Shown one piece after another: positions 1 through 44,854 of a stretch of 44,854 nucleotides of DNA. This DNA comes from a virus. The DNA is taken from positions 1 to 44,854 of the IMG/VR virus record IMGVR_UViG_3300037847_001486, one strand, 5' to 3'. Made by a program: the position numbers and the translations under genes. Within the stretch, counting starts at the first letter, position 1, and each line of letters starts with the position of its first letter. The notes under the pieces are model-generated. The model was not told the DNA's origin, ran no database searches, and saw nothing but the letters and a program-made list of their open reading frames with translations.

Positions 1-282
1 CTGACGTTCAGTTACGACGGACAGAATTGGGATGATGCAGTTACATCAATGACAGAATACAATACGCCTGTATCTGTAGTGTTCAACCTCAAGAAAGGTG
101 AAGCACTGCCGAAGACATGGCGAGGGTTTGATGTCGTGGATGGGGACGTGGCGGATGACATCATGATAGGCAAGAGAGGTAAGTACATACTCGGACTTCG
201 GTTCAAAGGAACTAAGGCTAAGTTGGAGGAGGGCATCCAGCTGGGCTTTGTAGTAGACAGCCCAAATATTTTTAACACTTAA
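1..282 (+). CDS. Partial phage protein, C-terminal end only
   Basis: The reading frame is open from the first base of the window and stops with TAA at 280-282, so this is the last 93 residues of a longer protein whose start lies outside. An internal ATG at 49 is probably not the real start, because the frame upstream of it reads as plausible protein (it begins LTFSYDGQNWDD). Visible blocks are a DGQNWDD segment, a PVSVVFNL strand, an LPKTWRGFDVVDGDVADD stretch and a GLRFKGTKAK motif. This pattern recalls the C-terminal part of gp88/DUF7227-like phage proteins of unknown role, but that is from memory and weak. It heads the run of small early genes on this strand. Confidence 0.7.
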   Translation: MTFSYDGQNWDDAVTSMTEYNTPVSVVFNLKKGEALPKTWRGFDVVDGDVADDIMIGKRGKYILGLRFKGTKAKLEEGIQLGFVVDSPNIFNT

Positions 283-290
283 ACACAAAC

Positions 291-479
291 ATGAATATCT
301 ATTTTGATAATCTGCTAAGGCAGAAAGGACCGGAGGCAGTGAAGGATTCCATATGCGTCAGTTATAGCGAACTGATTCGCATGATGTATAGTAGACAAGA
401 GTCTATTGAAACGTTGAGTCGGTGTACAAGTTACCCGAAAGAAACTATTGTTAAAGTATTAAAAGAAAAGAATCTATGA
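291..479 (+). CDS. Small hypothetical early protein (62 aa)
   Basis: This 62-residue protein is not recognised. It starts 8 bases after the previous stop in an A-rich leader without a Shine-Dalgarno sequence. Its TGA overlaps the ATG of the next small gene as ATGA, so the two are likely translationally coupled. The C-terminal half (SYPKETIVKVLKEKNL) looks like a short helix-turn-helix-type segment, but this is not enough to assign DNA binding. No membrane segment or cysteine cluster is visible. Confidence 0.65.
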   Translation: MNIYFDNLLRQKGPEAVKDSICVSYSELIRMMYSRQESIETLSRCTSYPKETIVKVLKEKNL

Positions 480-595
480 AAGACAATAAATTATTGAACG
501 AAGTTATTTCATTTCTAATGGATAATGAACAATATGGCGATGATTGGGGAGAGCATATCGAATTACTTAATAAACTAACAGAAGAGAACTCATGA
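476..595 (+). CDS. Very small hypothetical early protein (39 aa)
   Basis: A 39-residue reading frame fills the gap between two neighbouring genes. Its ATG overlaps the upstream TGA (bases 476-479) and its own TGA at 593-595 overlaps the next ATG at 592, giving an unbroken ATGA chain. The product is acidic and probably helical (it begins MKDNKLLNEVISFLMDNEQY and ends LLNKLTEENS). The precise fit between both neighbours is the main evidence that it is translated. No function can be given. Confidence 0.6.
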   Translation: MKDNKLLNEVISFLMDNEQYGDDWGEHIELLNKLTEENS

Positions 596-879
596 AAATA
601 TTTCACTTTCAATTACAAGATTCATTGGGCAACAAGAAGACGCTCATATGTAGACTAACAGATGGCAGCATCAAATACACATTGTATGGAGGATGGGGAG
701 ACAGTGGTATGCTGTTCAGTGTGGACAATATACAATTTAAGTGGGTTTGGGATAGACTACCCATAGAAACTGTGGAAGAAGAGACCAAAGAAAAATTCGC
801 TACAAGGGTTTGGGAAATGCTCGAAGAAAGCACGCACGAGCCTATGCATAGTGTAAACGTTAACGTAGAATTTGCATAG
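592..879 (+). CDS. Hypothetical early protein (95 aa)
   Basis: This 95-residue protein of unknown function is coupled to the gene before it by a 4-base ATGA overlap. The N-terminal half looks like beta strands (MKIFHFQLQDSLGNKKTLIC, then a KYTLYGGWGDSG turn). The C-terminal half has a predicted helix rich in Glu and Lys. No known motif, signal peptide or membrane segment is seen. It is most likely one of the host-takeover or accessory proteins typical of phage early regions; that role is inferred from position only. Confidence 0.65.
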   Translation: MKIFHFQLQDSLGNKKTLICRLTDGSIKYTLYGGWGDSGMLFSVDNIQFKWVWDRLPIETVEEETKEKFATRVWEMLEESTHEPMHSVNVNVEFA

Positions 880-881
880 CA

Positions 882-1100
882 ATGAGTAGTATAACATTTG
901 AACAAGCCAAGAAAGTGCTTGAGGATTTAGGGTATGTGGTAGATGTTGCTCACATATGCACCGTCACTGATCGGTACGAGTGTACAGATGAGGACGCAAG
1001 GGAAGTATTAAAGGATGTGTATGAGGGGGCCTGGCATACAATCAAAGAGCGTGTGCATGACAGGTGTGAATTTTTAGAATATAAATACAAGGACGAATGA
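882..1100 (+). CDS. Small hypothetical phage protein (72 aa)
   Basis: The ATG lies 2 bases after the upstream TAG, and the TGA overlaps the next ATG. The protein begins with a helix (FEQAKKVLEDLGYVVD) and contains TDEDAREVLKDVYEGAWHTI, a pattern met in many small Bacteroidetes phage proteins where a TxEDAxxxL helix is followed by a W-I helix. I know no function for that group. It is all-alpha with no metal-binding cluster. The operon position suggests an early accessory role. Confidence 0.65.
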   Translation: MSSITFEQAKKVLEDLGYVVDVAHICTVTDRYECTDEDAREVLKDVYEGAWHTIKERVHDRCEFLEYKYKDE

Positions 1101-1390
1101 AAAACAACGAGTATGTAATTTATAACAGAGCGTTAGACAATATGCTGCGCTTTACTACAGGAGAGGTAATCATCTATGGCAACAAGCAAGAGGCTGTGGA
1201 TGACTTGTATGGAGATGAAGAGGTTGTGCTAATTAAAGATTTGTCGCTTCGAAATCAGCAAATTATTTCAGACCAGTTGGAAGAAACCCCAATTCTTGGA
1301 GGTCGAATGAAAGAATTAAGCACAGAAGATTTGCTCAACGAGTTAGCCTCAAGAGGTTGGCACGAAGGAATTAAACAGAAGGAATCGTGA
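1097..1390 (+). CDS. Hypothetical early protein (97 aa)
   Basis: The start codon overlaps the previous stop as ATGA. The product is 97 residues, acidic in the middle (DDLYGDEEVVLI) and ends in a charged tail. It has no recognisable domain. It is the last gene before a 71-base A/T-rich intergenic segment that carries a promoter-like element, so it probably closes the first small early operon. Confidence 0.6.
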   Translation: MKNNEYVIYNRALDNMLRFTTGEVIIYGNKQEAVDDLYGDEEVVLIKDLSLRNQQIISDQLEETPILGGRMKELSTEDLLNELASRGWHEGIKQKES

Positions 1391-1391
1391 A

Positions 1392-1442
1392 TGTTAACAG
1401 ATGTTAAATATTTTGATATTAACATTTTATTATTTATTATTG
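1392..1442 (+). promoter_or_regulatory. Bacteroidetes-type promoter with overlapping operator-like inverted repeat
   Basis: A TTTG at 1412-1415 is followed by 19 bases and then TATTATTG at 1435-1442. This fits the Bacteroidetes consensus TTTG-N19-TAnnTTTG with one mismatch, 19 bases before the ATG at 1462. The -33 TTTG is exactly the loop of an imperfect inverted repeat (TGTTAAATAT at 1402-1411, ATATTAACA at 1416-1424). An 8-base palindrome TGTTAACA at 1392-1399 repeats the same half-site. A repressor or activator bound there would cover the -33 element; regulation is inferred. Confidence 0.55.
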
Positions 1443-1461
1443 TCAAACTAAACTACAAATT

Positions 1462-1761
1462 ATGACAGAGTTATTTATTAAGAACATCAAGGAGATTGAT
1501 GGACCTAATCACACAGTCGACCTCTTGGTTGACTTCACTTGGAGCGCACCCACCTTCATCAAAAGGGAAAGGAAAGTAATACCAATCGAAAAGATAGAGC
1601 AGTTCTACTACGATGAGGGGTTAGACCAGCGTGAGTTGTTAGGGCCGCCCCATCTTGATGCTTCGTATGACAGAGTGTGGACTGTTGATTTTTGGGACGA
1701 GGTAGAAGACGGATACCTAGAAAAGTTCGTCAAGGATTATTTAATTGAAAACTTAAAATAG
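1462..1761 (+). CDS. Hypothetical early protein (99 aa)
   Basis: This is the first gene after the promoter/operator-like segment at 1392-1442. It has an A-rich leader (CTACAAATT before the ATG) and no Shine-Dalgarno. The 99-residue product is acidic and aromatic-rich towards the C-terminus (YDRVWTVDFWDEVEDGYLEK). I do not recognise a family. Its position directly behind a regulated-looking promoter makes it a candidate early accessory or takeover protein. Confidence 0.65.
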   Translation: MTELFIKNIKEIDGPNHTVDLLVDFTWSAPTFIKRERKVIPIEKIEQFYYDEGLDQRELLGPPHLDASYDRVWTVDFWDEVEDGYLEKFVKDYLIENLK

Positions 1762-1766
1762 AATTT

Positions 1767-2150
1767 ATGGGATTTTTTAGTTGGATTGCAATGGATACGG
1801 GAAGAAGTATCCGTAACAGACATGTCGAGGGCTACTCCTCACAGGTAGTATACATGCGAGACCAGAAGGGTAACGTGTGGAAGGAGGATGACTACGATGG
1901 GTATGGAGTGTTCGGTGGCAAGGACTTTTATCAGTTGCTCGCAGAGATGAACGAGGTCGAGGGGTTGACGGGTGACGTGAACAATGATCGGCAGCTTGGT
2001 ATAGACTTGGCGTTTAGTAAGGATGCGCACATATCACCGACACTCAATGAGCACCATCATTCGGATTGGGTTAACGAACACAATCAGCATTGCCCTGACC
2101 AAGGGTTTTTCTATGACCATGAAGATGAGGAAGATGATGAGACATGGTAG
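1767..2150 (+). CDS. Conserved phage/bacterial protein of unknown function (MGFFSW family)
   Basis: The N-terminus MGFFSWIAMDTGRSI, the segment VYMRDQKGNVWKEDDYDGYG and the block GVFGGKDFYQLLAEMN form a pattern I recognise from many Bacteroidetes phages and gut or marine contigs, where it is annotated as hypothetical. The usual length is about 120-150 residues, and this copy is 127. The C-terminus is very acidic with clustered His residues (EHHHSDW). It overlaps the start of the downstream methyltransferase gene by about 14 bases, which suggests coupling. No catalytic motif is apparent. Confidence 0.75.
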   Translation: MGFFSWIAMDTGRSIRNRHVEGYSSQVVYMRDQKGNVWKEDDYDGYGVFGGKDFYQLLAEMNEVEGLTGDVNNDRQLGIDLAFSKDAHISPTLNEHHHSDWVNEHNQHCPDQGFFYDHEDEEDDETW

Positions 2151-3138
2151 TTTATTTTCAGGTATAGGTGGGTTCGACTTGGCTGCCCAATGGATGGGCT
2201 GGACAAACGTATTCCACTGCGAGTGGGAAGACTTCCCGCGCAAGGTATTAAATCATCACTTTCCTAAATCAATATCATATGGAGACATCAAAGAAACAGA
2301 CTTTACTATTCACAGGGGACAAATCGACATCCTCTCAGGGGGATTCCCTTGCCAACCTTACTCCGTCGCAGGCAAGAGAGAAGGTAAAAACGACGATAGA
2401 CATCTCTGGCCTGAAATGCTACGAGCAATACGAGAAATTAAACCAAGGTACGTCGTGGGCGAAAACGTTCGTGGCCTGCTTAGTTGGAATGGAGGATTGG
2501 TTTTCGATGAGGTGCAAGCTGACTTGGAAGATGAAGGCTTCGAAGTCATCCCGTTTATACTTCCAGCTGCAAGCGTCAACGCCCCGCACAAAAGAGACAG
2601 GGTATGGTTTGTTGCTCACGCCAACGACAAGGGAGGACGTGGTGAACTTGGAGACGTTCCAAAAGCGAATGGAGAAGTATCCCAACGGAACAAAGATACC
2701 GAACCTAGCTACGCAAATCAGTCAGATGTTACCGACGCCACGCACAACGGACGTGGAGGGTGGCAAGGCCAGCGGGGTGAAGAACGATGGCAACGGATGG
2801 TATCGGGAGAACAAGAAGGGCGAACGATGGGGAGTGAAGCTCAGGGACGTAGCGGAGAACGGGATGCTACCAACGCCAAAGGTTCAGGACGAACGCCATG
2901 CACTGAGGGACAGGGGCAAGAGCAACCTCGGGGAAGAGATGGCGGAGGTTGGATATCAACGCCTTGGGACTCCTTCCCATCTCAACCCCCTGTTCTGTGC
3001 GGAGATGATGGGATTCCCCGCGAATTGGACGGTATCACCTTTTCTAAATGGAGAAAAGAATCAATCAAAGGATACGGCAACGCAATAGTGCCGCAGGTAG
3101 TGTATCCCATATTCAAAGCAATCGAAAGATTGGATTAG
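2137..3138 (+). CDS. dcm: DNA (cytosine-5) methyltransferase, Dcm family
   Basis: Transfers a methyl group from S-adenosylmethionine to C5 of cytosine, probably to mask phage DNA from host restriction. Numbered from the ATG at 2137, motif I is LFSGIGGFD (6-14), motif IV is GGFPCQ with catalytic Cys72, motif VI is ENV (109-111), motif VIII is HKRDRVW (151-157) and motif X is GYGNAIVP (312-319). The frame is open further upstream, but motif I begins six residues after this ATG; the adjacent ATG at 2134 is an equal alternative. The target-recognition region (about 160-290) is unusual, low-complexity and rich in Gly, Arg, Glu and Gln. That region coincides with a second gene encoded in another frame (2279-3088), which probably explains its composition. 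Confidence 0.93.
   Translation: MRHGSLFSGIGGFDLAAQWMGWTNVFHCEWEDFPRKVLNHHFPKSISYGDIKETDFTIHRGQIDILSGGFPCQPYSVAGKREGKNDDRHLWPEMLRAIREIKPRYVVGENVRGLLSWNGGLVFDEVQADLEDEGFEVIPFILPAASVNAPHKRDRVWFVAHANDKGGRGELGDVPKANGEVSQRNKDTEPSYANQSDVTDATHNGRGGWQGQRGEERWQRMVSGEQEGRTMGSEAQGRSGERDATNAKGSGRTPCTEGQGQEQPRGRDGGGWISTPWDSFPSQPPVLCGDDGIPRELDGITFSKWRKESIKGYGNAIVPQVVYPIFKAIERLD
2279..3088 (+). CDS. Conserved phage protein nested out of frame inside dcm (LPTP-repeat family)
   Basis: A 269-residue frame lies wholly inside the methyltransferase gene, shifted by one base on the same strand. It is not random: it matches from memory a phage protein family found beside or fused to cytosine methyltransferases. Hallmarks are CYEQYEKLNQGTSWAKTF, GMEDWFSMRCKLTWK, RLYFQLQ, ETGYGLLLTPT, two further LPTP repeats (MLPTPRTTD, MLPTPKVQD) and a C-terminal LNPLFCAEMMGFPANWT. 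In-frame TAA at 2249-2251 leaves the ATG at 2279 as the only ATG start. The role is unknown; a part in target recognition or a methyltransferase partner is inference. The alternative is a frameshifted fusion product of both frames. Confidence 0.75.
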   Translation: METSKKQTLLFTGDKSTSSQGDSLANLTPSQAREKVKTTIDISGLKCYEQYEKLNQGTSWAKTFVACLVGMEDWFSMRCKLTWKMKASKSSRLYFQLQASTPRTKETGYGLLLTPTTREDVVNLETFQKRMEKYPNGTKIPNLATQISQMLPTPRTTDVEGGKASGVKNDGNGWYRENKKGERWGVKLRDVAENGMLPTPKVQDERHALRDRGKSNLGEEMAEVGYQRLGTPSHLNPLFCAEMMGFPANWTVSPFLNGEKNQSKDTATQ

Positions 3139-3156
3139 TTAACCTCAATAATTTAA

Positions 3157-3366
3157 ATGGAATTAAGTAAACATCAGAAGAAAGAAAGGCTGACCAGCAT
3201 AAAGCAACACGTCAGCATAATGAAGGATCATCTTGTAGATATGTACAAGTTGATGGATGATATGGATAGTCGCACAAGGATAGAGGTGCGAGATAATATT
3301 AGCAATGTCAAGGATGAATTGAATGCAATTCTCTTGGCGAGTAAATGGCACTTTGAAATTAAGTAG
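3157..3366 (+). CDS. Small helical hypothetical protein (69 aa)
   Basis: Starts 18 bases after dcm behind an A/T-rich leader (CTCAATAATTTAA). The 69-residue product is charged and predicted to be almost entirely helical, with heptad-like spacing through MKDHLVDMYKLMDDMDSRTR. The stop is directly followed by the next ATG, so the two are co-translated. No family is recognised. It belongs to a group of four small genes between the methyltransferase and the recombination module. Confidence 0.65.
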   Translation: MELSKHQKKERLTSIKQHVSIMKDHLVDMYKLMDDMDSRTRIEVRDNISNVKDELNAILLASKWHFEIK

Positions 3367-3549
3367 ATGAAAATGAGTAAGGCACAGGTAGATGCAACGA
3401 TAGATTTCTACGTAAGGTATATGCAATTCGTAAAGACACTCAATGATGACCTGCACCGCGCAGCTGTCATGTATGCTGGTCGTCTCAAGACTGACGAGTC
3501 TGATGACGTTAATGTAAACGCTCAAGACGTTGAGCTCAAATCAAATTAA
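3367..3549 (+). CDS. Small hypothetical protein (60 aa)
   Basis: The ATG abuts the previous stop codon, and an in-frame ATG at 3373 is an alternative start. The 60-residue product begins with an aromatic helix (TIDFYVRYMQFVKTLNDDLH) and ends with an acidic disordered-looking tail. The TAA is immediately followed by the next ATG, continuing a tight operon. Nothing in it points to a specific function. Confidence 0.6.
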   Translation: MKMSKAQVDATIDFYVRYMQFVKTLNDDLHRAAVMYAGRLKTDESDDVNVNAQDVELKSN

Positions 3550-3864
3550 ATGTTAAAGAAGATAACATTCGATAACTGCTTGAGGGTGGTCTCCGAGAAG
3601 ACGGAGATACCCACTGACAACATCCTTGCTAAGGACAAATCACGGCTGGTATCAGATGCTCGACATCTGTTTTTCTACACATGCAACGAGGCAGGTGTTA
3701 CGCCTGCATATGTCAGGGAGTATGTTAAACTCTACACAGGTGGAGTCAACTCTCCTCAGACAGGTCTTATTAAGTATGGCATCGAACGCATCCAGCGTAT
3801 GATGGCTGACGATAAGAACGTCGACTCGTTGGTAAAACAAATCATCGAAGAATGTATACAGTAA
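3550..3864 (+). CDS. DnaA domain IV-like DNA-binding protein
   Basis: The 104-residue protein resembles only the DNA-binding C-terminal domain of the replication initiator DnaA. The pattern KSRLVSDARHLFFYTCNEAG (about 29-48), then a turn with a TGG segment, and LIKYGIERI correspond to the RxxIVxARQ, recognition-helix and HAVRKI elements. There is no AAA+ ATPase region, so it cannot act as a full initiator. Phages of Bacteroidetes often carry such stand-alone domains; the likely role is binding DnaA-box-like sites on phage or host DNA. A second such protein lies at 10774. It overlaps the next gene by 13 bases. Confidence 0.65.
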   Translation: MLKKITFDNCLRVVSEKTEIPTDNILAKDKSRLVSDARHLFFYTCNEAGVTPAYVREYVKLYTGGVNSPQTGLIKYGIERIQRMMADDKNVDSLVKQIIEECIQ

Positions 3865-4205
3865 ATCAAGTTTGGAGGGACGCGCGAGAGGATGGATCAT
3901 CCACCTTCGTCAAGGCGATGGGCAAGGATCCTGCCTTCGTGCTGAACAAAACCTTTAAAGTATACATCAAGGACGAGGAGTTGAAGGTATATAAGTGTAC
4001 GTCAGAACACTATCAGGAGCAGGACGCTAGCGTCTTCCTAAAATACGGATGGCATAAAGCCATAATACTGACATACTTAAATGCTTGCACCGAACGTCTC
4101 GATGTAATGATTGACTCCATGCAAAATGGGCTTCGCGAGGAGTCAGTCCATCCTAGAATTAAGAAGCTCATTAACAACTACAATGAAAAAATCAAATCAT
4201 TATGA
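3852..4205 (+). CDS. Hypothetical protein upstream of recombination genes (117 aa)
   Basis: The gene overlaps the DnaA-like gene by 13 bases and the annealing-protein gene by 4 bases (ATGA), so it is embedded in the replication/recombination operon. The 117-residue product has an N-terminal beta-rich half (FKVYIKDEELKVYKC) and a helical C-terminal half with charged residues. No known domain can be seen. Its placement suggests an accessory function for DNA recombination, which is inference only. Confidence 0.65.
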   Translation: MYTVNQVWRDAREDGSSTFVKAMGKDPAFVLNKTFKVYIKDEELKVYKCTSEHYQEQDASVFLKYGWHKAIILTYLNACTERLDVMIDSMQNGLREESVHPRIKKLINNYNEKIKSL

Positions 4206-4777
4206 GTGTATTTCAAAAGTTAAGCGCAATCCCTTTCAAGGATAGGGTCAAGCGCAAGGGTTCGTTAGATTATGTATCATGGGCAGATGCCTGGTCATTA
4301 GTTAAGAAGCATTATCCTGAGGCACAACGCACAGTGTATGAGCACGAGCACACGGGTCTCAACTTCTTCAGTGATGGACAGACGGCATACGTCAAGGTCG
4401 GTATTACTATCGATGGGCTAGAGCATATTGATATGCTGCCTGTGATGGACTACCGCAACAAGGCCATACCTGTAGATAGCATGACGGCATTCGATGTCAA
4501 CAAGACTATCCAGCGATCAACTGCCAAGGCGATTGCTATGCACGGATTGGGCTTGCAATTGTGGACGGGTGAGGACTTGCCGGGAGATAGTACTTCTGAG
4601 CCTGCCTCTACTACTAAGTTGCAACCCCTGAAGGTAGACGATAAGAACTGGGCTAAGGTCTGTAAGTACGTAGAGTCTAACAAGGACACGCACAAGTTCG
4701 ATGATATCATAAAGCAACTGTCTACTAAGTATAAGATAGATGCTAAGACTAAGACTGCGCTAAGAGCTAAGGCATGA
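4202..4777 (+). CDS. Sak3-like single-strand DNA annealing protein (DUF1071)
   Basis: Promotes annealing of complementary single strands during phage recombination, working with the exonuclease encoded next. The Sak3/DUF1071 signature is clear: LDYVSWADAW (22-31), a FFSDGQTAYVKVGITIDG block, HIDMLPVMDYRNKAIP (about 75-90), DVNKTIQRSTAKAIAMHGLG and a GEDLP at the end of the conserved core. The last 60 residues are a charged tail less typical of the family. Length 191 is normal. It overlaps both neighbours by 4 bases, so annealing protein and exonuclease are probably made together. Confidence 0.88.
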   Translation: MSVFQKLSAIPFKDRVKRKGSLDYVSWADAWSLVKKHYPEAQRTVYEHEHTGLNFFSDGQTAYVKVGITIDGLEHIDMLPVMDYRNKAIPVDSMTAFDVNKTIQRSTAKAIAMHGLGLQLWTGEDLPGDSTSEPASTTKLQPLKVDDKNWAKVCKYVESNKDTHKFDDIIKQLSTKYKIDAKTKTALRAKA

Positions 4778-5499
4778 GTGAGGTCTTAAATAATCTCAAG
4801 ATTGACGAGATGTACTACGGGGAGTATGGGCAGCAGTGGCTGTCCAACTCCGACATCTCATCACTCCTAGTTAATCCTGCAAACTTCAGGAAGGCTAGGA
4901 CAGATAGCAAAGCCCTGATAATGGGCAGGTACTTTCACTGGTCTATACTCGAGCCCGAGAAAGCCAAGGAAATACAATGCATCGATGCAACTACAAGGTC
5001 AACGAAGGCGTACAAGGAGGCTACACAGGACGGCAGTGTGATGTTACTATGTCACGAGCAGGCCCATGTAGACAAGATGGTTCAGGCCATCAAGCACAAC
5101 TTCGATTTCTTTGAGGGTATCTATGAAGAGGGCAATGTGTTCGAGCAGCCTGCTACTACTGAATTGTTTGACCTAGATTGGAAGGGCAAGGCGGACATCG
5201 TAGCAGGATCCCGCATCATTGACCTGAAGACCACGTCTAATCTCAATAGCTTTAGGCAGTCGGCATACAAGTTCAACTATGATAGTCAGGCGTATCTGTA
5301 TCAGAAGTTGTTCGGCAAGCCGATGGAGTTTTGGGCTATTGATAAGACAACGCTAGCGATGGGTCAGTTCCATTGCTCGGATGAATTTCTGCGGTCTGGT
5401 GAGCAGAAGGTGAAGGAGGCATCAGAAATTTATAAAAGATTTTTCGGGGAATCCTCCACCGAATCAATCGAGAATCATTATATTGTGGAGGAACTTTAA
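4774..5499 (+). CDS. RecE-like PD-(D/E)XK exonuclease (DUF3799 type)
   Basis: Likely 5'-3' double-strand exonuclease that generates the single strands used by the Sak3-like protein. The fold signature is present: GRYFHWSILEPE (51-62, with His55 and Glu60), Asp141 in KGKADIV, and Asp150-Leu-Lys152 in IIDLKTT, followed by a QAYLY helix (about 172-176). These correspond to the metal-binding and catalytic residues of RecE/exonuclease VIII C-terminal domains. Length 241 suits a stand-alone nuclease domain. The start overlaps the annealing gene by 4 bases. Confidence 0.88.
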   Translation: MSEVLNNLKIDEMYYGEYGQQWLSNSDISSLLVNPANFRKARTDSKALIMGRYFHWSILEPEKAKEIQCIDATTRSTKAYKEATQDGSVMLLCHEQAHVDKMVQAIKHNFDFFEGIYEEGNVFEQPATTELFDLDWKGKADIVAGSRIIDLKTTSNLNSFRQSAYKFNYDSQAYLYQKLFGKPMEFWAIDKTTLAMGQFHCSDEFLRSGEQKVKEASEIYKRFFGESSTESIENHYIVEEL

Positions 5500-5510
5500 A
5501 TTAATTTAAT

Positions 5511-5741
5511 ATGAGTAAAGAGAAAATTTTCGCAGACGGTTTCAATTTCAAGCGACGTGATAACGCTCCTGATTTTGTTGTAGGTAACCTCAGCCTCAAG
5601 GCTGAAGAGGCTATCCAGTTTATCAAAGACCGTACAAAGAACGGATGGGTCAACCTCAACATCAACCAAGCAAAGAGTGGCAGCTTCTATGTGGAGCTCG
5701 ACACTTATGAGCCTAAGAAGAAGGAGGAGCAACCCTTTTAA
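5511..5741 (+). CDS. Small protein with SSB-like C-terminal tip (76 aa)
   Basis: Directly follows the recombination pair. The compact 76-residue protein has beta-strand patterning (FVVGNLSLKAEEA, then GWVNLNI and GSFYVELDTYEP) and ends in KKEEQPF. An acidic C-terminus ending Pro-Phe is the hallmark of bacterial SSB tips that recruit replication and repair partners. I recall homologous small proteins in Bacteroidetes phages annotated as hypothetical. A minimal single-strand DNA-binding or partner-recruiting protein is a reasonable inference, but no full OB fold can be confirmed by eye. It is followed at once by a strong terminator. Confidence 0.7.
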   Translation: MSKEKIFADGFNFKRRDNAPDFVVGNLSLKAEEAIQFIKDRTKNGWVNLNINQAKSGSFYVELDTYEPKKKEEQPF

Positions 5742-5759
5742 TTTGTGGTTTGGTTCATG

Positions 5760-5788
5760 GGGGGAGGATTATCCTCCCCCTTTTTTTT
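5760..5788 (+). terminator. Intrinsic terminator after the recombination operon
   Basis: GGGGGAGG (5760-5767) pairs with CCTCCCCC (5773-5780) around a 5-base loop, followed by eight T residues (5781-5788). It lies 19 bases after the stop of the 76-residue gene and before the primase gene. It should end transcription of the first early block or limit read-through into the replication genes. Confidence 0.92.
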
Positions 5789-5806
5789 GTCGGGTAATCA
5801 AATCAC

Positions 5807-8188
5807 ATGATAACAATATTTCGAAACATAAAAGATACCGACCAGCCATTCTACAAGGACATCGTCTACATCTTACACAGGATTAGAGATGGTGCATCCA
5901 AAGATTTAATAAAGAAGATAAGGTCGGAGAAAGATAAGTCCAGGCGCAATGAATTAAAGCAAGGACTACCTGCCATTTGTTTTAGTGGCAAGTTCTCCCG
6001 CAGGTCTGACGCTGCATTGGTTGAGCACAGTGGTTTCATTGGGCTTGACTTCGATGGCTATGACAGGCAGAAGGACATGCTTCAGGACAAGGAGCAGATG
6101 AAGAAGAACAAGTTCGTCTTTTCGGTATTTGTTTCTCCTTCAGGCAATGGCCTAAAGGTTATTGTCAAGATACCACCTGAGCCACACAACCACACAAACT
6201 ATTTCAACTCGCTCAAGTCGTACTTCAACTCGGACAGATTCGATGTGTCCTGTAAGAACGTGAGTCGGGTGTGCTACGAAAGCTATGATCCACTGATTCA
6301 CATCAACGAGAACAGCTCAGTATGGGATTCGATAGCGGAGGATGAGCACAAGGAGGTAATCACTGGTGACGTTACAATACCAATCACAAACGAAGGCAAG
6401 ATAGTTGACATCTTAGTGTCGTGGTGGGAGCGTAAGTACCCTATGGTAGAGGGGCAACGCAATCACAATATCTATATTCTTGCAGCAGCGTTCAATGACT
6501 TTGGTATTCAGCGTTCGTTGGCTGAGTATGTGTTGACTAGGTATGAGGCAGAGGACTTCAGCGAAGAGGAGATAAAGGCTACTGTCGCTTCTGCTTATCG
6601 CCATGTAGACAAGTTCAATACACGATCATACGAAGACCAAGAGAAGGTCAGTAAGATACGTGATATGGTAAAGGCAGGCATGTCTCGTAAGGAGATACGT
6701 GCGGAGGTTGAGACTGCTGAGATATCTCCGGGTGTGGTTGACTCTGTGGTCAGTCGGATTGAGGAGGAGCAAAGCAATATGAAGTTCTGGACAAAGGATG
6801 ACAAGGGGCGCATCAAGATAATGCACCTATCATTCAAGAATTTCTTGGAGGAGCACGGCTTCTACAAGTACAACCCTGAGGGTAGTAAGAACTACGTCTT
6901 TGTCAGGGTGACTAACAACTTGATTGACCACACTTCAGAGAAGGAGATAAAGGATTTTGTTCTTAACTACCTGCTAGAGCTGGAGGATGCCACGCTGTAC
7001 AACTACTTCGCTGACAACGTGCGATACTTCAGGGAGGAGTTCCTTACGCTGCTTGCATCTATTGATGTGTACTTCATCGAGGATGAGAAGCAGGTGAGCT
7101 ATCTGTACTACCGCAACTGCGCTGTAAAGATTACTCCTACTGAGGTGATACCTATTGACTACCTTGATTTGGGTGGTTACGTATGGAAGGACCACGTCAT
7201 TGATAGGAACTTCACTATGTGTGAGCCAGGTAAGTGTGACTTCAAGACGTTCGTAAGTAACATCTGTGCTAAAGATTCTAAGAGGACTCAGTCAATGGAG
7301 TCTACTATAGGATACCTGATGCATGGCCACAAGAATATGTCTTACTGTCCTGCTGTGATCCTGAATGACGAGGTCATTTCAGACAACCCTGAAGGAGGTA
7401 CAGGTAAGGGGCTTCTTATGAATGCCCTATCACATATGAAGAAGCTGGTCACTATCGATGGTAAGTCATTCACATTCGAGAGTTCGTTTGCTTATCAGCT
7501 AGTGTCAGCAGATACTCAGATACTATGCTTTGATGATGTGCGCAAGGCCTTCAACTTTGAGCGGCTGTTCTCTGTAGTTACAGAGGGTCTCACGCTAGAG
7601 AAGAAGAACAAGGACGCAATCAAGATACCATTCAAGAAGTCTCCTAAGATTTCAATCACTACTAACTATGCCATCAAGGGTAAGGGTAATTCGTTTGAAC
7701 GACGTAAGTGGGAGCTGGAGCTACATCAGTTCTACAATAAAGACTTCACACCCTTTGATGAGTTTGGTCGTATGATGTTTGGTGATTGGGATGATGATGA
7801 GTGGTGCTCGTTTGACAACTACATGATTGGATGTCTCCAGCTGTATATGGTGGAGGGATTAGTCAAGAGTGAGTTCGTCAACCTTGCGGTGCGTAAGCTT
7901 AGTGCTGAGACCTGCCATGAATTTATTGAGTGGTGTGGCCTTATCAAGGGTAGTGAGGTTGCTGAGATTCTTGAGAGAGAAGGCAGGATCCACGCGCAGG
8001 AGATGTATGCTAAGTTCACGGATGAGTACCCTGACTTTGCTCCAAAGGCTAAGATGACAGTGAGTCGTATACGATTCTACAAGTGGCTCGCAGCTTATGG
8101 AACATTCAAGTATGGAAAGCCACCGGAGGAGGGGAAGGATGCAAGTGGCCGATGGTTTAGATTTATTAACGATGACCCCCCTTTTTAA
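5807..8188 (+). CDS. Primase-helicase: VirE/BT4734-like N-terminus plus SF3-like helicase
   Basis: Unwinds and primes phage DNA. The N-terminal part (about 50-200) matches the BT4734/VirE-N primase-like domain: FIGLDFDGYD with Asp81 and Asp83, FVSPSGNGLKVIVKIP (108-123), and a DVSCKNVSRVCYESYDP block. The C-terminal part is a viral SF3/D5-type ATPase: Walker A EGGTGKG (529-535), Walker B ILCFDD (572-577) and a sensor segment SITTN near 615, followed by an arginine-rich ERRKWELEL. At 793 residues it is a complete two-domain protein. With no polymerase gene in the window, it may load the host replisome. It follows the terminator at 5760-5788. Confidence 0.88.
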   Translation: MITIFRNIKDTDQPFYKDIVYILHRIRDGASKDLIKKIRSEKDKSRRNELKQGLPAICFSGKFSRRSDAALVEHSGFIGLDFDGYDRQKDMLQDKEQMKKNKFVFSVFVSPSGNGLKVIVKIPPEPHNHTNYFNSLKSYFNSDRFDVSCKNVSRVCYESYDPLIHINENSSVWDSIAEDEHKEVITGDVTIPITNEGKIVDILVSWWERKYPMVEGQRNHNIYILAAAFNDFGIQRSLAEYVLTRYEAEDFSEEEIKATVASAYRHVDKFNTRSYEDQEKVSKIRDMVKAGMSRKEIRAEVETAEISPGVVDSVVSRIEEEQSNMKFWTKDDKGRIKIMHLSFKNFLEEHGFYKYNPEGSKNYVFVRVTNNLIDHTSEKEIKDFVLNYLLELEDATLYNYFADNVRYFREEFLTLLASIDVYFIEDEKQVSYLYYRNCAVKITPTEVIPIDYLDLGGYVWKDHVIDRNFTMCEPGKCDFKTFVSNICAKDSKRTQSMESTIGYLMHGHKNMSYCPAVILNDEVISDNPEGGTGKGLLMNALSHMKKLVTIDGKSFTFESSFAYQLVSADTQILCFDDVRKAFNFERLFSVVTEGLTLEKKNKDAIKIPFKKSPKISITTNYAIKGKGNSFERRKWELELHQFYNKDFTPFDEFGRMMFGDWDDDEWCSFDNYMIGCLQLYMVEGLVKSEFVNLAVRKLSAETCHEFIEWCGLIKGSEVAEILEREGRIHAQEMYAKFTDEYPDFAPKAKMTVSRIRFYKWLAAYGTFKYGKPPEEGKDASGRWFRFINDDPPF

Positions 8189-8189
8189 T

Positions 8190-9416
8190 ATGATAGAGTT
8201 TAGAGATTATCAGAAGGAAATAATTGAGCGTGGTACTCAGATAATTACCACACATGGGTTTGTGTATCTGGCGATGGAGGTTCGCACAGGCAAGACTCTA
8301 ACAAGCCTTGGCATATGCCAAAGGATTAACGCAAGGAACGTATTGTTTATAACAAAGAAGAAAGCAATAAGTTCAATCGAAGGTGACTATGAGTTGCTGT
8401 GTCCTGACTATGAGATGACTACCATAAACTACGAGAGTCTTCACAAGATTCCCAATATCAAGTGGGATGTTATAATATGTGACGAGGCGCACGGCATGGG
8501 CGCATTCCCTAAGCCTAGTAAGAGGGCCAAGGAGGTGTCTAAGCTGCTCTCTAAGACACGAGCGAGGGTTATCCTACTGTCAGGTACACCAACACCCGAA
8601 TCTTACTCTCAGATGTATCACCAGGTGTATGGTATCCCAAACAATCCATTCAATTTCTACAAGAACTTCTACAAGTTTGCTGAACAGATGGTATTCAAAA
8701 GCCAAAAGCGATTGGGCACGCATACGATAACTGACTATAGCAATGGCAAGGAGGCAATCCTGAAGAGGATGAAGCCATACACAATCAGTTTCTCTCAGAA
8801 GGATGCTGGGTTTGTGGTTGATACTAAGGAGCGACCCTTGTTTGTTAAGATGAATGACAGCACATACGACATGATAAAGAGGCTCAAGAAAGACCTAGTG
8901 CTTCAGGGTAATGATGAGGTTGTGCTAGCAGATACTGCTGTCAAGCTGATGGGTAAGATGCATCAGATGTATAGTGGTACTGTTAAGTTTGAGAGCGGCA
9001 AGAGTATGGTGTTCGACCACAGTAAGGCGGAGTTCATACGCGATCATTTCAAGGGCAAGAAGATTGGTATCTTCTACAAGTTCAAGGCGGAGCTCACGGC
9101 ACTGAAGGATGTGTTTGGTGATACGCTATGCACTGAGCTCGATGACTTTAATGGCAGTGATAAGAACATTGCGCTACAGATTGTAAGTGGCCGGGAGGGT
9201 ATCAGTCTACGTGAGGCTGACGCTCTAGTGTATTACAACATTGACTTCTCTGCTACTAGCTACTGGCAATCAAGAGATAGGATGACCACAAAGGACAGGC
9301 TAAAGAACGATGTGTATTGGGTGTTCGCAGACAAGGGTATCGAAACTCGTATATATAAGGCAGTGATAAGCAAGAAAGACTACACTCTTAAACACTTTAA
9401 AAACGATTACTTATGA
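8190..9416 (+). CDS. SF2 DEAD/SNF2-like DNA helicase
   Basis: ATP-driven DNA translocase/helicase of superfamily 2. Motif I is VRTGKT (31-36), motif II DEAH (98-101), motif III SGTPTP (131-136), and motif VI is the YWQSRDRM block about 45 residues from the C-terminus. The frame is open back to 8097, but that region is the end of the primase gene; the ATG at 8190, one base after the primase TAA, gives the normal start IEFRDYQKE with its Q-motif-like tyrosine/glutamine. Length is 408 residues. It is probably involved in replication fork or recombination processing, together with the nuclease at 10267. Confidence 0.88.
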   Translation: MIEFRDYQKEIIERGTQIITTHGFVYLAMEVRTGKTLTSLGICQRINARNVLFITKKKAISSIEGDYELLCPDYEMTTINYESLHKIPNIKWDVIICDEAHGMGAFPKPSKRAKEVSKLLSKTRARVILLSGTPTPESYSQMYHQVYGIPNNPFNFYKNFYKFAEQMVFKSQKRLGTHTITDYSNGKEAILKRMKPYTISFSQKDAGFVVDTKERPLFVKMNDSTYDMIKRLKKDLVLQGNDEVVLADTAVKLMGKMHQMYSGTVKFESGKSMVFDHSKAEFIRDHFKGKKIGIFYKFKAELTALKDVFGDTLCTELDDFNGSDKNIALQIVSGREGISLREADALVYYNIDFSATSYWQSRDRMTTKDRLKNDVYWVFADKGIETRIYKAVISKKDYTLKHFKNDYL

Positions 9417-10255
9417 AGACAGTAAACAGTTTATCAGGAGGGAAGACCTCAAGCTATATAGCAGCGCATTATCCTGCGGACTACGATGTATTTGCGCTAG
9501 TAAGAATTGAAGATGATAGCTGCAGGATAAAGGATAAAAAGATTGTTCAAGAAATAGAAGATAGAATTCAAGCACCGTTCATTGCTACAGCTGAAGATGA
9601 TGCAATTATATATACGATGCTTGATTTAGAGCAGTACATAGGCAGGCCTATAATTTGGGTGACTGGCCCCACGTTCGAAAGCACTATACATGATGTGGCT
9701 GGTGGATACCTTCCCAATAGAATACGCAGGTTTTGCACATCTGAAATGAAGACTAAACCTATTGCATCTTGGAGGCACAATACCATAAATGACGACGTGA
9801 TAATGAGGTTTGGGTTTAGAGCTAACGAAAAGAGCAGGGCTAATACTATGAATAGCAAACTTAATGAGAACGGTCAGACTGAAGTTAAGATTGTAATTGG
9901 TAAACTCAAAGACGGCAGGAATAAATGGAAGACAATTGAGTACTGCGCTCCTGAGTACCCATTGATTGAGGATAATATATACAAAGACAACATAGAGCAT
10001 TATTGGAGTGACAAGCCTGTTCGTTTTGCGTATATGAATAATTGTATTGGTTGTTGGTGGAGAACGCCAGCACTGTTGAAGCATATGCACACAAAGTTTC
10101 CAAAGAAGATGGAGTACTTCTCAAATCTTGAGAAAAATGGCAAGGGTACATTTAAAAAAGATATGTCATACGAGAAAATAATAAGCTGGAAGCCGCAGAT
10201 AAAACTGTTTGACGACAGCTTTGGTGAGTGCGACTCTGGTTACTGTGGACTTTAG
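9413..10255 (+). CDS. PAPS reductase-like PP-loop (adenine nucleotide alpha-hydrolase) protein
   Basis: The PP-loop SLSGGKTSS (6-14) binds ATP in this superfamily, and RRFCTSEMKTKPI (105-117, Cys108) is the second family landmark. The C-terminal part holds Cys211-x2-Cys214 and Cys273-x4-Cys278, which could bind zinc or an iron-sulfur cluster. Phages commonly carry such proteins under the label phosphoadenosine phosphosulfate reductase, but the real substrate is usually unknown. Sulfur or nucleoside chemistry, or DNA modification of the DndC kind, are possibilities. It overlaps the helicase gene by 4 bases, so it is more likely tied to DNA metabolism than to sulfate assimilation. Confidence 0.8.
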   Translation: MKTVNSLSGGKTSSYIAAHYPADYDVFALVRIEDDSCRIKDKKIVQEIEDRIQAPFIATAEDDAIIYTMLDLEQYIGRPIIWVTGPTFESTIHDVAGGYLPNRIRRFCTSEMKTKPIASWRHNTINDDVIMRFGFRANEKSRANTMNSKLNENGQTEVKIVIGKLKDGRNKWKTIEYCAPEYPLIEDNIYKDNIEHYWSDKPVRFAYMNNCIGCWWRTPALLKHMHTKFPKKMEYFSNLEKNGKGTFKKDMSYEKIISWKPQIKLFDDSFGECDSGYCGL

Positions 10256-10266
10256 TATCTTAAAGA

Positions 10267-10512
10267 ATGAGAGAGCAACAAATACAATCGAAAAGAATTA
10301 AGGAGTTAGAGTCAGAGGGTTATTACGTAATCAAACTTATAAAGACCAACAAGAATGGGATACCTGATTTGATTGCAATTCCAGCGGGAGCTGACGTGCT
10401 CTTCTCTGAAATAAAAACTCCGAATGGTAGGCTGTCTCCGTTACAGCAATTTAGATTAAAAGAACTTGAAGAACATGGGTGCAGAACAGAAGTATACAAT
10501 GGTAAACATTGA
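10267..10512 (+). CDS. VRR-NUC domain nuclease
   Basis: A stand-alone 81-residue VRR-NUC protein of the PD-(D/E)XK superfamily. The catalytic pattern is visible: GIPDLI with Asp34, SEIK with Glu48 and Lys50, then LSPLQQFRLKELEEHG with Gln60. Such small phage enzymes act as structure-specific nucleases or Holliday-junction resolvases, forming dimers or tetramers. It sits between the PP-loop gene and a small hypothetical, next to two helicases, which suits resolution of replication or recombination intermediates before packaging. Confidence 0.88.
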   Translation: MREQQIQSKRIKELESEGYYVIKLIKTNKNGIPDLIAIPAGADVLFSEIKTPNGRLSPLQQFRLKELEEHGCRTEVYNGKH

Positions 10513-10777
10513 GGAGGGATTTGCTGACAAGATGGATGAGCTTGATCCGTCTGTTAAAATAAGAATGGCGCATAAGATGGTGGAGATAGCAAGGGACTAT
10601 GATGCCATCCCCAACGATACATTCCACGCAATAATGGTGACGGTAAATGATATGGATGATTTCCCTTGTTTCCTGAAGCTAGTGGTGTACAAAGATGAGG
10701 ATGCTCCCTTATCTTTTATGGACATTGAAGAAGTCCACGTAGATGATTATTTAGATTACTTAAATGAAAACAAATGA
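10499..10777 (+). CDS. Hypothetical protein (92 aa)
   Basis: Not recognised. The frame is open to an ATG at 10466 and another at 10475, but the ATG at 10499 gives the smallest overlap (14 bases) with the nuclease gene and a natural N-terminus (MVNIEEGFADKMDEL); the start is uncertain. The protein is acidic with a helical N-terminal half and a C-terminal strand-helix pattern. It overlaps the following DnaA-like gene by 4 bases, so the three genes are one translational unit. Confidence 0.62.
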   Translation: MVNIEEGFADKMDELDPSVKIRMAHKMVEIARDYDAIPNDTFHAIMVTVNDMDDFPCFLKLVVYKDEDAPLSFMDIEEVHVDDYLDYLNENK

Positions 10778-11190
10778 ATAGAGAAGAATTAGCAATGATG
10801 GTTACCGAAGCGGTATCAGAGAATCAAAGTGTTACTATAAAAGATTTGAGAAGTAACTTGAGGAGACACCACCTGGTCAAGGCTAGATGTATGGCATTTA
10901 AAGTATTAAGAAAGAACTATGGTTTCTCCTTGAGTCAAATCGGCACGTTCTTTTGTAGGCATCACGCCAGCGTGATACACGGCCTCAGGGTTCACGATAG
11001 TTATATGGACACCGACAGGGAATATGCGAACGACTTTGCAATATTGACCAATGAAATAATGAAGAATGATGTGAACTTTCCACTACGGCAGCAGGCCTTA
11101 GAGTTCCTTGAAGAACTTGAAATGTCTAAAACAATAGGCAGCAAAATAGCCCTTGTGGAAAATTTAATTACGGCATCAGAGAAAAATTAA
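10774..11190 (+). CDS. DnaA domain IV-like DNA-binding protein (second copy)
   Basis: Residues about 33-75 match the DNA-binding domain of DnaA: VKARCMAFKVLRKNYG, FSLSQIGTFFCRHHASVIHGLR, where the GRDHTTV recognition element appears as CRHHASV. The flanking N-terminal helix and the C-terminal 55 residues are not part of that domain, and no ATPase is present. It is better conserved than the DnaA-like protein at 3550. It probably recognises DnaA-box-like sites to direct phage replication or interfere with host initiation. It overlaps the previous gene by 4 bases. Confidence 0.8.
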   Translation: MNREELAMMVTEAVSENQSVTIKDLRSNLRRHHLVKARCMAFKVLRKNYGFSLSQIGTFFCRHHASVIHGLRVHDSYMDTDREYANDFAILTNEIMKNDVNFPLRQQALEFLEELEMSKTIGSKIALVENLITASEKN

Positions 11191-11203
11191 ATATATTGTA
11201 ATT

Positions 11204-11452
11204 ATGAACTCAAATAAAAACCTGCTTGCTTCGGATAATAATATCGATAAGATATTAGGTTACAAGTCTTGGGGCAATAGGCGTAAAATTGATTCTCTTC
11301 TTGAGATGGATTGTATTATGTACACCGAGCTGGGCGTTGACTCAACCAAGAAAGAAAGGGAGGAAGTCAAGAAGATGTCTCGCAAGATTTACAAAGCCAT
11401 AAAGAGTATTGACCCTCTCATAGGAGGACCTATGCTTTCCTCAATGGACTAG
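11204..11452 (+). CDS. Small hypothetical protein (82 aa)
   Basis: Starts 13 bases after the DnaA-like gene in a very A/T-rich leader (ATATATTGTAATT). The 82-residue product has a basic helical centre (GNRRKIDSLLEMD, then KKEREEVKKMSRKIYKAI) and no recognised domain. It is followed 2 bases later by another small gene. It could be a late-early regulatory peptide, but nothing visible proves that. Confidence 0.6.
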   Translation: MNSNKNLLASDNNIDKILGYKSWGNRRKIDSLLEMDCIMYTELGVDSTKKEREEVKKMSRKIYKAIKSIDPLIGGPMLSSMD

Positions 11453-11454
11453 AT

Positions 11455-11634
11455 ATGAAACACAGGATCAATCATGTTAACCAAACAATGGATGAGATTC
11501 ATGATCTCGCTAATGAAATCTATGAGCACTGGGTAGATGAAGAAAGGAAGGAGGCAAGACGTGCCATAAAGAAATTGATACAAGCACTTACTGACCTTTT
11601 AAATTCTCTTAAAGATGACACCGAAGGAATCTAG
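11455..11634 (+). CDS. Small helical phage protein (59 aa)
   Basis: A 59-residue frame begins with ATG 2 bases after the previous stop and ends with TAG at 11632-11634, overlapping the phosphoesterase gene by 20 bases. It is fully helical and amphipathic (MDEIHDLANEIYEHWVDEE, then a RRAIKKLIQALTDLLNSLKDD helix). I recall similar small proteins of the form MDEIHDLxNxIYE in Bacteroidetes phages, with no known function. Its fit in the operon and its codon-like composition argue that it is real. Confidence 0.65.
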   Translation: MKHRINHVNQTMDEIHDLANEIYEHWVDEERKEARRAIKKLIQALTDLLNSLKDDTEGI

Positions 11635-12331
11635 ACCTAGACTAAGTGGCCAACGATTGGCTGCATACAACCACTTAACTAGCAACGAGAAACGTTTGTT
11701 GGTTGTGGGAGATATTCACGAGCCGTTCTGTCAGCCAGGTTACTTGCAGTTCTGTGTAGAGACTTATCAAAAATACAATTGCAATGCCGTACACTTTTGT
11801 GGGGACATCATCGATAATCACTATGCCTCATATCATGAGACAAGCCCTGAGGGGTTTGGTGGAGATGATGAGTTGCAGTTCGCTATAGATAGAATATATG
11901 ATTGGTCTACTGCTTTCAAGAAGGCCACGGTTTGTATAGGCAATCATGATCGGATCATTATGCGCAAGGCCTTCTCGTCTAGTATACCTAAGGCTTGGAT
12001 AAAATCTTACAACGAAGTACTACAAACTAATTGGGACTGGCGTCCTCGCTTCGTCATTGATGGCGTGCAATACGTACATGGCGAGGGAGGCACAGCCCGC
12101 ACCCGGGCAAAGAATGATATGATGTCCACTGTGCAGGGGCATATCCACACGCAAGCTTACGTAGAGCACCTATGTGGACAGGATAAAAAAATATTCGCTA
12201 TGCAGGTGGGCTGCGGTATAGATAGGGACAGTTATTCGCAGGCCTATGCTCGCAACTATAAGAAGCAGGCACTAGCCTGTGGCGTTGTTATTGGAGGTCA
12301 TACCGCAATCAATGTGATTATGGAGCCTTAA
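11615..12331 (+). CDS. Calcineurin-like metallophosphoesterase
   Basis: A dinuclear-metal phosphoesterase with all family motifs: GDIHEP (Asp33, His35), GDIID (Asp64), GNHD (Asn110, His111), HGEG (His155) and GHIH (His176, His178). Such phage enzymes act on nucleic acids, nucleotides or phosphoproteins; the substrate here is unknown. At 238 residues it is a complete single-domain protein. It is the last gene of the + strand arm, and its 3' end overlaps by 14 bases the 3' end of the giant late gene on the other strand, with no visible terminator between them. Confidence 0.9.
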   Translation: MTPKESRPRLSGQRLAAYNHLTSNEKRLLVVGDIHEPFCQPGYLQFCVETYQKYNCNAVHFCGDIIDNHYASYHETSPEGFGGDDELQFAIDRIYDWSTAFKKATVCIGNHDRIIMRKAFSSSIPKAWIKSYNEVLQTNWDWRPRFVIDGVQYVHGEGGTARTRAKNDMMSTVQGHIHTQAYVEHLCGQDKKIFAMQVGCGIDRDSYSQAYARNYKKQALACGVVIGGHTAINVIMEP

Positions 12332-15300
12332 CGGTAGCGTCATACATATTGACGTATTTAGTCTTTGGGTATGGTATATTATTAAATCCTCCAGCAACCC
12401 TTAACTCTCCTTGCACTTGAATAAAGTTTGAGTGCCCAACGTGCACACTAGGGTCACCGTAAGTAAATCTATACTCCTCGCTGTCTTTTTCTGCCTTAGT
12501 CTTGTCCTCGTTGGATTTTCTAAGGTCAGTGATAGCTTTGCTAAGGACTTGACCATATGGGCTTAGCTGAGACACCTCTTCAAGTGAAAGTAGGTCGTCA
12601 TCATTTGCATTCTCTAGTTTGCTAGGCATATTGAGACCCGAACTAAACCCGTCGTTTATCCAATCTCTCATTTGCTGCTCATCTTCTAGCTCATAATCTG
12701 GATGAATGTATTCCTCTTTTGTTTGAGCATCTATTACTACATCTGATTCATATAGTTCTTTGACTTGACCAGCTGTAAAGAATGGCTCTCCACCTACAAC
12801 AGTAGCGTTGCCTACCCCTGCCAACAAATTATACTCTTCATATTTCAACTCGTTAAGCTCTTCATATGTGTAGTACACATCAGCATCTCCATAGCTTCCA
12901 GTATAATTACTAACTAGTGCCACTGTCTTTTTCACACCAAAGTGCTTGTAAGAAAAGTCACCAATAACATCCATCAAGTAGTCATAACCTATACCCTTCT
13001 CACCATTGTTGTCATATCTCAAAAGCTCATTGTCTCTACCACCAGCAAATCCTAAGTTTCTATTTGCTTCTCTTTGAGCTGAGTTCTTCTGAGCCATTGT
13101 AATGCCATATCTATTTAAGTACTCAGGCGTTTGAATAGAGTAGACCGGCTGACCTCCGGACATTGTTATAGCTGTAGGGTCAAGCTTCTTGCCATATCTA
13201 GCCTCTAAAATTCTAGCCAACTCAGTATTCAAATCAACATTATATCTTCTCTCTACTTCAGACTCTACATCCGACCACGTCTCTCCACCCTGCTCAGTCT
13301 CACCTGTCTCAGGGTTAAACCTAGTGGTTGCCTTCTCATCATATCCATTATACTCTTTAGGTATATATTCCACCTTCCCAGTTAGTTCATTTTTTACCGT
13401 AACGTACCTGAAGTTTGGTTTTATTTCAGAGTTAAGGTCTTGGCTATATTGAGACATAGCTATGTCAACTCCGATCTGTTCAAACATAGCCATATCAAAA
13501 TCCCAATCGGAAGCTGTCTCGTTAAGAACCTTTTGCATATCTGAGAACCCTGGCATAGCAACTCCAAATATAGTTCCACTATATTCTCCTGAGAAAGGAT
13601 ACAAACCAAGTCGAGATTCCAACCTAGATATCTTATTCTCTAGGCTTTGTCTCCTTCTGTTTGTAAATGGATCAGTATCCGTGCCTAAATCGTCTAGCTC
13701 TTTCTTAGCCATAGCCCATTTCCAAAATGGCTTGACGTAAAAATTAAAAGTAGGGCCAGCCATAGCCATAGCAGCGATTATGTATTGCTCCCATTCTGAC
13801 GTTTCATCCACACGCCCCATCATATTTTCTAAAATCTTATTCCCATACGCAGCCTTCTGACGAAAATCAACTTCACCTTCGGTTATCCACTCTTGAACCG
13901 TATTTATACCTGAGGATATAAATAGACTTGTCATTTGATTGGCATCGTATATCCCCATCAAACTCGCAACCCCTTGAATGCCTCCCGTTCTAAGTGCATC
14001 AATGTAGTTTTCAGGCATAAATTCTTGCCCTTGCTCATCTTCATAGTCATCTCTAGCAAATAGACTTAGTACATACCCAATCGTGTATGCCTTTGCAGTG
14101 AAATAAGCTATCTGTCTGAACTGAGTTGCTGCTAAAAGCCTAGCCGCATTGCCCTTGCTCATCTTCCCGCTCTTTGATAATCCAGATATTGCCTTTCTAA
14201 AATTATCAACGTCATTCAATTGGAACGTGCTCATTGCAAATAAAGCCTCCGTGATAGCTTTACCTGAGAATATTTTTCTTTTCTTGCTATTTTTTAGATT
14301 GTTAATTCTCATTCTCAAGTCAGCCAATGACCCCGTTTGAGTAATCATTCTAGTAACATTCTCATCCGCCGCTCTTCTAGCCTGTCTTATTGCATTAGAG
14401 AACATATTCATATATGCCGGATCATTTCTGTGAATGGCTTCCCAATCTATATTCTCCCCTGTTATCGCATTGAATTCATTAGCCATCGTCCCAAACCAAA
14501 CAGGCCCTGCAAACGGTCTATCAGGTGCGGTAATTATAAAGTCTGAAATTTCCCCTACCTTCTCAAACGGAATCTCACCAACCCTAAAAAGGTTTAGCAA
14601 GTAGTTGGACATATCTGACCGAGCCTGGTCTACGTTATTTATAACAACGCCTGTCTCCGTAGCACTAGCCTTTCCACCAAAACCTGCCTTGCTAGGAACA
14701 ATTCTTTGACCAACTGTACATCCTGTATTTTGAAGGATGGTGCTCATTGACATATCTGAATTCCAAATTTTCAAATACCCTGCCACCCCTGGGGTAATTA
14801 TCTCTGGGATAGTCATCGCATACACAGCATTGGATGCAGCATCTGCAAATCTATTTGAGTTTGTTAGCAATCCCCTGAACGCATTTTTCCTTAGGGTTGT
14901 CATCATATCGGTAAAACTTAACAGCGAAGATGTTTGATCCACTGAGGATACATTCCTTATTATCTGCTCTGTTAGGTTAGCCATATAGCTCCTTACGCCA
15001 TTGAACACATCTGATTTTTCACCATCTAACTTTGTTCCCGTCTTGGATATTGTTCTATCTACCAATAGAGATGCGGGAGCTACGTTGGCGTATTCAATTA
15101 AAGATTTGGCCGCTCTATTATACGTGTACTCAGGGTCAAAATGTATGGCTACTCCAACCCCACCCTCTGTTCTATTTACTGTTGGAGGGGGCTCTTTGTT
15201 TATTTTAGCTTGAGTGATTGACTCAGCTCTCAAAGCCTCTGAAGCTAACTCAACATCTTGTCCGTGCGGCCTAACTATAGATGAGTGGTGAACATATCCC

Positions 15301-18300
15301 TCATACTCGACAACCTCATTACCTAGTATTGTTCCACTAACGTATTCATTATAATCAGATAGCTTGTCATACATTTTTCTCATGTCTTGAAATACTTCTA
15401 TTTCTTCTGGAGACATAATCTTTTCTAGAGACTGTATGTAAGCACCGACACTAGACATATCTAATCTTGCAAAGTCTTTCTTGATTTGCTTCAATATTTT
15501 AATGTCATGCTTATTATATCCTTCCACCCTGTTACCCTTAGTCCCTTCGAAAGGACCAACAATAGCATCAATGTATGCATCTACGCTAGCTACATTAGGA
15601 TTGTCAGGGTTTAATAGGAACTCTAGTTGGAGTAATGCGGCTTGAACTCTATACTTTGATTCTATTTTTACATTGCTCTGCCCACCAAATTTAGTAGCTG
15701 TAGTGTCAAGCTTGGACATTATTTCAGACACCTCTCTTGCTAGCTGAGAGTATTCAAGAAGGAACACTCCCGTGGACTCTGTCCAAGGCTCAATAAGAGA
15801 CTCTTTAATTTCTGTGCTGTTTTGGTTGCCTAAAGCCATGTCAATCATAGTGGCTGTCATGCCATTAATCATCTCCTCTATTCTCTGAGATTTCTCAGCC
15901 GTACTAAAGTCAGACAATATTGCATTGGCGTTCGCCCTTACAAAAGCAGATGCCTTTGTTCTAGCTAGCGTTACATCTACAGTTGGCAGGCCTTTTATAA
16001 CATCACTTAGTATCTTCGAGTCTTGGTCAGACTTGGTGGCGATGTATTGCTCTAGTAAAGGATTGAAGCTTTCAAGCTCTAATGCCTGAGTCATAGCCTC
16101 ATTTATTTTCCTTAGCCTATCTATCTTCATCGCCTCGAGTGACTCTCTGTCTAGCCTTATGTCTCTATTGAAGATTGTTGCAAGCCTTCTGTTCAATGAA
16201 TTAGGTATTCCTTCAAGGAACTCTTGAGAGTTGAACTGCTGAGACTTATCCATGATTTCATCTATAATCCCCTCCCTGCTTGTAGCAACGTCAGTTGGCC
16301 TCTTTGCCCCCTCAACGTCCTCCTGAACGTCCTCCTGAACGTCTTCCTTAGCATCCTCCTGAACGTCTTCTCCTACATCAGGATCTTTCTCAGCTTTTCT
16401 GCTTGCCTCTTCCTTTTCTGTTCTTCTCTCAGAAACTCTTGTCGCCTCCTCCCTGTCAGCCTTAGCCCCTTCAACATCTCCCATGTCTTCTTTGGTGTCA
16501 GCTCTCAAATCTAGAAAAGCATCTGAGTCGGGATTTTTTTCTATTGCTTGGTTGTATGCTTCTATTGCGCCTTGGTTGTCTCCTGCTTCGCGTAGGTAAA
16601 GCGCAACCATACCCAAGTGATTACTATGGCCTGGTAGAGAGGCAGCTTTTCTAGCTATAGGCAACGCCTTGTCGGGGCCCTCTGACGTTGCGTTGCTTTC
16701 CTCTCGTACCAACTTAAAATACTCTCCATCTATGTCATTTCTAAAGGCCTCTAAGTATGTTGAAAGATTTACAGGATCATTTATAACCTCTCGCGCAAAC
16801 CTTTCTTTTTTCTCTTGTAGGTCAGGGAAGTCTGTAAAGTCTGAATCCATAACCTCATTAAAAAATTCTACGTCTTCACTTGGGACATCTACATCTCCAG
16901 CATCAACTTGATCTTGTAATATCTTGGAGTCCTTCATAGTAGCCTGAACATCAGGAGTGCTTACACCCTCTTGTGTAGGTAGCTTTGTTACTAATGACGT
17001 AGCCTCTACTGCCCCTCCCTTCTGAATTAATTCAGATATAGAGAAGATAGTATTTGTTATGTCCTGACTATTACTTAGACTAATTCTACTAGGCTCTGTG
17101 GTTATTTCTCCTTCTTGGTTTACTGTGGTTTTTTGAGGAGCAAATAAATCTCTGATATTTCTAAAGAAATTATTTATTGTGTATCTAGACTCCTGATTGA
17201 GTTCCGCCTGACCCATAGCTATATCAGCCATTACATTCGCAAGAGTTTCGCCACTCACCTGCCCTTCAGGATACATTCTAGTAAACGCAGCCCACTCATT
17301 AGGGTTTATTATTCCTTGAGTAGCGGGGTCGCTATTTAACGCCTCGATAACCTTGTTGAAGTCCACAGAACTAACGCCACTTCCCATTGTGAAGTCAGGG
17401 TTAGTTAAGACCCAATGCGACACCTCATGATACAACTCTCTTGGTGTAAGTACAGCACCCTCTCTTATGACTACAACCCCGTTATGCACCATGGCCTTTG
17501 TATCCTTTGGACTCACACCTGCTTCGTTGGCAGGGATGCTGTCGTACTCTTCGCTAGGAAGTGTTGTGATTGGAACTCCGTTTGCTTTGAAATTTTTTAT
17601 GCCATTGTCTACTATAACCACGTCAAGGTCACTTCGTATTTGAGCCTCAGTCTTTGTCTTGGCCTCCACTTCTAAATCTGGTGATACATCTAACTGACCA
17701 TCTACAAATACTCGATACCCCCCATCAACTAGTGATTTCGTATCAAATGTTGTCTCCCCTGTTTCAGTGTCAGCCTCGGTGCTATATACTAACTTACCGT
17801 CTTGAGCGTACACAGAAACAGTAGCTCCCTTATATTTGTCATTAACCTTTATAGTGACAACGCCAGTCTCTGGGTCTGCCGTGAGTCTAGCGGCATTAGT
17901 GTTGGTGGTTGCTTCCACTTTTGAGCCATTCACTACAACGTTAACTCCACTAGTATACCCTTGCTCAAACTCTCTTTTAGTGGCACGCACCTCGTTCATG
18001 CCGGTCTTTTCATTGAATCGAATTGGCCGGTCTAGAAGGTGAGCAGGAATTTCATCTGCTTTAAAAGAATAAATTCTCGGAGTGTCCATCTCAACGGCAT
18101 CATCTATTCTTTCATCTAGTGCCTTCTGCCTTTCATTTATTTCATTTATTACTTCCTGCCTTTTAGCATCGTCTTTTATTTCTTGGGCAGCCTCTAAATC
18201 CTTGTTAATGTTTATTTGGTCAACAACAATCTGATGGCTAACATCTTCTGAAGTATTCTTTATTCTATCGGGGGTGTTCTCAATATACTCCTTGGCCATA

Positions 18301-21300
18301 ACCATAGCTAAGTTCGCCTGCTCTTGAGTTATCTCTCCCTCCTTAATGCCCCTCTCAAGTCTTGACTGAAGCGTGGCTGGGTTAGAAGCAAGTTCCTTAA
18401 AGTATTGCTGTTGAGTTGTAGTGAAATCGCTAATGTTTATAGTAGCACCTCCACCTATCCCTCCGAACATTCCAGAAAGGATTGCTATGTCTATAGTTTC
18501 GTTTAGTCCAGGGATACCATCTATTGCATTGCCACCCATCATTATCTCCTTGGTGATGTTCTTTTGGATTTGATCCAAGAACTCTTGGGTGAACTCAAGG
18601 CCCGCCCCTGCCATCATAGTCTTTGCTATCTCTAAAGTTATTTGAGAAGTAGCAACCCCATCTGCCTGAGCCACTGCTTTTATAAGGTCATCAGAGTACC
18701 TCTGCATAACCTTATTGAATATTGGACTCGCTTTGCTAAAAAACTCAACACCAAAGGCTTGTGCCGTTAGAGTTGTAAATACTGAGTTAACAGCAGCTGC
18801 TGCTGATGCTTCCCTTGCACTAATGTCTGGGCTTTCTACTAGTGCTGTGAATTGAGCGTCATAAGACTGAGTGAATATCGTGGCCATTTTAGTTGCATTG
18901 ATAGCCCCTGATCCGAACCCATACATCCCCGCAACTCCACCTCCCGATATGGTACTTAATATTTGAGTCCCAATTTTTAAACCGTTATTATAAAAACCAA
19001 ACAAGCTTCTATCATAGCTTGACCCCAATCGCAAGTCATTCAATTTCTCTTCTGATAAAGACCCCACAAGCTTATTTGTGATTCGAGGGTCTACCATAGA
19101 TAGATTCTCGTCATATGCTATCCCTGTAAGCTCACCATCCTTCGTCGTCCCTAGTCTTATCTTCTTACCGTCAAATTCAACAACATCTGTTAGATATAAT
19201 CCAGTGTTAGCTCTTGTTGGAGTTGCCACTTGATTTTTATTCATAATGATTTCGGCAACATCATAGAAGTTATCTCCTGCCTCGTTATCCCCTATGGCAT
19301 ATGCCATTTCTCCCAACACACTATTCATCAAACCAAATGCACCTCTAGGCCCACTAAACACACCATCGGTAATAGACTGCATTGACATAGCAAGGAAGGC
19401 TAACTTGGGATTTTTGCTAACCCATTCGTCTAGTTTTATTTGATCTTCATATCTTATATATGCCAACTCACCGTAAACATCTGTAACACTAGATTTAGTG
19501 AACGTAGTAAACCTATTGACATATTGGTCGGCCATGTTCATATGGTGAGTGTATAGTTGAGCTTGCCTTGGCGTAGCCTTGTAAGAGACACCATTGACTT
19601 CAATATCAATCAAGCTCTCTTCGGGTATTAACTCCCTATTATCATTTAATACAATAGCGGCTATTGCCAACTGCTCGTGCAATTCCTTTTGCTCTGACAG
19701 CCAAGTATATTCAGCGGCCTGATCCTCTAGAAGGGAGTTTAAAAAATCAGCCGCCTCGTCTCGGTCTAACATTTTGTTTTTATTCTTGTCAAACTCTCCT
19801 AAGCGTGCATCTAATCTAAACGCACCTCCTAATTCTTTTATCGCTAAATTGTATGCTTCATCATCAGTATACTTTCTAGTCTTAAATACGTGGTCTTTAT
19901 CAGACTTCATTATAGACTGATTACGTATAAATGCCGACCTAATATCCTTTAGTATATCCTCTGGCATATTTTCTTCAATCTCACTTCTTCTCGGATACCC
20001 ACTATACAAGGGCGAAAAGTTAAAGACTGTTCCTTTTGCATCAGGATTCCCGTGATTCTCAGGGTCTAGCGACGGAAGTATATTTCCATTAAGCTCAGAC
20101 ATAACGTCTAAATAAGACAGACCTGTCCTATCCATTATTTGGCGTATCTTATTTATGCCATCAAATGCAAATTGCTCTATCTCATAATTTTTTCTCCAAT
20201 CCTCGCCATACTTCTCGGTCATCTTGTTAGATACGTACTCGTTTTTGAGCCTATCATATATTATATCGTATCGGCTTTTAACAGGATAGTTGGTAACATA
20301 ACCACCAGACTCTGTTTCTGCTATGGCCATCTCTCGATCCCTTTGATATTGACCACCTCTTGATTCAATAACTGTTCCCCCTGGATATTCATTTGAGGAA
20401 GTAGACATCTGCTCCAACCTTGCATCCTCTTCGCTTATCTCCAATTGTACTTGAGCGGGTCCGAACTGACTAAACTCCTTGCTGAACCTATCAAAGTCTT
20501 GTTGGTGCTTGAATATGACAGGGTCATCAGTACTCATAACAGTTTTCAACTCTTGGAATTGCGTTTCTAAGCTGAATAGCTCCTTATATATTTCAACTCT
20601 ATCTTGAGGACTAGCATCGGCAAACACCTCGACCATATCTTTTCTGTCCTTGAAGGCTATGCCTGAGGTGTATTTCATTATGTCCTGCTCAAACTCCTGA
20701 GGCGTTTTGTTGTATATTTGTTCTATAACCTCAACCCTCGTACTGCCACGATATATGTCATCATAATCTATATAGTCTCCATAATTATATTGCAGTAAGT
20801 CTGAATAGTAATTATTACTAACAACCCTTTCAAATGGATTTGTGTATCCAATAAAACCTCCATTGTAATCTTTCGTGCCTAGAGATATAGTATACTGAGA
20901 ATTTGGATTGGATTGAATCATAGATACTGTTGCCATCTCCCTATAGAATTGCTCCTCAGGTATATTATAAAGAGCTGACATTTCTTCAATTCCCTTTCTT
21001 ATTTGTGATCCGAACCCATCTATTTTTACATGTTCAATGCCATTACGCCCTTCGTAAATACTTTGAATAGACGCATCGTTTATTTTTGATTTATCTATAA
21101 TGCCATTGTAAAGATTCTCACGTGTCTCGCGATTAGTCTGTAGGTATTCATGTGCATATCCTATGTCAAGATACGTAGTGCTTTCTAGGCCAGGGATGGG
21201 GTCTAGACTTGGGTTGTATTGGGGCTCTTCACTATAGTGATAGTTGAATATGAGGTTTCTCCTCCGGTCACTATTCCCACTCCCCAAGGCCGTAGGGTTT

Positions 21301-21524
21301 CCAGTGCCATATATTGGTTTAACTATAGCTTGCGTGTAGTCTATAAGTGTACCTTCCCCTGAAGCGTCTAATTCTTCTCTAGAACCAAATTCTTCGATGG
21401 CGGTTTCAGCGTCTTGTTGTTGTACTGCATCTTGACCGTTCTCGTTCGTTCCCTCTCCTGTGCTTGTTTCATCTCCAGGACCTGTCCCTTCTCCGGGGCT
21501 CATTAAATTCAAGTCTTCAACCAT
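12318..21524 (-). CDS. Giant virion protein (3068 aa): putative internal/ejection protein with zincin-like motif
   Basis: By far the largest gene, last in the late operon, in the place where podoviruses encode internal proteins ejected with the DNA. Visible parts in order: an acidic Gly/Glu-rich N-terminus, an EF-hand-like loop DKNKNKMLDRDEA (about 578-592), hydrophobic Gly-rich segments near 870-950, an Ig-like strand segment (about 1221-1275), a HEVSH zinc-peptidase-type motif (1366-1370), two TPR-like repeats (about 1630-1690), a DVQE acidic repeat (about 1718-1738), and C-terminal hydrophobic helices (near 2470-2500). Multi-domain architecture recalls polyvalent phage proteins. No DxDGD RNA polymerase motif was seen. 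Roles in peptidoglycan passage, host protein cleavage or membrane channel formation are inference. Confidence 0.85.
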   Translation of the reverse strand: MVEDLNLMSPGEGTGPGDETSTGEGTNENGQDAVQQQDAETAIEEFGSREELDASGEGTLIDYTQAIVKPIYGTGNPTALGSGNSDRRRNLIFNYHYSEEPQYNPSLDPIPGLESTTYLDIGYAHEYLQTNRETRENLYNGIIDKSKINDASIQSIYEGRNGIEHVKIDGFGSQIRKGIEEMSALYNIPEEQFYREMATVSMIQSNPNSQYTISLGTKDYNGGFIGYTNPFERVVSNNYYSDLLQYNYGDYIDYDDIYRGSTRVEVIEQIYNKTPQEFEQDIMKYTSGIAFKDRKDMVEVFADASPQDRVEIYKELFSLETQFQELKTVMSTDDPVIFKHQQDFDRFSKEFSQFGPAQVQLEISEEDARLEQMSTSSNEYPGGTVIESRGGQYQRDREMAIAETESGGYVTNYPVKSRYDIIYDRLKNEYVSNKMTEKYGEDWRKNYEIEQFAFDGINKIRQIMDRTGLSYLDVMSELNGNILPSLDPENHGNPDAKGTVFNFSPLYSGYPRRSEIEENMPEDILKDIRSAFIRNQSIMKSDKDHVFKTRKYTDDEAYNLAIKELGGAFRLDARLGEFDKNKNKMLDRDEAADFLNSLLEDQAAEYTWLSEQKELHEQLAIAAIVLNDNRELIPEESLIDIEVNGVSYKATPRQAQLYTHHMNMADQYVNRFTTFTKSSVTDVYGELAYIRYEDQIKLDEWVSKNPKLAFLAMSMQSITDGVFSGPRGAFGLMNSVLGEMAYAIGDNEAGDNFYDVAEIIMNKNQVATPTRANTGLYLTDVVEFDGKKIRLGTTKDGELTGIAYDENLSMVDPRITNKLVGSLSEEKLNDLRLGSSYDRSLFGFYNNGLKIGTQILSTISGGGVAGMYGFGSGAINATKMATIFTQSYDAQFTALVESPDISAREASAAAAVNSVFTTLTAQAFGVEFFSKASPIFNKVMQRYSDDLIKAVAQADGVATSQITLEIAKTMMAGAGLEFTQEFLDQIQKNITKEIMMGGNAIDGIPGLNETIDIAILSGMFGGIGGGATINISDFTTTQQQYFKELASNPATLQSRLERGIKEGEITQEQANLAMVMAKEYIENTPDRIKNTSEDVSHQIVVDQININKDLEAAQEIKDDAKRQEVINEINERQKALDERIDDAVEMDTPRIYSFKADEIPAHLLDRPIRFNEKTGMNEVRATKREFEQGYTSGVNVVVNGSKVEATTNTNAARLTADPETGVVTIKVNDKYKGATVSVYAQDGKLVYSTEADTETGETTFDTKSLVDGGYRVFVDGQLDVSPDLEVEAKTKTEAQIRSDLDVVIVDNGIKNFKANGVPITTLPSEEYDSIPANEAGVSPKDTKAMVHNGVVVIREGAVLTPRELYHEVSHWVLTNPDFTMGSGVSSVDFNKVIEALNSDPATQGIINPNEWAAFTRMYPEGQVSGETLANVMADIAMGQAELNQESRYTINNFFRNIRDLFAPQKTTVNQEGEITTEPSRISLSNSQDITNTIFSISELIQKGGAVEATSLVTKLPTQEGVSTPDVQATMKDSKILQDQVDAGDVDVPSEDVEFFNEVMDSDFTDFPDLQEKKERFAREVINDPVNLSTYLEAFRNDIDGEYFKLVREESNATSEGPDKALPIARKAASLPGHSNHLGMVALYLREAGDNQGAIEAYNQAIEKNPDSDAFLDLRADTKEDMGDVEGAKADREEATRVSERRTEKEEASRKAEKDPDVGEDVQEDAKEDVQEDVQEDVEGAKRPTDVATSREGIIDEIMDKSQQFNSQEFLEGIPNSLNRRLATIFNRDIRLDRESLEAMKIDRLRKINEAMTQALELESFNPLLEQYIATKSDQDSKILSDVIKGLPTVDVTLARTKASAFVRANANAILSDFSTAEKSQRIEEMINGMTATMIDMALGNQNSTEIKESLIEPWTESTGVFLLEYSQLAREVSEIMSKLDTTATKFGGQSNVKIESKYRVQAALLQLEFLLNPDNPNVASVDAYIDAIVGPFEGTKGNRVEGYNKHDIKILKQIKKDFARLDMSSVGAYIQSLEKIMSPEEIEVFQDMRKMYDKLSDYNEYVSGTILGNEVVEYEGYVHHSSIVRPHGQDVELASEALRAESITQAKINKEPPPTVNRTEGGVGVAIHFDPEYTYNRAAKSLIEYANVAPASLLVDRTISKTGTKLDGEKSDVFNGVRSYMANLTEQIIRNVSSVDQTSSLLSFTDMMTTLRKNAFRGLLTNSNRFADAASNAVYAMTIPEIITPGVAGYLKIWNSDMSMSTILQNTGCTVGQRIVPSKAGFGGKASATETGVVINNVDQARSDMSNYLLNLFRVGEIPFEKVGEISDFIITAPDRPFAGPVWFGTMANEFNAITGENIDWEAIHRNDPAYMNMFSNAIRQARRAADENVTRMITQTGSLADLRMRINNLKNSKKRKIFSGKAITEALFAMSTFQLNDVDNFRKAISGLSKSGKMSKGNAARLLAATQFRQIAYFTAKAYTIGYVLSLFARDDYEDEQGQEFMPENYIDALRTGGIQGVASLMGIYDANQMTSLFISSGINTVQEWITEGEVDFRQKAAYGNKILENMMGRVDETSEWEQYIIAAMAMAGPTFNFYVKPFWKWAMAKKELDDLGTDTDPFTNRRRQSLENKISRLESRLGLYPFSGEYSGTIFGVAMPGFSDMQKVLNETASDWDFDMAMFEQIGVDIAMSQYSQDLNSEIKPNFRYVTVKNELTGKVEYIPKEYNGYDEKATTRFNPETGETEQGGETWSDVESEVERRYNVDLNTELARILEARYGKKLDPTAITMSGGQPVYSIQTPEYLNRYGITMAQKNSAQREANRNLGFAGGRDNELLRYDNNGEKGIGYDYLMDVIGDFSYKHFGVKKTVALVSNYTGSYGDADVYYTYEELNELKYEEYNLLAGVGNATVVGGEPFFTAGQVKELYESDVVIDAQTKEEYIHPDYELEDEQQMRDWINDGFSSGLNMPSKLENANDDDLLSLEEVSQLSPYGQVLSKAITDLRKSNEDKTKAEKDSEEYRFTYGDPSVHVGHSNFIQVQGELRVAGGFNNIPYPKTKYVNMYDATVKAP
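16314..16369 (-). repeat. 12-base tandem repeat coding DVQE in the giant virion protein
   Basis: A 12-base unit read on the + strand as AACGTCCTCCTG recurs four times with small changes and one divergent copy. On the coding strand it gives an acidic DVQE/DAKE series following the TPR segment. It is a flexible linker-like repeat, prone to copy-number change between relatives. Confidence 0.7.
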
Positions 21525-21525
21525 G

Positions 21526-23526
21526 CTACTTTATGTTATTAATTATAGACTCTACCTGTTCAAAAAGTGAACTAAATTCAAATTGAGTTTCTTGACTCAT
21601 ATCTTCTGCCCCTTTACCCCCATATATAGTTCCGTAAACCATACTCCCACCAATTGTCCCTGCAAAATCGTATTTCATTTCCGCAGTATTCAGTGTTATA
21701 CTAGATATGAAATTATCTATTTCGCGCTGTAAATCCCTAGCTTGATTTCTCCCCGCTTGGCTTATTGACATATTCTTAGATAAATTCCCTACCAATTCAG
21801 ATACCTTCCTTAAAGACCCTTGAGCGTCGTCCTTTAAGCTATCCATCTTTTTCTTAGTATCTGCGTTCTTAAAGTTACCAGCCAAACCATAAATACCTGA
21901 CTTGTTCAATAAGTTTGGCGCACTGTATATGCTATAGTTTAACTCTTCTAGTTCTGCTAATGTGTTTTCGTATGAAGCTGTAGTACTAAAGTCTATGGCC
22001 CCGTCATTTACGCCTTTGGTAATAGCCCTCCTCATATCTTCATACTCTCCGCTAGCCTGTGGCATATTAGCTTGAGTAGTACCTATATAGCCGTTTACAT
22101 CCATACCCATAAGCACATCTATGACTTCATTTTTCTCCCTAGTCGACATGCTTAACCACTCAGCATTATTGTTAGGAACTCCAGTCCTATCAGTAGATGA
22201 CGTACCGCCTAATCCATTTATGTTCCCGTCGGAGTCAATGGTAATTGTACCTGCGTTTACGTTTGTAGCTGCAGCTATAACACCTGTTGCTGCCCGGAAT
22301 GAATCAACTTTCCCAGGGAATCTTGCTTTTATTACATTCATCCAAGGGGCTGGAGCAAAGTCTTTCGATGAGCCATTGCCATCGCTGTCACTACGATCTC
22401 TAATTATCCTTTGCTTTGAAATTTTAAAGTCCTTAGCTGCTAGGGCTCTGTCCAATCCATCTCTCTCGAAATCTCTATTTTGGCTTTCAGATAAGTATGG
22501 TTGTAATAAGTTCTGCTCATCTCTGTACACGTATATTTCTTTGCTTCCCTCCTTGTTGTACTTGGCATCTGATTGTAGAGTTTCTAAATCCACATCGTCA
22601 CTTACATCGACTAGCTCATATCCTATTTGTTCAAGAGCCGATGCCCTATCTCTTACATTTACTGCGCCTAGAGCTGAATTAATTGTTTTAAATATATTGT
22701 AGTATGCTTGACCATAGTTAGTAAGAGCTCCATCTGATGCCGCATCAGCATTCATCTCCTGTACTTTAGTAAAGTCTTCGCTTTCTACTGCATCTATAAA
22801 TTTAGATGGATCACCCATGGCATAGTAATCCTCATACACTTGCAATACATTGGCCTCGCCACCTAGTATTTCAACCACCTCGCTTGATTCAATAATACCT
22901 GTAATCTCAGTCCCTAGATTTTTATTGAATTCAGTAGCATCAAACTCGTCGTGAAAGTCCTGATTGGTGTTGACTATGTTGGCCATGTCTACGGTCTTAG
23001 ACATATCTATATTCCCATCCTTATCCTTCGACCCCATTAAAAGGTTCATGTTGTTAGGGTCGACAACTAACCCCCACTGCTCTAGATTACCAAACTTAAA
23101 CCTGTCCTGCTGAATAAAATCATCGAGTGCACTGCCAGTTCCTGTCCTATCCGTAACAAACTTCTGATACTCTTCACCCCACGTAGTCATGTATTGGTTA
23201 TACATCTTATAGCCATCAGCTAGTCTCTGTTGACCTGCTCTTGCAGTACTAGGCTTTATTAAGCCACGACGCATTAGCCTTACGTTTGTTAGGTAGGCTT
23301 GACGCGCATCGTTGGAGCTTCTGATTATCTCTCCGTTTACGCTAGTCTCTGGCGTTACGGCCTGCTTGTCTAGTTCGGCTAGCTCTTTGGCCTGTGCGTC
23401 TGCTATTGATTTCTTTCGCTGATCTCTAGAAGCCTTCTCTGCTAATAGGTCTTGGCTAAACTTCTCTGCTAGCCCTCCCCAATTTACTCTAGGTTTGTCT
23501 CCTCTTTTATAACCGAAATACGACAT
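21526..23526 (-). CDS. Putative internal virion protein (666 aa)
   Basis: Lies one base upstream of the giant protein gene and downstream of the 315-residue protein, forming a set of three consecutive late genes typical of podoviral internal or ejection proteins. The N-terminal 70 residues are basic and helical (AEKFSQDLLAEKASRDQRKK), likely coiled coil. The rest is Asp/Asn-rich mixed structure without a known enzyme motif. No signal peptide or membrane helix is seen. The assignment rests on gene order and composition rather than on recognised homology. Confidence 0.7.
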   Translation of the reverse strand: MSYFGYKRGDKPRVNWGGLAEKFSQDLLAEKASRDQRKKSIADAQAKELAELDKQAVTPETSVNGEIIRSSNDARQAYLTNVRLMRRGLIKPSTARAGQQRLADGYKMYNQYMTTWGEEYQKFVTDRTGTGSALDDFIQQDRFKFGNLEQWGLVVDPNNMNLLMGSKDKDGNIDMSKTVDMANIVNTNQDFHDEFDATEFNKNLGTEITGIIESSEVVEILGGEANVLQVYEDYYAMGDPSKFIDAVESEDFTKVQEMNADAASDGALTNYGQAYYNIFKTINSALGAVNVRDRASALEQIGYELVDVSDDVDLETLQSDAKYNKEGSKEIYVYRDEQNLLQPYLSESQNRDFERDGLDRALAAKDFKISKQRIIRDRSDSDGNGSSKDFAPAPWMNVIKARFPGKVDSFRAATGVIAAATNVNAGTITIDSDGNINGLGGTSSTDRTGVPNNNAEWLSMSTREKNEVIDVLMGMDVNGYIGTTQANMPQASGEYEDMRRAITKGVNDGAIDFSTTASYENTLAELEELNYSIYSAPNLLNKSGIYGLAGNFKNADTKKKMDSLKDDAQGSLRKVSELVGNLSKNMSISQAGRNQARDLQREIDNFISSITLNTAEMKYDFAGTIGGSMVYGTIYGGKGAEDMSQETQFEFSSLFEQVESIINNIK

Positions 23527-23529
23527 GCT

Positions 23530-24477
23530 TTAATCATTTGAAAGTGACATGAGAGCTTCAAGGGCTTTGGGGTCCGAGGCAAGCACCTGCAACACTTTAG
23601 ATAATTGAGAGTCTACCTTAGTCTCGCCATCTGTTAAGTTCTCTGTGTTCAGGTCTGACGTGCTTATCGTCGGGGCTCCCGTGCCTGTTATCAGATTGAA
23701 TCTATCCTGCATAGTCCCTTCTTCGCCAAACCTAATAAACTCTCTAAGATTCTTGGCGGCGGTACTAGCGAATATGTCTCTGAGCTGTGGTTCATCAACT
23801 CCCGTAAAGCCCTCTGCGGTTTCATAAATTCCTTTGGCTCTTAGGTTTTCAAGAAACGCAGCTTGTTCATCCCCTAGTAAGTTAAACTCATCCATCGCCT
23901 TGTCTGCTAGTCTGCCTTGCCTACCCTTAGCGTATAGTGGAATTGTTGCCGCAAGCCCTGCGGTCAATAGTTCTCCTCCTGCGCTAACCGCGCCTTGAAT
24001 GGCCTGAGTTCTAGCAGCGGCTGATTCTGCTTGAGCCTCTCTCGCTCCTGCAATCTCCTGCTGTGTTATTGACTGAAGGGTTTGATCCATTCTCTGCTTG
24101 TCTCCCACCACAGCCTGCTGCCTAGCCTGCTCTTGCTCGATAAGGTTTTGGCGCAGTCCAAGCATATTACCTATGCCAGCTTGAGCCTGAGCTGTAGCTC
24201 CTCCCAATACAGCCCTAACCCCTGCTTCTTGCAAGCCTCTTGTGGCCTGCTCTTGGGCTGCTAGCATTCTACCTGAAATCTCATCAGTGATGCCTGTTCG
24301 AGTTCTAAGCTCTTCTGTTCTAAGAATCTTTGCCCGGTCCTCCAGCTCCTGAACTCCTCGCGCAATAGCCTTCTGTTGTTTTTTAATTTTTTTGTTTTCC
24401 TGACGAGCTACTATTGATTGAGTGATTACGCCCCCCAATTTACCTGCTCCCATAGCGATTAAAGAAAATGGATCCAT
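23530..24477 (-). CDS. Putative internal/ejection protein with long coiled coil (315 aa)
   Basis: The N-terminus MDPFSLIAMGAGKLGGVITQ is a hydrophobic, small-residue segment, followed by about 150 residues of Ala/Gln/Glu-rich helix (for example QARQQAVVGDKQRMDQTLQS) and a second Gly/Ala-rich apolar segment (AGGELLTAGLAATIPLYA, about 166-183). This amphipathic-plus-coiled-coil build is typical of DNA-ejection proteins that enter the host envelope. It is the first of three genes ending the late operon. A TATCTTTA motif sits 5 bases upstream of its ATG, suggesting its own promoter. Confidence 0.7.
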   Translation of the reverse strand: MDPFSLIAMGAGKLGGVITQSIVARQENKKIKKQQKAIARGVQELEDRAKILRTEELRTRTGITDEISGRMLAAQEQATRGLQEAGVRAVLGGATAQAQAGIGNMLGLRQNLIEQEQARQQAVVGDKQRMDQTLQSITQQEIAGAREAQAESAAARTQAIQGAVSAGGELLTAGLAATIPLYAKGRQGRLADKAMDEFNLLGDEQAAFLENLRAKGIYETAEGFTGVDEPQLRDIFASTAAKNLREFIRFGEEGTMQDRFNLITGTGAPTISTSDLNTENLTDGETKVDSQLSKVLQVLASDPKALEALMSLSND

Positions 24478-24482
24478 GTCGG

Positions 24483-24495
24483 TAAAGATACCAAA
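24483..24495 (-). promoter_or_regulatory. Promoter-like motif TATCTTTA 5 bases before the ejection-protein ATG
   Basis: On the - strand TTTTGG is followed directly by TATCTTTA (24490-24483), then 5 bases and the ATG at 24477. The element resembles the Bacteroidetes -7 box TAnnTTTG with a final A. The same arrangement, TTTTG-TATCTTTA-N5-ATG, occurs before the ring-protein gene at 33513. No clear -33 TTG lies 17-23 bases upstream, so promoter activity is unproved. Confidence 0.4.
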
Positions 24496-24496
24496 A

Positions 24497-25381
24497 TTAC
24501 GGGAAACTCTTCATTGCTTCAGTTCCAACTGTAAAGACAGACCCGCTGAATCTCATAGTGAAGTCCATGTATGTACCTCTCAGCCCTAAAGACTCTACAT
24601 TATTATCCTTAATAACTTTAAGGTAGTCTCCCGCTGATGGCAGTAATGCTGGGTTTAATTGTATCGTCTCTATCGCTTTTAAATTAAACCTATCTATCAC
24701 CTTAACTACGCGACCAAAGTTACCTAGTGGCCCAAATATTAAGTCTCCTCCTGTGGCTGCGGTTGGATTGCCTTGGTTTATCATCCCATCGAACTGATGG
24801 CTTGTAGCGAACACGTATCTATGCGTAGCCGAAGGGTGCTCTAACCCAACCGTAACTATATCTACTATCTCTCCAACGCCTTTGGTATATCGGAGGTCAA
24901 GCGAATTGCTTACGTCTCCCCTTATATATGCGTAATGTGTATTCTCTTTTGTTACATAGTCGAAAGAACTAACTGCCCCTGCATCACCTATTGTGGTTAA
25001 TGATAAGGATGGCTTGTCTCCTTCTATCTCTATTGTCTTAAATAGTTTTGTATCTAACGGTGCGTCGTTAAATGTAGAAGATATGTTTGCCTCAGAATAT
25101 CCTAGGTCTGGAGTCAATAGGGATGCCGCACCAGATCCTGATTGTGCTGTCACTTCTATTAAGTGCTCGGCATAATATGTACACTTGCTTGGGGCAAACT
25201 GAGTCTCAGTCACAGTCCCAGCGTTATTGACTCTCCTAACGGTCTTGTCGTGATGCAGATACAGATTACCACCCTTGAATGTGAAGTAATCATTGCTCAT
25301 GCTTATGGCTTTCTCAGGCCTATACGAATAGAACGTAGACCATCCAGCAATCTTAGGTGAGTATGCTACTGTATACGGCAT
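24497..25381 (-). CDS. Tail stabilisation-type structural protein, small separate gene (294 aa)
   Basis: The N-terminus AGWSTFYSYRPEKAI, then FTFKGGNLYLHHD and later a FNDAPLDTKLFKTIEIEGDKP block, are characteristic of the C-terminal part of long crAss-like and related tail stabilisation proteins (pattern GWTSFxSYxP, GxLYxHN, FPTxxKxFKTIxxEG). Here the region is a separate gene, split from the 1796-residue tail protein by an amidase gene. The ATG overlaps the amidase stop codon by one base (TAATG). The C-terminal half is beta-rich. It is probably part of the tail hub or needle; precise placement is inferred. Confidence 0.7.
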   Translation of the reverse strand: MPYTVAYSPKIAGWSTFYSYRPEKAISMSNDYFTFKGGNLYLHHDKTVRRVNNAGTVTETQFAPSKCTYYAEHLIEVTAQSGSGAASLLTPDLGYSEANISSTFNDAPLDTKLFKTIEIEGDKPSLSLTTIGDAGAVSSFDYVTKENTHYAYIRGDVSNSLDLRYTKGVGEIVDIVTVGLEHPSATHRYVFATSHQFDGMINQGNPTAATGGDLIFGPLGNFGRVVKVIDRFNLKAIETIQLNPALLPSAGDYLKVIKDNNVESLGLRGTYMDFTMRFSGSVFTVGTEAMKSFP

Positions 25382-26259
25382 TATAATTCTGTTAGCATGG
25401 TTAGTAATTCTTCTTGTGGGAACATATCACTCTTCCCCTTGTTGGTGTTAGAATGCGACCAAAGGCCCTTAACAAGCCCGTAGTAAGCGTCCTGATTCCA
25501 TTCGAAGGCATCAGCTCCCTTTTCTTTTATAAGGGCAGGGAGGCCTTCTCTGACGTTTATATTGTCTCTGTCTGCTATGTATAGTATCAAATCTCTAAGA
25601 GACTGAATCTGAGCATCAGAATATCTATGCCAAAACTTATACCCCTTGAATGGCTTTGCAAGCTCAACTACTTGCTCTTCATGAGCAGTATGTCCAGCGT
25701 ATGTCTTGCCATTCTTCAAGTACCCGAAGTTACATACCTCGATACCCACGCTGTTTGTATGCATTTTCTGCTTGCCGTTCTTCCCTAAATGCCACGCATA
25801 CCCTCCATCAGGTATACATCTTACAATCTCTCCGTCGTTCTCAAAGTCTGTATTGAAGATTGATGGGCCTCCAATAAGGAACTCTGTAGCGATACGTCCT
25901 CTAGAATCTCTAGCCCAATTGTTCACGGTTCTGTATGGATTCTGCCACCCTGCTGTGTGGTGAATAAATAGCCATTCCTTTTTAGTAGGACCTTCTAGGT
26001 ATTCACCCTTGGGTAAGAAGTGATTATTGATTACTATATCGTGAGTCCCACCTATTGTCTCCTGCCTATCTGTCGTAAGTCCAAATAGTTTCGACCAAGT
26101 GATAGGGCCTACAATCCCATCAACATCTAAACCTTCTTCACGCTGAAACCTCATCACCTCAGATTCCGTTACAGGGCCAAAGATGCCATCGGCATCAATG
26201 TCTAGCTCTCTCTGAATCTGTTTTACTTCTTCTCCCGTATGTCCTTTTCTTATTAGCAT
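25381..26259 (-). CDS. N-acetylmuramoyl-L-alanine amidase with peptidoglycan-binding domain (endolysin or virion lysin)
   Basis: Cuts the bond between muramic acid and the peptide stem. Residues 1-60 form a peptidoglycan-binding domain (GEEVKQIQRELD, DGIFGPVTESEVMRFQ, VDGIVGPITW). The amidase_2 domain follows, with LFIHHTAGWQNP (97-108), ATEFLIGG (124-131), AWHLG (His157), VGIEVCNFG (171-179) and FWHRYSD (His211). These histidines are the likely zinc ligands. No signal peptide is present, so release would need the holin. Its placement between two tail genes, overlapping one by 7 bases, also allows a virion-associated lysin. Confidence 0.92.
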   Translation of the reverse strand: MLIRKGHTGEEVKQIQRELDIDADGIFGPVTESEVMRFQREEGLDVDGIVGPITWSKLFGLTTDRQETIGGTHDIVINNHFLPKGEYLEGPTKKEWLFIHHTAGWQNPYRTVNNWARDSRGRIATEFLIGGPSIFNTDFENDGEIVRCIPDGGYAWHLGKNGKQKMHTNSVGIEVCNFGYLKNGKTYAGHTAHEEQVVELAKPFKGYKFWHRYSDAQIQSLRDLILYIADRDNINVREGLPALIKEKGADAFEWNQDAYYGLVKGLWSHSNTNKGKSDMFPQEELLTMLTEL

Positions 26260-29200
26260 TGATAGAAGGTTGGTTGTGTTGCGTCGACCACAGGGGCCAT
26301 AACTATATTCTTGTCTGAATATACGCCATTCTGCACTAATGCAAGTATATTTCCTGTAGTTGGTGATCCTGCACTAGTATCTCTATATAGCCCGTCAGCC
26401 GCTCCTGTAGTAGCATCCGCTGTAGTCCATATGTTCTTAGCCAATCTATTCCTATCGTAAAACGCTCCTGCTGGAAGTGTTGGGTTGTTGCCCGGAATAA
26501 GATATCTAGAATCCGTAAAGTAATTACTTCCTACGCCACTACAAGCTGTTGCAGGAACGCTAGCGTGGTAGTCTAGACTAAGCGTAAATACATCTCTCAA
26601 ATCCCATATCAAGTATAGAATATGATTAGACGGGTTGTTATATGTGAATGACCCTACAGTTCCCGAGAAATGAGCTGCGGATGATGGAGTTAGTATACCT
26701 CCCGTAGTTCCGCCACCAGAGGCCGCCGCATTCATCATAGCCACTAAGTCTGCTTGACTAGAGCTAGCGTTATAATCAGTAGCTGACAATAAAAACATTA
26801 GCCTATGTCCGTTTTGAGCCGAGTCAACAGAACTAGGTAGGAAGTTAAATTGATTTGTCGATGATGGCTTGAATCCAGGTGGCTCTAGTAATGCCATAAC
26901 AACAGACTCTCCATCGTCAGGTATCGGGTCTATGCCTTTAGTCCCCTGAATAACGGAATAATGAGACACTATATTGTTACCTCCCGTCACAAACGTTGTG
27001 TTGATCGAGTTGTAAGGTATGTCTGCTCCCGTCCCTATACCATGACCAAAGTCAGTGAACAGACCTGCCTGAGCAGCAGTAGTAAGAACAAACCTCCTAA
27101 CCTCTACTTGGTCGTTGTCAGGACAAGGCACAGAAACCCTGTATGTTACAAGGCTATTTGATGGCACAGATATACTAAGGTCTGCCGTGGTTGGAGTCTT
27201 AGCATTCTTGGTAAATGTAAACGTCTTGTTAACCCTTACAGCAGAACCACTACCGCCCTGCGTAGCTCCATTCCAAGTTAAGGTAGGAGTTAGATTACCG
27301 CCCGTAGTGTCTACTATATCGTATGAAGCTCCCTCAGTAATAATAGCATCCTGTAGTACTATAGTCGTGGCATTGGTCACAGAAGATATTACAGACTCTT
27401 TGCCATTGTTTTTGTTTCTTATTCTATGATTTGCTAGTGTGGCACTAATCGTCGTGAAGTCCTTCGCTGTATCAACTAAAGTCTTGGCATTAGCAGCACT
27501 CTTGATAGTGTAGTCTTCATTGGCCAAGAACTCGGAGTTAGACCCCACAGAGATGTTGAGCTCAGTATCTGAAACAACAGAGTTTACATTGTATGGTAGA
27601 ATCTCACCAGCCCTAAATATTTGATCGCCTGATGTTACTGTTGTACTGAATGATGCGTTACTATCTATAAGCCTTCCTTCAGCAGCAGACGTAGTCTGTC
27701 CCGTAGTTTTATTTGTTGATGCCAACTTAACACTACCCTGAAACTTTCTTTCTGAAACGGAGTCTATGTTGAGAGCCACGGCAACTGAGCCTGTTTCTTC
27801 TCCAAGGTCTACAGTTATATTCTTGACGGAATTTGGTTGCTCTGTACCCTCTGTATATACATAGTCACAAGGAGCAATGATAGCGTCTCTCGCCAACTCA
27901 TCATCGCTAGAGTGTAGTATGTACTCATCTATGTTTGCATCGTAGCCCCCTAGCTTTTCAGTATACTGACCCATCTTGGAGAAGTCATCTCTAAAGAAGT
28001 CCGTCATATACTTCTCAGATATAACTAGCATCTTCTCATCGCTATATGAAGAGCCATTCAATTGTATAACAGAACCTCTCTTTGCGTCTGTAAAGAATCT
28101 AGCAGGTCCATATCGAGCATAGCTTTCAGGATTCTTGCTAATCCCATACTCCTCCATTCTTGCAATCTGAGTTCCTAATACTTCAGGTATAGATGCCACA
28201 TCCCCACCACCTACAGAGTCAGATAAAAGATTCTTACCTGCCAATACATACGACACCTTGTCTTCCTGAAGAACCAACACATCGGTCATCCTTCCGTCTA
28301 TAACCTCTATAGTCCCGTGCGTCTTCTCTAAATCCTTGAAGTTCCCCAAGCTAAGATTAAACTCATTGAGTCTGTTTAGGTTGGTGTCCGCATTGTGTAT
28401 GCCACTATAGGTTATTGAGTCAAACCTTCTTATGTTCTTGTAGTCTTGGTTAGATACAGCATTCGCTCTTTCACCTATTTGAAACTCTTTTGTGCTAGTC
28501 CGGTCTCTTACTCTAAAGCTCTCAGCACCATTGCCAAACGCATAACAATTAAACACAGTAAGGTCACATATTGCTGATTGTGAGGCTGTTTGGTTTTGAG
28601 TATTTCCCGAGTGAAACTTGTCTCCACTTACGTCCGTAGTTATATCAAAACATTGGCTCGTTTCGTAATACAACTCATCGCTTATATCCTTTGGCTCCGT
28701 TTCAAAAATCATCAAAGATTCGGATGTGAATATCTCAATAGAAAGTTTTGCAACAGATTGCTTTCCTTTCCCGCTGTACCCCATTGCTCCCGACCTTATG
28801 GCCAACCAATACACATCCTCGGATGGAGGGTTAGTTGACATAGTTGCAGGAACTTTATGAAACTGAAACAAGTTCTTGTCGGCACTATTCTCTACATCAG
28901 CGTATATGTTAGACGTGGCGTAGTACGCCTCCCCTGACCCAAAGCCTCTATAGCTTAGTACCTTCTCGTTCGTTGGGGTGGCAAATGTGATTGGCTCTAA
29001 GGTGTTAGGGTCTGCCGTTGCAACCACCGCTGGCGATGGAAAGTACTCTTGAGTTGTTGGAGAGTTTGAAGATGTATCAACTCCAAGGTCTAAGAAGCTA
29101 GCTATGTTTTCTCCTACCCAAAAATCATAAAAATTATCATAGTCTTGCGTGGCAGTAAACTCCCTGTCAAACCTATAAATCTTTGACCCTTTATTGCTGC

Positions 29201-31643
29201 TCTTTTGGTTTCTTCTAAAGTCAAACTTAATCCTAACAATAGCTCTCTTAGGCACATTGAAATTTTCTACCTCAACAGCCGAAGTAGTAGGGTCGTTGTT
29301 TACGTTAAACAGTGGATATGAAACGTATGGAGTAGATGAATTTGTTACTAGCGTTCCATTAACATTTGCCCAAGCTTTGTTCTGTGCATCAGTATCGTTG
29401 CCTCCGAAACTTTCTGTTGTCTTTTTAATTACTCCTTGAGTCTTCCTTTCTATTTCTGCTGACACATCAAAGTTTCCAGGATCCATTGACATATATAGGC
29501 CATTGAACTGAGGAGATGCTAGACCTGAGTCTACAAGAAAGTCCCTTGGTTTAGACTCTATATCTATGACGGTTGCTTTTTCTAAAGAACTCAATGCCCC
29601 TGAAGAATCTGACTTTACAATAAGAACCTCATCGTCAGCCATCTTTGTTTGGTTGTTTCCCTCTAGCTTGAAGAATATAGTTTTCTGCTCAGGGTCTTGG
29701 TAGAATATGTTTGAGTATATCGTTTCATAAGCCCCGCCTGATGGCTTAACAAAGAACCTATAACTAGTAGCCCAAGCTGGTGGCTTTTGAGTAGTGGGTA
29801 TGTTTACCCTAATTGTATTCTTTGTGACTGAGTTTTCAGCAGGTATATACAAAGTGTTTGACCTGCTTATAAGAACAGTGGTTGACCTCTTGTATTCATC
29901 TAGATATACAATCCCAACATCGTAATCCCTATTGCTATGAAGACTTCTAAACGAATCGCCTATGCTTATGTCTAGGCTAGCCGAACTAATCTGCATGTAC
30001 TCGTATGATATATTCCCTGACCCATTATCTCTTTTTACAGCAGGTATAGTCAGGGTTATGCTTGTTCCTGAGTATCCAATCTTTATGGGCTCGGCCACAT
30101 TTGCCGTTCCCGTTCCTAGCAACGTGTATCCAGCAGGATTGTTATTCAACACACTGCAATTAAACACATCTGTGCCAAGACTACTAGAGCAAGAGGATGA
30201 AGATATTGGAGACACTATAGGGAATGATCCACTAGATGACGTTCCAATTATTGAAGATATCCCATCGGGACTTAAAACTAAATCCGCCACAGACGAAAAG
30301 TCTCTAGGCAACTTGTAAAAGAACGATATCGACGTTACCGGATGATTAGAACCTGGTGCACTCGCGCCTGAGAAGGAGCTTCCAGAGAACCTAATCCTAA
30401 ATGAAATTTCATTCCCTGCCTTCAGTTTATCTACGGGTACAGCAAAAGTAGCTGTTGCGTTTGGTTTACTAGTGGGCGTGTGGATAGTGTAGGTAAACGC
30501 AGATAATGTAGCATCTACAGTTTCTGTTCCAACCTCGGTGGCAACTAACTCCGCATTGTAGTCTAACTTAACAGGATTACCATCAACGTCAATAAGGTCT
30601 CTACCTTCTTCGTAGTTCCCGTACATAAGCCTGTTGCCCATTATTGTTTGAGCCTTAGCGGTCAATGGGACATTATCAAATAGTCTGCCTATCTCTCCCT
30701 CAGGAAGAACCGTGTAAATCTTACTATTGTCAAACACAATAGTGTAGTCAATATCATCAGCGATGAGTGATTTGTTTTTATCTATTCGCTCAATGACATT
30801 AATAACGGTTGAGTCGCTCAACTTAAATACAATGTCAAAGCCAATAACTCTAGAGGGTCCTGTCTTGACAGTTACCCTAGCAGCGTTGTGCTTATTGAGC
30901 ATCCCTAAATTATCGAAGTTGCCTGACTCTAAATCAAATTTACTTGCATCAAACGCCACCTCCGAGAATGAAGATAGTGCGCTGTACTCCCCATCTTGAT
31001 ATCTATACCTATACGCAAAAGATATAAACCTATCCTCTATAAAGTTTTCTTCAGAGCCATTGTCGAATGCAACAACAGTAGGTGAGCACTCAGGTGGCTT
31101 AACAATAACGTTTACATCATCCTGAGTTATTACGTCTACCAATGGTGATCCGGTTGGGAATGCGTAGTTCCTGTTGACGTTAATCTTTCTAGGTGGATTA
31201 AAGTTGTCCGTAAAGAGCAACATGTCATCAATCTTGTTGACGGCATTTATCCTATACTTAGGGTCAAAGTTTAGAACACTAGAGCTTACGACGTGGTATA
31301 TCAATCTCAACTCTACCATATTGTAGGACAATATGTAGTCTAACGCAGGAGCAGTGGCTCCCGTAGCATTTACCCCTCCTGGGTCGTGAACAAACCAATA
31401 TATATTTTCCTCAGCATCATCAGTAAAAGCCCCTATGCACTCTGCGAATAACGAAGCTCTAACTCCATTAAATGAAATCTCTGTTAGCCTCTCGTTACCA
31501 TCAGCCTCCTCAACAAGACCAATGGCTTGGTCGTCAGCAGACACAGCTACGTTAGTGGCATCAGAGTATTCACCCTTGGGTAGTATCCTGTTATTGAAGG
31601 ACTTGTTCATATAGCCCTTCTCAAAACTTCTAATTAGCTTCAT
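26253..31643 (-). CDS. Long tail stabilisation/adsorption protein (1796 aa)
   Basis: The N-terminus (RSFEKGYMNKSFNNRILPKGEYSDATNVAVS, given here only as its start FEKGYMNKSFNNRILPKGEY) and the following GLVEEADGNERL match the beginning of the long stabilisation proteins of crAss-like and related podoviruses. Those proteins sit around the tail barrel and hold receptor-binding parts. The middle is beta-rich with Ser/Thr-rich Ig-like stretches. A block near residues 1190-1260 (DDFSKMGQYTEKLGGYDANI) is also typical. It overlaps the ring-protein gene by 4 bases upstream and the amidase gene by 7 bases downstream. Its usual C-terminal GWTSF region is missing and seems to be the separate 294-residue gene. 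Confidence 0.75.
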   Translation of the reverse strand: MKLIRSFEKGYMNKSFNNRILPKGEYSDATNVAVSADDQAIGLVEEADGNERLTEISFNGVRASLFAECIGAFTDDAEENIYWFVHDPGGVNATGATAPALDYILSYNMVELRLIYHVVSSSVLNFDPKYRINAVNKIDDMLLFTDNFNPPRKINVNRNYAFPTGSPLVDVITQDDVNVIVKPPECSPTVVAFDNGSEENFIEDRFISFAYRYRYQDGEYSALSSFSEVAFDASKFDLESGNFDNLGMLNKHNAARVTVKTGPSRVIGFDIVFKLSDSTVINVIERIDKNKSLIADDIDYTIVFDNSKIYTVLPEGEIGRLFDNVPLTAKAQTIMGNRLMYGNYEEGRDLIDVDGNPVKLDYNAELVATEVGTETVDATLSAFTYTIHTPTSKPNATATFAVPVDKLKAGNEISFRIRFSGSSFSGASAPGSNHPVTSISFFYKLPRDFSSVADLVLSPDGISSIIGTSSSGSFPIVSPISSSSCSSSLGTDVFNCSVLNNNPAGYTLLGTGTANVAEPIKIGYSGTSITLTIPAVKRDNGSGNISYEYMQISSASLDISIGDSFRSLHSNRDYDVGIVYLDEYKRSTTVLISRSNTLYIPAENSVTKNTIRVNIPTTQKPPAWATSYRFFVKPSGGAYETIYSNIFYQDPEQKTIFFKLEGNNQTKMADDEVLIVKSDSSGALSSLEKATVIDIESKPRDFLVDSGLASPQFNGLYMSMDPGNFDVSAEIERKTQGVIKKTTESFGGNDTDAQNKAWANVNGTLVTNSSTPYVSYPLFNVNNDPTTSAVEVENFNVPKRAIVRIKFDFRRNQKSSNKGSKIYRFDREFTATQDYDNFYDFWVGENIASFLDLGVDTSSNSPTTQEYFPSPAVVATADPNTLEPITFATPTNEKVLSYRGFGSGEAYYATSNIYADVENSADKNLFQFHKVPATMSTNPPSEDVYWLAIRSGAMGYSGKGKQSVAKLSIEIFTSESLMIFETEPKDISDELYYETSQCFDITTDVSGDKFHSGNTQNQTASQSAICDLTVFNCYAFGNGAESFRVRDRTSTKEFQIGERANAVSNQDYKNIRRFDSITYSGIHNADTNLNRLNEFNLSLGNFKDLEKTHGTIEVIDGRMTDVLVLQEDKVSYVLAGKNLLSDSVGGGDVASIPEVLGTQIARMEEYGISKNPESYARYGPARFFTDAKRGSVIQLNGSSYSDEKMLVISEKYMTDFFRDDFSKMGQYTEKLGGYDANIDEYILHSSDDELARDAIIAPCDYVYTEGTEQPNSVKNITVDLGEETGSVAVALNIDSVSERKFQGSVKLASTNKTTGQTTSAAEGRLIDSNASFSTTVTSGDQIFRAGEILPYNVNSVVSDTELNISVGSNSEFLANEDYTIKSAANAKTLVDTAKDFTTISATLANHRIRNKNNGKESVISSVTNATTIVLQDAIITEGASYDIVDTTGGNLTPTLTWNGATQGGSGSAVRVNKTFTFTKNAKTPTTADLSISVPSNSLVTYRVSVPCPDNDQVEVRRFVLTTAAQAGLFTDFGHGIGTGADIPYNSINTTFVTGGNNIVSHYSVIQGTKGIDPIPDDGESVVMALLEPPGFKPSSTNQFNFLPSSVDSAQNGHRLMFLLSATDYNASSSQADLVAMMNAAASGGGTTGGILTPSSAAHFSGTVGSFTYNNPSNHILYLIWDLRDVFTLSLDYHASVPATACSGVGSNYFTDSRYLIPGNNPTLPAGAFYDRNRLAKNIWTTADATTGAADGLYRDTSAGSPTTGNILALVQNGVYSDKNIVMAPVVDATQPTFYQC

Positions 31644-32563
31644 TTAATTGTTTTATGTTGACCCCTAAGGTTCATCAGAAGTCTACCGGGGTGCATATTA
31701 CTCATTCGTATCTTTGCGTTTCTAAGTAAAGATGACTTATCTCTTTTAGCATTTAATACAACGTACTGCTGTATGCCTGCTCTATTGTTCAGTAATGAAT
31801 ACTTAATGTACGCATATACATACTCTTCAAATAGTTTATTTACCGTAACCAAGGAATCGTCTCCTCCCTCCATTCCATCTGATATATATTCTAGGAGGCA
31901 CGTTTGACCTGCCATATCAGATGAGAAGTTTATGACTCCTGACTTGTTGTCTATCCTGAATGTAGGGTTTGAGTTTGCTGTCTCAGTGTTTAAGCCATAT
32001 CTACCTCCAATGGCATAATCAAAACACCAGCATCCATCAATACAATAACCCATAGTGTTATGGAATGGGCTAGATTCATTTAGATATAAAGTCTTGGCTG
32101 TGGAATTTATTCTAGCTAAATCTATCCCCGATCTTTCAGGTTCAAGTATCTCACCCTCTTCATCAAACAGAATCCTACAGTCATTGTCTTGAAGGTACGC
32201 CTTCGCGCTATTGGCCTGAATGTTCTCGGTCAATGGGAATAACGCCCCATCTTTAAACAGAGATATCCTAACCCAGTTCACATAGTTGTGTGGTAGTATA
32301 AATCTTAGGTCGTCGCATACATCAAGCTCTAGTGCTTTGATTTCTTTGAAGGCATCGTAGTTGAGTTCTTGAATAGCTCTCTTAGCATGGAACAACACCT
32401 TCTGCTTGGGCACGTTAGCCAATAGCTCATTGTTACCCATATACATCAAGATGAAGTTGTTTACAATGTCCTTTAGCGACACGTACTGATAAGACCCCCA
32501 ATTGGCATTCTCAGGAGTTGCTCCTGCATTTTCATAATATTGATATCCTGATAAGTATGGCAT
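31640..32563 (-). CDS. Ring/tail-connector protein (307 aa)
   Basis: The pattern YVSLKDIVNNFILMYMGNNE, then VLFHAKRAIQELNYDAFKEI and ILPHNYVNWVRISLFKDG, corresponds to the ring (head-tail connector) proteins of crAss-like and marine Bacteroidetes podoviruses, comparable in place to the T7 adaptor. It should form a ring between portal and tail. It overlaps the next gene by 4 bases and shares one base with the gene before, so the ring proteins and the stabilisation protein are made as one unit. Length is normal for the group. Confidence 0.78.
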   Translation of the reverse strand: MPYLSGYQYYENAGATPENANWGSYQYVSLKDIVNNFILMYMGNNELLANVPKQKVLFHAKRAIQELNYDAFKEIKALELDVCDDLRFILPHNYVNWVRISLFKDGALFPLTENIQANSAKAYLQDNDCRILFDEEGEILEPERSGIDLARINSTAKTLYLNESSPFHNTMGYCIDGCWCFDYAIGGRYGLNTETANSNPTFRIDNKSGVINFSSDMAGQTCLLEYISDGMEGGDDSLVTVNKLFEEYVYAYIKYSLLNNRAGIQQYVVLNAKRDKSSLLRNAKIRMSNMHPGRLLMNLRGQHKTIK

Positions 32564-33513
32564 TATCTATCCTCTTTAGTTTCTAAAGTTGTTTGACCAA
32601 GTGCGTACTGAGTTACAGCAGGCTCTCTTATTTCTATTCCTGCATACTCTAATATCTTGTAAACTAGAACAGGTAGCTCTGATTCTGGAAGTTCAAAGTC
32701 TTGATAGTCTGCAGCTGATTGGTTGAAGTTATTACCGATGTAAGTCCACTTAGGGTCTTTAGGGTATCGTATGTAGTTGGCTATGATTATCCCTGTATTC
32801 GGAAGAGTATTTGGATACACCGTAACGCCATAGTCACTAACCGTATATACCGGGAATATAGTAGATGGTGCTGTTAGGTTTGATGCCAACAGTTTATGTA
32901 TTTTACTTTTTTCTTGGTGCTCAATCTCCGTGCTAGATGTAGGGAATACTTGGTATCCGTTACCTGATGCAAACATAAGATCCGTAGACACGTTGACATT
33001 GTTCCCATCTATAACATTAGTAATATACCCAAACGCCCTAGTTGTAGTATTCACAATTGGAGCACCCTCCATAGCAGATGTAAATGTTGTAGACCCACTC
33101 GTGTCTTGAAGGTTGAAACTAGTAGATGCTCCACTAGCAGTACCTGTCAATGTCGCAGCCCCATAGTGCATCAGCGTGTTAAGGAAGTACGAATCACTTG
33201 GCTGAGAAAGAATATGAGAACCGCTGACAGATGAGCTAGCAACATACAATGGAGTTGACGTAGAGAACTCCTCGATAAGTTTTAGCTTCCTCTTGGCTAG
33301 GTCAGCAAAGTCATCGTTAGATGCCACTGATGCCCCTAGTATTGTTGTCCTTTTATTCTGCTTGTTGACCTGGTGATTGTAGTCGTACATCAGCTGTGTG
33401 AAAATATCTAGCTGTGCCTTAACTGCATATCTGTTAAAGTCGGTTGGGGTAATGTATCCAAAGTTCTCTTTGTTTGCTATAGCGAGTACAGTCTCTCTAA
33501 CTTCGTTAATCAT
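32563..33513 (-). CDS. Ring/tail-connector protein (316 aa)
   Basis: Begins MINEVRETVLAIANKENFGY, followed by TPTDFNRYAVKAQLDIF, a start recognised from the second ring protein of crAss-like and related phages. A Ser/Thr/Gly-rich central segment (about residues 118-185, LTGTASGASTSFNLQD onward) looks like an inserted beta domain that might project outward. The C-terminal part (VLVYKILEYAGIEIREP) is helical. It is the first gene after a strong terminator, and a TATCTTTA promoter-like motif stands 5 bases before its ATG, suggesting an independently started connector/tail unit. Confidence 0.75.
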   Translation of the reverse strand: MINEVRETVLAIANKENFGYITPTDFNRYAVKAQLDIFTQLMYDYNHQVNKQNKRTTILGASVASNDDFADLAKRKLKLIEEFSTSTPLYVASSSVSGSHILSQPSDSYFLNTLMHYGAATLTGTASGASTSFNLQDTSGSTTFTSAMEGAPIVNTTTRAFGYITNVIDGNNVNVSTDLMFASGNGYQVFPTSSTEIEHQEKSKIHKLLASNLTAPSTIFPVYTVSDYGVTVYPNTLPNTGIIIANYIRYPKDPKWTYIGNNFNQSAADYQDFELPESELPVLVYKILEYAGIEIREPAVTQYALGQTTLETKEDR

Positions 33514-33518
33514 AACGC

Positions 33519-33531
33519 TAAAGATACAAAA
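33519..33531 (-). promoter_or_regulatory. Promoter-like motif TATCTTTA 5 bases before the ring-protein ATG
   Basis: On the - strand TTTTG is followed immediately by TATCTTTA (33526-33519), 5 bases and the ATG at 33513. It lies right after an intrinsic terminator, as expected for a terminator-promoter couplet. The arrangement is the same as at 24483-24495. If used, the transcript would be nearly leaderless. Confidence 0.45.
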
Positions 33532-33532
33532 T

Positions 33533-33557
33533 AAAAAAGGGGTCGAAACCGACCCCT
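33533..33557 (-). terminator. Intrinsic terminator after the small paralogue pair
   Basis: On the - strand AGGGGTCG pairs with CGACCCCT (8 base pairs, loop GTTT), followed by TTTTTATTTT. It starts 22 bases after the stop of the 84-residue gene and should end transcription before the ring-protein gene. Confidence 0.9.
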
Positions 33558-33579
33558 AATTAATGATTGACAATAAGTC

Positions 33580-33834
33580 TTATGATATGCCCGTTGGCGT
33601 AATAGTTAGTGACTCCACCTCGTGTACAACCTCATCCCATTTAGTTGGTAGAGCTGCTACGATTGCATCTTCTAGTTCTGCAATGTTAGGCCTAGGGTCT
33701 GTCCCATGAGTTATAGTTACAGTGGTATTGTCGTCATAAGTAACAACAAGGTCGTTGGTACTTCTAACAATTTTAACAATTCCGTTTACTAAGATTAACC
33801 TTGATATTGAAGGTAGTTTAAGATATTTTTCCAC
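33580..33834 (-). CDS. Small structural-type protein, paralogue B (84 aa)
   Basis: Begins MEKYLKLPSISRLILVNGIV and is clearly a tandem paralogue of the 85-residue protein encoded just upstream: both share MEKYLK, a KIVRS turn, a V-I-HG-DP strand-turn, a LEDAI helix and an ESL-TPTG end. The fold looks beta-rich with one helix. Its place between capsid and connector genes, in a separately terminated unit, suggests a minor virion or head decoration protein; this is inference. A terminator follows 22 bases downstream. Confidence 0.7.
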   Translation of the reverse strand: MEKYLKLPSISRLILVNGIVKIVRSTNDLVVTYDDNTTVTITHGTDPRPNIAELEDAIVAALPTKWDEVVHEVESLTITPTGIS

Positions 33835-33842
33835 GATGATAA

Positions 33843-33862
33843 TTTATGGTAATTAAAAAAAT
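33843..33862. repeat. Duplicated 20-base leader sequence (copy B)
   Basis: The sequence TTATGGTAATTAAAAAAATA occurs here just upstream of the 84-residue gene and again upstream of the 85-residue paralogue (about 34140-34159). It shows that the gene duplication included the 5' leader, or that the A/T-rich leader has a shared translational role. Confidence 0.7.
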
Positions 33863-33870
33863 ATTGTTTA

Positions 33871-34128
33871 TTAAGCTAGTGCTCCTGTAGGGGTCACTGG
33901 CAATGATTCTATGGGGTGTAGAACCTCGTTCCATTTGCTAGCAAGAGCTGCTGCAATTGCATCCTCTAGCTTTACAATATTAGCCGTTGGGTCACCTCCG
34001 TGATTAATAACTACAGAGCCTCCGCCCGCATATGTAATCACTAAAGTATTACTCGACCTTACGATTTTAGCTACACCCTTGGCATTGATTAGCCTGTTAT
34101 TCCCAGGGATTTTAAGATATTTTTCCAT
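33871..34128 (-). CDS. Small structural-type protein, paralogue A (85 aa)
   Basis: First member of a tandem pair (MEKYLKIPGNNRLINAKGVA). About half of its residues are identical to the copy downstream, with the HGGDP turn and LEDAIAAALASKWNEV helix best kept. The leader is duplicated as well: both genes are preceded by TTATGGTAATTAAAAAAATA (+ strand reading). A perfect TATATTTG promoter box lies 36 bases upstream, directly after a terminator. Small beta-rich proteins in this place are probably capsid-associated, but no known function is recognised. Confidence 0.7.
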   Translation of the reverse strand: MEKYLKIPGNNRLINAKGVAKIVRSSNTLVITYAGGGSVVINHGGDPTANIVKLEDAIAAALASKWNEVLHPIESLPVTPTGALA

Positions 34129-34139
34129 GTTTTAAGTTT

Positions 34140-34159
34140 TATGGTAATTAAAAAAATAC
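34140..34159. repeat. Duplicated 20-base leader sequence (copy A)
   Basis: Matches the copy at about 33843-33862 (+ strand TTATGGTAATTAAAAAAATA). It lies between the TATATTTG box and the ATG of the 85-residue gene, so it would be within the transcript leader. Confidence 0.7.
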
Positions 34160-34161
34160 TC

Positions 34162-34171
34162 TGCAAATATA
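34162..34171 (-). promoter_or_regulatory. Promoter box TATATTTG before the small paralogue pair
   Basis: On the - strand TATATTTGCA (34171-34162) fits the Bacteroidetes -7 consensus TAnnTTTG perfectly and begins 9 bases after the preceding terminator's T-tract starts to end. The same decamer precedes the scaffold gene. A matching -33 TTTG is not evident, since that position falls inside the terminator hairpin. Confidence 0.4.
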
Positions 34172-34179
34172 AGCAAAAT

Positions 34180-34202
34180 AAAAAAGGGCCCCTGAGGGCC
34201 CT
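34180..34202 (-). terminator. Intrinsic terminator after the 245-aa gene
   Basis: On the - strand AGGGCCC pairs with GGGCCCT around the loop TCAG, followed by TTTTTATTTT. It lies 44 bases after the stop of the 245-residue gene and immediately before a promoter-like TATATTTG. Confidence 0.9.
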
Positions 34203-34245
34203 CTAAACAATAATTATGAACTTATCTATCGAATCAAATATACGA

Positions 34246-34983
34246 TTACTTTAGTTTATTACCAAGTATTTTTAATACTTCTTCTCCTTCTTCTGTTATC
34301 AAGTATGATAGCACAGCAGACTGAGAGTCCTCACCGTAAGGGACAGTAAGCATTTTCTTTTTATTACCCTCTAGGTTGAAGTACACATCTCTGTTCTTAT
34401 TTCTAAGGCTTAACAGCTTTTGGTCAAACATCTTGGCGACCTTGTCCTGAAGCTCAAGAATAGGATCATTGATTGTCTCTAAGAAAGCTTTTGGGTTTGT
34501 CTTTGCAAATATCATGATATCACGCTTTAGTTCTGCGCTAGTCATAGACTCTGCGTTTCTACCTAAAGAAATTCTAGCAACCTTCTCCATTGTAGACAAA
34601 TCTAAATCTCTTGCAGCCACCATGGCATCTACTTCAAGATTAATTATTTCTACATCAGATTGTGCGTCCTTCTCTAAGTCTACCTCTTCAAACAACCTAC
34701 CATTGCCTGGATGTAGTGACAAGAACTCTTGTAGCACAGGATTAGTTGCAGGAACTCTTAGAAATCCATCTTCAAAGATGATAGGTTCTAAGATAGCATT
34801 GCCATCCTGCTCGTCCTCGAATGGGCTCTTTTGGTTTGAAGAATATCTTAAAGGTCTATTTGTTTTCCCGTCGAAGTGTAGTAACGGAGACCTTTTAGTG
34901 TTGCGCGATGCCAACATAAAACTAAGTGGTGCAGCTTTTGATTTTAGGATATACACCTTATCCTCTAGTACTTTATTTTTCAT
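34246..34983 (-). CDS. Conserved phage structural-region protein (245 aa)
   Basis: Follows the major capsid gene and is bounded by terminators on both sides, so it may be expressed at its own level. The central part (TNPVLQEFLSLHPGNGRLFE, then VDLEKDAQSDVEIINLEVDA and a LKRDIMIFAKTNPKAFLE block) is helical and charged. It is familiar from proteins encoded next to the capsid gene in other Bacteroidetes and freshwater phages, where no function is known to me. Candidate roles are auxiliary capsid or head-completion protein, inferred from position. Confidence 0.7.
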   Translation of the reverse strand: MKNKVLEDKVYILKSKAAPLSFMLASRNTKRSPLLHFDGKTNRPLRYSSNQKSPFEDEQDGNAILEPIIFEDGFLRVPATNPVLQEFLSLHPGNGRLFEEVDLEKDAQSDVEIINLEVDAMVAARDLDLSTMEKVARISLGRNAESMTSAELKRDIMIFAKTNPKAFLETINDPILELQDKVAKMFDQKLLSLRNKNRDVYFNLEGNKKKMLTVPYGEDSQSAVLSYLITEEGEEVLKILGNKLK

Positions 34984-34995
34984 TTGATTTAATTT

Positions 34996-35021
34996 AAAAA
35001 AGCAGGGGCCGAAGCCCCCGC
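34996..35021 (-). terminator. Intrinsic terminator with UUCG loop after the major capsid gene
   Basis: On the - strand GCGGGGGC pairs with GCCCCTGC (one G-T pair) around a TTCG tetraloop, followed by six T residues. It starts 12 bases after the capsid stop codon. The C(UUCG)G loop makes the hairpin very stable and could also protect the capsid mRNA 3' end. Confidence 0.93.
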
Positions 35022-35033
35022 ATTAGTTAAGGA

Positions 35034-36479
35034 TTAGTCCTTGAACATGAAGAAGTTGTTAGCTCCCATTACACATACCGCTCTTTCAGAGAGGAAGTGT
35101 ACTTCCATTGCATCAAGACTAGTTGACATTCCAGCTGCACCCGCTGATCCTGTAATCCAAGTTTTGTATCGTCTGTCTTCTGCTTCAGAAGCGCGATATC
35201 TAACGTGAAGGAATGGACGTGTAGCATTCTTGCCAAGAACTTGATCGTACACAGTGGTAGAGCCAGCAGGGACAAGAAGTCCGTTAACTTTACCAGCAGT
35301 GATTCCGCCTCGGAACTGAGGGTCGTTCAAGTATTTCCAATCAGTCTTATAGAAGTCATACCCTCTACGGAAACCGCTGAATCCAAGATTCAATGCCATT
35401 TGCTCGTCGTTGTCGAACAATCCGTAAGAAGTACCGCCTGCTCCATAAGAGTTCTGAGCAGCAAGCATATCGTCAATGTCGAAAGAAAACTGACGGTTGA
35501 TGAACAACACATTCTCCTCGATAGCACCTTGCTTGTCTAGTCTCTGAATAACAGCGTCAAAGTCAGAAAGGGTAGTTGGGTTACCACCGCTCCAAACATT
35601 TCCTCTAGTCTCTACAGCGTGGAAGATACCTTCAGAACCTTTGCTTCCAACAGGAGCAGCAGCTGAAATAGCACCAGAACCAGCAGCAGCTGGAACGGCT
35701 TCAATCATTGCAGTCTCCATGTAGTCTTCGAAACGAAGTCTAGTTTCGTGCTCTGATTTTAGATACCATAGGTAACCTGTAGCACCGTTCTCAGTTGTAA
35801 CCTCAATCCATCCGATTTGAGCTAAGTCAGAACCGTTAACAGAGTACTTATCTTTTAAGATAATTGGGCTGTTGTCATAGATGTCAGGTGTAGCCTCAAC
35901 AGAGCCAACCATTCCTTCTTGACCTTTAGCAAACTCAGAACCGTAAACAAACAAAGAAACTCTAGCTCCTGATGCTTTGTTTCCAAATGTCTGACCACCA
36001 GCTTCGTAGTATGCAACAGTAACAGTTAGTGTAGCATCACCAATCGCAGATACGCCAGTAATGATTGCTTTGTTAGTGTTAGTTGACCCAGCTGTGTTTT
36101 CAGAAATCATAATAGTCTGACCAACTCTAAGAGCGTGCTCTGCAATCTCAACACCTGTTCTAGGATTGACATCCTCAATCTCTAGAACCGCTGTGGGTTG
36201 CCCTGCCGCTTGATTACTACTTACGTTAGTGTACTTAGGGTGCAGTCTAGTTTGCTCTGACCACTTGATTAAATCAGAATTAGTTGGCATCTCTGCACCA
36301 ACCATTCTTAAAAATGAAGCAACAGTTCTGTTGCCATACCGTTCGAACTCCGCCTCATACGTGTCAGGTAAATACTGACTCAAGAAGTCGAAGTTGGAGA
36401 TGTAGTTACTCGCTAGAGCAACTCTTTCACCACTAGGTTGTAAATCAAACCCAGGAGTGGATAATAATGATCCTGCCAT
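35034..36479 (-). CDS. Major capsid protein
   Basis: Expected to form the icosahedral shell with an HK97 fold. The start (SNYISNFDFLSQYLPDTYEA, then FERYGNRTVASFLRMVGAE and SDLIKWSEQTRLHPKY) matches the capsid protein pattern of crAss-like and related Bacteroidetes podoviruses. The C-terminal RAVCVMGANNFFMFK strand is also usual. Length 481 is within the group range. It lies 6 bases after the scaffold gene and is followed by a strong terminator, which fits high-level, separately ended expression. Confidence 0.85.
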   Translation of the reverse strand: MAGSLLSTPGFDLQPSGERVALASNYISNFDFLSQYLPDTYEAEFERYGNRTVASFLRMVGAEMPTNSDLIKWSEQTRLHPKYTNVSSNQAAGQPTAVLEIEDVNPRTGVEIAEHALRVGQTIMISENTAGSTNTNKAIITGVSAIGDATLTVTVAYYEAGGQTFGNKASGARVSLFVYGSEFAKGQEGMVGSVEATPDIYDNSPIILKDKYSVNGSDLAQIGWIEVTTENGATGYLWYLKSEHETRLRFEDYMETAMIEAVPAAAGSGAISAAAPVGSKGSEGIFHAVETRGNVWSGGNPTTLSDFDAVIQRLDKQGAIEENVLFINRQFSFDIDDMLAAQNSYGAGGTSYGLFDNDEQMALNLGFSGFRRGYDFYKTDWKYLNDPQFRGGITAGKVNGLLVPAGSTTVYDQVLGKNATRPFLHVRYRASEAEDRRYKTWITGSAGAAGMSTSLDAMEVHFLSERAVCVMGANNFFMFKD

Positions 36480-36485
36480 TTTTTC

Positions 36486-37472
36486 CTACTTTTTACTTTT
36501 TATTTTTAAACCTTTACCGGACTGTGTTCCCACAGACCTTACCTTTAAGCCATTGCCTTGATTGAAGTTAGGAGCTTGCCGAGGTTCCATATTAATGTTC
36601 TTGGCTCTCTTAGCATCAGTTTCAATTGCATCAGCTTTCCCTTTTTCGTAGAAGAACTTAGCGAATTTCTCGGGGTTCATTGCTACTGAAAGGGCTTTGT
36701 GATAGCCAACAGGATCATTGAATGTTCCGTCACTACCTAAATACTTACTAATGAAGTTATTCAAATCGGACTGACTCTTTCTTAAATCCTGTGCCTCACC
36801 CGGAGAGTAGCTAAAGTTTTTTTCGCCAATGCTAAAATCAAAACCTTTGAAGTCAGCACCGAACACCTCTTCAGTCTTTTTCAAGAACTGCTTATGGAGT
36901 TCATTGCTTTGAGAATTTTCTTGTGACTTGCGACCCTCCGTTGACTCAACTGGAGTAAGGTATTCTTGCTTTTTGTCGTTAAGATAATCCTTGGCTCTAG
37001 ACAACTCTCTTTTCTTTTCGATTTTGATTTTGTTCATCTGTGACTCAGTCATGGCTTCTTTATCCAAACCAAACTTGTCATTAATCAACAAATCAATATC
37101 GCTAGCATCAAGACCTTTCTCTACATACGTGTAGTACTTCTTTAAGATTTCATCTTCTCCCATAGTATCAACGTCTTTATTAAACTCAATAAAGTCGCTC
37201 ATGCCTCTGCCTGTTTCTTGGTTGAACTTATAATAAGCCAACATCTCTTCAGACATATCAGGAGCAGATTCTCTCTCAGAAACTAAATCGTCTACAGATT
37301 CAATCTCTTTGCTATATCTCTCTTCTACTTGTGAAAGAACTTCTTCTTTTGGCTCCTCTTTTACCTCCTGCACTTCAGCGTTCTTCGCCTCATGCTCCTC
37401 CAAAAGTTTCGCCTCTATTTCTTGTTTAGACTTTTCCTGAGAAACGCCTATGTCTTTTACTCGAATTGCCAT
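36486..37472 (-). CDS. Putative scaffolding protein (328 aa)
   Basis: Encoded between portal and major capsid protein, the standard place for a scaffold. It is highly charged, with Glu/Lys-rich coiled-coil segments (KSKQEIEAKLLEEHEAKN at 14-31, a second around 145-175) and a basic C-terminus rich in Lys and Gly (GKGLKIKSKK) that could contact the capsid shell. No enzymatic motif is seen. The assignment rests on position and composition. A TATATTTGCA promoter-like box lies upstream of its ATG. Confidence 0.75.
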   Translation of the reverse strand: MAIRVKDIGVSQEKSKQEIEAKLLEEHEAKNAEVQEVKEEPKEEVLSQVEERYSKEIESVDDLVSERESAPDMSEEMLAYYKFNQETGRGMSDFIEFNKDVDTMGEDEILKKYYTYVEKGLDASDIDLLINDKFGLDKEAMTESQMNKIKIEKKRELSRAKDYLNDKKQEYLTPVESTEGRKSQENSQSNELHKQFLKKTEEVFGADFKGFDFSIGEKNFSYSPGEAQDLRKSQSDLNNFISKYLGSDGTFNDPVGYHKALSVAMNPEKFAKFFYEKGKADAIETDAKRAKNINMEPRQAPNFNQGNGLKVRSVGTQSGKGLKIKSKK

Positions 37473-37486
37473 TTAATTAAATTTTA

Positions 37487-37496
37487 TGCAAATATA
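37487..37496 (-). promoter_or_regulatory. Promoter box TATATTTG before the scaffold-capsid genes
   Basis: In the 30-base gap after the portal gene, the - strand carries TATATTTGCA (37496-37487), 14 bases before the ATG of the scaffold gene. It matches the Bacteroidetes -7 consensus and is identical to the decamer at 34162-34171. A -33 TTG is not evident. It may give extra transcription of scaffold and capsid genes. Confidence 0.42.
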
Positions 37497-37502
37497 TATA
37501 TT

Positions 37503-39938
37503 TTATCTCGGACCGAATTGACCGAAGTTAAATCCATCTAAGTTATCCTCTGATGATTCAAAGTTGATTGGAGGTAAATCTTTTTTCCTCTGCTCAATAA
37601 GTTTAGATTGTTGAGTGTTCTGTCTATCTATTCTTTTGTCCTTTGCCGTCTCTTTGGCATCTTCTCTTTTAGATAGTCCCTCAACCTCAACATCTTTCAG
37701 TTTCATATTGTAGTTGAACTCTTCAGCCATCAACTGAGACTTGAGTTCTGCTTGCATCTGCATTTTTTCAGCCTCCATCTGCATCTTGGCCTGCTCCTCC
37801 TGCATTCTAAGCTGAGACTCTAACTGCATCTTCTGTGCGGCTATCTGTCCTGCTAGTTGCTGTGACTGCATTTGACCCTGCTGATTCATTTGAATCCTAA
37901 TAATTTCAGGGTTCTGTCTGTTCTTCTCTCTAGCTGCTCTTCTGATTTTAATAACCTGATTGGCTAGCTTAATATTCTTTATCTCTCGAATATCAATGGC
38001 ATCCTCAAGGGTGATGTCTCCAGACCCTAGTGCTATCTGTATGTTCTGCTCTAGCCTAGCTCGGTCCTCCTCGTCAGGAGATATCTCTATAAATATCCCA
38101 AAGTCTCTTAGGTATAGCTCATCTATATCCTCTAACATTGAAACACTGTGCCTTCCTATCTGTAGTATGAACTCCTCTTTAAATGGAGCGTACTCTATAA
38201 TATCAGATACCCTGAGCATTAAGGCCTCAGATAACTTCTTAACCATAAACACGCTACCGTCTAGGATATGTCTAGTGGCTGTGTTAGAATTTAAGGCCGC
38301 TAACTTTTGAACTCCCACGAGTGCGTTGGGGTCAGGCGTTGATCCATCTCTAGCCTCATTCAATCCCGTTACACTTCTTATCATATCTAGATAGTAGTTG
38401 TAACTATTGATTAGCGCAGCCATCTTGCCTTGACCTGAGTGGCCCGTAATAGGTTGAATAGGAACTCTAGCGTTGTTGAAATCTCCATCCTGAGTGTATG
38501 ACCTACCAACAACAGAACCTGTTTGGAAGTATAGCCTCAGTGCATCCTCAGGATTGTATGCCGCTCCCGTCCCCAGATCAACCTCATTGATTCCATCAGC
38601 GTCAATGAACACACCATCAGGAGTCATTCGATTCATAACCTGCTGTAGCTTGAGATGTGTAATCTGAATCAAGTCAGCAAAGGGAATCATTCTTCTTACC
38701 AAAGACTCTACATTACCCTTGTACATTCTTGGCGCGACAGCAATGTAATTAGGCATGGCATTCTGAGAGGCAGACTTCGGGCGAACCATGTTCTCCATCA
38801 TTCTCCATCTAAGGACAATGTTTGTTCCCATAACCATCACCCCTTCATACCATACGTCAATTGTTTTCTGAACCACTTCAAACCTTCCTTCTTCAACCAT
38901 ATCCTGTGGAGGGTTAAAGTCAGATGGCTTTTCAATCATCTTTACAGCCCCACTGTCTGCAATCTTCTTCTTATACTTGAAGGTATTGGTGGTTTTGTAG
39001 TTAAAGTAAAGAAGCGTTGCCGTGTCTTTTTTGAATACATCATTCTCATAGAACTGTGTTACGTTATAGTAGTCATACCAACTTTGACTATACTGAGAAA
39101 TCTTCTCTAAGTCTTCAGGAAGTAGACTTGGGTCAATCTTGATTAGTTCCGTGATAGGAACAGTCTTCACCTCTCCCCAATAAAAACAATCTTGAAAGTG
39201 TGGGTCTTCAGTGTAGCTGTGTATCACATTTGCAGGATCAACATACTTCACTGTAACTCCATCCCCTGGATTAAACTCGTGCTTCACCACAGCCTTCCCT
39301 AAAACCATAAGGTCGTAGTCTAGTCTTTTTCTTGTGTCGCTGTAGTTGTTGTCTAGCATCAGTGTATTGATAGCCTCTTCAGCTGTCATCTCAACAGCAG
39401 GCTTATAATTCAACTGCATGTAAACAGTCAACTCCTCATCACTCCCTGGGAGTTCATCCTCAGGAATATTGAAGGTGTCTATGCCAAAATCTTCATTAAG
39501 TTGCTCAAGTAATTCTCTAGCGGCCATATCAGCCTCCACCATATCCTTGAACTCGTTACGTCTTTCAGAAGATATAGGATCCTGAGCAAACGCTCTGATG
39601 CCAAAGTATCTATCCGACATACCATTGACTACAATGTCAACAAACTTGGGTATGATTGGCACGGGTGTCCAGTCTAGATTTAGATAGCTTAGGTCGCCAT
39701 CCACAGACATTTCATTCTTATACTTCCCAATAGGCTGTTCACCTCGTGCGTATAATCTTAGTTTATGATATTGACCTAAGTGATTGTAGAACCTGCAAGA
39801 CCCTCCGTCTCTTCTAAACCATTCGTGCTGTATAGCCTGACCAACTTTTAATCCAAATTCAGGAAGAGCCTTTTCTTCATCGCTTACAAATTGACTTGGG
39901 AAAGTTCTCTTTACTATGTTGACATTAACTTCTTTCAT
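37503..39938 (-). CDS. Portal protein (811 aa)
   Basis: Forms the dodecameric DNA channel at the capsid vertex. It lies directly after large terminase with a 4-base overlap and shows features of crAss-like/marine portals: YHKLRLYARGEQPIGKYKN, then SYLNLDWTPVPIIPKFVDIV, and a long helical C-terminal region. The last 170 residues are rich in Gln and Met (IQMNQQGQMQSQQLAGQIAA), a flexible coiled-coil tail likely lining the inside of the head. Length 811 is typical for this group. No frameshift or truncation is seen. Confidence 0.85.
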   Translation of the reverse strand: MKEVNVNIVKRTFPSQFVSDEEKALPEFGLKVGQAIQHEWFRRDGGSCRFYNHLGQYHKLRLYARGEQPIGKYKNEMSVDGDLSYLNLDWTPVPIIPKFVDIVVNGMSDRYFGIRAFAQDPISSERRNEFKDMVEADMAARELLEQLNEDFGIDTFNIPEDELPGSDEELTVYMQLNYKPAVEMTAEEAINTLMLDNNYSDTRKRLDYDLMVLGKAVVKHEFNPGDGVTVKYVDPANVIHSYTEDPHFQDCFYWGEVKTVPITELIKIDPSLLPEDLEKISQYSQSWYDYYNVTQFYENDVFKKDTATLLYFNYKTTNTFKYKKKIADSGAVKMIEKPSDFNPPQDMVEEGRFEVVQKTIDVWYEGVMVMGTNIVLRWRMMENMVRPKSASQNAMPNYIAVAPRMYKGNVESLVRRMIPFADLIQITHLKLQQVMNRMTPDGVFIDADGINEVDLGTGAAYNPEDALRLYFQTGSVVGRSYTQDGDFNNARVPIQPITGHSGQGKMAALINSYNYYLDMIRSVTGLNEARDGSTPDPNALVGVQKLAALNSNTATRHILDGSVFMVKKLSEALMLRVSDIIEYAPFKEEFILQIGRHSVSMLEDIDELYLRDFGIFIEISPDEEDRARLEQNIQIALGSGDITLEDAIDIREIKNIKLANQVIKIRRAAREKNRQNPEIIRIQMNQQGQMQSQQLAGQIAAQKMQLESQLRMQEEQAKMQMEAEKMQMQAELKSQLMAEEFNYNMKLKDVEVEGLSKREDAKETAKDKRIDRQNTQQSKLIEQRKKDLPPINFESSEDNLDGFNFGQFGPR

Positions 39939-42178
39939 TGGCGTAATCGGCTAGCATTGCCCTTGTTATTATATCTTGCAAATTTAACTGATATTTTTGA
40001 ACTTTGTTTTTGAGGCTGATATATGTGTTTTTGATTAGCCATAATAGCCAACCCTGAACTTATAGACGCATCATACTTTGTTCTGTTGTTCACGTCAAAC
40101 TTCGCCCAATCTAACAAGGTGTTGTTAAAGAACATTCCCCCCATATCTCCGGCATCTCTGAATGTGCCCTCCATATCCAATCCAACATACTTTTCTATGT
40201 AGGACTCTATAGCGGACGCATGAGACTGCTTTACATCCTCAGATGAGTTAGGTATACCCCCGAGCTCTTTCTCGGTCTTAGAGAGCTTGTTAGAGGGCTT
40301 GTCGGGCCTGTTGATGGAGAACGCTCTATATCCTCTGTTCTTGAAATGGTATAGTAATCTCGGCTTATTGTTCTCTACAAGTATTGGCATCCCATAGAAT
40401 ACACAAGCCATAAGCACGTCCTCGAAGAACATCTCTGCCGTCTGAGGTCTAGCTATATACTCTAAGAAGAACTCATTGGTTGGCGCATCATCCATATGCA
40501 TCTTGGTCATCCCGTGAAGTGCGCCATTAGATGATCCTCCGCCAACAGTTCCTGATATGTCGTATGGGTCACAGCCAAACGAGCCTATGTGCTCATTGCC
40601 CGGATACTTCCTTCCGTTCCTCGTAACGACATTGTTCTGTAGGCCTGCATTCGGTAGCCAAGAGACCAAGAACCTTCCGTTTCTGTCAGGACTCCACACC
40701 ACTTTACTATCAGGCCCATCCCTCCAAAAGAACTTGCCTCTGGTGAGCATATGCTCTTGGATCATATTGTCGTTGTAGTCTATCTGCTGATATATCTTAG
40801 TAAGGTTGAATATGGATGACTTACTCTCATCCCTGAAGGCGTGAGACTCTGTCCTAGGAAACTGACGATAGAACTCGTTCATCGCATTACTATCAGACTT
40901 CAAAGACTCAATCTCATTCTTCCAATAGTCAACAGCTCCCGTGTCTATCATTTCTCCGTCCACACCCTCAACCGCTTCATCAGGTGAAGTAAACACAGGC
41001 ATCCCGTGCCTATCTATATACCCCTCGAAGTTCCACTCCATAGGAATGAATAATGAGTATAGGCCGCTCTTAGTTTGTCCATTGGCATTTCTCTTGGACG
41101 GGTTAGAGTCCTCGTATAGTTTCTTGAAGTTATTACCTCCTTTGTTTAGAGCATTACAAGTAGACCCCATCATACATTTACCTATCACTCTACTACCTAA
41201 CCTTAGGCAAGTCTTGGTCACACGCCAGTTGTTCAGGATGTTCTCAGGCTTCTCCCACTTACCACTCTCGTCGTGCACTAGTAATCTTAGTTTCTCACCA
41301 TCGTAACTATTGTCAGCAGTGTTCTTCCAGTCTATAGTAGTGTCTAGACCATCTATATCATCGTCACCAATTTGGTGCATATTCTTCTTAGTAATCTTAG
41401 ACGCTGGAACACGATAGGCTAACTCAGTCTTAGGTCTGTCCATACCATCCTGAATAGGCTTGAAGAAGAACGGGTAGTTATTTGATATTGGCACAATCTT
41501 ATCTACGAACAGTTTCTTAGCGTCGTTACCTGTCTTAGATAGAACACCTAACCTAGAGTCCTTGGCTAGCGTAGCCATATTAACAGACTCTGATGCGCCC
41601 ATAAACGAAAATCCTGAACGTCTAATCTTCAGGTAGCACATGCCGAAGCATCTCTTATCTGCCTTGCACGCCTCCCAAAAGATGTAGAATATTCTGTTAG
41701 CCTCTCTATAGTCAGGGTATCCAACATCAATCTTAGTCCACTGCAAATACATGTAGTGTGATCCTGTAATATATGTTGGAGTGTCAGCGTTATAAAACCA
41801 AAACCCGTGCTCCCTTCTATCAAACTCCCTCTCTATATAATCAACCCAAGAGTCCTTAAAGTCCGAAGACATATCATTCCATTGGAATATAGTCTTGATT
41901 CTTTTTAACTGACGAGGGTATTCCTCTCTCTCCCAATATTGTTCTCTTTGGTTGTTAGACCTTTTAAATACATTCCTAGGCTTTGCAGGAAGGCCCACCT
42001 TCAGGCCATTGATATTGTATACCTCTCCTAACGTCCCATTCCTAGATATTACAACAAGATTATATTTCGCATCATACCCATACGTCCACGACTTAGACTT
42101 GTTCTTCTTAACTAGAACAGCCTTTGGTATGTAGTCGTTTACTACTTCGTATAATTTATTTTGACTTTCGCTCTGCAA
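39935..42178 (-). CDS. Terminase large subunit (TerL)
   Basis: The DNA packaging motor: ATPase plus nuclease. The Walker A-like segment is IRRSGFSFMG (185-194), a deviant P-loop as known from crAss-like terminases. Walker B is LLVHDESGKW (299-308, Asp303 and Glu304). The nuclease region begins at FGCDPYDI (534-541, Asp537), with further acidic residues in the C-terminal third. Length 747 is on the long side. It overlaps the portal gene by 4 bases and the small upstream gene by 23 bases. Confidence 0.9.
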   Translation of the reverse strand: MQSESQNKLYEVVNDYIPKAVLVKKNKSKSWTYGYDAKYNLVVISRNGTLGEVYNINGLKVGLPAKPRNVFKRSNNQREQYWEREEYPRQLKRIKTIFQWNDMSSDFKDSWVDYIEREFDRREHGFWFYNADTPTYITGSHYMYLQWTKIDVGYPDYREANRIFYIFWEACKADKRCFGMCYLKIRRSGFSFMGASESVNMATLAKDSRLGVLSKTGNDAKKLFVDKIVPISNNYPFFFKPIQDGMDRPKTELAYRVPASKITKKNMHQIGDDDIDGLDTTIDWKNTADNSYDGEKLRLLVHDESGKWEKPENILNNWRVTKTCLRLGSRVIGKCMMGSTCNALNKGGNNFKKLYEDSNPSKRNANGQTKSGLYSLFIPMEWNFEGYIDRHGMPVFTSPDEAVEGVDGEMIDTGAVDYWKNEIESLKSDSNAMNEFYRQFPRTESHAFRDESKSSIFNLTKIYQQIDYNDNMIQEHMLTRGKFFWRDGPDSKVVWSPDRNGRFLVSWLPNAGLQNNVVTRNGRKYPGNEHIGSFGCDPYDISGTVGGGSSNGALHGMTKMHMDDAPTNEFFLEYIARPQTAEMFFEDVLMACVFYGMPILVENNKPRLLYHFKNRGYRAFSINRPDKPSNKLSKTEKELGGIPNSSEDVKQSHASAIESYIEKYVGLDMEGTFRDAGDMGGMFFNNTLLDWAKFDVNNRTKYDASISSGLAIMANQKHIYQPQKQSSKISVKFARYNNKGNASRLRQ

Positions 42179-42473
42179 ATCCTTTGAATGAAGTGTTCTT
42201 ATTTGAAGTGGCTAGCGTCTCCTTCTCTGCTTCAATTCTTGATAGTATCTCGAACGCATCGAATATGGCTAGCTTCTTTGTAGCGGCAGCATTCTTGAGC
42301 CTGTCAGCAGCGAGCTCGTCCTCAGGGTCAGGCTTTATTATCTCCTCTTGAGCAACCTTTATTAATTGATTTACAGCCTTATATCCTGCATCAATAATCT
42401 CTGACTTTATCTTGGAAGTGTTCACTGTACTTTTTGTCCCACCGCCAATCTCTTGTTTTTTCGAATTGCTCAT
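42156..42473 (-). CDS. Putative small terminase-like protein (105 aa)
   Basis: Encoded directly before large terminase and overlapping it by 23 bases, where a small terminase subunit is expected. The protein is helical, with ADRLKNAAATKKLAIFDAFE as its best block and a charged C-terminus. I recall similar small proteins before terminase in marine Bacteroidetes phages. A helix-turn-helix DNA-binding element is not obvious, so the small-subunit role is inferred from position. Its 5' end shares 83 bases with an out-of-frame small gene (42391-42570). Confidence 0.65.
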   Translation of the reverse strand: MSNSKKQEIGGGTKSTVNTSKIKSEIIDAGYKAVNQLIKVAQEEIIKPDPEDELAADRLKNAAATKKLAIFDAFEILSRIEAEKETLATSNKNTSFKGFAERKSK

Positions 42474-42570
42474 ATATCTCTACTGCTTTAGGACATCTCT
42501 GCCATCTGTATTTACTTTTTACCTTTACGAGCTTACATCCGCAACTAAGCCACCTCTCTACTTTTTCCAC
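42391..42570 (-). CDS. Hidden 59-aa Cys-containing protein overlapping the small terminase candidate
   Basis: A frame starting with GTG at 42570, overlapping the end of the previous gene by 13 bases, runs 59 codons to TGA at 42391 and bridges an otherwise empty 84-base gap. The product reads like a real protein: MEKVERWLSCGCKLVKV, then YRWQRCPKAVEIYEQFEK and a KKYSEHF segment. Cys10, Cys12 and Cys26 could form part of a zinc site. The last 83 bases lie out of frame within the 105-residue gene. I recall small phage proteins with RCPxAxxIYxxF patterns. The GTG start and the length make it easy to miss. Confidence 0.6.
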   Translation of the reverse strand: MEKVERWLSCGCKLVKVKSKYRWQRCPKAVEIYEQFEKTRDWRWDKKYSEHFQDKVRDY

Positions 42571-43082
42571 TTAATAGCAATGTTTTTAGTGAACATCCTA
42601 TATAGTTTTTCTCCATCTATGTCGAACTCGTATTCGCTGTCAGGAGTAAAAGATACTAAATCACCAGCTTGTATGCCTAATGATTCTAGTTCTTTATTGA
42701 TGTACTTCATTTCTCCTGTAAGGTGTTCTCCCGTAGGCTTAACGAAACAATACTTACCTGGGCACTTCCATCCTCCCTTGTGCGAGTACATAAAGAATTG
42801 ATCCGGATCAACAAGGAACAGGTCATCCTTCAAGTAGCTCCTGCCACTTCGATGCCTACCCTTCATATCATTGTAAGTTCTAAATACGTTGTGATGAACT
42901 ATCAGGGTGTCTCCCTTTTTTATATCCCCCTTGTATCCAATAGGAGTTTCTACCACTAACGCTTTCCGATTAGTGATTGTGTGGTCTTCGTGAGTATTGC
43001 TTAGGATAAGACCAAACTCATTCTCATTGTTGTATCGCAAGCCACCCTCAGGCTTTACGATGAAGCAATATGGTGATTGCAT
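42558..43082 (-). CDS. GroES-like protein (174 aa)
   Basis: The arrangement of strands resembles co-chaperonin GroES, possibly twice. The N-terminal part has FIVKPEGGLRYNN, ALVVETPIGYKGDIKKGDTLIVHH and a VDPDQFFMY end. The C-terminal part has GIQAGDLVSFTPDSEYEF and IDGEKLYRMFTKNIAI, which match the GroES pattern VKVGDxVxY...IDGEExLILxxxDI. Phages use such proteins to fold capsid proteins with host GroEL (T4 gp31 is the classic case). The similarity is by eye only. It shares one base with the gene before it. Confidence 0.5.
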   Translation of the reverse strand: MQSPYCFIVKPEGGLRYNNENEFGLILSNTHEDHTITNRKALVVETPIGYKGDIKKGDTLIVHHNVFRTYNDMKGRHRSGRSYLKDDLFLVDPDQFFMYSHKGGWKCPGKYCFVKPTGEHLTGEMKYINKELESLGIQAGDLVSFTPDSEYEFDIDGEKLYRMFTKNIAIKWKK

Positions 43083-43300
43083 TAAAAATTAATATTATAT
43101 TCTACTGATACAGGCATATTAGGGCCAAAGGACTTCCACAGCATTACTTCGTTTTTCTGCTCAATCCAAACCTTAAATGTACCCTGCTCTTCTTTTATTA
43201 AATGAATCTTATGGTTTCCACCAAGGACATCCTGCCCTACGATGTAATGCATAGCACTATTCTTGTAATCAGCTCCTATTGAAATCTTTCTGATTTGCAT
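43082..43300 (-). CDS. Small conserved phage protein (72 aa)
   Basis: A 72-residue beta-rich protein: QIRKISIGADYKNSAMHYIV, then GGNHKIHLIKEEQ and an end PVSVEYNINF. I recognise this N- and C-terminal pattern from many Bacteroidetes phages, where it lies close to terminase and fibre genes and has no assigned role. It abuts the fibre gene (one shared base) and the GroES-like gene (one shared base). A minor structural or assembly role is possible but not shown. Confidence 0.7.
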   Translation of the reverse strand: MQIRKISIGADYKNSAMHYIVGQDVLGGNHKIHLIKEEQGTFKVWIEQKNEVMLWKSFGPNMPVSVEYNINF

Positions 43301-44109
43301 TACTCTGCTCTATATACCATAACGGCTGTCGGAGGAGAGCCTGCCATACCACTGATTGATGTTGATGTGCCAACAAAACCAGCGTTACCACCAGTCTTTA
43401 CACCAAAGAAAAATTTAACCGTAGTATTTACGGAGGTGACTTTTATAGGGAATGAAATACTCATATTTCTAACAACAGTAGATGCGGGGAGAACATGTGT
43501 CATATCATTCAAAGAGCCTAAAGCACCATTAATTTCATATCGTATATGAACAGTAGATGCCGCACCTCCGACATTCCCAACGTTGAAGTTTGTTTGAATA
43601 ATGTAATTTCCTAAACTCTTTAGTGTAATTGTCCCATCGGCAGCTAAGTCAGCGTGAGTATTTGTTTCAGCACCTCCTAAAAGAACCTGCGTCTTTGTTG
43701 CTGTACCCGCAAGCGTTTGGTCTGCTGCTGTTTTAGCATCCATAGCTACGACATACCCACTCAAAGATGTTATGTCAGTTATGAGAGCTTTCTTTGGGTT
43801 GCTACTATCACTAGCGTCTAACAATAAGAAGTGGTCATTTGCAACATCTGCCGTTACTAATGATGGGGCTTTAAATACATCAGACACTACAAACTTCTTG
43901 GCATTGTCACTGTCGCTAGTGTCTAGACCAATTAACTTATCATCTACCTGTGGTGTAGCAGATGGCAGTGAACCCAACATAGGGCTAGCCATAGAACCCA
44001 CTGTTACCGTCTTAGTATTGTTAGAGTCGCTTACATCCGTTGCAACCATATAATCCCCACTAGCAGGTGTTACCGTTGGGTACTGTGTAGTGTTAGATAT
44101 CTTTCCCAT
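43300..44109 (-). CDS. Appendage (fibre/receptor-binding type) protein with three internal repeats (269 aa)
   Basis: Three repeats of about 37 residues open the protein: DYMVATDVSDSNNTKTVTVG (19-38), DKLIGLDTSDSDNAKKFVV (57-75) and DHFLLLDASDSSNPKKALI (92-110), each a strand, an Asp/Ser/Asn turn and a strand. This repeat form is common in virion-attached N-terminal parts of phage fibres. The C-terminal 150 residues are beta-rich and end in a hydrophobic strand, suggesting a jelly-roll head. Receptor binding is inferred. It overlaps the coiled-coil gene upstream by 17 bases. Confidence 0.75.
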   Translation of the reverse strand: MGKISNTTQYPTVTPASGDYMVATDVSDSNNTKTVTVGSMASPMLGSLPSATPQVDDKLIGLDTSDSDNAKKFVVSDVFKAPSLVTADVANDHFLLLDASDSSNPKKALITDITSLSGYVVAMDAKTAADQTLAGTATKTQVLLGGAETNTHADLAADGTITLKSLGNYIIQTNFNVGNVGGAASTVHIRYEINGALGSLNDMTHVLPASTVVRNMSISFPIKVTSVNTTVKFFFGVKTGGNAGFVGTSTSISGMAGSPPTAVMVYRAE

Positions 44110-44347
44110 TCTTTTTGTTTATTTCTCCTGTTTCTAAATTAAGAGATACATCCGCTCCGTGTTCAGCCGTAATACTATCCTCTACTGCTTGAAGGGCTTT
44201 ACCTGTAGCAATGGACTCTTGAACTACTTGGTGCTTATGCAACTCTAGCCTAGCGATGGTGTCCGTTAGTCTTGCCATCTTAGACCTTAATTCTTTAATC
44301 GACTCTAGTTGTTGTTTCTTTAATTTCATTTTGTTTAATTTTTTCAT
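44093..44347 (-). CDS. Small coiled-coil protein (84 aa)
   Basis: An 84-residue protein that is almost wholly coiled coil up to residue 60 (KKQQLESIKELRSKMARLTD and on), followed by a short tail (LNLETGEINKK). Similar short coiled-coil proteins next to holin genes are familiar from Bacteroidetes phages. It overlaps the holin gene by 53 bases and the fibre gene by 17 bases. It may take part in lysis or fibre assembly; neither is shown by the sequence. Confidence 0.65.
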   Translation of the reverse strand: MKKLNKMKLKKQQLESIKELRSKMARLTDTIARLELHKHQVVQESIATGKALQAVEDSITAEHGADVSLNLETGEINKKNGKDI

Positions 44348-44573
44348 ATGTCCTCATCCCACCTAGACCTAGCATCGTTACAAGTATTGTAATCAGATGA
44401 TCCATCTGTGCAGGTTCACCATATCGTTCCGTGAAGATAACAATAATATCTCTAGCAATAAAGTTGTACAAAAGTGCCAACCCACACACCCAACCTATAG
44501 TTGGTCTCCACCCGGCACGAAACATCTCCCAACCTTTACTCTCCAGAATTGAGTTCGTAAAGTCTTTCATCAA
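44295..44573 (-). CDS. Holin (3-TM type)
   Basis: Makes holes in the inner membrane to release the endolysin. The signature of the 3-TM holin superfamily is clear: GWRPTIGWVCGLALLYNF (21-38, start of the first membrane helix), an amphipathic second segment and HLITILVTMLGLGGMRTYEK (59-78). The end is charged. An ATG one codon later is an alternative start. Length 92 is a little short for the family. It overlaps neighbours on both sides, forming a lysis-associated cassette apart from the amidase gene at 25381. Confidence 0.87.
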   Translation of the reverse strand: MMKDFTNSILESKGWEMFRAGWRPTIGWVCGLALLYNFIARDIIVIFTERYGEPAQMDHLITILVTMLGLGGMRTYEKIKQNEIKETTTRVD

Positions 44574-44796
44574 GTCTGTCGATTTTAGTATTCATTACGT
44601 CAAGCTGTCTTTGGATTCCGTCGAGAGAAACTTTAATCTCTTCAGCAGATATCTCTTGTGGAGGAAGCATCTTAGCCTCATCTATTTCAGCCTTCAATTC
44701 AAAGTATGCTACGAATATTGAGAATATAATCCCCATTATCCATACAAAGGTTGACATTGGCATGCCGACAACGGTATCTTTCGTTATCAGTTTCAT
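44536..44796 (-). CDS. Small membrane protein with coiled coil, possible spanin or holin partner (86 aa)
   Basis: One N-terminal membrane helix (MSTFVWIMGIIFSIFVAYFE, about 14-33) is followed by a charged coiled coil (GIQRQLDVMNTKIDRLDERL, about 60-79). This form resembles an inner-membrane spanin or a holin accessory protein, and it overlaps the holin gene by 38 bases. No lipobox partner is visible in the window. It is the first late gene in the window, with a promoter-like element just upstream. Confidence 0.68.
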   Translation of the reverse strand: MKLITKDTVVGMPMSTFVWIMGIIFSIFVAYFELKAEIDEAKMLPPQEISAEEIKVSLDGIQRQLDVMNTKIDRLDERLYELNSGE

Positions 44797-44801
44797 GCCC
44801 T

Positions 44802-44832
44802 TAAAATTACTATTTTTTTACCATTGCAAAAA
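44802..44832 (-). promoter_or_regulatory. Probable late promoter before the first late gene
   Basis: On the - strand TTTTTG (44832-44827) is followed by 17 bases and TAATTTTA (44809-44802), close to the Flavobacterium consensus TTG-N17-23-TAnnTTTG with a final A in place of G. The ATG at 44796 is 5 bases downstream, the same spacing as for the TATCTTTA motifs at 24483 and 33519. It would start the whole leftward late operon, with almost no leader. Confidence 0.45.
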
Positions 44833-44854
44833 CTTAGGAGAATAGTGGATTCCC

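Follow-up and report, generated by a model that had tools for sequence, protein, structure and literature searches.

The virus DNA that we analysed, a window of 44,854 nucleotides taken from an IMG/VR virus record of 55,098 bases, very probably encodes a single C5-cytosine methyltransferase as two chains made from the same DNA. We call the product of the outer frame alpha and that of the nested frame beta. Alpha is half an enzyme, without recognition region or motif IX, and beta, which would pair with it, carries an array of recognition modules and motif IX. The most likely reading of beta is a targeting domain detached from the rest of this split methyltransferase, since the beta sequence corresponds to the part missing from alpha and lies in frame with alpha in single-chain relatives.

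The beta ORF (269 aa) lies wholly within the outer ORF (2023-3138), in frame +1 (Table 1). The start of alpha was placed at 2023 by the tool and is supported by profiles at 2137, with further ATGs at 2125 and 2134; its stop is at 3138. An earlier note on this DNA had proposed that two recognisable proteins are encoded here in overlapping frames, and profile searches agree: alpha belongs with Pfam DNA_methylase and PHROG 363, and beta with PHROG 1008. The motif bases that it described as shared are indeed common to both frames, ENV with the KTF of SWAKTF, HKRDRVW with TKETGYGL, and GYGNAIVP with the stop codon of beta. On the 3' side of the locus (4202-8188), ORFs resembling by eye a recombinase, an exonuclease and a primase/helicase suggest an early replication region.

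Table 1. Features of the overlapping methyltransferase locus (positions in the window).
Feature	Position	Strand	Basis or remark
Alpha, C5-cytosine methyltransferase frame, motifs I-VIII and X	2137..3138	+	Pfam DNA_methylase, PHROG 363, AF2/M.HhaI
Beta, nested +1 ORF, 269 aa, proposed target-recognition subunit	2279..3088	+	PHROG 1008, conservation
Beta start ATG, proposed	2279..2281	+	No Shine-Dalgarno-like element in the window
Alpha motif IV, GGFPCQ	2338..2355	+	G69, P71, C72 and Q73 invariant (alignment A2)
Alpha motif VI, ENV, bases common with beta KTF	2461..2469	+	Sequence, alpha alignment
Alpha motif VIII, HKRDRVW	2587..2607	+	ORF translation, alpha alignment
Alpha linker, Gly/Arg/Glu/Gln-rich, mostly predicted disordered	2608..3069	+	AF2 pLDDT, substitution phase
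Beta module 1 (LLTPTTREDVVNLETFQ...)	2612..2725	+	Module census
Beta module 2 (MLPTPRTTDVEGG...RENKKGERWGVKLRD), type common to very different alphas	2726..2863	+	Module census
Beta module 3 (MLPTPKVQDERHALRDRG...)	2864..2974	+	Module census
Beta motif-IX-like element, SHLNPLFCAEMMGFPANWT	2975..3031	+	Alignments with canonical enzymes and Trax gp78
Alpha motif X, GYGNAIVP	3070..3093	+	Sequence, alpha alignment; beta stop TAG (3086-3088) inside

Alpha matched DNA_methylase with E = 2e-43, the match being confined to positions 1-180 of the 324 in the profile, and PHROG 363 with E = 1e-79. An alignment of 36 alphas showed conserved motifs I, IV (GGFPCQ, with the catalytic cysteine), VI (ENV), VIII (HxRxR) and X (GNAIVP). 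No column of this alignment was invariant from motif VIII to residue 277, and W277 and G292 were the sole invariant columns from there up to K311 of motif X. The AlphaFold2 (AF2) model was confident for most of residues 1-164 and for the C-terminal helix; residues 165-310 mostly had pLDDT below 50 and were predicted to be disordered. The top structural matches of the model were structures of M.HhaI (best Z 18.8, rmsd 3.2, 194 residues aligned). According to PMC3404938, the small domain of M.HhaI and M.HaeIII contains the variable recognition region as well as motif IX. The canonical layout, with motifs I-X and the recognition domain in one chain, is not that of alpha, which has the make-up of the large chain of two-polypeptide enzymes: motifs I-VIII without motif IX. 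Its linker is stop-free across the beta modules and motif IX.

Beta matched PHROG 1008, a family labelled 'DNA methyltransferase', with E = 2.4e-19 over residues 15-252. The 13 other betas scanned also matched it (E = 1e-12 or better), and the family had no match in 14 control genomes. For the window beta, neither Pfam nor NCBIfam gave a family up to E = 1, and the other betas had no Pfam match above the cut-off. The N-terminal region of beta overlaps alpha as far as motif VIII and is followed by the modules (LLTP, MLPTP and MLPTP) and then by SHLNPLFCAEMMGFPANWT. Aligned with motif IX of E. coli Dcm and of phages Javan240 and SpP, this last element scored 22.9, a value reached by none of 100 column-shuffled controls (maximum 19.4). 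The profile match of beta motif IX to canonical enzymes is weak taken alone (E = 0.019). A firmer link comes through homologues: motif IX of Trax gp78, from a Gordonia phage, aligned with the element with E = 9e-5. This likeness of the beta C-terminus to a motif absent from alpha had been missed by the earlier note and, judged on sequence only, gives beta the make-up of the second, motif-IX-bearing chain of two-polypeptide enzymes. The AF2 model of beta was poor (pLDDT 44) and was not used for a fold search. A PDB sequence search with the beta profile returned no methyltransferase, its one match (E = 0.9) being irrelevant.

The modules were counted with a simple pattern, which found 502 of them in 192 distinct loci, with a median length of 39 aa (middle half 34-44) and one to six per locus; one locus had none by this pattern. 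At 60% identity they formed 147 clusters. They recur at differing positions and beside alphas that are only 39-46% identical. The type with RENKKGERWGVKLRD, for example, was found in 38 loci at several positions, and modules of L042 or L034 were 77-79% identical to those of L012, L016 and L017, whose alphas were 43-46% identical to theirs. Between motifs VIII and IX there are tandem, exchangeable units of about 40 aa, as in multispecific enzymes. Going by their sequences, the variation of the modules in number, order and partner would be that expected of exchangeable tandem recognition domains, and each module may read one DNA site.

The pieces encoded by the two frames are joined in some relatives. 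In Jabberwocky gp4 (444 aa, Gordonia phage), a single frame encodes motifs I-VIII, then four LPTP modules, a stretch resembling motif IX and finally motif X. This chain matched the alpha family PHROG 363 (E = 6e-78), PHROG 116 (E = 2e-75) and the beta family PHROG 1008 (E = 3e-67). It also matched Priya gp82 (E = 7e-36, 165 aligned columns), the beta chain of mycobacteriophage Priya, which has motif X in frame. The C-terminus of Trax gp78, a protein with motifs IX and X in alpha's frame, matched Priya gp82 as well (E = 7e-18); the Trax locus (L240, 1501-2364) has a mixed layout, with IX and X in the alpha frame and an LPTP-like module in +1. Among eight loci fetched with the Priya beta, four had one chain and four had two partly overlapping ORFs with beta in +1. 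The overlaps were 182 nt in Priya gp83/gp82, 38 nt in Chocolat gp80/gp81 and 32 nt in Samora gp34/gp35, and ByChance gp63/gp64 have none as annotated. In some phages of Arthrobacter, Streptomyces and Mycobacterium, the catalytic and module parts are two adjacent genes. The second chain contains motif X in Priya gp82, Chocolat gp81, Samora gp35 and ByChance gp64, and in the last three it begins at or near the first module. The layouts thus form a series that starts with one chain, passes through pairs of adjacent genes and ends with a gene lying entirely inside alpha, which then holds motif X; evolution may have run in this order.

These relatives bear on the earlier note. It had likened the nested product to a phage family found next to or fused to such enzymes; the two parts are adjacent genes in Chocolat (gp80/81) and one chain in Jabberwocky. 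It had also held that its idea would fail if the nested frame had no homologues outside the overlap; Chocolat gp81, ByChance gp64, Samora gp35 and Jabberwocky gp4 are such homologues.

The spread of the nested type is unexpectedly wide, and it recurs in phages of quite different hosts. One beta query gave beta-like matches in 267 phage records and another in 562, nearly all actinophages; these counts include many near-duplicates, and layouts were checked in a minority. In named phage and plasmid stretches of the overlapping type (L063-L070, L227, L228, L231-L235, L238 and L243), beta was in +1 in 17 of 17. The phages are those of Bacteroides, Porphyromonas, Paenibacillus, Lacticaseibacillus, Escherichia (among them ChristineMuster_Bas80, L231), Bordetella, Mycobacterium (Hades), Edwardsiella and cyanobacteria as well as two uncultured ones, and the plasmids those of Rhodoplanes and Salmonella. 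The beta frame ends within alpha in 15 of the 17; in L234 (1393-3111) and L243 (1400-2821) it passes the alpha stop towards the next gene. The beta frames of L029 (2450-3811), L031 (2450-3784) and L052 (2456-4057), and those inside L060 and L062, also run beyond the alpha stop, into an extra module. This module has an HTH-like stretch by eye (KIEHWFRKDK in L029), and the L029 extension matched Pfam Homeodomain below the cut-off (E = 0.01). In the records that we examined, either both frames bear the label 'DNA methyltransferase' or one frame only is annotated; both ORFs are called in K1ind2 and Bloom. In Cyanophage Cy-LDV1 (L228, 1308-2582), besides an antisense ORF, the annotation covers the beta frame in its later part only, and the alpha frame is unannotated despite a strong methyltransferase profile match.

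The conservation of the nested frame was assessed at loci fetched with alpha only. Two queries, both of the window's type and each with the best 80 of more matches kept, gave 154 loci that contained 146 distinct alphas; these counts are silent on its frequency among all phage methyltransferases. Among the matches listed, beta was in +1 at 154 of 154 loci. It was full-length, i.e., from profile position 20 or lower to at least 228 in one open frame, at all 146 distinct loci among these matches, and alpha was also full-length at 144 of them, the other two reaching the contig end. When the beta-fetched loci were added, beta was in +1 at 226 of 226 stretches, a count that includes duplicates and the copy in the window itself. 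Stop codons in close relatives, which would have spoken against the earlier note, were not encountered: the nested frame is open end to end in the fetched relatives. Synonymous-codon shuffling of 192 loci gave 0 stops against 420 expected in the beta frame over IV-VIII, and 0 against 1075 in the alpha frame over VIII-IX. The shuffled blocks came from ORFs preselected as open, and we therefore rely on the full-length count (146/146) instead. The nested ORF is a real gene and no shadow.

A Shine-Dalgarno-like element was present within 18 nt of the beta start in 44 of 190 stretches and absent from 146, including the window. In loci such as L021, L022 and L027, GAGGAGG is found 9 nt upstream of the beta ATG, which is itself one codon past a stop of the nested frame. 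Because of such loci, and although most stretches have no such element, independent internal initiation of beta seems plausible. One could also imagine a single chain produced by programmed frameshifting, in which alpha is read over I-VIII, a +1 shift leads into the modules and motif IX, and a shift back recovers motif X, the nested ORF being merely the middle part of a long chain. This would restore the single-chain order of Jabberwocky gp4. Yet, it needs two shifts in opposite directions, and it gives no reason for the roughly 300 nt of open nested frame ahead of motif VIII that are seen at 146 of 146 distinct loci among the matches listed. It also leaves the ATG and the upstream GAGGAGG of loci such as L021, L022 and L027 unrequired, and some actinophages have both parts as separate genes. 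We consider frameshifting unlikely. The earlier note had left three options, a subunit, a target-recognition partner or a product of frameshifting. The two opposite shifts and the long open upstream frame make the last less likely, and a subunit or target-recognition partner is best supported.

Even less probable is that beta is an independent protein, such as a regulator, a nuclease partner or an anti-restriction factor, that overlaps alpha by chance. The betas with an HTH-like extension past the alpha stop (L029, L031 and L052) would fit such a role, but beta is the very part that alpha lacks, and it is fused in frame to alpha in the single-chain relatives.

The codon phase of substitutions was analysed in 59 disjoint pairs, i.e., 118 of the 192 distinct loci, with alpha position 1 corresponding to beta position 3. 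Changes at alpha positions 1/2/3 numbered 120/64/481 over motifs I-III, before beta, 364/166/706 over IV-VIII, 1015/463/520 from VIII to the beta stop, and 90/49/288 after it. Taken pair by pair, position 1 exceeded position 3 over VIII-IX in 46 of 59 (reverse in 10, ties in 3), in the flanks in one of 59 (reverse in 54, ties in 4), and over IV-VIII in two of 59 (reverse in 47, ties in 10). The third-position rate drops over IV-VIII from 0.173 to 0.116 per site. The window itself, compared with L002, had 0/0/7 changes in the flanks and 12/3/2 over VIII-IX. With alpha's phase outside, beta's phase over VIII-IX and the lowered third-position rate over IV-VIII, selection therefore acts on alpha outside beta and chiefly on beta where the modules lie; across IV-VIII both frames appear to be under selection. 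The claim of the earlier note that both frames are selected agrees with this change to beta's phase between motifs VIII and IX. So does its observation that the outer recognition region degenerates where beta keeps its modules: alpha residues 165-310 are predicted disordered and the linker evolves in beta's substitution phase.

We compared three other types of enzymes. For the Jabberwocky type, which made the cleaner control and behaved as predicted, 13 loci were given, of which one duplicate was removed and one was dropped by the motif pattern. LPTP modules were in the chain in 10 of the remaining 11, and the motif IX pattern fitted eight; L338 has neither modules nor much similarity. The +1 frame of this type over IV-VIII contained 23 stops against 32 expected and was open in one of 11, and substitutions were in alpha's phase throughout (three pairs only). 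The Javan240 type (80 loci given, 53 distinct), whose enzymes keep motif IX in alpha's frame, was chosen as the canonical negative control. It failed as such and turned out to have a nested ORF of its own. Its +1 frame was open over IV-VIII at 53 of 53 distinct loci (148.9 stops expected), with a third-position rate of 0.066 there vs 0.151 and 0.127 on the flanking sides. In a separate count, a nested +1 ORF of 142-192 aa was present at 51 of 51 distinct loci. The phase flips right after motif VIII (71/43/38, vs 131/100/528 beyond the nested stop). The nested copy of Javan240 matched PHROG 16143, 'DNA methyltransferase' (E = 2e-63), and in one comparison its C-terminal stretch matched an in-frame stretch of the related L340 (26 residues, E = 4e-5). 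This nested +1 ORF of Streptococcus phages, e.g., L236 (1652-2071), differs from beta. Of the SpP type (47 given), 17 distinct loci passed the motif filter; the +1 frame over IV-VIII was open in eight of them and had 5-10 stops in nine.

An open +1 frame over IV-VIII is no proof of the window's arrangement. Since the Javan240 type and part of the SpP type have such frames, the case for the window depends on the stretch from VIII to IX and on the homologues. It is hardly credible that the nested frame is non-coding, a mere shadow cast by the conservation of alpha and held open by codon usage: the N-terminal half of the beta profile does match the +1 frame of some enzymes with motif IX in alpha's frame, that frame is open over IV-VIII, and the overlap couples alpha and beta residues, but over VIII-IX the substitution phase is beta's and not alpha's, the beta modules and motif IX are conserved and the alpha linker is low-complexity, beta homologues occur outside the overlap, and the Jabberwocky-type single chains do have stops in +1 over IV-VIII.

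From these controls, nested +1 genes may be a recurrent feature of phage C5 methyltransferases. There is an even chance, in our estimate, that these enzymes have repeatedly moved a piece of their own into an overlapping +1 gene, the module array and motif IX in the window and the segment after motif VIII in the Javan240 type, where recognition repeats (by eye) and motif IX remain in the main frame. Each frame would then be the older one over part of the overlap and overprinted elsewhere in it, and the nested chain would have gained an N-terminal half with a function of its own. Such a division between catalysis and targeting would permit shuffling of recognition cassettes within the length of a single gene.

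For the window, we favour the split enzyme. Alpha would provide the catalytic large domain (I-VIII) and motif X, with a linker without conserved fold between them. Beta, started inside alpha in frame +1, would provide its N-terminal region, the array of target-recognition modules and motif IX, and act as the small domain. Once translated and physically paired with alpha, it would give an active, possibly multi-specific methyltransferase, and the methylation might protect the phage DNA against host restriction. If this is true, many of the phage methyltransferases now in databases would be half enzymes, their specificity would lie in a frame liable to be omitted from annotation, and one annotated ORF would be insufficient to assign or clone methylation motifs. 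The natural series that leads from one chain via two genes to a gene inside another would also be useful for studying the origin of overlapping genes.

Several known systems resemble this arrangement in part. PHROG 1008 bears only the label 'DNA methyltransferase', which states neither subunit status nor frame. Among the titles and abstract openings listed from the open-licence PMC literature, none describes such an arrangement in phages. In M.EcoHK31I, the gene for the small chain lies within that for the large one, in a different reading frame. PMC3404938 presents M.AquI and M.EcoHK31I as two-polypeptide C5 methyltransferases, and PMC3439449 presents the latter as naturally split. M.EcoHK31I (YGGCCR) has motifs I-VIII and X in its large chain and IX in its small one, according to PMC3404938, and the window is alike, with GYGNAIVP in alpha. 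That account places the predicted recognition domain of M.EcoHK31I in the large chain, whereas alpha residues 165-310 are predicted disordered and evolve in beta's phase, and the recognition modules are on the small chain, where they form a tandem, shuffled array that, by description, also sets the window apart. M.AquI (CYCGRG) resembles the window in that its two chains divide within the variable region; the distal half of that region and motifs IX-X are on the second chain (PMC3404938). Priya gp82, Samora gp35, Chocolat gp81 and ByChance gp64, with motif X in the second chain, look AquI-like; the window differs in having motif X in the first chain and a second gene that is wholly nested. The multispecific enzymes of Bacillus phages such as SPR, phi3T and rho11 consist of one chain in one frame, and the window differs from them by having its array on a separate, out-of-frame chain. 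By description they are alike in their several tandem recognition domains, which PMC8936443 reports for Bacillus phage C5 methyltransferases. What is new relative to M.AquI and M.EcoHK31I is that the modular recognition array itself lies in the overlapping frame.

What the first reader, a model, noticed from the sequence alone, without database searches (positions are those of the whole stretch)
17410..17430. HEVSH zinc-peptidase-type motif inside the 3068-residue virion protein
Residues 1366-1370 of the giant protein read HEVSH in the context PRELYHEVSHWVL, a typical zincin helix. A metalloprotease carried in the particle and ejected with the DNA could process virion proteins or disarm host proteins early in infection.
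Basis: partly seen in the sequence, partly recalled or inferred. Interest (0 to 1): 0.6.

Follow-up and report, generated by a model that had tools for sequence, protein, structure and literature searches.

The report
Zinc-protease domain in giant phage protein
A giant protein that this Bacteroidota-type virus probably carries in its particle contains a real zinc-protease (gluzincin) domain of a kind already known from other phage and plasmid 'polyvalent' proteins; the domain recurs in many related phages, but its activity and target are untested, and the closest known relative has lost one metal-binding residue.

Summary
The motif is real: HEVSH at residues 1366-1370 of the 3068-aa protein, window 17415-17429, minus strand. 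It is the protein's only HExxH (1.7% of shuffles give one). It lies in a gluzincin-type metallopeptidase domain, about residues 1293-1470, whose third ligand is E1426 (ExxA). A profile from other phages, built without the window and its nearest homologue, finds it at E 3e-8 in the catalytic register. AlphaFold gives a zincin core, and the ranked PDB matches are mostly zincins: lethal factor, PPEP, ArdC, IrrE. Among 34 aligned domains from related giant proteins, both glutamates are in all 34, His1 in 33 and His2 in 30. The domain is under purifying selection and usually better conserved than its flanks. Two cautions: the nearest homologue reads EEFAH, and several homologous giants lack the domain. 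So activity is probably not essential, and this speaks against an obligatory maturation protease. This is a new member of a known kind: the MPTase domain of phage 'polyvalent' proteins (Iyer 2017), here in an apparent cargo/ejection protein of crAss-like-related podoviruses. Presence in the particle, ejection, activity and target are inferred.

The parts
12318..21524 (-). Giant protein gene, 3068 aa, last gene of the rightward-to-leftward late (virion) gene run; apparent cargo/ejection protein
   Evidence: gene order as in Elemovirus and Cellulophaga phages
17115..17648 (-). Gluzincin-type metallopeptidase (MPTase) domain, residues about 1293-1470
17415..17429 (-). HEVSH motif, H1366-E1367-H1370: two metal ligands and the catalytic Glu, on the predicted active-site helix
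17247..17249 (-). E1426 in 'GETLANVMAD' (ExxA): putative third metal ligand on the glutamate helix
   Evidence: invariant in 34 of 34 aligned domains; at the start of helix 145-161 of the model; codon position
17685..17927 (-). Ig-like/T9SS-sorting-like beta domain, residues about 1200-1280, just upstream of the peptidase domain
   Evidence: PF18962 E 7e-5 and PF11589 E 2e-4 on the segment, both below the Pfam cutoffs
16455..16607 (-). Single TPR-like stretch, residues about 1640-1690
   Evidence: several Pfam TPR models at E 3e-4 to 0.07, below cutoffs
18432..18962 (-). Three hydrophobic, Gly/Ala-rich stretches (residues 855-875, 906-926, 1011-1031) upstream of the peptidase domain; possible membrane-active segments
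   Evidence: hydropathy scan, weak evidence
13845..15848 (-). C-terminal region (residues 1893-2560) shared with giants of many related phages, with or without the peptidase domain
21526..23526 (-). 666-aa protein, possible ejection partner (positional analogue of mid-size podovirus internal proteins)
   Evidence: position; weak match to MW202828 protein
23530..24477 (-). 315-aa protein with hydrophobic N terminus, possible ejection partner
   Evidence: position and hydropathy
24497..25381 (-). Muzzle-like tail protein
   Evidence: Pfam crAss_MUZ_C E 4.7e-6, just above its cutoff
35034..36479 (-). Major capsid protein candidate used to find related phages
   Evidence: phrog_13704 E 5e-103; 397 relatives in IMG/VR

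Best explanation
Residues about 1293-1470 of the 3068-aa protein form a gluzincin-type metallopeptidase domain. H1366, H1370 and E1426 bind one divalent metal ion and E1367 activates the water molecule (established chemistry of the family). The protein is most likely a cargo/ejection protein: made late, packed in the head or tail, and pushed into the cell partly unfolded ahead of or with the DNA, as proposed for crassvirus cargo proteins. Once refolded in the new host the domain acts as a peptidase, more likely on a host protein or on the ejected assembly after entry than as a maturation protease needed to build the particle. Shown here: motif, third Glu, family-wide conservation, purifying selection in related domains, predicted zincin fold, patchy presence. 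Inferred: presence in the particle, ejection, metal binding, activity, target.
For: Sequence: HEVSH at 1366-1370 and GETLA at 1425-1429. Non-circular profile match E 2.9e-8 in catalytic register. 34 domains from related giants: catalytic Glu 34/34, third Glu 34/34, His1 33/34, His2 30/34. AlphaFold with 33 sequences: pLDDT 84-96 over most of the core from N-terminal helix to active-site helix, pTM 0.66; N-terminal helix, three strands, HEVSH helix, Glu-bearing helix, the core described for polyvalent MPTases (PMC5512222). PDB second look: mostly zincins; ArdC Z 5.4, rmsd 3.2 A over 96 residues; best profile match to PDB sequences is IrrE in HExxH register, E 0.019. Domain omega 0.06-0.24, in most pairs better conserved than its flanks. 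Late-operon position as in Elemovirus, whose homologous giant (C-terminal profile E 5e-36) carries the domain and is annotated structural. Absent from homologous giants such as L096, L098, L107, hence accessory.
Against: Nearest available homologue L092 has EEFAH, so the site can be lost. In that pair the domain is only slightly better conserved than the rest (35% against 28%). Fold matches are weak in absolute terms (Z up to 6.4, Foldseek E 0.09 at best). No direct evidence of virion presence, metal or activity. In ArdC the related domain's active site was not needed for antirestriction (PMC7213743).
Confidence: 0.62

Rival explanations
1. Self-processing: the domain cleaves its own giant chain or partner virion proteins, in the head before release or after entry, to free parts of the protein.
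For: Proposed for polyvalent MPTases from P1 DdrB processing (PMC5512222). The domain usually sits mid-chain between variable regions and a shared C-terminal region.
Against: Homologous giants lack the domain altogether and others keep it with a changed site, so cleavage is not generally needed. N4 virion RNA polymerase, which has such a domain, is packaged unprocessed (PMC5512222).
Confidence: 0.25
2. Non-catalytic fold: the zincin-like domain serves as a binding or scaffold module, and the motif in this phage is active only residually or not at all.
For: EEFAH in the nearest homologue and HEVFE in four phages; in the HEVFE clade the domain is still under purifying selection (omega 0.13-0.14). 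ArdC's active site is dispensable for antirestriction. Lethal factor's PA-binding domain is a zincin-like fold among the fold matches.
Against: In the window and 28 of the 33 other aligned domains all four catalytic positions are kept while overall identity falls to 9-20%.
Confidence: 0.2
3. Chance HExxH in a long protein with no zincin domain.
For: HExxH occurs in 1.7% of shuffles; Pfam and PHROGs do not recognise the window's domain.
Against: Profile, third ligand, fold and family conservation.
Confidence: 0.03

Closest known systems
Zincin-like MPTase domains of phage and plasmid polyvalent proteins (Iyer et al. 2017, PMC5512222), including the one in N4-type virion RNA polymerase
   Same: HExxH helix, Glu on the following helix, three strands with an N-terminal helix, very large phage protein encoded among late virion genes; a homologous giant (L097) also has LPD23 (E 5.6e-13); some domains of the set match phrog_2206 'virion RNA polymerase'
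   Different: No recognisable RNA polymerase or other enzyme domain in the window protein; window domain itself not matched by Pfam or PHROGs; clade among the 12 of that paper not determined
ArdC metalloprotease domain (R388)
   Same: Gluzincin core; Z 5.4, rmsd 3.2 A, 96 residues; HExxH plus ExxA
   Different: 15% identity; ligand spacing 24 residues between His2 and Glu in ArdC (H205, E229) against 56 here; no ArdC N-terminal ssDNA-binding domain found
IrrE/PprI (M78)
   Same: Best PDB sequence match of the family profile, in register over HExxH (E 0.019); Z 4.8, rmsd 4.2 A, 89 residues
   Different: Weak; stand-alone cellular regulator, not a virion protein
Anthrax lethal factor / Certhrax / PPEP-1 to -3 (fold only)
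   Same: Top structural matches, Z 5.0-6.4
   Different: No detectable sequence relation, rmsd 4.5-7 A; a shared fold shows no shared function
Cargo/ejection proteins of crassviruses and podoviruses (PhicrAss001 gp45-gp50, T7 gp14-16)
   Same: Position after the tail genes, muzzle-like neighbour, three successive proteins of rising size
   Different: No sequence homology shown here between the window giant and these proteins

Membership tests
Gluzincin metallopeptidase | HExxH on an active-site helix | tested here: met
   H1366-E1367-xx-H1370; model helix 81-94 holds it at 86-90
Gluzincin metallopeptidase | (E,H)xx(A,F,T,S,G) on the next conserved 'glutamate helix' | tested here: met
   E1426-T-L-A, model helix 145-161 starts just before it; Glu in 34/34, fourth position A or S in 31/34 and V in 3; definition from PMC7213743
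Gluzincin metallopeptidase | Zincin core: three-stranded sheet, N-terminal helix, two C-terminal helices | tested here: met
   Predicted model only, core pLDDT mostly 84-96; fold matches mostly zincins though Z is below 8
Gluzincin metallopeptidase | Ligands kept in close homologues | tested here: inconclusive
   28 of 33 other domains keep all four residues; nearest homologue L092 lost His1, four phages have HEVFE
Gluzincin metallopeptidase | Binds metal and cleaves peptides | not testable with these tools
   needs purified protein
Polyvalent protein with MPTase domain | Very large phage protein encoded beside virion genes | tested here: met
   3068 aa, last of the late genes after terminase, portal, capsid and tail genes
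Polyvalent protein with MPTase domain | Several unrelated (often enzymatic) domains in one chain | tested here: inconclusive
   Window protein: only sub-threshold TPR and Ig-like matches. Homologues: L097 has LPD23, L095 has FtsK_gamma, L097 and L108 have a second HExxH
Polyvalent protein with MPTase domain | Falls in one of the 12 published MPTase clades | not tested
   The published alignment was not at hand; no Pfam PolyVal MPTase model matched
Anthrax lethal factor-like peptidase (M34) | Sequence and fold relation to M34 | tested here: inconclusive
   Fold matches only, Z about 5-6 with rmsd above 4.5 A; no sequence match
Podovirus/crassvirus ejected cargo protein | Present in the particle | not testable with these tools
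   Homologous Elemovirus giant annotated structural protein; phi18:3 giant at the same place noted as MS/MS-detected in its record, but no sequence homology detected

The most novel reading that the evidence does not exclude
A widespread but so far undescribed clade of gluzincin peptidases rides inside the ejected giant proteins of aquatic Bacteroidota podoviruses and cleaves a host protein in the first minutes of infection; one sub-clade has replaced the second histidine by glutamate (HEVFE) and is kept under selection for another use.
Probability: 0.3. Interest if true: 0.6.

Novelty: new member of a known kind. Interest (0 to 1): 0.38.

Why it matters
The work places the peptidase domain in a phage group with cultured members (Elemovirus on Flavobacterium sp. 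BAL314), so the open question of what the MPTase domains of polyvalent virion proteins cut can be put to a direct test. Natural variants with a changed site (EEFAH, HEVFE) and homologous giants without the domain give ready comparisons.

Tried and rejected
Whole-protein tblastn against named phages: no match. Single-protein and two-row scans of IMG/VR for the region found nothing or only the same record, G003; an eight-row alignment was too diverse to scan with. Pfam and PHROGs do not recognise the window domain itself. Foldseek alone gave no significant match and the viral fold library only weak ones, several to large polyvalent phage proteins and one to the Tenacibaculum phage Gundel_1 structural protein. 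Membership of M34 was rejected as a claim: fold only. A prohead-protease role was considered and set low because homologous giants lack the domain.

Full report
OBSERVATION. The window is 1-44854 of a 55098-base virus record. ORF 12318-21524 on the minus strand encodes 3068 aa. HEVSH is residues 1366-1370, DNA 17415-17429, and is the protein's only HExxH; 1.7% of shuffled versions hold one. So the motif is correctly reported, and by itself would be only mildly unusual.

WHAT IT IS. The capsid protein has 397 relatives in IMG/VR. From longer records I took the giant late genes. Fifteen large ORFs were compared; ten carry a domain matched by a profile of this region. After a further scan with the domain I had 34 domains, some of them near-duplicates, so independent lineages are fewer. 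In the alignment the catalytic Glu and a downstream Glu are present in all 34, the first His in 33 and the second in 30. The downstream Glu is E1426 of the window protein, in ETLA, which fits the (E,H)xx(A,F,T,S,G) signature of gluzincins (PMC7213743). To avoid circularity I rebuilt the profile without the window and its nearest homologue: it finds the window protein at E 2.9e-8 over residues 1356-1466 with both motifs in register; reversed and shuffled controls give E 0.26 or worse.

FOLD. AlphaFold on 33 sequences gives mean pLDDT 70.9, pTM 0.66, with most of the core at 84-96: N-terminal helix, three strands, HEVSH helix, then a helix that begins next to E1426. A first model from 12 sequences agrees. 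The PDB second look lists mostly zincins: Certhrax and lethal factor, PPEP-1/2/3, ArdC (Z 5.4, rmsd 3.2 A, 96 residues), IrrE, VgrG2b effector domain. These Z values are below 8 and the tool warns that such values can mean only a common arrangement; the weight comes from nearly all rows being of one superfamily and from the independent sequence evidence. The best PDB sequence match of the family profile is IrrE in HExxH register, E 0.019.

SELECTION. In eleven pairs of related domains omega is 0.06-0.24. In most of them the domain is better conserved than the flanking parts of the giant (for example L117/L118: 94% against 65% and 32%); exceptions are the near-identical pairs L132/L133 and L138/L140, and single flanks of L093/L094, L129/L130 and L095/L113 that are about as conserved. 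The HEVFE clade has omega 0.13-0.14. The window and L092 were not in this test; between them the domain is 35% identical against 28% overall.

CAUTIONS. L092, the closest giant available (27% identical), reads EEFAH, and L099, L135, L136 and L139 read HEVFE. Homologous giants L096, L098 and L107 lack the domain. Phages phi38:1 and phi18:3 have shorter giants at the same place, without HExxH or a profile match. Activity is therefore not a general need of these phages.

CONTEXT AND MECHANISM. The late genes run terminase, portal, scaffold-like, capsid, tail proteins, a large tail protein, amidase, a muzzle-like protein (crAss_MUZ_C), then proteins of 315, 666 and 3068 aa. Elemovirus has the same order, and its 3694-aa gp18, homologous in the C-terminal region (E 5e-36) and with an intact HEIFH domain, is annotated structural protein. 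In phi18:3 the last-gene protein is recorded as MS/MS-detected; that is a positional parallel only. Crassvirus cargo proteins are thought to pass out partly unfolded and refold in the host (PMC10172136). On this footing the likeliest story is an ejected giant whose peptidase domain works after entry. Iyer et al. proposed self-processing or host targeting for such domains (PMC5512222). Patchy presence and lost ligands argue against an obligatory assembly protease; they do not decide between a host target, processing after entry, and a binding role.

COMPARISON AND NOVELTY. It works like, and by the tested features belongs with, gluzincin-type MPTase domains of polyvalent proteins. Untested: metal, activity, clade. 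The homologue L097 holds LPD23 above its Pfam cutoff, which ties this set of giants to that class. I rate it a new member of a known kind.

Noticed in passing
window 2279-3088 (+) inside 2023-3138 (+): A 269-aa ORF lies wholly inside the cytosine methyltransferase ORF in another frame, and both match separate families: outer PF00145 E 2e-43 and phrog_363; inner phrog_1008 E 2.4e-19. Possible overlapping gene pair.
   Followed up: partly
L099, L135, L136, L139 (peptidase domain): A clade with HEVFE instead of HExxH, still under purifying selection (omega 0.13-0.14): changed metal site or loss of catalysis with another use.
   Followed up: partly
L097 giant, residues 1628-1793: LPD23 (E 5.6e-13) followed by a second HExxH region with weak match to putative metallopeptidase DUF6782.
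   Followed up: no
L095 giant, residues 920-979: FtsK gamma (DNA-binding) domain, E 3.1e-14, just upstream of the peptidase domain.
   Followed up: no
window 19752-19790 (-), residues 579-591: EF-hand-like loop DKNKNKMLDRDEA; L092 has DINEDGVVEDSEI at 569; no other giant scanned has one.
   Followed up: partly
L153 giant, residues 1621 and 2506; L108 giant, residues 870 and 1625: Two HExxH sites in one giant protein.
   Followed up: no
window 42558-43082 (-): Phage-encoded GroES-like co-chaperonin, phrog_13932 E 6.9e-19.
   Followed up: no
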